DNA from: a virus
Direction: 5' to 3' (one strand)
IMG/VR virus record: IMGVR_UViG_3300020470_000032
Coordinates: 1-45,717 of that record
DNA: 45,717 nucleotides
Shown here: positions 1-45,717 of the stretch, one piece after another
How positions within the stretch are numbered: the first letter of the stretch is position 1
How the letters are laid out: each line of letters opens with the position of its first letter
The notes under the pieces: generated by a model
The model's input: only the letters and a program-made list of their open reading frames with translations
The model's database searches: none
Told to the model about the DNA's origin: nothing
Made by a program: the position numbers and the translations under genes

Positions 1-1
1 T

Positions 2-232
2 GGTGCATACACTAACCAAACTGGTGCAAATCCATTACTAACACTTGTGCATGATGATTCAAATATTAGTTCTGCTTTGGGTATGAATGATGGATCATAT
101 ACTCAGCATGATCTTACATCTTCTGATTTAGCAGCAGGTACTCCTACTGAAGCAGATTCATCATTTGCTAGAGGTTATAGTAGTGGAATTCGTTATGGTC
201 AAATATTCCCACGAACCGTTTACGGTAACTAA
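2..232 (+). CDS. C-terminal end of a tail fibre/structural protein (5' partial)
   Basis: The reading frame is open from the first bases of the window and ends at the TAA at 230-232, so the start lies upstream and only about 76 C-terminal residues are visible. The peptide is rich in Ser, Thr, Gly and Asn and ends in FPRTVYGN. This composition, and its position directly before a series of fibre-like genes, suggest a virion structural or tail fibre protein. An in-frame GTG at 47 exists, but the frame continues upstream of it, so I treat it as internal. No domain can be named from the fragment. Confidence 0.6.
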   Translation, partial: GAYTNQTGANPLLTLVHDDSNISSALGMNDGSYTQHDLTSSDLAAGTPTEADSSFARGYSSGIRYGQIFPRTVYGN

Positions 233-235
233 ATA
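229..235 (+). promoter_or_regulatory. Late-promoter-like CTAAATA box
   Basis: CTAAATAAA overlaps the stop of the preceding gene, 25 bases before the ATG at 260. The same CTAAATA element occurs before 2484, 21689 and 26969. It is one base short of the T4 late -10 element TATAAATA that gp55 recognises. Confidence 0.45.
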
Positions 236-259
236 AATTTATAACAGGTATTATAGTCA

Positions 260-1252
260 ATGTCATCACTTAGAGTAAACACCATTACTGACCTTGCTGG
301 CACAGGTGCTCCAACAGCAACTTATGGTATACAAGGAGCTATTAGTGCTACTACAGAGTTGGCATTAACTAGTCAAGGAAATAAAGTACGATTCAATTTT
401 GCAAATCTAGCAGGACTACCAAGTGCGGGAACGCATGGTGGTATGTTTGCTATGGCAGATGATACTGGTATACCTTATTATTCAAACGGAACTAATTGGA
501 AACAACTGATTACTGAAGTAGGTGGTCAGACTATTCAAGGTGCTCTCACTGTAACAGGTAATCTTACAGTACAAGGCACTACAACTAGGATCAATACAAC
601 TGATTTAGATATCTCTGATTCTATTATAAGACTAAGAACTGGTCAAAGTGTCTCTGCTGGAACAGGTGGTGTATCTGTTGTTCTGACTACTGATGCTTCA
701 AGTGCAGTTACTTCAGAAAGAACAATACGTTATAATAACACTAATTCTAAGTGGGAAATAACTAATGATGGAACTAATTTCTTAGAGGTTGCTACTGGTA
801 ATCTTACTACTTCACTTTCTGGTAAAGCAGATCTTGCAACATCCAATACCTTTGCTGGTAATAACACATTTACAGGTCGTGTAGATTTTCAGGATATAAG
901 AGAAACAGTTACAGACATAACTCTAAGTTCAGAGGCTGGAACTGCTGATTACACAACTGGAGAAGTATTTTATATTGATGCATCTGGAGCAAGTGGAGAT
1001 CTAACTATAGATGCAACTAATATTCCTACTGACAATGGTAAGATATTGAACCTTACATTCATTGTTTCCCAAGGCGGTACTGGAAGAAAGATTGGAACAT
1101 TCAAGATTGACGGAACTACAATAACAGTAAAGAATATATCAGCTACAGCACCTACTCCAACAAATAGTGCTATAGATGTTTTCTCATATAGTTTATTGAG
1201 AAGAGGTGATGCATGGACAGTACTTGCAGGAAATGCAGTAAACTTTGCTTAA
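260..1252 (+). CDS. Tail fibre-like virion structural protein
   Basis: A 330-residue protein beginning MSSLRVNTITDLAGTGAP, a start typical of fibre-like proteins in T4-like cyanophages. It is rich in Gly, Thr, Ser and Asn. Residues about 92-115 hold a run of short beta-strand units (GGQTIQGALTVTGNLTVQG) of the type found in trimeric phage fibres. It probably acts outside the capsid in adsorption or the baseplate periphery. A late-promoter-like box lies 25 bases upstream, and it starts a run of six closely spaced fibre/structural genes. The host receptor and exact virion position cannot be read from sequence; a whisker or collar protein is an alternative. Confidence 0.65.
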   Translation: MSSLRVNTITDLAGTGAPTATYGIQGAISATTELALTSQGNKVRFNFANLAGLPSAGTHGGMFAMADDTGIPYYSNGTNWKQLITEVGGQTIQGALTVTGNLTVQGTTTRINTTDLDISDSIIRLRTGQSVSAGTGGVSVVLTTDASSAVTSERTIRYNNTNSKWEITNDGTNFLEVATGNLTTSLSGKADLATSNTFAGNNTFTGRVDFQDIRETVTDITLSSEAGTADYTTGEVFYIDASGASGDLTIDATNIPTDNGKILNLTFIVSQGGTGRKIGTFKIDGTTITVKNISATAPTPTNSAIDVFSYSLLRRGDAWTVLAGNAVNFA

Positions 1253-1263
1253 GGAATTAGATC

Positions 1264-2463
1264 ATGGCATTACTTAGTAGAACAGGATCAGTATATGGAA
1301 GTATGTTGCCTATTGGTAGGGCAGCAGGTGGTGGATCTTGGGAAAATGATGGAACAACTTGGAGCAATTTAATGACCGTGGCTACTGGATCATTTGATAT
1401 TGCAAAGACAAAAGGATTCAGTCCTCCTTGGGAAACTGCACAAGAAGGAGAGTGTGCGAGAACATCAGATAATGCACCTATGGTTACAATTGATTTCTCA
1501 TCTAATCCACAGACTATAACTGAAAGTATATACATTCAATGTTGTAGTATGTACCACTCTTGGGCAGAAATTACTGTAGATGGAGTTGTTTATACCGATT
1601 CAAGTACTGGAACAGAGGAAGTTCATCCAGATGTCGGAACTCATACTTTCAATATTTCTGGTGAACTTACAAAGATTAGATTACAGAATCCCAATTCTGG
1701 TGGTAGAACATACTTAGAGGGAATAAAAATTGATGGTCAGTGGATGGTTGATGGACATACTGGAACATATACAGAACCAAATTATTCTGTAGATTTCAAT
1801 GGAACTGCTGATGAATTGGAAATAGATGTTACTGGTTCTGGAATGGACTGGGGTGCAACTGAATCCTTTACATGGGAATGTTGGGTTTACTTAGATACAA
1901 TGAATGGTACTAACCCAAGTTATCAAACCGTAGCAGGTAGATGGGCAACTGGTAATTATTGTTGGTTAACAGATATAGAGCCTGATGGAAGTTGGCAGTG
2001 GTACTATGGAGCAGGTGGGAGCACAATGCAGCCAATGGCAGCAACGTCAGCAGGAGTTATTTCCACAGATACTTGGTATCATTTAGCTGTTGTTAAAAAT
2101 GGAACCACGGCAAATATGTATGTTAATGGTACTTCTGAAAAATCTTGGACTTATAATCTTGCAATGTCCAATAATAGTCAAGAGATGACTATAGGAAATA
2201 GTCCAGATGTAGATTCTTTCTTCAATGGACATATATCTAATATGAGGTTTACTGTTGGTCAAGCACTTTATACATCTAATTTCACACCTCCAACCGAACC
2301 ACTAACAACTACTTCTCAAGGTGCAACAGCAAGTAATGTAAAACTTTTATGTTGTCAGGGAAGTTTTGCTTGGAAAGCAACTAAAAATATTTTTGGAAAG
2401 ATTACAAATTATCCTTCTTTCAGTGGAGGTTGTGAAGTGAAGAGTGATAATCCATTCAGTTAA
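1264..2463 (+). CDS. Structural protein with a LamG/concanavalin A-like lectin domain
   Basis: A 399-residue protein. Residues about 175-350 form a LamG-type (Laminin_G_3) jelly-roll: YSVDFNGTADELEI, then TWECWVYLD, then TWYHLAVVKNGTTANMYVNG, then GHISNMRFTVGQALY followed by FTPPTEPL. These blocks are the usual order of this family, which binds sugars or other cell-surface ligands. The N-terminal 170 residues look like a virion attachment or spacer region with no domain I can name. An AAGGA ribosome-binding site precedes the ATG. In context it is most likely a receptor-binding or decorating tail protein; the ligand is unknown. Confidence 0.7.
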   Translation: MALLSRTGSVYGSMLPIGRAAGGGSWENDGTTWSNLMTVATGSFDIAKTKGFSPPWETAQEGECARTSDNAPMVTIDFSSNPQTITESIYIQCCSMYHSWAEITVDGVVYTDSSTGTEEVHPDVGTHTFNISGELTKIRLQNPNSGGRTYLEGIKIDGQWMVDGHTGTYTEPNYSVDFNGTADELEIDVTGSGMDWGATESFTWECWVYLDTMNGTNPSYQTVAGRWATGNYCWLTDIEPDGSWQWYYGAGGSTMQPMAATSAGVISTDTWYHLAVVKNGTTANMYVNGTSEKSWTYNLAMSNNSQEMTIGNSPDVDSFFNGHISNMRFTVGQALYTSNFTPPTEPLTTTSQGATASNVKLLCCQGSFAWKATKNIFGKITNYPSFSGGCEVKSDNPFS

Positions 2464-2470
2464 CTAAATA
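2464..2470 (+). promoter_or_regulatory. Late-promoter-like CTAAATA box
   Basis: CTAAATAAA directly follows the stop codon of the lectin-domain gene, 14 bases before the ATG at 2484. It matches the CTAAATA elements before 260, 21689 and 26969. The very short leader makes it less certain than the TATAAATA sites. Confidence 0.4.
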
Positions 2471-2483
2471 AAAGGAAAAAGCT

Positions 2484-3455
2484 ATGGCTTATATTGGTAA
2501 TATACCAAAGACAGGTAATCAAAGAAAAATTGATTCTCCCTTAGATAGAGTAGGTGGAGGTGCTGGATTTAATGGTGTTTCTACAGATTTTCTTTTAAGA
2601 GTCGGTGGTGATCCAGTATATCCAGGTGCTTATCAAGTTCTTGTTGTAATTGGTGGTGAAATAAAGGAACCAGCAAAACATTATAATATCAATAATGATA
2701 CTATAGTTTTTACTTCTGGTAATGCACCATCACAAGCTGATGAATCTACTTTCTTTGCAGTAATTCTTGGAGATCGTCTTGATGTTGGAACCGTTTCTGA
2801 CGCAAGTATAATCGGAACTAAGATTGTAGACGGAGCAATCACAGGTAATAAAATTGGTAATCTACAAATTGATTCTAATAAATTAGCTGATGATTCCGTC
2901 CAAACTATAAAAATTAAAGACAATAATGTAACTTCATCCAAATTAGATCAGACTACTGGTGCTGTTACTCCTCCCACATTGAATCTTGGAGGGTATGCTC
3001 CTGGGTCATTACCTAATGCACAAAGGGTTGGTCAATTTGCTGCGGATACAAATGGTGATTATTGGCTTACAAAAGATGTCAGTGGTACAGTTACTTGGAC
3101 ACCATTAGTAAATCAACAGACTATTTTATCTTATGTTGGTTATGGCTCCGCAGTAAATACTACTGGATTTACTATTGACGGAAGTACTAATAAACTAAAT
3201 ACAAATTATATGCTTGACAGCACTAGTGCTCCATATACCATTAGTATTTCTGCTGCTCCTTCTATTGGAAATTTCATCAGATTAGTTGATGTTACAAATA
3301 AATGGAGTATAAATAATATTACTGTGGATGCTAGTGCGTCAAGCAAAGAATTCAAAGATTATTTGGATTCAGTAGACTCAGAACTCCTTCTTGACACTAA
3401 TGGTTGGGAAGTTCTTCTTGTATATAATGGCGTTAATTGGAAAATAGTTACATAG
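2484..3455 (+). CDS. Tail fibre-like protein with tandem short fibre repeats
   Basis: A 323-residue protein. Residues about 15-90 hold a globular segment (VSTDFLLRVGGDPV, then YQVLVVIGGEIKEPAKHY) resembling N-terminal virion-attachment domains of cyanophage fibres. Residues about 100-155 form a ladder of short units (TKIVDGAITGNKIGN, LQIDSNKLADDSVQT, IKIKDNNVTSSKL), the classic trimeric beta-helix fibre shaft. The C-terminal half is Ser/Asn/Thr rich and could be the tip. A strong AAAGGA ribosome-binding site precedes the start. The role is inferred to be a thin fibre used in host recognition; no catalytic motif is seen. Confidence 0.65.
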   Translation: MAYIGNIPKTGNQRKIDSPLDRVGGGAGFNGVSTDFLLRVGGDPVYPGAYQVLVVIGGEIKEPAKHYNINNDTIVFTSGNAPSQADESTFFAVILGDRLDVGTVSDASIIGTKIVDGAITGNKIGNLQIDSNKLADDSVQTIKIKDNNVTSSKLDQTTGAVTPPTLNLGGYAPGSLPNAQRVGQFAADTNGDYWLTKDVSGTVTWTPLVNQQTILSYVGYGSAVNTTGFTIDGSTNKLNTNYMLDSTSAPYTISISAAPSIGNFIRLVDVTNKWSINNITVDASASSKEFKDYLDSVDSELLLDTNGWEVLLVYNGVNWKIVT

Positions 3456-3459
3456 GAAT

Positions 3460-3840
3460 ATGGCAATAAAATTATCAGATATAGCTGCAAGAGGCGGTGG
3501 TGGCGGTGGTTCCGTATCGTGGGACTTTCATGCTATGAATCGTGATGCGGATGGTATGCTTACTTATACTAAGACTACTAGTTCTGATAACGATGTCGTA
3601 GATCTTATGACTGAACCAACTCTCGATGCTAACGGTGATATGATTTTCCGCACTTTAGATGATTATACAGTTGAAGAATACGGAACTAATGCTGGAACTC
3701 CTATAACTAAACATGAAAATGATGTTTACTATCAGCATAGATGGGATTCAAGAAGTTTATCATACTTCATCGATGATGAAGGATATCTCGTAGCTCGTAT
3801 GGGATCAGCTTACGATTATAACACAAACGGACCTAAGTAA
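3460..3840 (+). CDS. Small glycine-tract structural protein, function unknown
   Basis: A 126-residue acidic protein starting MAIKLSDIAARGGGGGG. The Gly tract looks like a flexible linker between a short N-terminal helix and a Asp/Tyr-rich domain. The gene starts four bases after the previous stop and ends five bases before the next start, so it is co-transcribed with the fibre genes. The composition and position fit a small virion or fibre-associated protein. I do not recognise a named family. Confidence 0.55.
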   Translation: MAIKLSDIAARGGGGGGSVSWDFHAMNRDADGMLTYTKTTSSDNDVVDLMTEPTLDANGDMIFRTLDDYTVEEYGTNAGTPITKHENDVYYQHRWDSRSLSYFIDDEGYLVARMGSAYDYNTNGPK

Positions 3841-3845
3841 CCAAA

Positions 3846-4745
3846 ATGGCAGATTTTAGACTTGGCAGATTAAAATTCAAGTGGAAAGGTGATTGGGTAG
3901 CCAGCACAGCTTATGTCATTGATGACATCGTAAAGTTTGGTGCTAATACCTACGTATGTACCACCAACCACACTTCTTCTGCAACTGAAGACGTATTTTA
4001 TTCTGACACAAACGGTGTTTCCAAATGGGGATTACACCTAGAAGGAACAAAGAATGTAGGAGACTGGACACAGAATACATTCTATAAACTCAATGATGTT
4101 GTCAAGTATGGTAACACGTTATACTTAGTTACTGCTGGTCATACATCAACGTCTACATTCGATTCAACAAAGTTTTCTGAATATGTTGGGGGATTCCAAT
4201 TTGAAGATAGTTGGAGTAACCTAACAGCGTATCAACCAGGAGATGTCGTCTCCTATGGTGGATACACTTATATTGCAAAAGAATCCAATAACAATAAACA
4301 ACCTAATACGTATTTGAATGCTCCCAATGATATTTGGGATATTTTGACTACTGGTTTTTCTGTTGTTGGTACATATAGTAATCTTACTACCTACGCACCA
4401 GGTAATGTCGTTCAGTTTGGTGGTTATGCGTATTCCGCAAAAACAACTACCGTTGGTGTTGCACCAAATCAATCTGGACAAACCTCATGGGATCTTGTTA
4501 TAAAAGGTTTTGAATGGAAAGGTGTGTGGTCAACAGTTACCACATATTATCCAGGTGACGTGGTGTTCAAAGCACCAAGTACTTATATAAATATAGAAGA
4601 ATCTACTAACAACGACCCTGCTACTGCCACTACTAAGTGGACAATGTTTACTGAAGGTACAAACTCCGCATCTTTGGTAACGCAGAATCAACTAAAAGCT
4701 GTAGATACGAAAGCTTTAGGCTACGCAATCACTTTTGGTTTATAA
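3846..4745 (+). CDS. Tail protein with five carbohydrate-binding-module-like repeats
   Basis: A 299-residue protein made almost wholly of five units of about 45-55 residues. Each has the pattern W-x-x-x-T/L-x-Y-x-x-x-D/N-x-V-x-y-g-x-x-Y. Examples are WVASTAYVIDDIVKFGANTY, WTQNTFYKLNDVVKYGNTLY, WSNLTAYQPGDVVSYGGYTY, YSNLTTYAPGNVVQFGGYAY and WSTVTTYYPGDVV. This is the signature of CBM5/12 (chitinase-C-like) carbohydrate-binding modules. Such modules in phage tails normally bind cell-surface glycans. The gene sits between the fibre genes and the very large structural gene. The sugar target is unknown. Confidence 0.7.
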   Translation: MADFRLGRLKFKWKGDWVASTAYVIDDIVKFGANTYVCTTNHTSSATEDVFYSDTNGVSKWGLHLEGTKNVGDWTQNTFYKLNDVVKYGNTLYLVTAGHTSTSTFDSTKFSEYVGGFQFEDSWSNLTAYQPGDVVSYGGYTYIAKESNNNKQPNTYLNAPNDIWDILTTGFSVVGTYSNLTTYAPGNVVQFGGYAYSAKTTTVGVAPNQSGQTSWDLVIKGFEWKGVWSTVTTYYPGDVVFKAPSTYINIEESTNNDPATATTKWTMFTEGTNSASLVTQNQLKAVDTKALGYAITFGL

Positions 4746-4784
4746 ACTCTACCCCCTCGTTACATAAAGACTTAGGAAAGCAAA

Positions 4785-7700
4785 ATGGCAAAGAAACTAC
4801 TTTACGATTATACGTTTGATGCATCAGCGAAGACCGTGGCGATTGCTGGTCATGTAGATGTAAGAAAACTCTTGTTTATCAACAATGCTACAAGAGGAAC
4901 TACTATTTACGCTTTAGGAGATCCAGACCTAAAGGTAACTAATACAGCGTATGACGCTTTAACAGATATAACAACTTATACTCTGACATTTGACACTTCT
5001 AGTGCAAGTCATGCAGATACAGATAAGTTACAGATTTTTATTGATGAAGAGGGAGCAGAGTTTAAACCAACGGAAACGTTTGTTGATCCTGTCAGTAAAC
5101 TAAGGGTATCTAACCCAAACACTCTAATTGACACCGACTTTGAATATAGTCTTCAGTCAACTAAGTGGGAAACATTAGAAAGGATTCACCAAATTCCTTC
5201 ATTCTATTCATCAACAGGAGATGTTCCTCTTGGTAATATAAAGGAAATAAATTCAGTCAATGGTAGTAAAGATATCACTGTCAAGACTAATGGGGTACAC
5301 GGTCTTGTAAATGGTATTCCTCTTGATATCAGAGGTCTTACACAACAAAGTGCAGAGGGTACATTTATAATCAAGTCTATTCCTGATGAACAGTCATTTG
5401 TTTATGAATCAAATAGTGCTCAAACAACTACAGGAGATATTTCTACTGTATATGCTAACGTAATTATCGGTAGATTCTACGTTGGTTCTTCATTATCTCT
5501 TGGAGAGTATTCTGCTGTTACTACAGACGCAGCAGCAACTAGTACCTTAACAATAAAGACTCCAGTACAGTCTAACTATGCAGTTGGTACACAGTTCTAT
5601 ATCACTAACTCTATTGCTGTAAAACGTAAAGAGTTTGATGGTAGAGCATTTACATCTGGTGGTGCAGTTGATTTCTCACCAACTATCTCTTATAAAGAAA
5701 CTACACAGATGATTCTGTGGAAGCCAGAAGGTAATGACACTGAACAGTTCCTTGTTCCAAGTGCTTCATATATGAATTCTACCACTAACACAATTACTCA
5801 TTATGTTAATGGTCAACAAGAAAAGCATAAGTTGAGAAAAGGCGACTTTATGTTTATATCTTATGTAAACGGTAACGTTACTGGTTTTAGTTCTGCAGGT
5901 ACTTCAGGTACTAGTGCAACATCTACTAATGGTGGTAATGGTATCTATTATGTAATAGTCGTTGACGAGTATAGTTATAAACTTGCTAATAGTCCAACAA
6001 ATTGTGCTGCTGGTACTGCAGTAAGTTTCACTCTAAGTGATACAGGTCAGTCAGCAACGCAGCTTGAGATGAAATTATTTGGTAGAGGATATTCTTCTAC
6101 TGTTATGAACCCATATGAGTTTGATGTTATTGAATGTGGAGATGAAGCTGATGCTGCTTTCGGTAGAAGACAGAGATTCTTCTTCCCTGAATCAATTGAT
6201 ACTTCACAGTATACAATCACGATTCCTGATCATCAATTCAAAGATGGTCAGCCTGTAATATTCCAAAAAGGTCCAAGTCCAAATGGTACTCCTAGTAGTT
6301 GGAATAGTGAGTATTGTTATTACATTGAGTATGTTGATGCTGATACAGTAAAACTATGCTCAGATTTCAACTCACGAGATCCTAACCATGATGGTCCTTA
6401 CTATGGTTCAGGTGTAAGTAATGTACAGTATGTTGGAAACCAAGGAGATTTATACACTTGGGGTACTCCATTCTCACTATGGCCCTGTATCAAACTTGCT
6501 AGAGATATTACCAACAACGCATCTGGTGGTGTACAAGATTCTCAAGCATGGTATAACAGAAACAGAATTATTTGTGAGCACTCAATTGTAAACTTCAAAG
6601 AAGGAGATAAGATTTGTTTCCATTCAAGAAGTAATCCTCCAGGTAATACTAACAACACACCAAATAACTGGGATTATGAGATGGATGAGAGGACTTACTA
6701 TGTAAGATATCCTGCCATCAACCAATCAGTTTCGACTAAGAACTTTGAGTTCTCAATTTCAAGAACTCCTAATGGTCCAATTCATGATATTAGTGATTGG
6801 CCAAACACAGAGCACTGTTTTGCTTATAAGATTGAAACAGTATCTACTTCTAATACTTGGTATTCACCTCAGCACGGATTCACTACTAACGAGAATGGAG
6901 ACCCAGATTACTGGCTACAGTATCGTTTCGACTCTAACAACTCTGTTGGTTCTGCTGTAGGTAATATGAGCACAAACTATTGGTACTGGATGATTCCTGT
7001 TACTAATAACCACTTCAGGGTTTCTCTTGCATCTAGTGATGGAAGTAATAACCAGCCTTTCAGTAGTGGAAGACCTTATCCTAACCAATATGAGCAGCAC
7101 AGAGCGAACTCATATATTATCAACCTTCAAAACTTTGGTGGTGACGGAACAAACTTCAGACATAAGTTCCGTGGTGATAATATAGGAAACCCATATCTTG
7201 ATACATTCAAGATTGATAATCATGGATTCTCTGAGGGTAATGCTGTTAGATATAACTCTAATGGAAACCCTACTATTCAAGGTCTACAAAATGGACAGAC
7301 TTACTATTGTAGGAATGTAACTCAAGATAGATTTGAACTTTCAGATTCTTATGGTGGTACTAGATTAAATATTTCTTCTGCTTCTGCTACATCAACTCCA
7401 AACCATTACTTTGAAGATACTTCTGCAAAGGGTTCTATTGATGGTGCATATGAAATTACTTCTAAGAATGCAGATGAATTACGTTATGATATGGCGACCA
7501 ATACGCAGATCTTTGGTAAGACTCTTGTATTCTATCCAGGACAAGCTTGCGACCTCAAGAGAGGATGGTTCTACATCAAGGATCATGGTTTGAAGACTGG
7601 TACTGCTGTTCTATACACAGTTCCTACAGGTGGTACTGCAATTGGTCAGAATCCACCTCCAAGTGTTGCTCAACAGAATGCAGGTTATAACTCTATGGTC

Positions 7701-10700
7701 CACAATACTACGTATTATGTACGTAGGATTTCAAGGAACTGGTTTGCACTTGCTACTACTGAAGCAAATGCTCAGAATAACATTACTGTGAAGGAGTACT
7801 TCAACTTAGGTAATGATCATAATGATAACTATCAGCATACACTTTATGCAAGTTCAGTCTTTGGTGAAGTAGTTGGTGCTGGTCGTATTACATACACTAC
7901 CAAGGATAAAACTTGGGATGGATCAAATGAAAGTTATGTAAACACCTATTCAAACTATGTTGAAATTGGTTCTCACCAATTCCAAAGTGGTGACTTTATT
8001 GAATACAACGGATTCTCTGGTGCTACACCAATCAAAGGTCTAGACTTCGGTGAGAAGTATTACATTCACAGATGGGGTAGTTCTACTGTTTCATTCCACA
8101 AAAAGAGAAATGATGCACGAAGAAGAAGAAACTCTATCAAACTATATGGTGCAGGTACTGGAACCTTACACCAGATAAGATACGCTCAGAACGTTCTGAA
8201 GGGAACAGTAGATAGAGGACGTTGGAACTCATCAACAGAATACTTTGTTGGAGATATCGTTACAAGAGAATATAATGATTCTCAAGGTCAACCACATGAA
8301 TACTACTATGTTTGTAGTCAAGACTCCTTGGATAACTGGGATGATTTGAGATATGATTACTCTGATACCACAAACATCAACTATGATCCTCCTAACGACT
8401 TAGGAAATAACTTCTGGAGACGTTTGAGTGATTATAGACAGCAGACAGGTGGATCTACTGGTGGTGCATTAGAAACAAATATGATCAACCAGTACACTCC
8501 TGGTGATCACATTCTACTAGACGATGAGCGTCTATGTGGATATGAGTATGGATATGGATATTGGAGTTATTCTAATGTAGATAATGGTGGAATTTATGTA
8601 AACACACCTAGTTCTAATTACCATAACTTTAGAATGGGTGATGCTGTTCACTACAGAAATGAAGGTAAGTGGTATGCGTTAGAGCAACAAGCAACTACAC
8701 TACCTACCGATTACGGTGGATTGGAAGATGGAAGCATCTACTTCGTCAACGTTGTTGACTACTATAGATTCTCTCTACACCTCAGTCCTGATGAAGCAAG
8801 ACAAGGTATCAATGCAATTACATTAGCATATGCTTCTGGTAATAGTTCTTACTATAATATGCATAGATTCTATAGAATGGAACCAGATATTATTCCTATT
8901 AAGATTATATCTATTACTGACCAAAATGAGATGACTGTGGAAGAACCTTCAGTACCTCGTGTGATTGAATTTGACCCACAGGAGACTCAGCAGATTTACA
9001 TAGAAGCTGATGGTTCACAGACACTAACAACAGTTACGGTTTGTGATACTGAGAACGAAATGTTCTTCTTGAAGACAGTTGAAGGTGTCGAAGGTGCTAA
9101 TGCTGGTACTGGTGGTGGTAAGTACTATGGATGGGATAAGTATATGAGAACAGGTACAAGGGTTATCTATTCTCATGCTACCGATGATAGTAATATCAAT
9201 GGATTCTCTAAAGACTATAACTACTTTGTTATAAACATGGGTAATGGTTACTATAGGTTCTATGGTAACGGAAACAATAACTCAGGACAAAGACAGAATT
9301 CATACTCAGGTTACTATAACACCTTCAGTGATACAGGACAAGGTAATAACCATACTTGGACTATTTGTACTGAGAACTGGAATAACCACAATTATATAAT
9401 TCCTACGAATGTATATGTCAAACCAAGTTCTTATGCGTTGCATAGACCGTTTGATGGTGGTGTAGAGATCAATCCAGGTAAGTCTGCTGATTCTTCAATC
9501 GTAAGACAAACAAGGAGATACTTCCGTTACCAGTCTGGTAAAGGTTTACAGTACTCAACTGCTACAAACTTCAATCCACCTTTGGAAGTGAAGACAATTA
9601 CTGGTGGTACTGATGGAAGTTCTAATCCTAACTGTACAATCGTAACAAGGAGACCACATTTCCTTGAAGTTGGTGATAGCATCTCATTAGAAGATGTAAC
9701 CGTTTCTGGTGGTACTAACCATTATATTGGTGATAACTTCACAGTTGCTACAGTAACAGATGAATTTACATTCACCTATCTACTTGCTGGAACACCTTCA
9801 GATGCAACTCCTTCTGGATTCCCAACACTTCATAAGAACGGTTGGAACAATGCTGTTGTTCGTGCTGGTATGTTTGATGACCAGAATGGATTCTTCTTCG
9901 AGTACGATGGTATAAACCTAAATGCTGTTAGAAGATCTTCTACACAACAGGTAGGTGGTACAGTAACTGCTACTAAGGATTCACAGATATTGAATGGTAA
10001 TGGAACAACATTTACTAAGCAACTCTCTGTTGATGATTACGTAGTTCTACGTGGTATGTCTTATAAGGTTGCATACATTCAGTCTGATACTGAGTTGTAT
10101 ATGACTACAGCATACAGAGGTGTTACTTCTAGTGACATCATTATGACACTCACAGTTGATACTAAGACTCCTACAAGTCAATTCAACCTTGATAAGTGCG
10201 ATGGTACAGGTCAAAGTGGATTTGAATTGAATGTCAAGAGACTACAGATGGCATACATCGATTACTCTTGGTACGGTGGTGGTAAGATCCGCTACGGATT
10301 CAAGGATCAGCATGGTAGAGTATTCTATGCTCATCAGTATATTCACAGTAATATATTCAACGAAGCATACTTCAGATCTGGTAACTTACCAGCACGTTAT
10401 GAAGTAAGTACAGTTGGAGATAGAGTTACTGGTAGTAAGTTCTCTCCATCACTATTCCACTGGGGTGCTTCAGTTATTATGGATGGTCAGTTTGAAGATG
10501 ATAAGGCATACTTATTCTCTGCTGCTTCTGACACAACCTACCTACTTGACCAGAAAGAGGATGGTGACGAAGATCAGGCAAACAGGGTTTATCCTATGCT
10601 AAGTATCAGACTTGCACCATCTGTTGATGCTGGTGTCAAGGGTAACATAGGAACACGTGACCTAATCAACCGAATGCAACTTCAGTTGAAGGCGATCTCA

Positions 10701-11141
10701 GTTACTCTATCTGATGGTAGTTCATCTATTGGTTCTGACACTAGTTGGCAGTCACAGGATCCTAAGAAGTCTTGTACCGTAAGACTAATTCTGAACGGAG
10801 ACCTATCATCTCCATCATGGGTTGATACTCCATCTCCAGGATTATCACAGGTTGTGTATCATACACCAATGCAAGATGATGATGAATTCGCTAAGATTAT
10901 TGACCGTGTAAACAACGGTATCAATCTACTCGAATTCCGAGCAAATGCAAACACTACCACAGAACAAATTCTGGGTGAGGTTGCTACGCTAGGTAACTCA
11001 ATCATGGGTGGTGACTACACATATCCAAATGGACCTGACACTCTAACTATTGCGGTCATACCTGACCATACATATACGAGTTCCAGTAGGCAGTATACAA
11101 TCTGCTCCACAAGGATTACTTGGACAGAATCTCAAGCATAA
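4785..11141 (+). CDS. Giant virion structural protein (2118 aa) with degenerate repeats
   Basis: A 2118-residue protein, the largest in the window, starting after an AGGAAA ribosome-binding site. It is rich in Tyr, Asn, Gly, Ser and Thr. Between residues about 170 and 1675 I can pick out about eleven units of the form 'H-x-F/L-x-x-G-D/x-x-V-x-Y ... G-x-x-YYV ... F-x-L'. Examples are DHQFKDGQPVIF (about 480), NHGFSEGNAVRY (about 810), DHGLKTGTAVLY (about 932), SHQFQSGDFIEY (about 1063) and HNFRMGDAVHY (about 1280). The C-terminal 400 residues are different. It is closed by a strong terminator just before gp13. Proteins of this size and position occur in T4-like cyanophages as structural proteins. 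A baseplate-wedge or long side-fibre role is inference. Confidence 0.7.
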   Translation: MAKKLLYDYTFDASAKTVAIAGHVDVRKLLFINNATRGTTIYALGDPDLKVTNTAYDALTDITTYTLTFDTSSASHADTDKLQIFIDEEGAEFKPTETFVDPVSKLRVSNPNTLIDTDFEYSLQSTKWETLERIHQIPSFYSSTGDVPLGNIKEINSVNGSKDITVKTNGVHGLVNGIPLDIRGLTQQSAEGTFIIKSIPDEQSFVYESNSAQTTTGDISTVYANVIIGRFYVGSSLSLGEYSAVTTDAAATSTLTIKTPVQSNYAVGTQFYITNSIAVKRKEFDGRAFTSGGAVDFSPTISYKETTQMILWKPEGNDTEQFLVPSASYMNSTTNTITHYVNGQQEKHKLRKGDFMFISYVNGNVTGFSSAGTSGTSATSTNGGNGIYYVIVVDEYSYKLANSPTNCAAGTAVSFTLSDTGQSATQLEMKLFGRGYSSTVMNPYEFDVIECGDEADAAFGRRQRFFFPESIDTSQYTITIPDHQFKDGQPVIFQKGPSPNGTPSSWNSEYCYYIEYVDADTVKLCSDFNSRDPNHDGPYYGSGVSNVQYVGNQGDLYTWGTPFSLWPCIKLARDITNNASGGVQDSQAWYNRNRIICEHSIVNFKEGDKICFHSRSNPPGNTNNTPNNWDYEMDERTYYVRYPAINQSVSTKNFEFSISRTPNGPIHDISDWPNTEHCFAYKIETVSTSNTWYSPQHGFTTNENGDPDYWLQYRFDSNNSVGSAVGNMSTNYWYWMIPVTNNHFRVSLASSDGSNNQPFSSGRPYPNQYEQHRANSYIINLQNFGGDGTNFRHKFRGDNIGNPYLDTFKIDNHGFSEGNAVRYNSNGNPTIQGLQNGQTYYCRNVTQDRFELSDSYGGTRLNISSASATSTPNHYFEDTSAKGSIDGAYEITSKNADELRYDMATNTQIFGKTLVFYPGQACDLKRGWFYIKDHGLKTGTAVLYTVPTGGTAIGQNPPPSVAQQNAGYNSMVHNTTYYVRRISRNWFALATTEANAQNNITVKEYFNLGNDHNDNYQHTLYASSVFGEVVGAGRITYTTKDKTWDGSNESYVNTYSNYVEIGSHQFQSGDFIEYNGFSGATPIKGLDFGEKYYIHRWGSSTVSFHKKRNDARRRRNSIKLYGAGTGTLHQIRYAQNVLKGTVDRGRWNSSTEYFVGDIVTREYNDSQGQPHEYYYVCSQDSLDNWDDLRYDYSDTTNINYDPPNDLGNNFWRRLSDYRQQTGGSTGGALETNMINQYTPGDHILLDDERLCGYEYGYGYWSYSNVDNGGIYVNTPSSNYHNFRMGDAVHYRNEGKWYALEQQATTLPTDYGGLEDGSIYFVNVVDYYRFSLHLSPDEARQGINAITLAYASGNSSYYNMHRFYRMEPDIIPIKIISITDQNEMTVEEPSVPRVIEFDPQETQQIYIEADGSQTLTTVTVCDTENEMFFLKTVEGVEGANAGTGGGKYYGWDKYMRTGTRVIYSHATDDSNINGFSKDYNYFVINMGNGYYRFYGNGNNNSGQRQNSYSGYYNTFSDTGQGNNHTWTICTENWNNHNYIIPTNVYVKPSSYALHRPFDGGVEINPGKSADSSIVRQTRRYFRYQSGKGLQYSTATNFNPPLEVKTITGGTDGSSNPNCTIVTRRPHFLEVGDSISLEDVTVSGGTNHYIGDNFTVATVTDEFTFTYLLAGTPSDATPSGFPTLHKNGWNNAVVRAGMFDDQNGFFFEYDGINLNAVRRSSTQQVGGTVTATKDSQILNGNGTTFTKQLSVDDYVVLRGMSYKVAYIQSDTELYMTTAYRGVTSSDIIMTLTVDTKTPTSQFNLDKCDGTGQSGFELNVKRLQMAYIDYSWYGGGKIRYGFKDQHGRVFYAHQYIHSNIFNEAYFRSGNLPARYEVSTVGDRVTGSKFSPSLFHWGASVIMDGQFEDDKAYLFSAASDTTYLLDQKEDGDEDQANRVYPMLSIRLAPSVDAGVKGNIGTRDLINRMQLQLKAISVTLSDGSSSIGSDTSWQSQDPKKSCTVRLILNGDLSSPSWVDTPSPGLSQVVYHTPMQDDDEFAKIIDRVNNGINLLEFRANANTTTEQILGEVATLGNSIMGGDYTYPNGPDTLTIAVIPDHTYTSSSRQYTICSTRITWTESQA

Positions 11142-11150
11142 GAACGATCA

Positions 11151-11177
11151 AACCCTCACATCACGTGAGGGTTTTTT
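11151..11177 (+). terminator. Rho-independent terminator after the 2118-aa gene
   Basis: Perfect 9-base arms AACCCTCAC (11151-11159) and GTGAGGGTT (11165-11173) enclose a five-base loop and run into a T tract. It starts ten bases after the stop codon and separates the fibre block from the neck block. Confidence 0.92.
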
Positions 11178-11185
11178 CATAAATA
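11178..11185 (+). promoter_or_regulatory. T4-type late promoter (CATAAATA) for gp13
   Basis: CATAAATA differs at one base from TATAAATA. It lies immediately after the T tract of the preceding terminator and 26 bases before the gp13 ATG, with an AAGGA ribosome-binding site between. Terminator and restart in one small gap make this a convincing late start. Confidence 0.65.
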
Positions 11186-11210
11186 CTCTTATAAAGGATT
11201 CTGTAGATAA

Positions 11211-12023
11211 ATGTCAGCGACTAAACCTGCAACTAGAACAGAGCTGAAGGAATATTGTCTGAGACGATTAGGCAAGCCTGTTCTTCAAATTAATGTTGAT
11301 GATACTCAGGTAGAGGATCTCATTGATGAAAGTATTCAATATTTTAATGAACGTCATTTTGACGGTGTTGAGAGAATGTTCTTGAAGCACAAATTTACTG
11401 CAGCTGAAATAACTAGATTCAAAGAAGGCAATACTACAACTACATCTCCTGATGGAACCGAGTGGGAAGAGAGAAATAATTATATAGAAGTTCCTGCACA
11501 TATTCTTGGTGTCAATAAAGTTTTTGGAATGTCCTCCCAATCAATCAGGGGGAACATGTTTGGTATTGAATACCAAATTTTCTTGAATGACTTGTATCAG
11601 TTTGGTGCAATAGATATACTCAACTATTATATGACTAAATCCTATCTTGAAGATTTGGATTATGTTCTAAATAGTGGATCTATAATTGCATATAGATTTA
11701 ATAAGAGAGTTGATAGATTGTATATTGATGTTGATGTCAAAGATGTAGTTGAAGGTAACTATCTTATTATCGATTGTCATAGAGCATTAGATCCAACATC
11801 TATGACTCAAGTATTTGATGATAGTTTTATGAAACAATACCTAACTGCTAAAATAAAAAAACAGTGGGGTCAGAATCTTATCAAGTTCAGAGGAGTAAAA
11901 TTCCCTGGCGGTGTTGAGTTAGATGGTAGACAAGTCTACGAAGATGCTCAATCAGATCTGAAAGATATTGAAGAAAAAATGCTTTCAACTTATGAACTTC
12001 CACCACTTGACATGATAGGATAA
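11211..12023 (+). CDS. gp13: gp13 neck (head completion) protein
   Basis: A 270-residue protein matching gp13 of T4-like phages, which with gp14 forms the neck that joins the filled head to the tail. The N-terminus (TRTELKEYCLRRLGKPVLQI, then NVDDTQVEDLIDESIQYF) and the central part (YIEVPAHILGVNKVF, then FGIEYQIFLNDLY) are characteristic of the cyanophage members. Its stop overlaps the gp14 start (TAATG), the usual gp13-gp14-gp15 arrangement. A late-promoter-like box and an AAGGA site precede it. T4 gp13 is about 309 residues, so this one is slightly shorter. Confidence 0.9.
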   Translation: MSATKPATRTELKEYCLRRLGKPVLQINVDDTQVEDLIDESIQYFNERHFDGVERMFLKHKFTAAEITRFKEGNTTTTSPDGTEWEERNNYIEVPAHILGVNKVFGMSSQSIRGNMFGIEYQIFLNDLYQFGAIDILNYYMTKSYLEDLDYVLNSGSIIAYRFNKRVDRLYIDVDVKDVVEGNYLIIDCHRALDPTSMTQVFDDSFMKQYLTAKIKKQWGQNLIKFRGVKFPGGVELDGRQVYEDAQSDLKDIEEKMLSTYELPPLDMIG

Positions 12024-12934
12024 TGGCATCTCAAAAAAGTACTCATTTTGCAGAATACGGTGGTTCCACCACAGAGCAGGCTCTTGTACAGGACTTGATA
12101 GATGAACATATCAAGATTCATGGTAGTACAGTTTTTTATCTACCAAGAACTTTGAATGATGTTGATCAAGTTTGGGGTGAAGCATCTAATTCTGAATTTA
12201 AAGAATCAGTTCAGATAGAGATGTACTTGAAGAGTAGTGATGAATTTGATAATGATATGGCAGATACCGTCACTCAATTTGGGTTATCTAATAACGATGC
12301 CCTTACCTTTATGGTATCTAAGAAGAGATGGACAGAAGAATTTGATGGAAATTTTGCAGGTAAGTTAGCAGATGATAGACCAGCAGAAGGAGATCTAATT
12401 TATTTTCCATTGACTAAAGGTTTATTTGAAATCAAGTATGTAGAACATCAAGCACCGTTCTATCAACTTGGTGATCTTTATTGTTATGAATTACGTACTG
12501 AACTCTTCCGTTACTCTGGGGAAGATTTGGATACTGGTGTTGCTGAGATTGATGCAATAGAAGTTGAGAAGTCATTCAAGACAAGTCTTGTTATTGATCC
12601 TACTCAAACTAATAATGGAATTGCATTTACTGTTGATGAAGAGATTGCAGGATCTGTCAGCAATGCTACTGCTAAGGTTGTTTCTTGGGATACAACTAAT
12701 AATATTCTTGTTGTTTATGACAAGACTAATTCATTTACAGAAGGAGAGACTCTTACAGGTCAAACCTCTGGTGCTTCATGGTACATAAAGAACTCTAGTG
12801 CTGCTGGTGCTACGAGAACTGAAACTGTCTATATACAAGATAGTACTGGTGAAAATGTAACTAATAGAGTTATTGAAGTTGATGCAGATAGTATCATTGA
12901 CTTTACAGAACGCAATCCATTTGGTGAATTCTAA
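12023..12934 (+). CDS. gp14: gp14 neck protein
   Basis: A 303-residue protein with the gp14 pattern: an early segment with STVFYLPRTLNDVDQVWGE, then EFKESVQIEMYLKS, and a central EGDLIYFPLTKGLFEIKYVE followed by HQAPFYQLGDLYCYEL. gp14 works with gp13 at the portal-tail joint. A Thr/Ser-rich region (residues about 200-270) separates the core from the C-terminal end, as in other cyanophage gp14 proteins, which are longer than T4 gp14 (256). It overlaps gp13 and gp15 by one base each, indicating translational coupling. Confidence 0.9.
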   Translation: MASQKSTHFAEYGGSTTEQALVQDLIDEHIKIHGSTVFYLPRTLNDVDQVWGEASNSEFKESVQIEMYLKSSDEFDNDMADTVTQFGLSNNDALTFMVSKKRWTEEFDGNFAGKLADDRPAEGDLIYFPLTKGLFEIKYVEHQAPFYQLGDLYCYELRTELFRYSGEDLDTGVAEIDAIEVEKSFKTSLVIDPTQTNNGIAFTVDEEIAGSVSNATAKVVSWDTTNNILVVYDKTNSFTEGETLTGQTSGASWYIKNSSAAGATRTETVYIQDSTGENVTNRVIEVDADSIIDFTERNPFGEF

Positions 12935-13749
12935 TGTTTGGAAATTTCTTTTATAACGAGATACTTAGAAAAACAGTTGTCTCATTCGGAACACTTTTTA
13001 ATAACTTTGATATCAAGCGTTTCAATAACGCAGGTGATGTTGTTGAATCAATTCCTGTTCCATTATCATATGGTCCTACACAAAAATTCATTGCAAGGAT
13101 TCAGCAGCAACCTAACCTAAGAGGTAAGGAGACTCAGATAACTTTACCTAGAATGTCTTTTGAGATGCAAGGTATAAGTTATGATCCAACTAGAAAGTTA
13201 GCTCCACTCAAAGTAGCAATTACTAAGAAGGATAATAATTCTAAGTACAAGCAATATATGCCTGTACCATATAATATAAATTTTGAGGTTTCAGTTTATG
13301 TTGTCAATCAGGATGATGGATTACAAATAATTGAACAGATACTTCCATTCTTCCAACCACAATTTACGATAACTTTGAAACTCATAGCAGAGACTGATGA
13401 GAAAAGAGATGTTCCAGTTGTATTAAATAATATAAATTATCAGGATGAATATGAAGGTAATTTTGAAAGAAGGCAAGTAATTATTTGGAGACTCAGTTTT
13501 ACTGCTAAGACATATCTATTCGGACCTGTTGCAGATACTGGAGTTATCAAGAAGACTATTGCAAGCTTCTACTCTGATAGCAATCCAAGTAATGCTAGAA
13601 GAGAAAGGACTTATACAACTGTTCCTAAAGCAACCACAGACCAAGATGGTGATGGTGATGTTGATGCAGCAGATACTGCTCTACTAACAGAATTAGATAA
13701 TGAGGACTTTGGATTTAGCACAACTATTACTGATAATCCCTTTACATAA
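12934..13749 (+). CDS. gp15: gp15 tail sheath terminator
   Basis: A 271-residue protein with the conserved gp15 features FGNFFYNEILRKTVVSFGTL near the start and LPRMSFEMQGISYDPTRKL around residues 70-90. T4 gp15 forms the hexameric cap of the tail tube and sheath and contacts the neck. Its length equals that of T4 gp15 (about 272). A C-terminal extension holds an aspartate-rich loop DQDGDGDVDAADTALL (about residues 231-246) resembling dockerin or EF-hand calcium-binding loops. The gene starts within the gp14 stop and is followed two bases later by gp16. Confidence 0.9.
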   Translation: MFGNFFYNEILRKTVVSFGTLFNNFDIKRFNNAGDVVESIPVPLSYGPTQKFIARIQQQPNLRGKETQITLPRMSFEMQGISYDPTRKLAPLKVAITKKDNNSKYKQYMPVPYNINFEVSVYVVNQDDGLQIIEQILPFFQPQFTITLKLIAETDEKRDVPVVLNNINYQDEYEGNFERRQVIIWRLSFTAKTYLFGPVADTGVIKKTIASFYSDSNPSNARRERTYTTVPKATTDQDGDGDVDAADTALLTELDNEDFGFSTTITDNPFT

Positions 13750-13751
13750 CA

Positions 13752-14171
13752 ATGAAAAATTTTGACGCTATAGATGATACTTTTGATACTTCCACTACAG
13801 AAGTAACTACTACTCCTGAAGGTGGATGTACAACAAGAAGAAATCAGCTAACTGATGTTACTGATCCTGATCAAGACTATGAATATACTAGAGGGAATTT
13901 ATATTCCTTGATAGAGAAGGGACAGGAGGCAATGAATGGTATACTAGAAGTTGCACAGGAAACTGATTCTCCTAGAGCATATGAAGTAGCTGGTCAATTG
14001 ATAAAGTCAGTTGGTGATACTACAGATAAGTTACTTGATCTTCAGAAGAAGATGAAAGATTTAGGTGAGGATAAAGGTAAACCAACTAATATTACAAACA
14101 ATGCTATATTTGTAGGAAGCACTGCTGAACTTCAAAAAGCATTGAAGCAATCTATGAAAGATAATAAATAA
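13752..14171 (+). CDS. gp16: gp16 small terminase subunit
   Basis: A 139-residue acidic protein in the gp16 slot between gp15 and the accessory genes before gp17. The central part (YEYTRGNLYSLIEKGQEAMN, then PRAYEVAGQLIKSVGDTTDK, then LLDLQKKMKDLGED) is the long antiparallel helical pair that gives gp16 its oligomeric ring. The end, ITNNAIFVGSTAELQKALKQ, is a typical T4-family gp16 tail. It would regulate gp17 ATPase and nuclease activity during headful packaging. Its length is shorter than T4 gp16 (164), as usual for cyanophages. Confidence 0.88.
   Translation: MKNFDAIDDTFDTSTTEVTTTPEGGCTTRRNQLTDVTDPDQDYEYTRGNLYSLIEKGQEAMNGILEVAQETDSPRAYEVAGQLIKSVGDTTDKLLDLQKKMKDLGEDKGKPTNITNNAIFVGSTAELQKALKQSMKDNK
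14163..14170 (+). promoter_or_regulatory. Late-promoter-like AATAAATA box
   Basis: AATAAATA overlaps the gp16 stop codon, with only six bases to the next ATG at 14176. That leader would be very short, so the match could be chance in AT-rich stop-codon sequence. Confidence 0.25.
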
Positions 14172-14175
14172 TAGT

Positions 14176-14439
14176 ATGAATAGATTATTTGAAAAAAGAC
14201 TCTACACTATTGGATGGGTCTGGAGTGTTGACTTTACCTTCAAAGGTATTAGAATGTTTGCAGACTTCTATTATCCACAAGGAACTTATATGAAGAGAGA
14301 GCGTCTTGAGAAAGATCTTCACAAACTTTATCCAGGAGCAGTCCTAGTTAGTTGGAGAAGAACAAATCAAGAACCACGTGGACCTCTTGTTGTTATGCAA
14401 GAATCTAATAAATATTCAAACGACACTAAAGGAAAATGA
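14176..14439 (+). CDS. Small basic protein, function unknown
   Basis: An 87-residue basic protein containing KRLYTIGWVWSVDFTFKGIR and FYYPQGTYMKRERLEKDLHK. The charged C-terminal half could contact nucleic acid, but no motif is diagnostic. It follows gp16 by four bases and overlaps the next start by ATGA, so it belongs to the late structural transcription unit. I do not recognise a named family. Confidence 0.6.
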   Translation: MNRLFEKRLYTIGWVWSVDFTFKGIRMFADFYYPQGTYMKRERLEKDLHKLYPGAVLVSWRRTNQEPRGPLVVMQESNKYSNDTKGK

Positions 14440-14687
14440 TCATTACACCTAAGTCTGCTGCTGTAGATATCAATGGCAGTGCAAATAATGTCAGCAGTGC
14501 AAAGTTGGTATCACTAGTGAATACTAATAGTGGTGCATGTCTCATAGTAAACAGCAATGGTAACGGATTTTATGTTGCTGCAGGAGAAAGAGTAGTTGTA
14601 GAAAAGAAAGCATCTGAGACACTCAATGCTACCACAGGGTCATCTGCATCAGTCTGGGCAACCTCAGTGGGGTATCTGGGACCATAA
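14436..14687 (+). CDS. Small beta-rich protein, function unknown
   Basis: An 83-residue protein rich in Ser, Asn, Val and Ala, with alternating hydrophobic strands (AKLVSLVNTNSGACLIVNSN, then GFYVAAGERVVVEKKASETL). The pattern suggests a compact beta-sandwich such as a small head or tail decoration protein. It overlaps the upstream gene by four bases (ATGA). There is no signal peptide or membrane segment. The virion role is inferred from composition and neighbours only. Confidence 0.6.
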   Translation: MIITPKSAAVDINGSANNVSSAKLVSLVNTNSGACLIVNSNGNGFYVAAGERVVVEKKASETLNATTGSSASVWATSVGYLGP

Positions 14688-14693
14688 TAAATA
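14686..14693 (+). promoter_or_regulatory. Late-promoter-like AATAAATA box before the 2OG oxygenase gene
   Basis: AATAAATA lies at the stop of the preceding gene, 23 bases before the ATG at 14716, which is the same spacing as the gp13 element. It differs from TATAAATA at the first base. Confidence 0.45.
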
Positions 14694-14715
14694 ATAACAT
14701 ATTGATTTTTTCATA

Positions 14716-15408
14716 ATGAGAAGCAAACATAAAAATAACTTACCCTTTGAGGCTCGTAAGGTTTCTGCTAAAGAAGCACGTAAACGAGCAGCAGAGGGTA
14801 ATCCTATAGGTGATATAACAGCACCTGGATTGAATCCTCATGTGCATCATTTATTTACTACTCCCATTTGGCATCAAAAACGTGTAAAGAATTTTGAAAA
14901 AATACAAGAAGAAATTGAAGAGGTTATACCAGAAATAGATTTCAATATGATTGAAACTTGGGGAACCACACATTATTTGTCAACAAAAGATTTTCAACAG
15001 GATTTGTTTAGAGACTATATGTTGGATTCTTTGTTGAGAGAAATTCAAAGAAATGTTACAGATTATTTGATAGAACTTCGTTTTGAACCAAGACCTTTTC
15101 AGATGTGTTCTTGGCTCACTAAGTTTGAAAAGGGATGTTATGGTCATATCCATAATCATGGAACTTCAGATCTTTCTGGTGTTTATTATTATAAGACTAA
15201 TGGAAAAGATGGAGATTTATTTTTCCAATCTCCTGCTCCTGGACATGGAATGAGTAAAGTATGTGCTGCTAGTTGTGGTGGTTCAAGACGTTATATTCCA
15301 CAGGAAGGAGTGCTATTATTATTCCCTGGATTCTTGGATCATGGTATCCATACAAACGATACAGATAATACTAGGATAAGTCTTTCTTTCAACATAAGAT
15401 TCCAATAA
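14716..15408 (+). CDS. 2OG-Fe(II) oxygenase family protein
   Basis: A 230-residue protein resembling the putative 2-oxoglutarate/Fe(II) oxygenases common in T4-like cyanophages. The double-stranded beta-helix core shows the expected residues: an iron-binding region GHIHNHGTSDLSGVYYY (His144/146/148), a distal His in FLDHGIHTN (His209 or His212) and Arg220 in NTRISLSFN for 2-oxoglutarate. The strand PQEGVLLLFPGFLDHGIH is typical. The N-terminal part contains HHLFTTPIWH, also seen in this family. Such enzymes hydroxylate proteins or small molecules; the phage substrate is unknown. It sits in the accessory island after gp16 behind a late-promoter-like box. Confidence 0.78.
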   Translation: MRSKHKNNLPFEARKVSAKEARKRAAEGNPIGDITAPGLNPHVHHLFTTPIWHQKRVKNFEKIQEEIEEVIPEIDFNMIETWGTTHYLSTKDFQQDLFRDYMLDSLLREIQRNVTDYLIELRFEPRPFQMCSWLTKFEKGCYGHIHNHGTSDLSGVYYYKTNGKDGDLFFQSPAPGHGMSKVCAASCGGSRRYIPQEGVLLLFPGFLDHGIHTNDTDNTRISLSFNIRFQ

Positions 15409-15428
15409 TAGGTATTAACTGCTATAAT
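15400..15428 (+). promoter_or_regulatory. Host-type extended -10 promoter before the petE unit
   Basis: TATAAT at 15423-15428 is preceded by TGC, giving the extended -10 form TGnTATAAT. The -35 region 17 bases upstream (15400-15405) is poor, which is tolerated with an extended -10. It is suited to drive 15457 and petE. The downstream sequence TTAGTAGTGTAG is almost repeated at the candidate promoter near 16077. Confidence 0.5.
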
Positions 15429-15456
15429 TAGTAGTGTAGTATGGGATTGAAAGATC

Positions 15457-15684
15457 ATGCCCCTGACTCAGCAAAAGCATTACACAGTCGGATATCACGA
15501 CACAGAACATAGGCATTATGAGATCTGCGAGTACGCAGTAGACTCATATGAAGCAATTCAACACAGCAAAGAGGATGTACCTTATCTAAAGGAACATCCT
15601 CATTTTATTGATTATTGTACTAATGAAAGTGGATTGGATTGGATGATGAAAGCTATGGAAGCTGGTATCCCAATGGGTAGATAA
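15457..15684 (+). CDS. Small conserved-type cyanophage protein, function unknown
   Basis: A 75-residue acidic, His-rich protein (KHYTVGYHDTEHRHYEICEY, then KEHPHFIDYC). It lies just downstream of a host-type extended -10 promoter and five bases before petE, so it is likely co-expressed with plastocyanin. Seven histidines could bind metal, but the spacing fits no family I know. There is no signal peptide or transmembrane segment. Confidence 0.6.
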   Translation: MPLTQQKHYTVGYHDTEHRHYEICEYAVDSYEAIQHSKEDVPYLKEHPHFIDYCTNESGLDWMMKAMEAGIPMGR

Positions 15685-15689
15685 ACAAC

Positions 15690-16046
15690 ATGGAGAATAT
15701 ACAAATGTGGTTGAATAGATTGTTTGCTTGGTTTCTTATTTTTGCAATGCTGTTTGGTGTTAGTACTACAGCATACGCAGCAGAAATCCAAATGGGTAAA
15801 GATGGGATGTTAGTATTCGCACCATGTGAACTAACAATTGCTGTTGGAGATACAGTTACGTTTGTGAATAATGAACTGCCTCCACATAACGTAATGTTTA
15901 CTGGACATGATGAACTCTCACATAATGACCTGGCATTTATGCCAGGTGAGAGTTTTGATGTTACCTTTGAGAAAGCAGGTGATTATAGTTTCCAATGTGA
16001 TCCTCACGCTGGTGCTGGTATGAAGGGGGTTATCCATGTACAGTGA
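15690..16046 (+). CDS. petE: Plastocyanin (photosynthetic electron carrier)
   Basis: A 118-residue type-1 copper protein of the plastocyanin family. Residues 1-30 form a signal peptide (hydrophobic core FAWFLIFAMLFGV, cleavage likely after AYA at 30), which would target the thylakoid lumen. The mature 88 residues carry all four copper ligands: His66 in LPPHN, then Cys103, His106 and Met111 in CDPHAGAGM. Plastocyanin carries electrons from cytochrome b6f to photosystem I; a phage copy would sustain or redirect this flow during infection. Host plastocyanins have about 97-105 mature residues, so this is short. The usual Arg after PH is Ala107, and an extra Cys46 is present. Confidence 0.93.
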   Translation: MENIQMWLNRLFAWFLIFAMLFGVSTTAYAAEIQMGKDGMLVFAPCELTIAVGDTVTFVNNELPPHNVMFTGHDELSHNDLAFMPGESFDVTFEKAGDYSFQCDPHAGAGMKGVIHVQ

Positions 16047-16215
16047 TGTGGTCTGGTCAATAAATATCATGTGTGCTATACTATTAGTAGGTGTAGCCAT
16101 TTCAATTTATTGGATCTTTATGTATGATACTTGGTATCCTAACTCCCTTATTAATAGCAACTACTCCCAATCAGATGATTCAGGATCTGAGAACGTGGGA
16201 ATCGGAACAAACTAG
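16036..16215 (+). CDS. Tiny single-span membrane protein overlapping petE
   Basis: A 59-residue reading frame starting inside the last codons of petE (11-base overlap) and ending TAG at 16213-16215. It begins MYSDVVWSINIMCAILLVGV and has one clear membrane span at about residues 9-29, followed by a polar Ser/Asn-rich tail (NSLINSNYSQSDDSG). Overlap with petE suggests coupled translation, so it may act at the thylakoid or cell membrane alongside plastocyanin, but that is inference. An alternative start is the Met at residue 12. I do not recognise the family. Confidence 0.55.
   Translation: MYSDVVWSINIMCAILLVGVAISIYWIFMYDTWYPNSLINSNYSQSDDSGSENVGIGTN
16054..16082 (+). promoter_or_regulatory. 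Candidate host-type promoter inside the small membrane gene
   Basis: TGGTCA (16054-16059), a 17-base spacer and TATACT (16077-16082) preceded by TGC form an extended -10 promoter. The sequence after the -10 (TTAGTAGGTGTAG) closely resembles that after the 15423 promoter. It would transcribe the nuclease and downstream genes. Confidence 0.4.
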
Positions 16216-16233
16216 AACTCCTGTAGAAGACTC

Positions 16234-16241
16234 TATAAATA
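16234..16241 (+). promoter_or_regulatory. T4-type late promoter (TATAAATA) for the nuclease gene
   Basis: An exact TATAAATA octamer lies 27 bases before the ATG at 16269 and 18 bases after the preceding stop. It also suits downstream gp17. Confidence 0.7.
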
Positions 16242-16268
16242 GTTCACTTGAACAATTGGAGTGGGAAA

Positions 16269-16733
16269 ATGGGAGCGATGAAACCCCCAAGTCGGAAGAG
16301 TTGTTACAATTTCCGAGTGACGGAAGTAAACCGAGTACTGGACGGAGACACGATAGATGTCACCATAGATCTTGGATTCGATTTATTCAAGAAAGAACGG
16401 GTAAGAATTGCGGGAGTAGACACCCCAGAGAAACGTACCAGAGACCTAGAAGAGAAAGCACTGGGTCTTGATGCTACCGAGTGGATGAAAAAACATTTAG
16501 AGGATACTATTGCAGGTGATGAAGAACTCATTATTAGAACAGAACTTGTGGGTGGCATGGGGAAGTATGGCAGGCTTCTTGGTTGGCTCTACGTTGGCGA
16601 TGATACTGTTTCACTAAATGAACAGATGATTGAAGAAGGATATGCTTGGGAGTACGATGGTGGAACCAAGCAGAAGAACTTCGAAGAACTCCGTGAAATT
16701 CGTAGGGGGCGAGGTACATTAGACGAATCATAG
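16269..16733 (+). CDS. Staphylococcal-type nuclease (thermonuclease family)
   Basis: A 154-residue SNase-fold protein. The catalytic signatures are all present: DGDTIDVTIDLG (residues 25-36), VRIAGVDTPE with Arg46, Asp51 and Glu54, and KYGRLLGWLY with Arg102, the equivalents of the Arg, Asp, Glu and Arg active-site residues of micrococcal nuclease. It would cleave DNA or RNA in a calcium-dependent way. I chose the ATG at 16269 because GGAG lies seven bases upstream; a TTG at 16248 would add seven residues. There is no signal peptide, so it probably acts in the cytoplasm, perhaps in host DNA breakdown. It is behind an exact late promoter. Confidence 0.85.
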   Translation: MGAMKPPSRKSCYNFRVTEVNRVLDGDTIDVTIDLGFDLFKKERVRIAGVDTPEKRTRDLEEKALGLDATEWMKKHLEDTIAGDEELIIRTELVGGMGKYGRLLGWLYVGDDTVSLNEQMIEEGYAWEYDGGTKQKNFEELREIRRGRGTLDES

Positions 16734-16736
16734 ATT

Positions 16737-17057
16737 ATGGATAAACATGATATTCCTTTTATAGGAGACTTTTATACAAAGGCAGAAGTAGATAAAATGA
16801 TTGCTGATGCCCTTGATGAAGCGAGAGCGATTGATGAAGCATCAATGGCAGAACATAATTTCAAAGCAACTATCATTAGTATGGTACTTGGATTTATATG
16901 TCTTGCCTTATTTCTTGATGGAACATTACGGTTACTTGGTATCATTCCACCCTTTATGGATATAGATATAAGTATAGTCGATAAGATTGCAGAGAAAGTA
17001 GAAACAGAAGTTCTGCCTTTGATCAATCAAGCTAAAGGATATATACCGAGGTTATAA
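16737..17057 (+). CDS. Membrane-anchored small protein before gp17, function unknown
   Basis: A 106-residue protein with an acidic Ala-rich helix (residues about 14-40, TKAEVDKMIADALDEARAID), one membrane span (about 44-61, TIISMVLGFICLALFLDG) and a second amphipathic helix at the C-terminus. It looks like a helical anchor protein with soluble helices on both sides. Its last base pair is shared with the gp17 start (TAATG), so expression is coupled to the large terminase. No family is recognised. Confidence 0.6.
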   Translation: MDKHDIPFIGDFYTKAEVDKMIADALDEARAIDEASMAEHNFKATIISMVLGFICLALFLDGTLRLLGIIPPFMDIDISIVDKIAEKVETEVLPLINQAKGYIPRL

Positions 17058-18721
17058 TGTCATCCGACCAAATATATTTGGGTAATCCCAATCTAAAGAA
17101 AACGAATGTAGCTATTCAATGGACAAATGAACAGGTACAGGAGTTTTTGAAGTGCAAGGATGATCCAGTATATTTTGCATTAAATTATATACAAATTGTA
17201 TCTCTGGATGAAGGTTTAGTTCCTTTCAAGATGTATCCTTTTCAGGAAAAGCTTGTAAGAAATTTCCACGAGAATCGATTCAATATATGTAAGATGCCAC
17301 GACAGACTGGTAAGTCTACTACGTGTGTATCTTATTTGTTACACTACGCAGTTTTTAATGATAATGTCAATATTGCAATTCTGGCAAACAAAGCGTCCAC
17401 TGCTAGAGATCTACTTGGTAGACTCCAACTCGCTTATGAGAATCTACCTAAATGGATGCAACAAGGAATTGTATCATGGAATAAAGGTTCGCTGGAGTTA
17501 GAAAATGGATCTAAAATTATCGCAGCAAGCACGTCTGCATCTGCTGTCCGAGGCGGCTCCTATAATATCATCTTTCTCGATGAGTTCGCCTTCATCCCGA
17601 ATCACATTGCTGATCAATTCTTTGCCTCTGTTTACCCTACTATTAGCTCTGGTAAAAGCACAAAAGTCATAATGGTTTCTACCCCTCATGGTATGAATCA
17701 TTTCTATCGATATTGGCATGAAGCACAGAGGGGTAACAATGAGTACATAGCAACAGAAGTTCATTGGTCTGAAGTACCAGGAAGAGATGCTGCATGGAAA
17801 GCACAGACTATTGCTAACACTTCTGATCAACAGTTTAGAGTTGAGTTTGAATGTGAGTTCTTAGGATCTGTTGATACACTAATTACACCAGCTAAACTTC
17901 GTGCTTTAGTATATGAGAATCCAATAGAATCTAATAAAGGAATGGATATCTATACTAGACCAGTTGATAAGCATGATTATATTATTACAGTTGACGTTGC
18001 TAGAGGAGTAGGAATAGATTACTCAGCATTTGTAGTATTTGATACGACTAAGTTTCCGCATGAAATAGTAGCAAAGTATAGGAACAATGAAATAAAACCA
18101 ATGTTGTTCCCATCTATTATACATGATATTGCAAAGGCATATAACAATGCTTATATACTTTGTGAAGTAAATGATATTGGGGATCAAGTTGCAAGTATTC
18201 TAAACTTTGATCTTGAGTATGAAAATGTATTGATGTGTTCTATGAGAGGTAGAGCAGGTCAAATAGTTGGTCAAGGATTCTCTGGTAAGAAGACTCAGTT
18301 AGGAGTCAAGATGTCTAAGACTGTCAAGAAGGTTGGTTGTTCTAACCTAAAAACTATTATAGAAGATGATAAACTTCTATTCAAAGATTACGAAATAATA
18401 AGTGAACTAACAACGTTTATTCAAAAGCATAATTCATTTGAAGCAGAAGAAGGATGTAATGATGACTTAGCAATGTGCTTAGTTATCTTTGCTTGGTTAA
18501 TATGTCAGGATTATTTCAAGGAAATGTCTGATCAGGATATACGTCAGAGGATATATAATGATCAAAAGAATCAAATAGAACAGGACATGGCTCCTTTTGG
18601 ATTTATTGTTGATGGACAAGAGGAAGATACGTTTGTTGATAGTGATGGAGATCTATGGTCATCAGATAAGGAGCTAACCAGTCAGTATGGAGATATGAGT
18701 TTCATGTGGGAGTACCGTTAG
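17057..18721 (+). CDS. gp17: gp17 large terminase subunit (packaging ATPase/nuclease)
   Basis: A 554-residue packaging motor protein. The N-terminal ATPase has Walker A PRQTGKST (81-88) and Walker B with catalytic Glu, IIFLDEFAFI (171-180), then the coupling motif VSTPHG (208-213). The C-terminal RNase-H-type nuclease has its acidic triad: Asp313 in TVDVARG, Glu370 in LCEVNDIGDQ, and Asp470 in CNDDLAM. gp17 docks on the portal gp20, pumps DNA with ATP and cuts headful ends. Length is close to T4 gp17 (610). It overlaps the previous gene by one base. Confidence 0.96.
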   Translation: MSSDQIYLGNPNLKKTNVAIQWTNEQVQEFLKCKDDPVYFALNYIQIVSLDEGLVPFKMYPFQEKLVRNFHENRFNICKMPRQTGKSTTCVSYLLHYAVFNDNVNIAILANKASTARDLLGRLQLAYENLPKWMQQGIVSWNKGSLELENGSKIIAASTSASAVRGGSYNIIFLDEFAFIPNHIADQFFASVYPTISSGKSTKVIMVSTPHGMNHFYRYWHEAQRGNNEYIATEVHWSEVPGRDAAWKAQTIANTSDQQFRVEFECEFLGSVDTLITPAKLRALVYENPIESNKGMDIYTRPVDKHDYIITVDVARGVGIDYSAFVVFDTTKFPHEIVAKYRNNEIKPMLFPSIIHDIAKAYNNAYILCEVNDIGDQVASILNFDLEYENVLMCSMRGRAGQIVGQGFSGKKTQLGVKMSKTVKKVGCSNLKTIIEDDKLLFKDYEIISELTTFIQKHNSFEAEEGCNDDLAMCLVIFAWLICQDYFKEMSDQDIRQRIYNDQKNQIEQDMAPFGFIVDGQEEDTFVDSDGDLWSSDKELTSQYGDMSFMWEYR

Positions 18722-18734
18722 ACCGACCCAAAAA

Positions 18735-18742
18735 TATAAATA
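18735..18742 (+). promoter_or_regulatory. T4-type late promoter (TATAAATA) for gp18
   Basis: An exact TATAAATA octamer lies in the 66-base gap between gp17 and gp18, 45 bases before the gp18 ATG, with a strong GAGGAG ribosome-binding site between. Confidence 0.78.
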
Positions 18743-18787
18743 ATTTCAGATTCATTCATATGACACTCTTATCGAGGAGACAAAAAA

Positions 18788-21007
18788 ATGGTTAGTAAAT
18801 TAGCATCTCCTGGGGTATTTGTCCAGGAGAGAGACTTCACAAGGGGTGGCATTGATCCTTCATTCCTAAATTTTGGTGCGTTTGCAGGAGTATTTGAGAA
18901 AGGACCCATTGGTAGTCCTACTCTAGTCACTACTGAAGCTCAACTAATTGACTTATTTGGCACACCAAATGATAACAATGCAGAGTATTGGTATACAGTA
19001 TCGAACTTCTTAGAGTACGGTGGTGTCTGCTATGTAGTTCGTATAGAAGATGCATCGCAGAAAAACGCTGTAACTGGCGGTGGTTCTGCTCCTCTCATCA
19101 AGTCATACGAGCATTGGGAGAATACAGTCTCCTCAAGTGCTGGTGCATATAACTTCGCTGCAAGAACAGCAGGAACATGGGGTAACAGCCTCGGTGTTGC
19201 AGTTGTAGATTACGGTGCAGACCAGACACTTACTCTCGATGCAGGATCATACACTTTCTCAAAAGGTGACACAATCGCAAATGTTGCAGAACTTGTGGTT
19301 AGTGACACAACAGAATTCGCTGATGGCGAAACTGTATACGCAGCAAATACAACTACAGTACTAGGAACAGTAACAAACGTCAATGCAACAAACAAGACAA
19401 TAAGGGTGTCACTTGCTGCTGGACAATCAATTGCTGTTGACGATGGAATTGCAGAGACATCAAATGCTGCTGCAGATGCAACAGTTAGTGCAGTCACAGT
19501 AAATACACTTTACGTATATAACTGGGATAGTGCTACTTCTAAATTAGATGTAATTTCTGATGGTTTCCCTGGAGCAAAAATTATCGTTGGAGATAAGTTC
19601 CTTGATACTGCTGGATCACCTGCAACAGCAACTGTAGCTGGTGTTGCTGACTGGTGGGATCTACAAGAAGTTTACAGTGGTAAGACATGGTTCTCAGTAG
19701 CTGGCAAGCCTGGTACTTCTCAGTATGCAGCAGATAAGAATGCTAAGTATGACGAACTACATGTTGTTGTCTATGATAACGATGGTGGTATAACTGGAAC
19801 TCCTGGTACAATCCTTGAGACATTTGCTAATGTTTCTAAGATCTCAGGTGCTAAGACTCCACAAGGAGAAACAAATTATTTTGTAGATGTAATTCAAAAT
19901 AATTCTTCTTACGTATATGCTAAGTCAACATCTTATACGGTTACTGACATTTCTGGATTGATTGCAACTCCAGGATCAGGTACTGATACAAACGGACAGA
20001 TTGGTTCTACTGATGCTGGTACTGCTGGTTCTATTCTAAGATACGATCTTATCGGATCTGCTGGAATGACCTTTGCAAGTGGAGCAGATGATAACACACC
20101 TTCTGTTGGAGAGATTTCAATAGCATACGATGAGTTCGATGATGTTGAAACAATCGATGTAGACTTCATCCTTCAAGGACCAGGTGGAGCAAACCTAACA
20201 GATTCTGTTACTAAAGCACAGAAGATTATTTCTATCTGTAATAACAGAAAGGATTGCATGGGATTCATTTCACCATACAAGTCAACACAGGTTGGAGTTT
20301 CTAATTCTGCCACTCAACTTACTAACGTTGTTGATTTCTACAATCAACTAAACAGCAGTTCTTATGTTGTATTTGATAGTGGTTGGAAATATATCTATGA
20401 TCGTTTCAACGATACATACCGTTATGTTCCTCTGAATGGAGACATTGGTGGACTTATGGTAAATACTGCAACAGTTGCAGACCCTTGGTTCTCACCTGCT
20501 GGTCTAAATAGAGGCGGTATTCGTAACGTTGTAAAACTTGCTTTCAATCCTAAGAAAGCACAAAGAGATACTCTTTACACAAATAGAATCAACCCAGTTG
20601 CTTCTTTCCCTGGTGAAGGCACAGTACTCTTCGGTGATAAGACTGGTCTTGCAGTCAAGAGTGCATTCGATAGAATCAATGTTCGTAAGTTGTTCTTGGT
20701 TGTTGAGAAAGCAATCGCTAGAGCAGCAAGAGCACAACTCTTTGAATTCAATGATGTTGTTACAAGAACTTTGTTCACTCAGATCGTTGATCCATATCTT
20801 CGTGATGTTCAAGCAAGAAGGGGTATCAATGACTACCTCGTTGTTTGTGACGAATCAAACAACACACCATCAGTAATTGACTCTAATGAGTTTAGAGCTG
20901 ATATTTACATCAAGCCCGCTAGGTCGATCAACTTCATTACTTTGACATTCGTTGCTACACGCACTGGTGTCAGCTTCTCCGAAGTTGTTGCAGCTAACAG
21001 AGGCTAA
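18788..21007 (+). CDS. gp18: gp18 tail sheath protein
   Basis: A 739-residue contractile sheath subunit. The N-terminus ASPGVFVQERDFTRGGIDPS and the following FGAFAGVFEKGPIGSPTLV are the typical sheath opening. The C-terminal domain (RDVQARRGINDYLVVCDESN, then ADIYIKPARSINFITLTFVA) is the conserved core that interlocks neighbouring subunits. The middle (about 100-420) is a Thr/Ala-rich, variable, surface-exposed insertion. It is longer than T4 gp18 (659), in keeping with cyanophage sheaths. A GAGGAG site and an exact late promoter precede it, predicting abundant late expression. Confidence 0.95.
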   Translation: MVSKLASPGVFVQERDFTRGGIDPSFLNFGAFAGVFEKGPIGSPTLVTTEAQLIDLFGTPNDNNAEYWYTVSNFLEYGGVCYVVRIEDASQKNAVTGGGSAPLIKSYEHWENTVSSSAGAYNFAARTAGTWGNSLGVAVVDYGADQTLTLDAGSYTFSKGDTIANVAELVVSDTTEFADGETVYAANTTTVLGTVTNVNATNKTIRVSLAAGQSIAVDDGIAETSNAAADATVSAVTVNTLYVYNWDSATSKLDVISDGFPGAKIIVGDKFLDTAGSPATATVAGVADWWDLQEVYSGKTWFSVAGKPGTSQYAADKNAKYDELHVVVYDNDGGITGTPGTILETFANVSKISGAKTPQGETNYFVDVIQNNSSYVYAKSTSYTVTDISGLIATPGSGTDTNGQIGSTDAGTAGSILRYDLIGSAGMTFASGADDNTPSVGEISIAYDEFDDVETIDVDFILQGPGGANLTDSVTKAQKIISICNNRKDCMGFISPYKSTQVGVSNSATQLTNVVDFYNQLNSSSYVVFDSGWKYIYDRFNDTYRYVPLNGDIGGLMVNTATVADPWFSPAGLNRGGIRNVVKLAFNPKKAQRDTLYTNRINPVASFPGEGTVLFGDKTGLAVKSAFDRINVRKLFLVVEKAIARAARAQLFEFNDVVTRTLFTQIVDPYLRDVQARRGINDYLVVCDESNNTPSVIDSNEFRADIYIKPARSINFITLTFVATRTGVSFSEVVAANRG

Positions 21008-21048
21008 TCAACTTATAGACCTATCACCAAAATAATCGGAGTAAAGAA

Positions 21049-21645
21049 ATGGCAGAAGTAACAAAAGGTCCACAGAACGTCAACATCTCAGCCTTTAGAG
21101 AAAGGTTGAGAGGTGGTGGTGCTAGACCTAACCTGTATGAGGTTGTACTCAACCTTCCTAATGGACTCGACTTTGCAGACGCTTCAGGCGTTCAGGATAA
21201 GTCTAGATTCTTAGTAAAGGCTGCAGCACTTCCAGCATCCAACTTAGGAGTTGTAGAAGTTCCCTTCCGTGGTCGTCAGCTAAAGGTTGCTGGAGACAGG
21301 ACATTTGATACTTGGACAGTTACCGTTCTCAACGATACTGATTTCAAAGTACGTTCAGCAATGGAAGCATGGACAAACCAAATCAATAATAACTACACCA
21401 ACATCGGTGTACAAAATCCAGATACATATCAACAAGATGCTTTTGTCTATCAGTTAGATAGAGAAGAGAGGGTACTTAGAGGATATAAGTTCTTCGGAAT
21501 TTTCCCAACTAACGTATCACAGATTGATCTTGCATTTGACACTAACGATACAATCGAAGAGTTCACAGTTGAATTCCAAGTTCAGTGGTGGCAAGCACAA
21601 GCAGGAGAATTGGGTGGTGAAGCAATCGCTGGAGCTAACTTCTAG
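21049..21645 (+). CDS. gp19: gp19 tail tube protein
   Basis: A 198-residue tube subunit. The segments NISAFRERLRGGGARPNLYE, LVKAAALPASNLGVVEVPFR and GRQLKVAGDRTFDTWTVTVL are the conserved gp19 core, forming the stacked hexameric rings through which DNA passes. The end EFTVEFQVQWWQAQAGELGG is also typical. T4 gp19 has 163 residues; cyanophage versions are longer as here. A CGGAG ribosome-binding site lies nine bases before the start, and I see no separate late-promoter box in the 41-base gap, so it is probably transcribed with gp18. Confidence 0.94.
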   Translation: MAEVTKGPQNVNISAFRERLRGGGARPNLYEVVLNLPNGLDFADASGVQDKSRFLVKAAALPASNLGVVEVPFRGRQLKVAGDRTFDTWTVTVLNDTDFKVRSAMEAWTNQINNNYTNIGVQNPDTYQQDAFVYQLDREERVLRGYKFFGIFPTNVSQIDLAFDTNDTIEEFTVEFQVQWWQAQAGELGGEAIAGANF

Positions 21646-21652
21646 TACTTGA

Positions 21653-21659
21653 CTAAATA
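21653..21659 (+). promoter_or_regulatory. Late-promoter-like CTAAATA box for gp20
   Basis: CTAAATA lies 29 bases before the portal gene start in the 43-base gap after gp19. It matches the element class seen before 260, 2484 and 26969. Confidence 0.5.
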
Positions 21660-21688
21660 GTATTAGAAAGAATAGCAAATTTTTTGCG

Positions 21689-23341
21689 ATGGCTGAATTA
21701 TTTGGATACTCAATTAAGAGAGCGAATCAGGGGAAGGTAGACAAGAAGTCTGTTTCTCCTGTTCCCCCAAATGAAGAAGATGGAGCAGTATCCATAGCGG
21801 CTGGTGGTCACTATGGATATTTTGTTGATCTTGATGGTGGTGGAAAAAATGAACATGAGCTCCTTAGAAGGTATCGTGAAATGTCACTTCATCCAGAAGT
21901 GGATGGTGCAATTGAAGATATTATTAATGAAGCAGTTGTAAGTGACCTATATGAATCTCCAGTTCAGATAGAGTTATCTAATCTGAATCAGAGTAATAAA
22001 GTAAAGAAACTAATTAGAGAAGAGTTTGAATACGTAAAGAGACTCTTAGATTTTGATAAAAAGTCCCATGAGATATTCCGTAGATGGTATGTCGATGGGC
22101 GTTTATATTATCATAAACTAATTGATTTTGAAGATCCTACCAAGGGAATTACAGAACTAAGGTATATTGATCCTCAAAAAATCAAGTTAGTAAAAGAAGT
22201 TGTCAAGGGAAGTAATAACGATAATCAAGATAACTTAGCAGCAAAGTATGATTACGGTGCTGTATTAGAATATTTCATCTACAATCCAAAAGGTATCAAA
22301 CAGAATCCTAGCCCTATGGGTATGGGTGCTTCTGGTCCTATTGGGTCTGGAATAAAGATGGCAAGAGATTCCGTTACCTATGTTCAGTCTGGATTGATTG
22401 ATGCGAACAAAGGTATGTGTCTTTCATATCTTCATAAAGGAATCAAAGCTCTAAATCAACTAAGAATGATAGAAGACTCTTTGGTCATCTATCGTATGTC
22501 TCGTGCTCCAGAACGTAGAATATTTTATATTGATGTAGGTAACTTACCTAAAGTCAAAGCAGAGCAATACCTCCGTGAGGTAATGTCTCGCTACAGAAAT
22601 AAAATGGTTTATGATGCTAACACAGGTGAGATAAGAGACGACAAAAAACATATGTCCATGTTGGAAGATTTCTGGCTTCCTAGACGTGAAGGTGGTAGAG
22701 GAACTGAAATCTCTACATTACCTGGTGGACAGAACCTTGGTGAATTATCAGACGTTGAATACTTCAAGAAGAAATTATATAGATCTCTCAATGTTCCCAT
22801 CTCACGTATGGAAGCAGAGGGTGGTTTCAACCTTGGACGTTCATCAGAAATTCTTCGTGATGAATTGAAGTTTACTAAATTTGTTGGAAGACTCCGCAAG
22901 AAGTTTAGTGATCTTTTCATGGATCTACTCAAGACTCAACTTGTTCTAAAGGGCATTACTAGTCCAGAAGAATGGGATGACATGAAAGAGTCTATCCAAT
23001 TCGATTATATCTACGACAATCACTTCTCAGAACTTAAGGAATCAGAACTCTTACAAGAGAGAATCAATCTTGCATCTGCTGCAGATCCTTATGTTGGTAA
23101 GTACTTCTCTGTCGAATATGTCCGTGCAGAAATTCTCAAGCAGACAGACAGTGAAAGAGATGAGATGGATAAGCGTATAGAATATGAGAAAGATGAAGGT
23201 ATCATTCCTCCATCTGAAGAAGAGTTGATGGCTATGCAAGGTATGGCTGGAGGAGCAGATCCTGCTATAGGTGGAGCACCTATGGATCCAGAGATCAATG
23301 CTTCCGCAGCAGAACCTCCTAAAGACAAAGGAGTCATATAA
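21689..23341 (+). CDS. gp20: gp20 portal vertex protein
   Basis: A 550-residue portal protein, close to T4 gp20 (524). Conserved blocks are HELLRRYREMSLHPEVDGAI followed by EDIINEAVV near residues 52-80, the RRWYVDGRLYYHKLID block, the stem-region block YRMSRAPERRIFYIDVGNLP, then DFWLPRREGGRGTEISTLPG and the following NLNVPISRME-type segment (YRSLNVPISRMEAEGGF). The dodecameric portal starts prohead assembly and docks the terminase and then the neck. The C-terminal tail is Gly/Ala/Pro rich. No good ribosome-binding site is visible directly upstream of the ATG. Confidence 0.96.
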   Translation: MAELFGYSIKRANQGKVDKKSVSPVPPNEEDGAVSIAAGGHYGYFVDLDGGGKNEHELLRRYREMSLHPEVDGAIEDIINEAVVSDLYESPVQIELSNLNQSNKVKKLIREEFEYVKRLLDFDKKSHEIFRRWYVDGRLYYHKLIDFEDPTKGITELRYIDPQKIKLVKEVVKGSNNDNQDNLAAKYDYGAVLEYFIYNPKGIKQNPSPMGMGASGPIGSGIKMARDSVTYVQSGLIDANKGMCLSYLHKGIKALNQLRMIEDSLVIYRMSRAPERRIFYIDVGNLPKVKAEQYLREVMSRYRNKMVYDANTGEIRDDKKHMSMLEDFWLPRREGGRGTEISTLPGGQNLGELSDVEYFKKKLYRSLNVPISRMEAEGGFNLGRSSEILRDELKFTKFVGRLRKKFSDLFMDLLKTQLVLKGITSPEEWDDMKESIQFDYIYDNHFSELKESELLQERINLASAADPYVGKYFSVEYVRAEILKQTDSERDEMDKRIEYEKDEGIIPPSEEELMAMQGMAGGADPAIGGAPMDPEINASAAEPPKDKGVI

Positions 23342-23344
23342 ATA
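23337..23344 (+). promoter_or_regulatory. T4-type late promoter (TATAAATA) before the prohead core gene
   Basis: An exact TATAAATA octamer spans the gp20 stop codon, 22 bases before the ATG at 23367. It is followed by a second AATAAT. Confidence 0.65.
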
Positions 23345-23366
23345 AATAATATATATTGAACATAAC

Positions 23367-23723
23367 ATGGAATTTGATACTATTGACGCTATACAAAGTG
23401 GTAATAGGGCAAAAGCTATTGACCATATGAAAGCAATCCTTGGGGATAAAGCTCTCAATGTTGTCGATGCTCAAAGGCAAGCTATTGCTCAACAAATGTT
23501 TGGTGATGCTATTGGAGCAGAACCAGTAGAACCATCTACAGATGAAGTTGAAACTACTGCTGATACGGAAGTACCAGATATAGTTGAACCTACATTACCA
23601 GATAGTAGTCCAGAAGTAGCAGACACATTAGCGAAAGCAAGTGCAGCTATAGCTGGTGAACAACCACAAGATGAAGTAACACCAGAGGAACCAACAGATG
23701 AAACTGATCAAGGAACTGAATGA
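23367..23723 (+). CDS. Probable prohead core protein (gp67/gp68 position)
   Basis: A 118-residue protein lying between portal gp20 and protease gp21, where T4 has the core proteins gp67 and gp68. The N-terminal 50 residues form a helix (MEFDTIDAIQSGNRAKAIDH, then KALNVVDAQRQAIAQQMFGD). The rest is a Glu/Thr/Pro-rich acidic tail (EPSTDEVETTADTEVPDIVE). Small, acidic, helical proteins at this place form part of the scaffold core that is degraded on maturation. It overlaps the gp21 start by 26 bases. Identity with gp67 is by position and composition only. Confidence 0.6.
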   Translation: MEFDTIDAIQSGNRAKAIDHMKAILGDKALNVVDAQRQAIAQQMFGDAIGAEPVEPSTDEVETTADTEVPDIVEPTLPDSSPEVADTLAKASAAIAGEQPQDEVTPEEPTDETDQGTE

Positions 23724-24342
23724 AGAAGTAGATTACCTTGTCGAAGAGAATGAAGGTAAAAAGAACCACTATATACAAGGGGTCTTTCTTCAATCTGAGA
23801 TAACTAATCGAAACGGAAGGATGTATCCTAAGTCCGTACTGGACAGGGAGGTCAAAAATTACAATGAGAAGTACATCAGGACTAATAGAGCTCTTGGTGA
23901 ACTTGGTCATCCCGAAGGTCCTACTGTAAACTTAGATCGTGTATCACACAAGATCACAGAACTAAAGGAAGATGGTAATAACTTCGTTGGAAAAGCAAAA
24001 CTGCTTGATACTCCAATGGGGAACATTGCAAAGAATCTTTTAGGTGAAGGAGTAAAGCTTGGAGTATCATCCAGAGGGATGGGAACTCTAAAGCGTGAGA
24101 ACGGTGCTAGTGTAGTTGGCGAAGATTTTATGCTTGCCACTGCTGCGGATATCGTTTCAGACCCATCCGCACCTGATGCTTTCGTGGAAGGAATCATGGA
24201 AGGAAAAGAGTGGGTTTGGGAAAATGGAAGATTACAAGAGAAAGATATAGCATCTATCAAGCAAGAACTTGATCATGCTACTCTAATCAACATACAGGAG
24301 AAGAAAATCTCCGCATTTGAAACCTTCCTCAAAGGTTTATAA
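23698..24342 (+). CDS. gp21: gp21 prohead core protease
   Basis: A 214-residue serine protease of the herpesvirus-assemblin-like T4 gp21 family. The catalytic His is in GELGHPEG (His71) and the catalytic Ser in KLGVSSRGMGT (Ser124/125). ADIVSDPSAPDAFVEGIMEG is the conserved C-terminal block. It cleaves scaffold and capsid proteins after L/I-x-E motifs during maturation. A GAGG site nine bases upstream supports the start at 23698, inside the preceding gene. Length matches T4 gp21 (about 212). Confidence 0.94.
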   Translation: MKLIKELNEEVDYLVEENEGKKNHYIQGVFLQSEITNRNGRMYPKSVLDREVKNYNEKYIRTNRALGELGHPEGPTVNLDRVSHKITELKEDGNNFVGKAKLLDTPMGNIAKNLLGEGVKLGVSSRGMGTLKRENGASVVGEDFMLATAADIVSDPSAPDAFVEGIMEGKEWVWENGRLQEKDIASIKQELDHATLINIQEKKISAFETFLKGL

Positions 24343-24345
24343 TAT

Positions 24346-24353
24346 TATAAATA
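24346..24353 (+). promoter_or_regulatory. T4-type late promoter (TATAAATA) for gp22
   Basis: An exact TATAAATA octamer lies just after the gp21 stop, 47 bases before the gp22 ATG at 24400 and upstream of its CGGAG ribosome-binding site. Confidence 0.75.
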
Positions 24354-24399
24354 ATATCAGAAATAATTGTTTTTTGCCTATCATACGGAGAAACTAAAA

Positions 24400-25443
24400 A
24401 TGTCGGAACAGGTTATTGAAAAAGAACTACAGGAAATGGAACTACCTAGTCAGTCCAAGACAAAGGCTAATGCAGCAGCAAAGCCTGGAGATCCAATGCC
24501 TAAAGCAGGGAGTAATGCAAGCAATGTGCAGACCCCTGGAAATTCTGCAAGCTACCAAGATCTTGGTGGTCCAACTGTAGATAACAACAAACCAGATGAT
24601 GATAGTAATAAACTATCTTCTGGAAGCGGAGTTACTCAGAGCAGCACAGCATCAAACTCAGGTAAGCATTCTGGTGGTTCAGGAGATGCACAAGATTCTA
24701 CTACAAAGAATAAGTACTTGTACAACTCAGTTGACTGGTCCGCAGACGTAGATGCTCTTGTAGGAACCGAAGAACTCAGTGAAGAGTTCAAGGAAAAAGC
24801 AAAAACAATTTTTGAAGCAGCAATCAACGGAAAGCTTGCAAAACTCTCTGAAGAATTAGAAGAGCATTATGCTACTAAGTTCGAAGAAGAGTTGAAGGAA
24901 GCTAAGTCTGAGCTAAACGAAAAGGTTGATGCTACACTTCAGTACGCAGCAGAAGAGTGGAAGGAAGAGAATTCTCTCGCTGTTGAGTCTGGAATCAAAT
25001 CAGAAATAGCCGAGTCCTTTATGGATGGGCTAAAAAGTCTTTTTGAAGATCATTATGTAACTATCCCTGAAGAAAAATATGATGCATTCGATACTATGGT
25101 AGAAAAACTTGATGATATGGAGCAAAAGCTCAACGAACAAATCGAGAAGAACATTGGTCTTACTAAGGAGATCAGTGAGTCACGTAAGCAAATCGTTGTT
25201 GACGAGTCTGCACGTGGTCTAACTGAAACTCAAAAAGATAAGTTCCAAGAACTTGTTGAAGGTGTTGACTTTGAAAGTGAGGAAGCCTACCGTGGAAAAA
25301 TTGAGACAATTCGGGAGTCATACTTCAAGTCTGAAGTACCTGCCGTGAAGTCAGATGAGCAAGAAGTATTAGCAGAAGGTAACGTTGAGGTATCATCATC
25401 TATGGATTCATATCTTCGTGCTGTTACAGCTTATAAGAAGTAA
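24400..25443 (+). CDS. gp22: gp22 prohead scaffold protein
   Basis: A 347-residue, highly charged, coiled-coil scaffold protein in the gp22 position between gp21 and gp23. The N-terminal 110 residues are low-complexity Ser/Gly/Asn. From about 120 to 290 the protein is a Glu/Lys-rich helix (for example KLAKLSEELEEHYATKFEEE). It fills the prohead core and is degraded by gp21; VLAEG near residue 325 fits the L-x-E cleavage rule. I prefer the ATG at 24400 because CGGAG lies nine bases upstream; a TTG at 24367 would add 11 residues without a ribosome-binding site. Confidence 0.92.
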   Translation: MSEQVIEKELQEMELPSQSKTKANAAAKPGDPMPKAGSNASNVQTPGNSASYQDLGGPTVDNNKPDDDSNKLSSGSGVTQSSTASNSGKHSGGSGDAQDSTTKNKYLYNSVDWSADVDALVGTEELSEEFKEKAKTIFEAAINGKLAKLSEELEEHYATKFEEELKEAKSELNEKVDATLQYAAEEWKEENSLAVESGIKSEIAESFMDGLKSLFEDHYVTIPEEKYDAFDTMVEKLDDMEQKLNEQIEKNIGLTKEISESRKQIVVDESARGLTETQKDKFQELVEGVDFESEEAYRGKIETIRESYFKSEVPAVKSDEQEVLAEGNVEVSSSMDSYLRAVTAYKK

Positions 25444-25502
25444 ATTATCATTAGATAATAAAATCACTCACTAAAAAAACTTAACATAAGTAATTTAAAA
25501 CC

Positions 25503-26885
25503 ATGTTCAAATCAGAGCAATTGCTTGAGAAGTGGTCTCCACTAATCAAGCATGAAGAACTCCCTGAGATTACAGACTCACATCGTAAGAATGTAACCGC
25601 AGTTCTTCTAGAAAACCAAGAAAAATTCCTCAAAGAAGAGAAGCTTCTTACTGAGGCAGCACCTACCAACTCTACTGGTACTGGTGTACAGAATTTTGAT
25701 CCTGTATTGATCAGTCTTATCAGACGTTCAATGCCTAACTTGATCGCTTATGATATTGCTAGTGTTCAGCCAATGTCTGGACCTACTGGTCTTATCTTCG
25801 CAATGCGTTCACGTTACGCTGCACAGGACGGCAACGAAGCATTATTCAACGAGCCCAACGCTGGTTATTCAGGTGGTGGAGCATCTGGATACGATGTTAC
25901 TGCTGGTTATACAGGCGGTGCAACTGGTGCTAACGCTTCTGCTAACAACGATGCTGAGGGTGACAACCCAGGTATCTTGAACGACACCTCAACATATAGT
26001 AACCACCGTTATGAGGTTACTGGTGACGCTCAAGGAATGACAACATCAGCCGCTGAGACACTTGGCGATGGTGGTGGCACAAACTTCCGTGAGATGGCAT
26101 TCAGCATCGAGAAGGTTGCTGTTACAGCTCGCTCACGTGCTTTGAAAGCTGAGTACAGTTTAGAACTTGCTCAAGACTTGAGAGCAATCCACGGTCTTGA
26201 TGCTGAGGCTGAGTTGGCTAATATCTTGTCAACTGAGATCCTCGCTGAGATCAACCGTGAAGTTATTCGTTCTATCTACGTAACAGCACGTCCAGGTGCT
26301 CAGAATAATACAGCAACTGCTGGAATATTCGACCTAGACCTCGACTCAAACGGTAGATGGTCTGTTGAGAAATTCAAGGGACTTCTCTTCCAAGTTGAGC
26401 GTGAAGCTAACGCAATCGCACAAGAGACTCGTAGAGGAAAGGGTAATATCATCGTCTGCTCTGCTGACGTTGCTTCTGCTCTTACAATGGCAGGTGTACT
26501 TGATTACACTCCAGCACTCAATGCAAACCTTAATGTTGATGACACTGGCTCTACTTACGCTGGTACAATCAATGGTAAGTTCAAGGTTTACATCGACCCT
26601 TACTCTGCTAACCTAATGGATGACCACTACTTCGTAGTTGGTTACAAAGGTTCTTCTCCATATGACGCAGGACTGTTCTATTGCCCATACGTTCCTCTAC
26701 AGATGGTTCGTGCAGTTGGTCAGGACACATTCCAGCCAAAAATTGGATTCAAGACTCGTTACGGAATGCAAGCAAACCCATTCAGCACAGGTGCTGTCAA
26801 TGATGCGACACAACCTACTGCTGGTATTGGATCTGCTAACGCTAACCGTTACTACAGACGTACCTTGGTTCGCAACCTTATGTAA
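25503..26885 (+). CDS. gp23: gp23 major capsid protein
   Basis: A 460-residue HK97-fold capsid subunit. The conserved blocks are DPVLISLIRRSMPNLIAYDI, then SVQPMSGPTGLIFAMRSRY, FSIEKVAVTARSRALKAEYS and LELAQDLRAIHGLDAEAELA. The ending GIGSANANRYYRRTLVRNLM is typical. The N-terminal 51 residues form the scaffold-binding peptide; LLTE|A at 48-52 fits the gp21 cleavage rule and corresponds to the Glu65-Ala66 cut of T4. Shorter than T4 gp23 (521), as in other cyanophages. A UUCG-loop terminator follows. The 59-base leader has no exact TATAAATA, so it may rely on the gp22 promoter or a variant element. Confidence 0.97.
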   Translation: MFKSEQLLEKWSPLIKHEELPEITDSHRKNVTAVLLENQEKFLKEEKLLTEAAPTNSTGTGVQNFDPVLISLIRRSMPNLIAYDIASVQPMSGPTGLIFAMRSRYAAQDGNEALFNEPNAGYSGGGASGYDVTAGYTGGATGANASANNDAEGDNPGILNDTSTYSNHRYEVTGDAQGMTTSAAETLGDGGGTNFREMAFSIEKVAVTARSRALKAEYSLELAQDLRAIHGLDAEAELANILSTEILAEINREVIRSIYVTARPGAQNNTATAGIFDLDLDSNGRWSVEKFKGLLFQVEREANAIAQETRRGKGNIIVCSADVASALTMAGVLDYTPALNANLNVDDTGSTYAGTINGKFKVYIDPYSANLMDDHYFVVGYKGSSPYDAGLFYCPYVPLQMVRAVGQDTFQPKIGFKTRYGMQANPFSTGAVNDATQPTAGIGSANANRYYRRTLVRNLM

Positions 26886-26905
26886 TCCATTCGGATACAT
26901 TTTTC

Positions 26906-26933
26906 AAAAGACTCTCCTTCGGGAGGGTCTTTT
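26906..26933 (+). terminator. Rho-independent terminator with UUCG loop after gp23
   Basis: Arms AAAAGACTCTCC (26906-26917) and GGAGGGTCTTTT (26922-26933) pair over 12 positions with one G-T wobble and close on a C(TTCG)G tetraloop, followed by further Ts. This is a textbook strong terminator placed about 20 bases after the gp23 stop. Confidence 0.95.
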
Positions 26934-26941
26934 TTATGCAC

Positions 26942-26948
26942 CTAAATA
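26942..26948 (+). promoter_or_regulatory. Late-promoter-like CTAAATA box for cpeT
   Basis: CTAAATATT lies between the gp23 terminator and the cpeT start, 20 bases before the ATG at 26969. Since the terminator blocks upstream transcription, a start here is needed for the following genes. Confidence 0.5.
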
Positions 26949-26968
26949 TTAAAGATTGATTATGTAAT

Positions 26969-27403
26969 ATGTTGAAAGAAGAATTTCTTGAATTGCTTAT
27001 TCATAATTGGGACAACCTTGAACAGGCTCAGGGGTATCCTACTGAATATGCATACTGTCATTATGATTGGTCTATGGAAGATGGTGTACTAAAGTCTAAA
27101 CAATGGTATGACCACAACATGCAGGTGTATCGTGAGAGAACACATGGTATTGAAGAACATCTGCATAATATTATTCTCCATATAGACGGACAGAATGCTC
27201 GTATAATTTTTGCAAAACAACGTGATCATTGGATAGGTGAATCTGAAAAGGATGCCATGACAAAAAGTGGTGTCAAAATAGAATCACGAATTACTCTATC
27301 ATCTACTGAGTTTACTTCAATGGATAGGGGTATAGATTCTAATGGTAAGATTGTTTGGGGTAAACAAAAGGGAGCATTCATCTTTAAACATACGAATAAA
27401 TAA
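26969..27403 (+). CDS. cpeT: CpeT-type phycobiliprotein lyase
   Basis: A 144-residue protein of the CpeT/CpcT family, lipocalin-like lyases that attach bilins to phycobiliproteins. Family features are NWDNLEQAQGYPTEYAYCHY at the start (equivalent to the 'F-x-N-x-x-Q-A ... P' opening), QWYDHNMQVYRERTHGI (the Y-R-x-R motif) and the strongly conserved ending SMDRGIDSNGKIVWGKQKGA followed by FIF. It is shorter than cyanobacterial CpeT (about 200), lacking much of the Gly-Cys middle region, as known for phage forms. Together with PebS in this window it points to handling of phycoerythrobilin during infection. It is the first gene after the capsid terminator. Confidence 0.85.
   Translation: MLKEEFLELLIHNWDNLEQAQGYPTEYAYCHYDWSMEDGVLKSKQWYDHNMQVYRERTHGIEEHLHNIILHIDGQNARIIFAKQRDHWIGESEKDAMTKSGVKIESRITLSSTEFTSMDRGIDSNGKIVWGKQKGAFIFKHTNK
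27395..27402 (+). promoter_or_regulatory. Late-promoter-like AATAAATA box before the gp3 candidate
   Basis: AATAAATA overlaps the cpeT stop, 12 bases before the next ATG. The leader would be very short, so it is a weak candidate. Confidence 0.3.
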
Positions 27404-27414
27404 TAATAAAACTC

Positions 27415-28011
27415 ATGGCAGCAATACTAGAAAATAGAAATTTCTTAGCACCTACTGGCTTTAATTTTGTATTACAAAAAGCACAGGCGGTAGATTTCTT
27501 CTGCCAGAGTGCGAATGTACCATCGGTTTCGATGATACCAACAACTCAACCAGGAAGACTTAGGAATATTCCAGTACCAGGAGATGAATTATACTATGAA
27601 GATCTTACAGTAAGATTTTTAGTAGATGAAGAGATGAGAAATTATCTTGAAATTCATGACTGGTTGACAACATTAGGATTTCCAGAGTATTGGGGACAGT
27701 ATGATTTTGAAGAGAAGACTGCAGAGACAACTGGATATGCTTCAGCAGATCTGCAAAATTCAAGGGTTACTTATTCCAGAAAGGATAAGTATGAAAGGTC
27801 AGATGCTGCTCTTCAAATTCTCAATAGTAACTATAATGTTATTCAAACAATAAGATTCAAAGAGATCTTTCCTATATCTCTTTCTACATTGACATTTGAT
27901 ACAGTAGCATCTGATGTTCAATACTTGAGTGCTTCGGCTACTTTCAAATACACAACTTATAATATCGTATCTGGATCAGGAACTACCACTGACGGAAACT
28001 GGATAAATTAA
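27415..28011 (+). CDS. gp3: Probable gp3 tail completion and sheath stabiliser
   Basis: A 198-residue protein with a tail-tube-like pattern: an N-terminal NFLAPTGFNFVLQKAQAVDF, then CQSANVPSVSM, then VPGDELYYEDLTVRFLVDEE followed by MRNYLEIHDWL. This is the beta-barrel arrangement shared by tube, tube-initiator and tail-terminator proteins. I call it gp3 mainly because T4-like cyanophages place gp3 between gp23 and uvsY. T4 gp3 has 176 residues. The alternative is a gp54-like or second tube-type protein; the sequence itself does not settle this. Confidence 0.6.
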   Translation: MAAILENRNFLAPTGFNFVLQKAQAVDFFCQSANVPSVSMIPTTQPGRLRNIPVPGDELYYEDLTVRFLVDEEMRNYLEIHDWLTTLGFPEYWGQYDFEEKTAETTGYASADLQNSRVTYSRKDKYERSDAALQILNSNYNVIQTIRFKEIFPISLSTLTFDTVASDVQYLSASATFKYTTYNIVSGSGTTTDGNWIN

Positions 28012-28014
28012 ACT

Positions 28015-28440
28015 ATGAACCTTGAAACCCTACAGAAGAAGTGGGAGAAGGATTGTAAGATTGGTGACGAACTAAGTGACGAATCTAAGAAGATACCTTC
28101 TCTTCACTGTGAATATATAACACTCTACAACGAGTTCAATCTAATGAAGAAGAACACCGAGTTCCAACTCAAATGTATGATGAGAGAACGGTGGGAATAT
28201 TATACTGGGAAAGCTGATCCCAAAGTATATGAAAATGAACCTTTTGATTTCAAAGTAATGAAAAATGATGTCGATAGATATCTTTACGGTGATAAAAAGA
28301 TTCAGAAACTTCAGATGAAGATTGAATATCAATCTCAATGTGTATTCTTTTTAGAGTCAGTTCTTACTCAAATAAGAGATAGACAATGGCAGATAAGGAA
28401 TGCGATTGAGTTCCAAAAACTCACGTTAGGATACGGATGA
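28015..28440 (+). CDS. uvsY: UvsY recombination mediator
   Basis: A 141-residue protein like T4 UvsY (137), which loads the UvsX recombinase onto gp32-coated single-stranded DNA. It starts MNLETLQKKWEKDCKIGDEL and contains the conserved EYITLYNEFNLMKK and MMRERWEYYTGKADPKVY motifs. The C-terminal helix FFLESVLTQIRDRQWQIRNA, then IEFQKLTLGYG, is the usual hexamerisation region. It overlaps uvsW by four bases (ATGA), the standard uvsY-uvsW pairing in this phage group. Confidence 0.93.
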   Translation: MNLETLQKKWEKDCKIGDELSDESKKIPSLHCEYITLYNEFNLMKKNTEFQLKCMMRERWEYYTGKADPKVYENEPFDFKVMKNDVDRYLYGDKKIQKLQMKIEYQSQCVFFLESVLTQIRDRQWQIRNAIEFQKLTLGYG

Positions 28441-29894
28441 CCGATTTAGTTGTCTACAAAAAGAATGAAGTTTATCTGAAAGTTGAATGTGAACCACATA
28501 TAAAATACGAGCTATCAGATCAATTTACATTTGAAGTTCCTGAAGCAGCATTTATGCCAGCATATAGGAAGAAGCATTGGGATGGAAAGATTCGTTTATT
28601 CTCTCCTACCACTGGTGAAATCTATTGTGGTTTGTTGGATAGACTAATTACATGGTGTGAAGAGAACCAGTATAAGATAAGTTTTGAAGGGAACAAGTAC
28701 TATGGGGATGTATTAGAATCCAATCCCATGATAACTATGGCAGGAGTCAAACAGTTTATGACTTCTATCACTAAGTTTAGACCAAGGGATTATCAGATCA
28801 AAGCAGTATATCAAGCACTAAAGAATAATAGAAAACTAATTGTATCTCCTACTGCATCAGGTAAGTCAATGATGATTTACACGATAGTAAGATACTTCGT
28901 AGCAAAAGGTGAAAAGATATTGATTGTAGTTCCTACCACATCTTTGGTAGAACAAATGTACAAAGACTTTATGGAATATGGTTGGAACTCAGAAGAGTTT
29001 TGTCATAGAGTCTATGCTGGATATGAAAAAAATACAGATCTACCAGTAACAATTACTACTTGGCAGTCTGTATATAAATTATCTAAACAATATTTTGATG
29101 ACTATACATGTGTCATAGGTGATGAAGCACATCAATTCAAAGCAAAGTCATTGACAAAGATCATGACTAAATTGCATGATGCAAAATATAGAATTGGATT
29201 TACAGGAACACTTGATGGGACACAAACTCATAAGTGGGTATTAGAAGGGTTGTTTGGTCCAGTTGATAAGATAGTAAATACAGAACAATTGATTAGAGAA
29301 GGATATCTTGCTAAGTTCAAAATCAATGTACTTATACTAAAGCATCCAGAACAGGAGTTTGATACTTATGAAGATGAGATTCAATATCTTATTAGTAATG
29401 AAGTAAGGAATAATTTTATAAAAAATCTAGCTCTAGATTTAGAAGGTAATACTCTGATACTGTATAGTAGGGTGGAAACCCACGGAGAAATTCTTTTCAA
29501 TTCTATAAATAGTATTAACTCTGACAGGTTAGTCGCATTCATTCACGGTGGTGTTGACACTGAAGAGCGTGAAAAAGTAAGATCAATTACGGAGCAAGAA
29601 AACAATGCGATTATCGTTGCGAGTTATGGTACTTTTAGTACTGGGATCAATATTAAGCGGTTGCATAATGTCATCTTCGCAAGCCCCTCAAAGTCCAGAA
29701 TACGAAACCTTCAGTCAATAGGTAGAGTACTAAGGAAAGGACAAGCAAAAGATCTAGCAACTTTATATGATGTCTCTGATGACATTACACGTAATGGTAA
29801 GAAAAACTATACGTTGAATCATTTGGTTGAAAGAATCAAAATCTACAATGAAGAAAATTTTGATTATAATATTATAAATGTTGATATCAGGTAA
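28437..29894 (+). CDS. uvsW: UvsW helicase
   Basis: A 485-residue superfamily 2 helicase matching T4 UvsW (about 500). After an N-terminal DNA-binding domain, it carries motif I SPTASGKS (137-144), motif II DEAH (229-232), motif III-like GFTGTL, and motif VI QSIGRVLRKGQAK. UvsW remodels branched DNA, unwinds R-loops and shifts replication from origin- to recombination-dependent initiation. It is coupled to uvsY by a four-base overlap. No catalytic residue is missing. Confidence 0.95.
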   Translation: MTDLVVYKKNEVYLKVECEPHIKYELSDQFTFEVPEAAFMPAYRKKHWDGKIRLFSPTTGEIYCGLLDRLITWCEENQYKISFEGNKYYGDVLESNPMITMAGVKQFMTSITKFRPRDYQIKAVYQALKNNRKLIVSPTASGKSMMIYTIVRYFVAKGEKILIVVPTTSLVEQMYKDFMEYGWNSEEFCHRVYAGYEKNTDLPVTITTWQSVYKLSKQYFDDYTCVIGDEAHQFKAKSLTKIMTKLHDAKYRIGFTGTLDGTQTHKWVLEGLFGPVDKIVNTEQLIREGYLAKFKINVLILKHPEQEFDTYEDEIQYLISNEVRNNFIKNLALDLEGNTLILYSRVETHGEILFNSINSINSDRLVAFIHGGVDTEEREKVRSITEQENNAIIVASYGTFSTGINIKRLHNVIFASPSKSRIRNLQSIGRVLRKGQAKDLATLYDVSDDITRNGKKNYTLNHLVERIKIYNEENFDYNIINVDIR

Positions 29895-29898
29895 CTCT

Positions 29899-30315
29899 AT
29901 GGGAGACGATTTTCACGCAGTAATCAAACTAGTATCTGGCGAAGAGATTTATGCTCAAGCCTCTTGGATTGAAGAAGATCAACTTTTATTAGTAGGTAAT
30001 GCTATTACTATAAAAGAAGATGTTCTAAATCCTCAACCAGGTGTGATGCATCATGTTTTGGTTCCTAACATGTGGATGAAGTTCTCAGGTGAGGATACCT
30101 TTGTTATAGAAAAGCATAAAATTATTACCATCAGCGAATTAGATGATAATGCTATTGAATTTTATGGCGAGTGTTTACAAAAAGCATTAGCTGCCCAAAA
30201 GCAATTCGTCTCTGGTAACAAGACTCGTACAGAAAATAATAAAGGATATGTTTCTAAGGTAGATGATGCTAGAATGCTCTTAGAAAAGTTATATAGGATA
30301 AAACCTAAATCTTAA
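29899..30315 (+). CDS. Small Sm-like protein, function unknown
   Basis: A 138-residue protein beginning MGDDFHAVIKLVSGEEIYAQ. The N-terminal 75 residues (V-I-K-L-V-S-G-E-E-I, then LLLVGNAITIKED and MHHVLVPNMWMKFSGEDTF) resemble an Sm/LSm-type small barrel; the C-terminal half is helical. This fold commonly binds RNA or forms rings, but no catalytic motif is present. I chose the ATG at 29899 because AGG lies seven bases upstream; the ATG at 29878 would add seven residues and overlap uvsW by 17 bases. A terminator follows. The function is unknown. Confidence 0.65.
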   Translation: MGDDFHAVIKLVSGEEIYAQASWIEEDQLLLVGNAITIKEDVLNPQPGVMHHVLVPNMWMKFSGEDTFVIEKHKIITISELDDNAIEFYGECLQKALAAQKQFVSGNKTRTENNKGYVSKVDDARMLLEKLYRIKPKS

Positions 30316-30360
30316 AGTATATCTCTTTTGAACCGCCACACGGTTAGTGTACATGTTTTT

Positions 30361-30385
30361 AGGGGTCTTGTCAAGCCCCTATTTT
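30361..30385 (+). terminator. Rho-independent terminator before gp55
   Basis: Arms AGGGG (30361-30365) and CCCCT (30376-30380) enclose TCTTGTCAAG, in which CTTG/CAAG can pair further, and are followed by ATTTTTG. It closes the uvsY-uvsW unit. The -35 box of the next promoter lies within its loop. Confidence 0.75.
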
Positions 30386-30396
30386 TGTGCTATTAT
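30368..30396 (+). promoter_or_regulatory. Host sigma-70 promoter for gp55
   Basis: TTGTCA (30368-30373), a 17-base spacer and TATTAT (30391-30396), with TGC before the -10, give a near-consensus extended sigma-70 promoter. The gp55 ATG is 23 bases after the -10. Transcription of the late sigma by host RNA polymerase before late gene expression is the expected logic. Confidence 0.75.
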
Positions 30397-30418
30397 ATAT
30401 CCATACAAAAGAAAACCT

Positions 30419-30892
30419 ATGGCTGCCAAACCAGAACATTATGTGAATAATAAAGACTTCTTGGAAGCATTGGTAATTTGGAAAGCCAAGGTAAAGAGAG
30501 CCGAAGAGAATGGTGAACCTAAACCTCAGATCACTAATTACATCGGTTCTTGTTTTCTAAAGATTGCTAATCATTTATCATTCCGTCCCAATTTTGTAAA
30601 CTATATGTTCAAGGATGATATGATATGTGATGGAGTTGAGAACTGTGTACAGTATATTGATAATTTTGATCCAGCAAAATCCAGTAATCCTTTCGCTTAT
30701 TTCACTCAGATTATATACTATGCATTTCTGAGAAGAATACAAAGGGAGAAAAAGCAATTAGAAATAAAGAATAAAATTATAGAACGGTCTGGTTTTGAAC
30801 AATTATTTACAGCAGATGACAATGAAGTGGGCTATAATTTATCTGATATGAATTCGATAAAAGAAAATGTAGAAGTAAAGATGAATCGATGA
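30419..30892 (+). CDS. gp55: gp55 late-transcription sigma factor
   Basis: A 157-residue sigma factor like T4 gp55 (185), which directs host RNA polymerase to TATAAATA late promoters. Conserved segments are NNKDFLEALVIWKAKVKRAE, ITNYIGSCFLKIANHLSFRP followed by NFVNYMFKDDMICDGVENCV, and NPFAYFTQIIYYAFLRRIQR, corresponding to a minimal sigma region 2. I start at the ATG at 30419 (MAAKPEHYVNN), just downstream of a sigma-70 promoter, not at the upstream GTG at 30347. The terminal SLDFLYE-type clamp-binding peptide of T4 gp55 is not recognisable. It overlaps the next gene by ATGA. Confidence 0.92.
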   Translation: MAAKPEHYVNNKDFLEALVIWKAKVKRAEENGEPKPQITNYIGSCFLKIANHLSFRPNFVNYMFKDDMICDGVENCVQYIDNFDPAKSSNPFAYFTQIIYYAFLRRIQREKKQLEIKNKIIERSGFEQLFTADDNEVGYNLSDMNSIKENVEVKMNR

Positions 30893-31233
30893 GCGAGTTT
30901 GGACAAAATCCACAAGCAAAAAGAATGTCACCAGAAATAACAAAAATTGATACACAGGGTATGAGTCTTCCTTCCGACCCTAATTATAAACCATCTGGCA
31001 AAGAACAAAAATATAAACCTGCTGTGGTTACTCCTAGGAGATTGTTTACTCCTGAGTATGCAAAAGAAATGAAGATACTAATCAATGAAGTATTGGATGA
31101 AAGAGAACATAAGAAGAGAATGGAAGGAGCATATGATGATGTAAAACCATTACCACCATCATACTTTGATACTAAACATTTCCAATATCGTGTTGGAGAA
31201 GAAGAACCACCCTACCAAGACTGGACACAATGA
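30889..31233 (+). CDS. Protein between gp55 and gp47, function unknown
   Basis: A 114-residue protein coupled by ATGA overlaps to both gp55 and gp47. The first 60 residues are polar and Pro/Lys rich, probably disordered. Residues about 60-85 form a charged helix (FTPEYAKEMKILINEVLDER) and the end is acidic and aromatic (YRVGEEEPPYQDWTQ). Size and proximity to gp55 make a transcription adapter such as T4 gp33 (112 residues) a thought, but I see no sequence match that proves it. Confidence 0.6.
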   Translation: MSEFGQNPQAKRMSPEITKIDTQGMSLPSDPNYKPSGKEQKYKPAVVTPRRLFTPEYAKEMKILINEVLDEREHKKRMEGAYDDVKPLPPSYFDTKHFQYRVGEEEPPYQDWTQ

Positions 31234-32267
31234 AAGTTGCGATCATAACAGATCAACATTTTGGCATGAGAAAAGGAAGTAAGATCTTCCATGATTTCAT
31301 TGGCAAATTTTATAATGATACATTCTTCCCATACCTAGAAGAAAATAATATAGATACTGTTCTTGACTTAGGTGATACCTTTGACAATAGAAGGAACATT
31401 GATCTATGGTCATTGGAATGGGCTAAGAATAATTATTTCAGTCGTCTTGAAGAGATGGGTATAACGGTACATACTATCGTTGGAAATCATACTGCTTATT
31501 ATAAGAATACAAATAAGATCAATACTATAGATCTATTACTACAGCAATACAATAATCTAATTACATATGATTCACCAACTGATGTTACTATTGGTGGATT
31601 GAAAATTCTATTTGTTCCTTGGATCAATGAGGAAAATAGAATTGAAACAGAATCCTTATTGAAAAAATCTAAGGCAACTGTTTGTATGGGTCATTTAGAA
31701 CTTGCAGGATTTGAAGCACATCCTGGTTACAGTCATATAAATGGTGATAGTGTAGATAAATATAAGAGATTCAAGAAAGTATTTTCTGGTCATTATCATA
31801 CTAAAAGTACTAAAGGTAATGTAACTTATCTTGGTAATCCCTATCAAATATATTGGAATGACTATGGTGATAGAAGAGGATTCCATGAGTTTGATACAGA
31901 AACTTTAGATCTAAAATACATCAAGAATCCATACACAATCTTCAACAAGGTAATGTATGATGATAATACATATAATACCACTGAGGACTTTGATGAATTT
32001 CAAGATCAATATGTAAAGATTATTGTTCAAGAAAAGAATAACTATCTAACATTTGATAAGTTTGTTGAAGGTGTTTATCATGGTGGAGCACATGATGTAA
32101 AAATTATTGAGAACTTTGATCTGAATGCTGAAGAAGATGATTGGGTAGAAGTAGAAGATACTCTTACAACTTTAGAGAAGTATGTAGATGATATAGATAC
32201 TGAAATGGATAAGTCTAATATAAAATCTATTATAAAAAATCTTTATAGAGAAGCGTCTCAAGTCTAA
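31230..32267 (+). CDS. gp47: gp47 recombination nuclease (Mre11-like)
   Basis: A 345-residue metallophosphoesterase matching T4 gp47 (339), the nuclease partner of gp46. The two-metal motifs are visible: ITDQHFG (Asp8, His10), LGDTFDNRR (Asp49), VGNHTAYY (Asn86, His87), MGHLEL (about residue 154) and SGHYHTKS (about 186-193). The gp46/47 complex resects DNA ends to feed UvsX/UvsY recombination. It is coupled to the genes on both sides by short overlaps. Confidence 0.95.
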   Translation: MKVAIITDQHFGMRKGSKIFHDFIGKFYNDTFFPYLEENNIDTVLDLGDTFDNRRNIDLWSLEWAKNNYFSRLEEMGITVHTIVGNHTAYYKNTNKINTIDLLLQQYNNLITYDSPTDVTIGGLKILFVPWINEENRIETESLLKKSKATVCMGHLELAGFEAHPGYSHINGDSVDKYKRFKKVFSGHYHTKSTKGNVTYLGNPYQIYWNDYGDRRGFHEFDTETLDLKYIKNPYTIFNKVMYDDNTYNTTEDFDEFQDQYVKIIVQEKNNYLTFDKFVEGVYHGGAHDVKIIENFDLNAEEDDWVEVEDTLTTLEKYVDDIDTEMDKSNIKSIIKNLYREASQV

Positions 32268-32533
32268 TGTTTATTCTTACTATAGTAGAACAAAGTAGAG
32301 GAGCAAAAGATCAGGCTTATGCTGCCACTATGAAAGATGGTACAAAATCTCTTAGCATTTTTGTTGACAAAGATGACGCAGTACGGTATGCTGGTCTACT
32401 GGAGGCTGATGACCATCCAGCAGTAAAGGTCACAGAGATCCCAGATGAGAACATCATCAAGACCTGTGAGATGATGGGCTATAAGTATTCCATTATTACC
32501 CCCGATGAATTTGTGATTCCAACTACTAAATGA
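32267..32533 (+). CDS. DUF3110 family protein
   Basis: An 88-residue protein with the pattern of DUF3110, a small family typical of cyanobacteria. The diagnostic part is SIFVDKDDAVRYAGLLEADD followed by HPAVKVTEIPDENIIKTCEM and the Gly-Tyr (MMGYKY) ending. The family's biochemical function is unknown. Placement exactly between gp47 and gp46, with one- and four-base overlaps, means it is made with the end-resection complex. It is likely of host origin; I infer no activity. Confidence 0.75.
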   Translation: MFILTIVEQSRGAKDQAYAATMKDGTKSLSIFVDKDDAVRYAGLLEADDHPAVKVTEIPDENIIKTCEMMGYKYSIITPDEFVIPTTK

Positions 32534-34245
32534 TTTCGTTCCACAATATAAGATGGAAGAATTTCCTCTCTACAGGAAATAGCTTCACTGAAGTTGCTCT
32601 TGATAAATCACCTGCTACTTTGATAATTGGTTCCAATGGTGCAGGTAAGTCAACCATTTTAGATGCGTTGACCTTTTCTTTGTTTAATAAACCATTTAGA
32701 AAAATCAGTAAGTCACAGTTGATCAATAGTATCAATGATAAAGATTGTGTTGCTGAGATAGAATTTAGTGTTGGAAATAATAAGTATACAGTTGTTCGTG
32801 GTATCAAACCATCTATATTCAAAATCTATAAGAATGGTAATCTCTTAGATCAATCATCTTCTGCAACAGATCAGCAGAAATGGTTTGAACAAAATGTATT
32901 GAAGTTGAATTTCAAATCATTTACACAGATCGTTATACTTGGGAGTAGTACATTTGTTCCATTCATGCAATTGAATTCTCCTGGTAGGAGAGAAGTGGTT
33001 GAAGATATATTAGATATAAAGATCTTCTCTATGATGCATGTATTGGTGAAGGAGAAGATGCGAATGTATAATGAAGAGATTAGAGAATTAGATTCTAAGG
33101 TAGAGATTGTAAAAGAGAAAATCAATATTCAAGATAGGTTCATTGACGATCTTCAATCCCAATCAGATGAGAAGGTAGCAGAGAAGGATCAGGAGATTGT
33201 AGATTTACAACGTAAGCATGATACATTCCGTGTACAGATAGATGAATGTTTCATGGCAATAGATAATTTGAAAAGACTTACTACTGATATCAAACCACTA
33301 AAGGCTAAGTGTACTAAGTTGAAAGGGTTGTCAGCAAAGATAACTTCTAATAGAGAACTTACTAATAAGCATCTAAGGTTCTTTGTCAACAATGATGAAT
33401 GCCCTACATGTCGTCAGAGTATTGATCCTGAGTTCAAGGATAAGGAAATTCAATCTGCAAAGGAAAAAATAGATGAACTTGATACTGGTGTCAGTAGATT
33501 GAGAGTTCAGGTAGAAGATATAGAAAAGGATATAGATCATAACATTGCTTTACAGGAACAGATTTCTGATAAGGAATGGCAGATGAGAAAGATGAAAGAT
33601 GATTGTCTGCATATCGATGACAAGATGAAATATATCAGACAGGAGATTGAGAAGATACAGAATAATAATATAGATAATGAAAAGCAGAAGCGTAGTGAGT
33701 TCTTAGGTCAGAAGATGGTCTTGGATGAAATGACTTCTGATACTAAGAAGAAAAGAGCAGAGCATGATATTGTCAGTCATCTCCTAAAGGATGGTGGGGT
33801 CAAGACTCGTATCATCAAAAAGTATCTTCCTCTTATGAATAGAACCATAAGAAGTTATTTGCAGAAGATGGATTTTCCTATCAACTTCTCTTTAGATGAA
33901 GAGTTCAATGAGACTATCAAGTCTCCTATACATGAGGACTTCTCTTATGCTTCTTTCTCTGAAGGAGAGAAGATGAGGATTGACCTAGCATTATTGTTTA
34001 CATGGAGAGAGGTTGCTAGGATAAAGAACTCTGTCAATACTAACCTATTGATTCTTGATGAGATCTTTGACAGTTCTCTTGATGTTTCTGGTACAGATGA
34101 TTTTATGAAAATCATTCGGTTTGCTATCAAGGATGCTAATATATTTGTCATCTCTCATAAGGGTGATATGCTTCAGGATAAGTTTGCTGATACTATACAG
34201 TTCGAAAAACACAAGAGTTTTAGCAAGAAGGTGACAGTAGAATAA
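32530..34245 (+). CDS. gp46: gp46 recombination nuclease subunit (Rad50-like)
   Basis: A 571-residue SMC/Rad50-type ATPase matching T4 gp46 (560). Walker A is IIGSNGAGKST (32-42). A long coiled coil (about 170-430) is interrupted by the zinc-hook CPTC (291-294). The signature SFSEGEKMRIDLAL (about 474-487) and Walker B LLILDEIFDSSLD (about 505-517) follow, then a switch His in VISHKGD. With gp47 it resects DNA ends for recombination-dependent replication. Its ATG overlaps the DUF3110 stop by four bases. Confidence 0.95.
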   Translation: MISFHNIRWKNFLSTGNSFTEVALDKSPATLIIGSNGAGKSTILDALTFSLFNKPFRKISKSQLINSINDKDCVAEIEFSVGNNKYTVVRGIKPSIFKIYKNGNLLDQSSSATDQQKWFEQNVLKLNFKSFTQIVILGSSTFVPFMQLNSPGRREVVEDILDIKIFSMMHVLVKEKMRMYNEEIRELDSKVEIVKEKINIQDRFIDDLQSQSDEKVAEKDQEIVDLQRKHDTFRVQIDECFMAIDNLKRLTTDIKPLKAKCTKLKGLSAKITSNRELTNKHLRFFVNNDECPTCRQSIDPEFKDKEIQSAKEKIDELDTGVSRLRVQVEDIEKDIDHNIALQEQISDKEWQMRKMKDDCLHIDDKMKYIRQEIEKIQNNNIDNEKQKRSEFLGQKMVLDEMTSDTKKKRAEHDIVSHLLKDGGVKTRIIKKYLPLMNRTIRSYLQKMDFPINFSLDEEFNETIKSPIHEDFSYASFSEGEKMRIDLALLFTWREVARIKNSVNTNLLILDEIFDSSLDVSGTDDFMKIIRFAIKDANIFVISHKGDMLQDKFADTIQFEKHKSFSKKVTVE

Positions 34246-34263
34246 GTGTCCACTAATCCTAGC

Positions 34264-34307
34264 ATTCCCTTTGACATGCATTATAATAGGTTCATACACA
34301 AGGGAAT
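34264..34307 (+). promoter_or_regulatory. Promoter plus inverted repeat that could mask the ribosome-binding site
   Basis: TATAAT (34282-34287) lies in the 17-base core ATTATAATAGGTTCATA (34280-34296), identical to that before cobS. Perfect 8-base arms ATTCCCTT (34264-34271) and AAGGGAAT (34300-34307) flank it, and the right arm contains the ribosome-binding AGGG five bases before the ATG. A transcript starting at this promoter would lack the left arm; one reading through from gp46 would contain both. Confidence 0.55.
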
Positions 34308-34309
34308 CC

Positions 34310-36499
34310 ATGCAGACAGTAAATTTAGAAGTCAAAGGAAATGTTGCAAAACTACTAGCTACTGAGAACTTAGTAGTAGAACACAAGAATGTTGAGACTG
34401 CATCATTTGATGTAGACAGACGTGTTTTGACTCTACCTAACTGGAAGAAGGCATCGGAACAAACCTTTGATCTACTGGTAGCACATGAAGTAGGTCATGC
34501 CTTATATACTCCTGCTGGAGAATGGGATGAGAAAGCACCCCATGATTTCATCAACGTCTGTGAGGATCCAAGAATTGAGAAGTTGATGAAGCGTAAGTAT
34601 GCTGGATTGAATAAGACATTTTATAATGGATATGCTGAACTTGATGAGGAAGACTTCTTTGATGTTGATTCTGTAGATCTTGATGAGATGAATCTTGCAG
34701 ATAGAATCAATCTTCATTTCAAAGTTGGTGCTTTTAGAGAGATTCCTTTTGAAGAGAAAGAGTTTCCTATCGTAGAGATGGTAGAAGATGCTGAGACTTT
34801 TGATGATGTATTGAATGCTGCTCAAGCATTATATAAGTATTGCAAAGAAGAGAAAGAGTCTAAGCAGAAAGAAGATGATTTAGAATCTCCTAATCTAAGT
34901 GGTGGTGGTTCTGGTAACAGTGATTCACATCCATTCTTTGATGAAGAATCAGATGGAGAAGGTCAAGAAGAAAATGGTGGTGGTAGTAATAGTAAAGGAG
35001 AGAAAGAATTCAGTGATGATATGACTGATGAGGAATTACTTGATGCACTTGATGCAGCAGGTGGTAAGCAAGGTTCTACTGAACCAGAAGTAACTACTCA
35101 AAGATCAGCAGATAGACGTATTGAAGAACTATCAAGAGAAGATTCTTATGAGAATAGTTATGTTGAAGTTCCCCAAGTAAAGTATGATGATGTTGTATAT
35201 TCTTATGAGAAAGTACAGGAAGATTTATCAGAGCACTTTGCAATCTATGAGAATAGTACAGATCCTTTGAGTCGTATACATGGTAAAGAAGTTCCTATCC
35301 TTAGTTACCCTGATAATGATCTTCGTGATTTCATGAGGAGTTCTTCAAAGGAAGTCAACTATCTTGTAAAAGAGTTTGAGATGAAGAAGTCTGCTGATGC
35401 ATATGCACGTGCTTCTGTTTCTAAGACTGGTGTATTAGATACAAGAAATCTCCATACTTATAAGTTCAATGATGACATCTTCAAAAAGATAACAACATTA
35501 CCTGATGGTAAGAACCACGGACTTGTATTTGTTCTTGATTGGTCTGGTTCAATGAGTACTTGCATCCATGATACTGTGAAGCAACTAATAAATTTAGTAT
35601 CATTCTGCAGAAAGGTAAAGATTCCTTTTGAGGTCTATGCTTTCATCAATCATTACTATGAGAATGAGGATGGTGATGTTGATTACTATGGTTACAGAAA
35701 TCATAGAGATAAGTGGCTTCATGAACGTAAGGAAGGTTTATTAGTTGTAGATTCTACTTTCAAACTATTGAATCTTATTAGTAGTCAAGCAAAGAAAAGA
35801 GATATTGATACTCAAATCAAAAACCTATGGAGAATGTCCTATCAGTATCAGTTACGTGGAGGATATAGTGTACCTCCTATCTACGGTTTAGGTGGAACAC
35901 CTTTGAATGAATCAATCGTTAGTTTACATACTATTCTTCCTCACTTCAAGAAAATTCATAGTCTTCAAAAGGTTCATGCAATTATTCTTACTGATGGTGA
36001 GGCAGCAGGTATGTCTAGATCAAGAAAGTATGATAGTGAATATGCATCATACCATGAAGAAGGTATAGGAAGAACAAGTTTAGATTGGAATACTTATCTT
36101 CGCAATCGTAAGACTGGACGTACCTATCAATTGAATGGACATTATGGTGCTACTGCATCTTTACTACAGAATCTAAGTGATACATATCCAGAGATCAATC
36201 TAATTGGTATTCGGTTATGTACCAGTAGAGATTTTGGTAATGCAATGCGTAATTATGTTGAGTATGAAGATAGGGATAAGGTTCATAAGGAGTGGAGAAA
36301 GCATGGATCTGTTGCCATGAAGGGTAAAGGATATGACTCTTTGTTCGCTATCTCTTGCAATTCTTTGGATAATGATGTAGAATTTGAAGTACAGGAAGAT
36401 GCGACTAAGGCACAGATCAGAAGTGCTTTCAAGAAGACCTTGAAGTCTAAGTCCATGAACAAAAAAATATTATCGGAGTTTGTAGACCTTGTTGCATAA
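34310..36499 (+). CDS. VWA-domain protein with HExxH-type metallopeptidase motif
   Basis: A 729-residue protein with two recognisable parts. The N-terminal part has AHEVGHALYTPAGEW (His59-Glu60...His63, a zinc metallopeptidase motif) and a downstream NVCEDPRIEKLM whose Glu85 could be the third ligand. A disordered acidic Gly/Ser linker (about 195-285) leads to a C-terminal von Willebrand A domain with MIDAS DWSGS (410-414) and TDGEAAG (about 561-567). Large VWA proteins work with MoxR/CobS-type AAA+ ATPases, and cobS lies one gene downstream. The ATG at 34310 is preceded by AGGGA; a TTG at 34271 lies within the promoter. Substrate unknown. Confidence 0.8.
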   Translation: MQTVNLEVKGNVAKLLATENLVVEHKNVETASFDVDRRVLTLPNWKKASEQTFDLLVAHEVGHALYTPAGEWDEKAPHDFINVCEDPRIEKLMKRKYAGLNKTFYNGYAELDEEDFFDVDSVDLDEMNLADRINLHFKVGAFREIPFEEKEFPIVEMVEDAETFDDVLNAAQALYKYCKEEKESKQKEDDLESPNLSGGGSGNSDSHPFFDEESDGEGQEENGGGSNSKGEKEFSDDMTDEELLDALDAAGGKQGSTEPEVTTQRSADRRIEELSREDSYENSYVEVPQVKYDDVVYSYEKVQEDLSEHFAIYENSTDPLSRIHGKEVPILSYPDNDLRDFMRSSSKEVNYLVKEFEMKKSADAYARASVSKTGVLDTRNLHTYKFNDDIFKKITTLPDGKNHGLVFVLDWSGSMSTCIHDTVKQLINLVSFCRKVKIPFEVYAFINHYYENEDGDVDYYGYRNHRDKWLHERKEGLLVVDSTFKLLNLISSQAKKRDIDTQIKNLWRMSYQYQLRGGYSVPPIYGLGGTPLNESIVSLHTILPHFKKIHSLQKVHAIILTDGEAAGMSRSRKYDSEYASYHEEGIGRTSLDWNTYLRNRKTGRTYQLNGHYGATASLLQNLSDTYPEINLIGIRLCTSRDFGNAMRNYVEYEDRDKVHKEWRKHGSVAMKGKGYDSLFAISCNSLDNDVEFEVQEDATKAQIRSAFKKTLKSKSMNKKILSEFVDLVA

Positions 36500-37235
36500 T
36501 AAAGATTGCTTAGAGTTACTCACAGAACTCGAAGATGAATCGGTGGATCTTGTTCTTACAGATCCACCTTATTTCATAGGGTTTGATGGTGGTAAAGGAT
36601 GGGATTCTCAATGGAAATCTGAAGAAGATTATCTTGAGTGGTGTCATGCATGGACTACTGAGTGTGTAAGAGTATTGAAACCAAATAGAATGATGGTTGT
36701 ATTTGGTACTCTGAAGACAGAAACCTTTTTGAAATATAAATTAGGTACAAGTCAGAATCCGTGGTTGACTCCACAGAATGAAATAGTATGGAGTTATAAC
36801 TGGGGTGGACGCAGTAAGACTAACTTTGCTAGGAAACATGAGTATGCATGGTGTTGGTCTAAAGGAAAAGATTTTCTATTCAATGCTGATGACATAAGAG
36901 TCGATAGAAAAGTTAGTATAAATATGAGGACAGGCAAACCTTACGATAAGGGAACTATCCCCACGTGTGTATGGGAAAAGAATAACCATACCACCAGTAA
37001 GGAATATGTCAATTGGCATCCGACACAAAAACCTTTGATGATATTAGATAGAATCATTAGGGGATATACAAATACAAATGATACTGTGTTGGATTGTTTT
37101 AGTGGTTCTGGATCAACAATGATCGCTGCTTTCAATAGTGGAAGAAAATTTATAGGATCAGAGATCTCAGAAGACTATTGTAATAGGTCAAGAAAAAGAT
37201 TTATTGAACTTGCACAGGCAAAGCTGCCAATTTAG
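36489..37235 (+). CDS. DNA methyltransferase, beta-type amino-methylase
   Basis: A 248-residue N6-adenine or N4-cytosine DNA methyltransferase. The catalytic DPPY is at 25-28 and the S-adenosylmethionine motif FSGSGST at 204-210, so the order is IV then I (beta class), with the specificity region between. The preceding WHPTQKP is typical of this group. No restriction nuclease is adjacent. The start is unusual: TTG at 36489, inside the end of the VWA gene (11-base overlap), with CGGAG ten bases upstream; no ATG fits before the DPPY motif. The recognition sequence cannot be read from the protein. Confidence 0.88.
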   Translation: MLHNKDCLELLTELEDESVDLVLTDPPYFIGFDGGKGWDSQWKSEEDYLEWCHAWTTECVRVLKPNRMMVVFGTLKTETFLKYKLGTSQNPWLTPQNEIVWSYNWGGRSKTNFARKHEYAWCWSKGKDFLFNADDIRVDRKVSINMRTGKPYDKGTIPTCVWEKNNHTTSKEYVNWHPTQKPLMILDRIIRGYTNTNDTVLDCFSGSGSTMIAAFNSGRKFIGSEISEDYCNRSRKRFIELAQAKLPI

Positions 37236-37246
37236 AAAGTGGTACA

Positions 37247-37290
37247 TGATCTATTGATCAGACCTCTTTTTAGATTATAATAGGTTCATA
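37247..37290 (+). promoter_or_regulatory. Host-type promoter for cobS with two GATC sites
   Basis: TTGATC (37254-37259), a 16-base spacer and TATAAT (37276-37281) form a sigma-70 promoter. The core ATTATAATAGGTTCATA (37274-37290) is identical to that before the VWA gene. Two GATC tetramers (37248-37251 and 37256-37259) lie at the -35 within TGATCtattGATCA. Confidence 0.7.
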
Positions 37291-37307
37291 AGAAACAAAC
37301 GACCTAA

Positions 37308-38378
37308 ATGACTTTCAAATCAACCGTGGACACAAACGACATTACTGACTTCATATCAGAAAAGTTTGGTAATGAATTCAATGCAGATGCTATACGTGAA
37401 GCAGCAGCAGAGTTTGGTCTAGGATATCCTACAGTACGTAAACGCCTTGGAAAATATAGAGTTAGCACTAACAAATATAGACTCACAGTCGAAGAAGCTC
37501 GTGAAGTATTTGAGAATCAGATTAAGAATACTGCACCTGTACAGCAGAATTTGGTCCCTGTCAAGGATGACAACTTTGTCAAATTTGGTAACTTCACAGA
37601 TCTCAAAAAGATACTTGCCTCTCGCCAGTTCTACCCTACGTTCATTACTGGCTTATCGGGTAACGGTAAAACCTATTCGGTGGAGCAAGCTTGTGCTCAA
37701 CTAAATAGAGAGTTGATCAGAGTAAATATAACAATTGAAACAGACGAGGATGATCTTATTGGTGGCTTTCGTCTTGTTGATGGGAATACTGTTTGGCATA
37801 ATGGACCCGTCACCGAAGCTTTGGAGAGGGGAGCTGTCCTCCTTTTAGATGAAATAGATTTAGCATCAAATAAGATCTTGTGTCTTCAGTCAATACTAGA
37901 AGGTACAGGAGTATTTCTAAAGAAGATAGGTAAGTTCGTGAGACCTGCTAAGGGATTCACTGTGGTTGCTACTGCCAATACAAAAGGTAAAGGATCTGAG
38001 GATGGTAGATTCATAGGAACAAACATCTTGAATGAAGCATTCCTTGAGAGATTCCCAATTACTTTTGAGCAAGCATATCCTTCAGTAAACATTGAAACTA
38101 AGATCTTGAATAAGATCTGTGATGACAAAGTGTTCTGTAAGAACCTTGCTGACTGGGCAGACATCATTCGTAAGACATTCTTTGATGGTGGTATTGATGA
38201 AGTAATCTCAACTCGTAGATTAGTTCATGTTATCAAAGCATATAATATCTTTGGTAAGAAAGAGAAAGCAATTTCATTCTGCTTGAATCGTTTTGATGAC
38301 GAGACAAAGCAATCTTTCCAAGAATTATATGATAAAGTAGATGCTGATGTGGAGTTCAAAAATGCATCTGTGGAATAA
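37308..38378 (+). CDS. cobS: CobS/MoxR-type AAA+ ATPase
   Basis: A 356-residue AAA+ ATPase of the type annotated cobS in T4-like cyanophages. Residues about 24-58 form a helix-turn-helix-like segment (AIREAAAEFGLGYPTVRKRL). Walker A is GLSGNGKT (115-122), Walker B LLLDEID (178-184), sensor region VATANTKGKG, and an arginine-finger region in NEAFLERFPITFEQAY. CobS is the ATPase of aerobic cobaltochelatase (vitamin B12); related MoxR ATPases act with VWA partners. No CobN is in the window. Its end overlaps pebS by 17 bases. A cobalamin role is conventional annotation, not shown by this sequence. Confidence 0.88.
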   Translation: MTFKSTVDTNDITDFISEKFGNEFNADAIREAAAEFGLGYPTVRKRLGKYRVSTNKYRLTVEEAREVFENQIKNTAPVQQNLVPVKDDNFVKFGNFTDLKKILASRQFYPTFITGLSGNGKTYSVEQACAQLNRELIRVNITIETDEDDLIGGFRLVDGNTVWHNGPVTEALERGAVLLLDEIDLASNKILCLQSILEGTGVFLKKIGKFVRPAKGFTVVATANTKGKGSEDGRFIGTNILNEAFLERFPITFEQAYPSVNIETKILNKICDDKVFCKNLADWADIIRKTFFDGGIDEVISTRRLVHVIKAYNIFGKKEKAISFCLNRFDDETKQSFQELYDKVDADVEFKNASVE

Positions 38379-38982
38379 TTATAAGTCAGTACTGTTTCGC
38401 ACCTTCCCCAATCTAAGATATGGGGAAGACTGGGCGAACTGGGAGTCTAAAGGAACTTCTCTTATAGCAAGGACATACACTAGTCCTCATATTATAAAAT
38501 CAAGAGAAGTAGATATCTTTAGTGCTAAGTCAAGTATCTACAACAACATCATCTATCCTAAGACTGGATCAAATCTTCCTTGTTTTGGTATGGACTTGAT
38601 GGGATTCTTTGAGAAGAAAGTCATTATCGTTTTTGATTTTCAACATCCAACAGAAAACTATTTGTTCTCTGTACCTGATCTTCCTAAACAAGAAGCTAAC
38701 ATTAGATTCTTTGAACCAGGAAATCATTTCTCAGAAAACATCTATGTTGTCAAGTGTACCTTTGATGAAGTTGATGACCACCTACCTATGTTTGAAAAGT
38801 ACTTGACTACTTACAAATCTATGCTAGAATCGAGTGTACCTACAGGTGAAGACACTACTGTCTATAAAGACTTTGATAGGTATATGAAAGACCTAGATCC
38901 TGTAGGAGGTTATCTTACTGGAAAATTTGGTAAGGAAAGAGCAGAGTCTCTTGTCAATGATTTTTTATTCAACTATGGTTAA
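38362..38982 (+). CDS. pebS: Phycoerythrobilin synthase PebS (ferredoxin-dependent bilin reductase)
   Basis: A 206-residue ferredoxin-dependent bilin reductase close to the phage enzyme PebS, which reduces biliverdin IXalpha to phycoerythrobilin in two steps. Matching blocks are YPKTGSNLPCFGMDLMGFF, KKVIIVFDFQHPTENYLFSV, FFEPGNHFSENIYVVKC, and the C-terminal PTGEDTTVYKDFDRYMKDLD then PVGGYLTGKFG. Asp78 (FGMD) and Asp179 (LDP) are 101 apart, the same spacing as the catalytic Asp105/Asp206 I recall for PebS of P-SSM2. The ATG at 38362 has GGAG seven bases upstream and lies inside cobS. The host PebA/PebB two-enzyme route or PcyA is less likely. Confidence 0.92.
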   Translation: MHLWNNYKSVLFRTFPNLRYGEDWANWESKGTSLIARTYTSPHIIKSREVDIFSAKSSIYNNIIYPKTGSNLPCFGMDLMGFFEKKVIIVFDFQHPTENYLFSVPDLPKQEANIRFFEPGNHFSENIYVVKCTFDEVDDHLPMFEKYLTTYKSMLESSVPTGEDTTVYKDFDRYMKDLDPVGGYLTGKFGKERAESLVNDFLFNYG

Positions 38983-39400
38983 TTCTTGGAGTTTACTTTA
39001 TGACGAACTTTATGGTGAGGATGGTATGGCAATCTCAGACTTAGATGCTCTAGACAGAGTTATTTCGGAGGAACCTTTACAACAACACATGGAAAAGTAT
39101 TCAGAAAAAAAGATCCTAGAAGAAATAGGATCCTATATTACAAACACATACCGAGGTCATTATTCTGTAGGAAACGTACAGACTCTTGATCTTATTGATT
39201 CTGTAGGTGATGCAGAAGCATTCTGTAGAAGTAATGTTCTCAAGTATGCTTCACGTTATGATCGTAAAGGTACAGCACGAGCAGATATCTTAAAGATCAT
39301 ACATTATGGTATACTGTTATTGCACTTCAATGACAAGGCAGCAAGACATCACTCAAACCAAACTAGTACAACTGCTTTTTCTGTAGACTACGACAAGTAA
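38975..39400 (+). CDS. DUF3310-type protein
   Basis: A 141-residue protein. The middle, GHYSVGNVQTLDLIDSVGDA and then FCRSNVLKYASRYDRKG, followed by a helix with LKIIHYGILLL, fits DUF3310, a small phage family of unknown activity sometimes listed with nucleotide kinases. Its ATG at 38975 overlaps the pebS stop by eight bases. A second ATG at 39026 has a better ribosome-binding site (GGTGAGG five bases before), so the first 17 residues may not be translated. It sits between pebS and gp45. Confidence 0.65.
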   Translation: MVNSWSLLYDELYGEDGMAISDLDALDRVISEEPLQQHMEKYSEKKILEEIGSYITNTYRGHYSVGNVQTLDLIDSVGDAEAFCRSNVLKYASRYDRKGTARADILKIIHYGILLLHFNDKAARHHSNQTSTTAFSVDYDK

Positions 39401-39414
39401 CTTCATTCTTTATT

Positions 39415-40086
39415 ATGAAACTTTCTGAAAACACCAAAAAGATCTTACGTAACTTTTGTGAGATCAATCAATCTCTTTATGTCAAGCAAGGTAATACTAT
39501 TCGTACTATCTCTGGCATGAAGAATATTCTAGCAGAGGCAACAGTACCTGAAGAGTTCCCTAGAGATTTTGCTATCTATGATCTAGGTCAATTCTTAGGT
39601 GGGTTGAGTTCTCAGATATATGAGGATCCTGAATTTGATTTCGGAAAAGAAACCTATCTTGGAATCAATGATGGTCATACTAAAGTAAAATATTTTTACT
39701 GTGATCCTAGTTTGATTACAGCACCTCCTGAGAAATCTATTGAGATGCCAGAGGTGGTAGCAACATTTAGTCTCAATGAATCACAGTGGCAACGTATAAA
39801 GAAAGCTGCCAATGTTTATAGTTTACCTGATCTTGTTTTGACTGGTCATGGTACTGAGATACGTTTGACGGCAAAGGATAAGAAAAATGATACATCAAAT
39901 ACATATTCTCTTCTTGTTGGAGAAGGTGTTGATGTTGTAGACTTTGAGTATAGTTTCAAGATGGAGAACATTCGTATTATTGATGGGAGTTATAGGGTTG
40001 AAGTAACTGCAAATCTATTATCTAAGTGGACAAGTAACTCTGATGATTTGGTTTACTACATCGCTATGGAACCTGATCAAGTATGA
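39415..40086 (+). CDS. gp45: gp45 sliding clamp
   Basis: A 223-residue clamp like T4 gp45 (228), the trimeric ring that tethers the polymerase and also activates late transcription with gp55. It starts MKLSENTKKILRNFCEINQS and has IYDLGQFLGGLSS near residues 54-66, the clamp beta-strand pattern, and the C-terminal RIIDGSYRVEVTANLLSKWT, then DDLVYYIAMEPDQ, which is highly typical. It overlaps the next small gene by four bases and is followed by the clamp loader gp44. Confidence 0.93.
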   Translation: MKLSENTKKILRNFCEINQSLYVKQGNTIRTISGMKNILAEATVPEEFPRDFAIYDLGQFLGGLSSQIYEDPEFDFGKETYLGINDGHTKVKYFYCDPSLITAPPEKSIEMPEVVATFSLNESQWQRIKKAANVYSLPDLVLTGHGTEIRLTAKDKKNDTSNTYSLLVGEGVDVVDFEYSFKMENIRIIDGSYRVEVTANLLSKWTSNSDDLVYYIAMEPDQV

Positions 40087-40280
40087 TAAAATTATGGAGG
40101 GTGTGGAAGTATGCATTGGGTAGCTTCTCTGATGAAAAGACTGAACCCTACGACAACTACGTTATTATCATACGTAGTGTTATATTCTTTTCTTACCTCA
40201 TCACTAATTGTTTTATTATTAGTGGAGTAATCCGTCACTGGAATCCACCAGTACAATCTACTATACATTATGAGAAATGA
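40083..40280 (+). CDS. Small membrane protein between gp45 and gp44
   Basis: A 65-residue protein with one membrane span (about 26-50, YVIIIRSVIFFSYLITNCFI) after a charged amphipathic N-terminus (MIKLWRVWKYALGSFSDEKT). It overlaps gp45 by four bases and gp44 by 11, so it is translationally coupled to clamp genes. I recall near-identical small membrane proteins at this place in other T4-like cyanophages. It may tether replication to the membrane, but that is inference. Confidence 0.65.
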   Translation: MIKLWRVWKYALGSFSDEKTEPYDNYVIIIRSVIFFSYLITNCFIISGVIRHWNPPVQSTIHYEK

Positions 40281-41214
40281 CTTTCTTTGGGTTGAAAAAT
40301 ATAGACCCAAAACAATTGAAGATTGTATTCTTCCAACTTCTATCAAGAAAACTTGTCAAGAGTTGATTGATGCTGGAGAGATACCTAATCTATTACTAAG
40401 TGGTCCTGCTGGTATTGGTAAGACTACTGTTGCACGTGCAATCTGTGAAGAACTTGGATGTGACTACATAGTAATTAATGGTTCAGACGAGGGTAGATTC
40501 CTTGACACAGTACGAAACCAAGCTAAGAACTTCGCTTCCACAGTCTCGCTTACAACGAGTAAGAAGCATAAAGTTATCATCATCGATGAAGCGGATAACA
40601 CCACCCACGATGTCCAACTCCTCCTTAGAGCGAACATCGAAGCGTTCTATAGCAATTGCAGATTTATCTTCACCTGCAATTACAAGAATAAGCTCATCGA
40701 ACCTTTACATTCACGATGCGCTGTCGTGGATTTCACAATCGATGCAGTTCAAAGACCTAAGTTAGCATCTAAATTCTTTCAACGTTTGAAGGGTATTTTA
40801 GTAGAAGAAAATATAAAAGCAGATGATAAGGTATTAGTAGAACTGATTCAAAAACATTTCCCTGACTGGAGACGTGTACTAAATGAGTGTCAGAGACATG
40901 GTGTTGGTGGATCTATTGATACATCTATACTTGCCGAGGTGCATGATATAAATGCATCTACTGTTGTGAAATATTTACAGCAGAAGAACTTCCATGAACT
41001 TCGTAAGTGGGTAGCAAATAATATTGATAATGATGCTGGTGTCATCATGCGTAAGGTTTATGATGAACTGTGTAAGGTTCTTGATGGACCTAGCATTGCT
41101 GCATCTATTCTTATCATTGCTAAGTACCAGTATCAAGCAGCATTTGTGGTTGATCAGGAGATCAATCTCTTAGCATGTTTGACTGAGATCATGGCAGAGT
41201 GTACATTCAAATGA
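40270..41214 (+). CDS. gp44: gp44 clamp loader large subunit
   Basis: A 314-residue AAA+ clamp loader ATPase like T4 gp44 (319). It opens with LWVEKYRPKTIEDCILP, then Walker A GPAGIGKT (45-52), Walker B IIIDEADN (103-110) and the SRC motif (148-150) that acts across subunit interfaces. With gp62 it loads gp45 on DNA. In T4 gp62 directly adjoins gp44; here the gp62 gene is about 2.5 kb downstream (43719), with eight genes between. Its stop overlaps the next start by four bases. Confidence 0.95.
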   Translation: MRNDFLWVEKYRPKTIEDCILPTSIKKTCQELIDAGEIPNLLLSGPAGIGKTTVARAICEELGCDYIVINGSDEGRFLDTVRNQAKNFASTVSLTTSKKHKVIIIDEADNTTHDVQLLLRANIEAFYSNCRFIFTCNYKNKLIEPLHSRCAVVDFTIDAVQRPKLASKFFQRLKGILVEENIKADDKVLVELIQKHFPDWRRVLNECQRHGVGGSIDTSILAEVHDINASTVVKYLQQKNFHELRKWVANNIDNDAGVIMRKVYDELCKVLDGPSIAASILIIAKYQYQAAFVVDQEINLLACLTEIMAECTFK

Positions 41215-41612
41215 CTAAAGATACAATAAGAAACGGTGAAATATCCGAACAGATCTGTCAACATAAATGTTTTGTTGAACATGGATACATGGTTAGTAAG
41301 CCTGTGGCTACTGCTGATTATGATCTTATTGTTGAGGTAGATAATAGACCTCTTAGAGTTCAAGTTAAATCTACACAGAAATCTACTGAGGTACTAATAT
41401 GTAAAGGAACTAATGGGCAAGGAAATAAAGGTAAAGGAAAATATCCTTACCCAGAAAATAGTATAGATTTTTTTGTCATTCATGATAAACTCTTAGAAGA
41501 ATGGTTTATCGTTCCTAGATCTGCTACTGGAGATGCTAAGAAAATTAGATTTAGTTCTAATCCTAATACTAAGTATGCCAAATATCTAGACAATTGGGAA
41601 TTTAAAACATGA
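41211..41612 (+). CDS. PD-(D/E)XK endonuclease, possible free-standing homing nuclease
   Basis: A 133-residue small nuclease of the PD-(D/E)XK fold, most like the PDDEXK_5 group that includes the homing enzyme I-Ssp6803I. The likely active site is Glu13 (ISEQI), Asp38 (ADYDLIVEV) and Gln51-x-Lys53 (RVQVKST). I recall Glu11, Asp36, Gln49 and Lys51 for I-Ssp6803I, the same spacing. A basic Gly/Lys loop (GTNGQGNKGKGKYPYP) probably contacts DNA. The ATG at 41211 overlaps the gp44 stop. It could be a mobile homing endonuclease, a restriction-like partner of the nearby Dam methylase, or a repair nuclease. Confidence 0.72.
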   Translation: MTKDTIRNGEISEQICQHKCFVEHGYMVSKPVATADYDLIVEVDNRPLRVQVKSTQKSTEVLICKGTNGQGNKGKGKYPYPENSIDFFVIHDKLLEEWFIVPRSATGDAKKIRFSSNPNTKYAKYLDNWEFKT

Positions 41613-41785
41613 AAAAGATTGAACCAAAAGATTACATGCAAGATGGATGGGATAGATCACCATTAGGTGCTCATCCCTATGTTAGAGGAAGTAGGCATAA
41701 TAAAATTGGTATGACTATTATGTGGACCTACTATATTCTATTTGTGGGTATGGTTGTTAGACTCATCTGGGTATTGAATACATGA
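41609..41785 (+). CDS. Tiny membrane protein between nuclease and methylase
   Basis: A 58-residue reading frame with ATGA-type overlaps at both ends (41609-41612 and 41782-41785), strong evidence that it is translated. The N-terminal half is polar (MKKIEPKDYMQDGWDRSPLG) and the C-terminal half is one membrane span (about 34-56, GMTIMWTYYILFVGMVVRLI). It is shorter than most annotation cut-offs. I recognise no family. Confidence 0.6.
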   Translation: MKKIEPKDYMQDGWDRSPLGAHPYVRGSRHNKIGMTIMWTYYILFVGMVVRLIWVLNT

Positions 41786-42594
41786 AAGCACTAAAGACTC
41801 CTCTACGTTATCCTGGTGGCAAGTCACGTGCTACCAAATATATTTGTCCACGGTTTCCAGGTAAGATATCTGAGTACAGAGAACCATTTTTAGGTGGTGG
41901 ATCTGTAGCGATAGAATTTACCAAAAGATGTCCAGGTGTTCCAGTATGGGTAAATGATTTTTATACCCCTCTAGCGGTCTTCTGGACGCAGCTGAGGGAC
42001 AATGGACAAGACCTTAGAGACAGACTAACTGAGATAAAATTGGAGAATAGTACTCCAGATAAAGCGAAAGAGTTATTCAATGAGTATAAAGAGAGTCTCT
42101 ATGATGGTGATGATATTGAGAGAGCAGTAAAGTTTTACCTTATCAACAAGTGTAGTTTCTCAGGACTAACTGAATCGAGTTCCTTTTCTAAACAGGCTAG
42201 CGAATCTAATTTTAGTTTACGAGGTATTGATAAACTACCTGAGTACTCAAAGATAATTGCAGAATGGAAGATCACAAATCTTCCCTACGAAGAATTGTTA
42301 GGAGATGATCCAAATGTATTCATTTATCTTGATCCACCCTATGATATTAAGATTCCTATCTATGGTAAGAGGGGTGCTATGCATAAAGATTTTGACCACG
42401 ATAAGTTTGCTGTTGATTGTGACAACTATAATTCTCCTATGTTGATATCATATAACAGTAGTCAGATAGTGAAAGATAGATTCAGTCGTTGGAATGCTTC
42501 TGAGTTTGATTTGACATACAGTATGCGTACTACAGGTGATTATATGAAAGAGCAAGCAAAACGTAAAGAACTTATCCTCACAAATTACCAATGA
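41782..42594 (+). CDS. dam: Dam-type DNA adenine methyltransferase
   Basis: A 270-residue D12-class N6-adenine methyltransferase like Dam of T4 and enterobacteria. It begins KTPLRYPGGKSRATKYI, has the S-adenosylmethionine motif EPFLGGGSV (34-42) and the catalytic DPPY (184-187), so the order is motif I then IV (alpha class). The FYLINKCSFSGLTES block is typical. Most members methylate GATC, but specificity is not fixed by these motifs. It overlaps the small membrane gene and purN by four bases each. Length is close to E. coli Dam (278). Confidence 0.92.
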   Translation: MKALKTPLRYPGGKSRATKYICPRFPGKISEYREPFLGGGSVAIEFTKRCPGVPVWVNDFYTPLAVFWTQLRDNGQDLRDRLTEIKLENSTPDKAKELFNEYKESLYDGDDIERAVKFYLINKCSFSGLTESSSFSKQASESNFSLRGIDKLPEYSKIIAEWKITNLPYEELLGDDPNVFIYLDPPYDIKIPIYGKRGAMHKDFDHDKFAVDCDNYNSPMLISYNSSQIVKDRFSRWNASEFDLTYSMRTTGDYMKEQAKRKELILTNYQ

Positions 42595-43121
42595 GACTAG
42601 GAGTTTTGTGTTCTGGCAACGGAACTAATTTTGAAAATATAGTCAAGAGTTGTCCTGATCATGAGGTTGTACTTATGGTCTACAATAAAAAGAAATGTGG
42701 TGCTAAGAAAAGAGCAGACAAATTAGATATACCAAATTGTCATATCCGTCATAAAGAGGAGGACAATATGATTATACTATTTGAAACATATAAAGTAGAT
42801 TTTATTATTCTTGCAGGTTACATGAAGATTATTTCTACTAAGTTTATTGAAGCATTTCCCAATAGGATAATAAATATACATCCATCATTACTACCCAAGT
42901 ATAAAGGATTGAATGCAATTGAACAGGCATTTGATAGTGATGATATTCTTACTGGATGTACTGTACATTACGTGACAGAAGAGTTAGATTCTGGTACAAT
43001 AATAGGACAGGAAACTGTACCTATACTACCTAATGATACACTTGATACATTGACAGAACGTGTTCACAAAGCAGAACATTATCTATTACCACATGTGATA
43101 AACAATGCCCTTATCAACTAG
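42591..43121 (+). CDS. purN: PurN phosphoribosylglycinamide formyltransferase
   Basis: A 176-residue GAR transformylase that adds the second formyl group in purine synthesis using 10-formyltetrahydrofolate. The substrate loop is SGNGTNFE (8-15) and the catalytic residues are Asn95 and His97 in INIHPSLLP and Asp133 in CTVHYVTEELDSG, all present. It is somewhat shorter than E. coli PurN (212), lacking C-terminal residues. Phage purine genes are known to boost nucleotide supply during infection. It overlaps dam by four bases and the next gene by 17. Confidence 0.93.
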   Translation: MRLGVLCSGNGTNFENIVKSCPDHEVVLMVYNKKKCGAKKRADKLDIPNCHIRHKEEDNMIILFETYKVDFIILAGYMKIISTKFIEAFPNRIINIHPSLLPKYKGLNAIEQAFDSDDILTGCTVHYVTEELDSGTIIGQETVPILPNDTLDTLTERVHKAEHYLLPHVINNALIN

Positions 43122-43302
43122 ATATAGAAATGATATAATAGACATTTGTTGTCGAATCATTTCTGACGACAACGTTCTTTTAGAAGAACGTATTTGGATG
43201 AACAAACTATGTGATGTAAATGCATCAGCAAGAAAATTGCGAGATGATTTACTCGCAGTATTAGGAGATAGGAAATTTACGGATAGGAACAATGAGATGT
43301 GA
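43105..43302 (+). CDS. Small conserved-type cyanophage protein, function unknown
   Basis: A 65-residue mixed-charge, helical protein starting MPLSTRYRNDIIDICCRIIS, then EERIWMNKLCDVNASARKLR. It overlaps purN by 17 bases and the next gene by 11. I recall similar short proteins (R-Y-R-x-D-I/L-I-D-I-C-C-R) in other T4-like cyanophages, but without a function. The paired Cys-Cys could matter for folding; there is no membrane segment. Confidence 0.65.
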   Translation: MPLSTRYRNDIIDICCRIISDDNVLLEERIWMNKLCDVNASARKLRDDLLAVLGDRKFTDRNNEM

Positions 43303-43444
43303 AGTCAAGTTATACGTTGCTGGCAAAGTCTATAGTGAGTTTGTTGAGGCACGTAATTATCAAGAGGCACGTGAGGTTGCTGTAGTCCGTAATCCTCATG
43401 CTAGAGTCATAGGTGTGAATGCGGTGTTTGGTGATGAAAGATAG
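43292..43444 (+). CDS. Very small conserved-type protein, function unknown
   Basis: A 50-residue frame starting MRCEVKLYVAGKVYSEFVEA, then RNYQEAREVAVVRNPHARVI, with a beta-alpha-beta pattern. I recall short proteins with the same 'EVKLYVAGKV...EARNYxEAR' pattern in T4-like cyanophages. It overlaps the upstream gene by 11 bases and ends 11 bases into the start of the next. There are no motifs to assign a role. Confidence 0.7.
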   Translation: MRCEVKLYVAGKVYSEFVEARNYQEAREVAVVRNPHARVIGVNAVFGDER

Positions 43445-43640
43445 AGATAAACAAGAACTTAGAGAACTAATCAAAGAAGTTTTGATAGAATGGGACTACG
43501 AAAGAAAATGGAAAAAGAAAACCTTTATTCAAAAACCAGCATATGAGACTGACACAAGAAGTGATCGAAAAGATCCAGTTAGCAATGACCCACACAAAGA
43601 TGAACGGAGAAACAAATTGGAAAGACGGAGACGAAATTGA
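43434..43640 (+). CDS. Small charged protein, function unknown
   Basis: A 68-residue protein with an amphipathic helix MKDRDKQELRELIKEVLIEW followed by basic stretches (ERKWKKK, and DERRNKLERRRRN at the end). The C-terminus could bind nucleic acid. I chose the ATG at 43434; an ATG 15 bases upstream is also possible. It overlaps the next gene by 98 bases in another frame, so its C-terminal half is constrained by two reading frames or one of the two is not real. Confidence 0.45.
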   Translation: MKDRDKQELRELIKEVLIEWDYERKWKKKTFIQKPAYETDTRSDRKDPVSNDPHKDERRNKLERRRRN

Positions 43641-43746
43641 TGTATGCTTAGGAGGAACCTTTGCAGGAGATAAATTTATTAGTATAATAAACAGAACACG
43701 TAGCAACACAACCAAACAATGCGATACGAACTCAAAGACTACTTAA
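43543..43746 (+). CDS. Small conserved-type protein, function unknown
   Basis: A 67-residue protein starting MRLTQEVIEKIQLAMTHTKM, then NWKDGDEIDVCLGGTFAGDK. I recall proteins with this 'KIQLAM...NGETNW.DGDEIDVCLGGTFAGD' pattern in T4-like cyanophages, which supports this frame over its overlap partner. No ribosome-binding site is obvious. It overlaps the gp62 start by 28 bases. Function unknown. Confidence 0.6.
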   Translation: MRLTQEVIEKIQLAMTHTKMNGETNWKDGDEIDVCLGGTFAGDKFISIINRTRSNTTKQCDTNSKTT

Positions 43747-44099
43747 ATTCTATCAACCTTACTAAGGAAAATTTGTTAGAAGGTGACGAGGAAGCAGTGA
43801 AAGGTTATTCTCCTTTCGTTGTGAATCGTTGTATGTCTGGTCATATCGATTGTTTGTTATATGCTAATGAAATGAACATGTCTTCACATATCCCCAAAGA
43901 CATGCAGTACGATTTTTATATAAATAGCATCAGGAAAAAGAAAAGATTTTCTCCTTGGATCAAAAAAGATAAAGTGAAAGACCTAGAAAGTGTCAAGAAT
44001 TATTATGGTTATAATGATGAGAAAGCACTTCAAGCCTTAAGAATTTTATCCAACGATCAACTTAAACATATCAAATCAAAACTTGACATTGGGGGATAA
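43719..44099 (+). CDS. gp62: gp62 clamp loader small subunit
   Basis: A 126-residue clamp-loader subunit like cyanophage gp62, starting MRYELKDYLNSINLTKENLL. The conserved middle VVNRCMSGHIDCLLYANEMN and the block YDFYINSIRKKKRFSPWIKK are diagnostic. T4 gp62 has 187 residues; cyanophage forms are shorter. It works with gp44 to load gp45. It is separated from gp44 but directly precedes regA. Confidence 0.88.
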   Translation: MRYELKDYLNSINLTKENLLEGDEEAVKGYSPFVVNRCMSGHIDCLLYANEMNMSSHIPKDMQYDFYINSIRKKKRFSPWIKKDKVKDLESVKNYYGYNDEKALQALRILSNDQLKHIKSKLDIGG

Positions 44100-44100
44100 G

Positions 44101-44538
44101 ATGTCCGTGACTATTACAGATAATGAGGTTCAATGGTCGGAATCTCAAATGATTGGAGTGACTCTCAAAGAACCAGATGACTTTCTGAAGGTGAGAGAAA
44201 CCCTTACTCGAATTGGTGTTGCTTCTAGGAAAGAGAAGAAGCTATACCAATCTTGCCATATCTTACATAAGAAGGGTAAGTATTATATTGTACACTTTAA
44301 AGAATTATTTGCACTTGATGGGAAGAAAGCTAACCTTACTGTTAACGATGTTCAAAGGCGTAACAGAATCGTACAACTCCTGTCTGATTGGGGACTTATC
44401 GTTGTTACCAACCCAGAAATCATCACAGATATCGCACCCCTCAACCAAATAAAAGTAATTTCATTCAAGGAGAAACATGAATGGATGCTTGAGACGAAGT
44501 ATAATATAGGTAAAAAGAGGGTTAACCCTGATAAATAG
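44101..44538 (+). CDS. regA: RegA translational repressor
   Basis: A 145-residue protein matching RegA, which binds early mRNA start regions to turn off translation. Conserved parts are LKEPDDFLKVRETLTRIGVA (residues about 22-41), SCHILHKKGKYYIVHFKELF (about 53-72) and VNDVQRRNRIVQLLSDWGLI (about 82-101). Start at 44101 follows a GGGGG ribosome-binding site five bases upstream; the ATG at 44083 adds six residues. T4 RegA has 122 residues. In T4 it lies between gp62 and DNA polymerase gp43; the polymerase is not in this window. Confidence 0.92.
   Translation: MSVTITDNEVQWSESQMIGVTLKEPDDFLKVRETLTRIGVASRKEKKLYQSCHILHKKGKYYIVHFKELFALDGKKANLTVNDVQRRNRIVQLLSDWGLIVVTNPEIITDIAPLNQIKVISFKEKHEWMLETKYNIGKKRVNPDK
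44530..44537 (+). promoter_or_regulatory. T4-type late promoter (GATAAATA) before the membrane-protein cluster
   Basis: GATAAATA differs at one base from TATAAATA and overlaps the regA stop codon, 22 bases before the ATG at 44559. A late element here would give the downstream membrane genes late expression, unlike regA. Confidence 0.55.
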
Positions 44539-44558
44539 ATTAGCGATATTCATAGTTC

Positions 44559-45023
44559 ATGTCTGAAGAAAATAAAGAAGAACTTCTTGAAGAAGAAGTT
44601 GTTGAAGAAAAGAAGAAAGGTCCATTAGGTAAACTAAAGGATGCCATACTTCCAGATCAAGAAGAACAAGCAGCATTGTTGTCTAGTATGGTGAGGCTTG
44701 GTGTACTTGTTTGGTCGGGAGGAATATTAACTTTAAATTATGTTGCCATTCCAGGTGTACCACAACAAAAAATAGATCCAACTTTTATAGCTTCAGTTTT
44801 TACAGGAGTTTTAGCTAGCTTCGGGATTCAAACAGCTTCTAAAAAAGGAGATGGTACTATGAAAATGAACGGTAACGGTGGAGTCAATGGTGGTCCTCCT
44901 CCTGTTACCGCAAAGGATATCGAAGCTATTATAGCAAGAGCTCCTGCTGGTCCTGTTCAAACTATTCGTGTTGAACAAGCACCACTAAAGATCACTACTG
45001 ATGATAAACCTTACAAATTATAA
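44559..45023 (+). CDS. Two-span membrane protein, function unknown (holin candidate)
   Basis: A 154-residue protein with an acidic, Lys-rich N-terminus (MSEENKEELLEEEVVEEKKK), two membrane spans (about 44-62 MVRLGVLVWSGGILTLNYV and 76-92 FIASVFTGVLASFGIQT) and a polar C-terminal tail of about 60 residues (GNGGVNGGPPPVTAKDIEAI). The two-span, charged-terminus layout is compatible with class II holins, but also with other phage membrane proteins. It follows a late-type promoter and is the first of four overlapping or adjacent membrane genes. Confidence 0.65.
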   Translation: MSEENKEELLEEEVVEEKKKGPLGKLKDAILPDQEEQAALLSSMVRLGVLVWSGGILTLNYVAIPGVPQQKIDPTFIASVFTGVLASFGIQTASKKGDGTMKMNGNGGVNGGPPPVTAKDIEAIIARAPAGPVQTIRVEQAPLKITTDDKPYKL

Positions 45024-45027
45024 AATC

Positions 45028-45315
45028 ATGACTGAAAAGAAAAAGTGTCCAATTAGTTTCAACTCTATTGCTAATATTGTTAGCATAGTATCAGGAGTAT
45101 CACTTGCTGGTATTATTGGTGTTGGATCATACGTCTATCTAAATAAGGATGCAATTATGGATGATGTGAAAGATGCAGCAATTGAATCTGTACTTGGTGG
45201 TATGGGTGGTGCTGGTGCTCTAGGTGGTGCTGGTGCTCTTGATCTTGCACTTCCTGATGATCAAGCATCTGCACCTCAGGCTGCACCTCCTGCTGGATTC
45301 TCTCTTCCTAACTAA
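45028..45315 (+). CDS. Single-span membrane protein with Gly/Ala repeats
   Basis: A 95-residue protein with one membrane span (about 12-35, IANIVSIVSGVSLAGIIGVG) and a C-terminal Gly/Ala-rich tail containing the tandem units GGAGALGGAGAL. I start at the ATG at 45028 (MTEKKKC), four bases after the upstream stop, not at 45001, which lies inside the upstream gene. The stop overlaps the next ATG by one base (TAATG). No family recognised. Confidence 0.6.
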   Translation: MTEKKKCPISFNSIANIVSIVSGVSLAGIIGVGSYVYLNKDAIMDDVKDAAIESVLGGMGGAGALGGAGALDLALPDDQASAPQAAPPAGFSLPN

Positions 45316-45575
45316 TGGACGTAAAGGATATAGCAACCTATGGAACAGCAGTTGCTGTCATAGGAACTGGTACTGTGGTTGGTGGCAATACTGCCATTGA
45401 CCACTATACTGGTGGACCACAGAAAAGAATAGAAGCAGAGAAGACAGAGTTGCAACTTATAGTAAGAGAAGAAGTTCGTGCTGCCTTGAGGGATGCATGG
45501 CCCACTTCTACTGGAAAGGTAACTGGTATGCAAGTACCTAATGGTAACTATCGTGAACAAATTCTTCAAAAATAA
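45315..45575 (+). CDS. Membrane-anchored helical protein (inner-spanin-like layout)
   Basis: An 86-residue protein with an N-terminal membrane span (about 7-28, ATYGTAVAVIGTGTVVGGNT), then a charged helix (KRIEAEKTELQLIVREEVRA) and a polar tail. A single N-terminal anchor plus a helical segment is the layout of inner-membrane spanins and other phage anchor proteins. Its last 35 bases overlap the next gene in another frame. The spanin idea is inference from layout only. Confidence 0.55.
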   Translation: MDVKDIATYGTAVAVIGTGTVVGGNTAIDHYTGGPQKRIEAEKTELQLIVREEVRAALRDAWPTSTGKVTGMQVPNGNYREQILQK

Positions 45576-45717
45576 AGAGAGATGGAATCCTCCTCTAAAC
45601 AAAGACGGAACTCCATGTCTTAAAGGTAGAATTATAAATCTAATTCAAGTAGTAGTTGTTGTTCAGTTATTAATAGTAGCAGCAACTATACATGGATGTC
45701 TTATGCCTGGTAAGGAA
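45541..45717 (+). CDS. Small hydrophobic protein with lipobox-like Cys (3' cut by window edge)
   Basis: The frame is open from ATG at 45541 to the last base, 59 residues visible. A polar N-terminus (MVTIVNKFFKNKERWNPPLN) leads into a long hydrophobic core (about 32-49, NLIQVVVVVQLLIVAATI) ending in IHGC then LMPGKE. The Gly-Cys after a hydrophobic segment looks like a lipoprotein signal, though the His at -2 is not usual. Start GTG at 45553 is possible. The 3' end lies outside the window, so length and true C-terminus are unknown. Confidence 0.5.
   Translation, partial: MVTIVNKFFKNKERWNPPLNKDGTPCLKGRIINLIQVVVVVQLLIVAATIHGCLMPGKE

Follow-up and report, generated by a model that had tools for sequence, protein, structure and literature searches.

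The VWA-domain protein and the AAA+ ATPase encoded on either side of a DNA methyltransferase gene, in the 45,717-nucleotide stretch of viral DNA analysed here (the window), probably form a single ATP-dependent remodeller/metalloprotease machine that acts before virion assembly, a reading to which we assign a probability of roughly 0.6. In the mechanism we propose, the motor would be a ring of the CobS-branch AAA+ ATPase, and its partner a MIDAS VWA adaptor whose N-terminal domain, of the zincin type and with an intact predicted zinc site (H59, E60, H63, and D86), is attached through a flexible acidic linker. The VWA domain would dock onto the AAA+ ring, ATP hydrolysis would remodel or unfold a target protein, which the metalloprotease domain may then cut. 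The likely setting would be DNA replication, recombination, or host takeover.

Anatomy of the locus

An earlier note on this DNA had described a 729-residue protein with an HEVGH motif and a C-terminal MIDAS VWA domain, an AAA+ ATPase with Walker motifs, a TTG-start beta-class methyltransferase between the two, and the same promoter core before both outer genes, and all four features were confirmed (Table 1). The methyltransferase belongs to the beta class because its DPPY motif precedes FxGxG, and its first 11 nt are shared with the end of the VWA gene. The shared promoter core TTATAATAGGTTCATA (16 nt) is an exact repeat present in exactly two copies in the window, which end 13 and 17 nt before the ATG codons of the VWA and AAA+ genes, respectively; about 0.0002 exact copies would be expected from the base composition. 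The start given earlier for the region, 34264, takes in the promoter, and coding begins at 34310.

Table 1. Coordinates of the genes, motifs, and promoter elements in the window.
Feature	Position	Strand	Remarks
Metalloprotease-VWA adaptor protein gene (predicted function; PHROG 459 'peptidase')	34310..36499	+	ATG start; 729 aa; phrog_459 E 5e-259
N-terminal zincin-like domain (residues 1-192)	34310..34885	+	AlphaFold2 residues 1-195, pLDDT 92.1
HEVGH (residues 59-63)	34484..34498	+	Predicted zinc ligands H59, H63; predicted general base E60
D86	34565..34567	+	Predicted third zinc ligand, HExxH-x22-D; inside conserved N82-x-x-E-D-x-R-I-E90 helix
Acidic linker, predicted disordered (residues 193-255)	34886..35074	+	Model pLDDT <50
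MIDAS motif DWSGS of VWA domain (residues 410-414)	35537..35551	+	Completed by T530, D562
Beta-class DNA methyltransferase	36489..37235	+	TTG start; PF01555 E 3.5e-48; local insertion, not core
CobS-branch AAA+ ATPase gene (PHROG 249)	37308..38378	+	356 aa; phrog_249 E 7.8e-134
Walker A GLSGNGKT (AAA+ residues 115-122)	37650..37673	+	Conserved among 128 AAA+ homologues
Walker B LLLDEID (AAA+ residues 178-184)	37839..37859	+	LLLDE at at least 97% conservation
Shared promoter core TTATAATAGGTTCATA, copy 1	34281..34296	+	-10 element TATAAT 34282-34287, 28 nt 5' of ATG
Shared promoter core TTATAATAGGTTCATA, copy 2	37275..37290	+	TATAAT 37276-37281, 32 nt 5' of ATG

The AAA+ and VWA genes occur together in marine cyanomyoviruses

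In all 135 IMG/VR loci holding both genes, the two lie on the same strand and in the same order. Record counts for the two genes in marine cyanomyoviruses are also equal (365 Synechococcus, 61 Cyanophage, and 24 Prochlorococcus each), with no excess of cobS over the VWA protein. Together with metal ligands that are intact across the VWA homologues (133/133), this supports the two-component AAA+-VWA machine that had been suggested from the window. By 2021 the pair, its standing among the core genes, and the dispute over its name were already in print (PMC8651126, PMC7824862). The first of these papers names the pair CobST, places it in the cyanophage core, and calls the annotation of cobT as a peptidase mistaken; the second describes a MoxR-vWA pair with a metallopeptidase in jumbo phages (group 2.2) and assigns it to virion assembly. 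The present evidence favours the MoxR-vWA-metallopeptidase reading (PMC7824862) over the CobST reading (PMC8651126).

The predicted metal site is invariant in cyanophage homologues

Residues H59, E60, H63, N82, E85, D86, R88, and E90 were invariant in each of the 133 cyanophage homologues, indicating that selection keeps a complete metal site, and the MIDAS residues D410, S412, S414, T530, and D562 were invariant in the 55 aligned members. D86 was found in every HExxH-positive representative, and its place was taken by Q, T, S, or E in most of those that are HExxH-negative, while E85, unlike D86, stays in the HExxH-negative representatives. The one exception to this tracking among the representatives is BUCTxx99, where the Asp is kept despite the loss of HExxH. 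We infer that D86 is the third zinc ligand, with E85 as a possible alternative.

In the AlphaFold2 model of the N-domain, HExxH lies inside a helix spanning residues 50 to 66, and the top PDB folds retrieved by Foldseek were all zincins, namely selecase (probability 1.00), ArdC, and IrrE/PprI, at E values of at least 0.03, all above 0.001. The full-length model (mean pLDDT 81.8) matched the NorQD AAA+-VWA complex at rank 1 (chain 9qhe_G, E 1.5e-3), through the VWA domain only. The VWA protein had no significant Pfam match, and a search of the PDB with its family profile returned low-complexity matches only. Taken from the conserved residues and the predicted fold, zinc binding and proteolysis are the putative activities of this protein.

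A machine without a protease step would also use such a fold: the zincin-like domain could bind a metal or a partner, and complexes would be rearranged without cutting. Several related phage lineages no longer have the catalytic site and cellular CobT lacks it too, with the AAA+-VWA core kept nonetheless. Nican01-type phages, an Acinetobacter plasmid, and BUCTxx99 retain the pair with a degenerate HExxH, so the core task cannot always require proteolysis. However, E60 would be dispensable for a purely structural zinc site and is nonetheless among the residues invariant in cyanophages, and we consider rearrangement without cutting to be unlikely.

The phage pair is related to, and distinct from, CobS and CobT

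The AAA+ ATPase was recognised as AAA_5 (PF07728, 63.2 bits against a cut-off of 22, E 3.5e-17), matched the CobS structure 9ujv in the PDB (E 3.8e-19), and fell on the CobS side in a tree with MoxR ATPases (87/83). It scored 73.1 bits with the CobS model TIGR01650, for which the cut-off is 558.55, and the cyanophage AAA+ proteins form a clade of their own with those of Pelagibacter and Ochrobactrum phages (98/96), apart from cellular CobS (100/100). For a helix-turn-helix (HTH) domain at the AAA+ N-terminus there were only weak Pfam matches, and that part of the protein is poorly conserved.

The VWA protein of the window was not recognised by TIGR01651, PF06213, or PF11775, and PF06213 was reached by 3 of its 55 relatives (best E 0.029). 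HExxH was absent from 25/25 cellular CobT proteins, in which D86 was mostly missing too. Profile comparison linked the cyanophage N-domain to that of phage-plasmid proteins (96%, E 3e-9) and the latter to the cellular CobT N-domain (95%, E 4e-8), with column-shuffled controls at or below 0.7%; the direct cyanophage-to-CobT match was weak (9%). As judged from these profiles, the cyanophage N-domain is distantly homologous to that of CobT, through the phage-plasmid intermediate.

This homology and the position of the AAA+ protein on the CobS side both agree with the proposal that the viral pair supplies two cobaltochelatase motor subunits which, with host CobN, would yield more cobalamin for nucleotide synthesis (PMC8651126). 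In genomes of the Prochlorococcus/Synechococcus family, CobN was above the cut-off in 69/81 and CobT in 0/81, so the viral proteins would meet a CobN that lacks CobT. The earlier note had argued from the lack of CobN; this holds for the phage window, but carries little weight because most host-family genomes have CobN. With CobN in most hosts and CobT in none of those tested, a CobN-dependent chelatase is possible for cyanophages alone. Against the proposal stand the curated cobaltochelatase models, neither of which accepts the phage proteins, the separate AAA+ clade, and the metal site, which CobT lacks and which is invariant in the cyanophage protein. Moreover, plasmids of Escherichia and Klebsiella carry related pairs in which HExxH is intact, yet a search of one control genome of E. 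coli gave no CobN. Host ChlI/ChlD, if there, may already serve CobN. We therefore judge a viral cobaltochelatase improbable, and the doubt raised earlier over the B12 meaning of the 'cobS' label is supported by the TIGR01650 and TIGR01651 results, the absence of HExxH from CobT, and E. coli without CobN.

Marine cyanomyoviruses have cobS among their core genes (PMC3037559). It has been classed with the vitamin B12 genes, and an influence on nucleotide synthesis has been proposed (PMC2984593). We tentatively propose, as a possibility that we hold at less than even odds, that phage 'CobST' pairs are ATP-dependent AAA+-VWA metalloproteases acting on replication/recombination complexes, and that the CobT N-domain is a catalytically dead descendant or sister of the protease domain. 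If this were true, cobaltochelatase would be a repurposed protease-remodeller, and the marine-phage 'cobS auxiliary metabolic gene' would be a misnomer. An active metalloprotease as the VWA partner would mean that inferences on viral influence over ocean B12 need revision, and that very abundant viruses carry an uncharacterised ATP-dependent protease in their replication module. The dead-zincin reading of CobT also offers a testable account of the origin of a cobaltochelatase subunit.

Comparison with known AAA+-VWA systems

Cobaltochelatase CobS/CobT (TIGR01650/TIGR01651; PDB 9ujv, 9uka) likewise consists of an AAA+ protein and a VWA protein with an acidic linker and a MIDAS, and it differs from the phage pair in the model scores and catalytic residues given above. 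The CobST of PMC8651126 is the identical gene pair; that paper dismisses the peptidase label, whereas the peptidase site is invariant in the homologues compared here. The SSU5-type phage-plasmid 'porphyrin biosynthesis' pair (PHROG 1576) has HEV[GA]H in its CobT-like protein, with the AAA+ gene directly downstream and then dnaE; unlike in our pair, its Klebsiella member passes PF06213 and PF11775, and its AAA+ N-terminus is CxxC/H-rich. Bacterial MoxR with DUF2201 (PF13203, a metallopeptidase-VWA protein) has the same architecture, and its HEVSH...NIAADxEIN resembles HEVGH...NVxEDxRIE. DUF2201 was rejected as a homologous cellular counterpart, as there was no PF13203 match and the hhalign probability was 26%, confined to HExxH. 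In NorQ-NorD and RavA-ViaA, a VWA adaptor also works with an AAA+ ring, on other substrates; neither is known to contain a zincin domain. A genome scan for close relatives gave 19 loci, mostly in marine bins, with some long contigs that may be phage and none established as cellular, and viral contigs searched with the Ochrobactrum and ICP2-type proteins yielded no relatives.

Promoters and neighbouring genes point to a setting before virion assembly

TATAAT was present within 90 nt upstream of the VWA orthologues at 55 of 127 loci (6.2 expected) and of the AAA+ orthologues at 98 of 135 (8.7 expected). The late motif NATAAATA, which stands before the tail sheath, scaffold, and tail-tube genes of the same window, preceded 0/127 VWA and 1/135 AAA+ orthologues, a frequency below the chance level. 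Thus, the outer genes have a common non-late promoter class. gp46 lay upstream of the pair in 70/74 loci and gp45 or gp44 downstream in 59/65, which places the pair between gp46/47 and the clamp/clamp-loader genes, in the replication/recombination module; in other phages it adjoins dnaE, primase, sigma factor, or recombinase genes. Given this location and the absence of late promoters, a setting before virion assembly is likely. Promoter class and gene neighbours are also what suggest the probable timing and substrate class of the machine; no published expression timing for cobS was found in the literature examined.

These data bear on the assignment made for jumbo phages, in which the pair would fold and cleave structural proteins as a virion assembly chaperone-protease (PMC7824862). 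The described architecture is the same, a metallopeptidase fused to vWA beside a MoxR-type AAA+ protein, and an archaeal virus MoxR-vWA pair cited in that paper is required for tail assembly. The cyanomyovirus pair differs in its non-late promoters and in having replication rather than structural genes as neighbours, and a role in virion assembly is decidedly unlikely for it.

The methyltransferase is a local insertion

The earlier note had left the methyltransferase as either an insertion or a functional third member, and the distribution of the gene favours the former and speaks against the latter. It occupies the gap in 3/135 IMG/VR loci (L001, L002, and L081), in S-BM3 (L159), and in the window (L160), and is missing from the other 132. 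Its conservation as a neighbour in the closest relatives, S-BM3 and these three loci, is what a three-gene system would predict, but this reading has a very low probability, as most loci lack the gene at this place and the VWA-AAA+ gap varies from 54 to 3,780 bases. One GenBank phage matched the methyltransferase at E 1e-30, and in L133 and L148 a homologue (64-66%) lies instead downstream of cobS.

Co-occurrence of the VWA and AAA+ genes

The window, a 45,717-base virus record of IMG/VR, is of the T4-like cyanophage type, with terminase, tail sheath, portal, scaffold, major head and tail tube genes and the late sigma factor gp55, and its sequence bore out the three genes described in the earlier note: a 729-residue HExxH-VWA protein, a beta-class DNA methyltransferase and a CobS-type AAA+ ATPase. 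The gene overlapping the AAA+ 3' end is labeled phycoerythrobilin in S-BM3, a GenBank phage among the window's closest relatives.

Coordinates of the genes discussed
Feature	Location	Strand	Remark
VWA gene	window 34310-36499	+	HExxH-VWA
Methyltransferase gene	window 36489-37235	+	beta class
AAA+ gene	window 37308-38378	+	CobS type
Gene overlapping AAA+ 3' end	window 38341-38982		PHROG 7278 match, ferredoxin oxidoreductase
DUF7192 gene	L163:6936-7781
DUF7192 gene	L167:6832-7725
Split VWA and HExxH genes	L162:3685-5927		phage XG4
AAA+ partner, phage-plasmid	L169:5578-6810		CKWCGKSFHHLKSH

The AAA+-VWA pair is already known, and two published readings of it conflict. When 50,697 phage records were searched with tblastn, the VWA protein was found in 463 and the AAA+ protein in 777, with equal record counts (counts compared, not record lists) for Synechococcus (365), "Cyanophage" (61) and Prochlorococcus (24). 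Both genes occur in 135 IMG/VR loci, always VWA then AAA+ on the same strand. Most of the 23 single-gene loci stop shortly past that gene; four retain 1.2-2.5 kb on the relevant side, where absence of the partner cannot be claimed because gaps of this size are also seen in two-gene loci. Some AAA+ relatives have no recognized VWA partner, for example in Staphylococcus kayviruses, where a DUF7192 gene adjoins AAA+.

The DUF7192 protein, of unassigned function, takes the VWA protein's place after related AAA+ genes of Staphylococcus and Acinetobacter phages. In Pseudoalteromonas phage XG4 (record marked unverified), the VWA and HExxH halves are two genes in swapped order. Cyanophage-type VWA genes also lie on large contigs in genome collections (Nonlabens xiamenensis, 188 kb; Prochlorococcus AG-418-C09, 189 kb); such contigs could be phage genomes that entered the host's bin or were sorted together with it.

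The predicted metal site

The predicted metal site, whose loss across homologues would have counted against the two-component idea of the earlier note, is intact: H59, E60, H63 and D86, together with N82, E85, R88 and E90, are invariant in 133 aligned homologues. A subset of 55 shows the same for the MIDAS residues D410, S412, S414, T530 and D562. Among representatives of many phage lineages, D86 is present in every HExxH-positive protein; its position reads S in Nican01-type proteins, E in an Acinetobacter plasmid, and T or Q in four aligned cellular CobT proteins, while BUCTxx99 has lost HExxH and kept the aspartate. E85 is kept throughout except for a valine in ICP2, an HExxH-positive protein. 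Since D86 tracks HExxH and E85 does not, D86 appears the better candidate for the third metal ligand. HHxGH replaces HExxH in some actinobacterial DUF2201-type proteins (L265, L266), so site loss recurs there too.

AlphaFold2 gave a pLDDT of 81.8 for the whole protein, with an unstructured acidic linker, and 92.1 for the N-domain alone. The top PDB folds for the N-domain model were the zincins selecase, ArdC and IrrE (E-values all >0.001); the rank-1 match of the full-length model was the NorQD complex, via the VWA domain. Sequence and models favor an AAA+-VWA machine with an intact predicted zincin domain over a cobaltochelatase. The two-component remodeling or proteolysis machine suggested earlier is supported by the equal record counts and the intact site, with complex formation and proteolysis as predictions.

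Relation to CobT and B12 synthesis

In profile searches, the window VWA protein matched no CobT model, while a Klebsiella phage relative with HEVGH matched PF06213 (81 bits) and PF11775 (334 bits). By hhalign, cyanophage N-domains aligned with phage-plasmid N-domains (96%, E 3.2e-9) and these with cellular CobT N-domains (95%, E 4.4e-8); the direct cyanophage-CobT comparison was weak (9%), and controls with shuffled columns gave ≤0.7%. HExxH is found in 0/25 cellular CobT proteins, where the HEVGH position reads like AFALR. We infer that the CobT N-domain may be a degenerate zincin, an origin for which no statement was found in the literature searched. The AAA+ partners in phage-plasmid pairs (L169 and L251) start with a CxxC...H-rich stretch, CKWCGKSFHHLKSH, that resembles a zinc finger.

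Viral CobST has been proposed to hijack host CobN (PMC8651126). This is possible in cyanophages, because CobN exceeded the cut-off in 69 of 81 Prochlorococcus/Synechococcus family genomes and CobT in none. As a general function it fits poorly: a relative occurs in 229 Escherichia and 348 Klebsiella plasmid records, yet the CobN model had no match in E. coli, one of 14 control genomes. Another control, Caulobacter vibrioides, matched the CobT but not the CobN model, a hint that cellular CobST may also occur without CobN. In the AAA+ tree, cyanophage proteins fall outside cellular CobS (deeper forks are unsure, with long branches), which makes recent capture of a bacterial cobS unlikely. The missing CobT match, the lack of HExxH in cellular CobT and the E. 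coli result support the earlier doubt about the B12 label.

Methyltransferase, genomic setting and promoters

The methyltransferase is a passenger, and the site that holds it varies. It lies in the pair gap only in the window, L001, L002, L081 and S-BM3, the last holding the sole close homologue among GenBank phages; homologues (64-66%) lie 3' of cobS in L133 and L148. Of the two roles offered for it, insertion is therefore upheld and functional third member is not. The gap spans 54 to 3,780 bases (≤150 in 62/135 loci).

Where flanks suffice, gp46 (replication/recombination) lies upstream of the pair in 70/74 loci and the clamp or clamp-loader gene, gp45 or gp44, downstream in 59/65; in other phages and plasmids the neighbors are dnaE, sigma factor, primase or recombinase genes. 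The shared promoter core noted earlier is real: the window has just two exact copies of TTATAATAGGTTCATA, directly 5' of the VWA and AAA+ genes (~0.0002 expected). Across related, non-independent loci, TATAAT lies ≤90 nt upstream of 55/127 VWA and 98/135 AAA+ genes (6.2 and 8.7 expected from shuffles), and the late motif NATAAATA (PMC2984593) lies within that distance of 0/127 and 1/135. The tail sheath, scaffold and tail-tube genes of the window have NATAAATA upstream. This distribution of motifs argues that the pair would be expressed before the structural genes.

In many cyanophage loci (such as L081, L105 and L004), a terminator-like hairpin and T run ends a few bases 5' of TATAAT at both genes, resembling a single terminator-promoter module.
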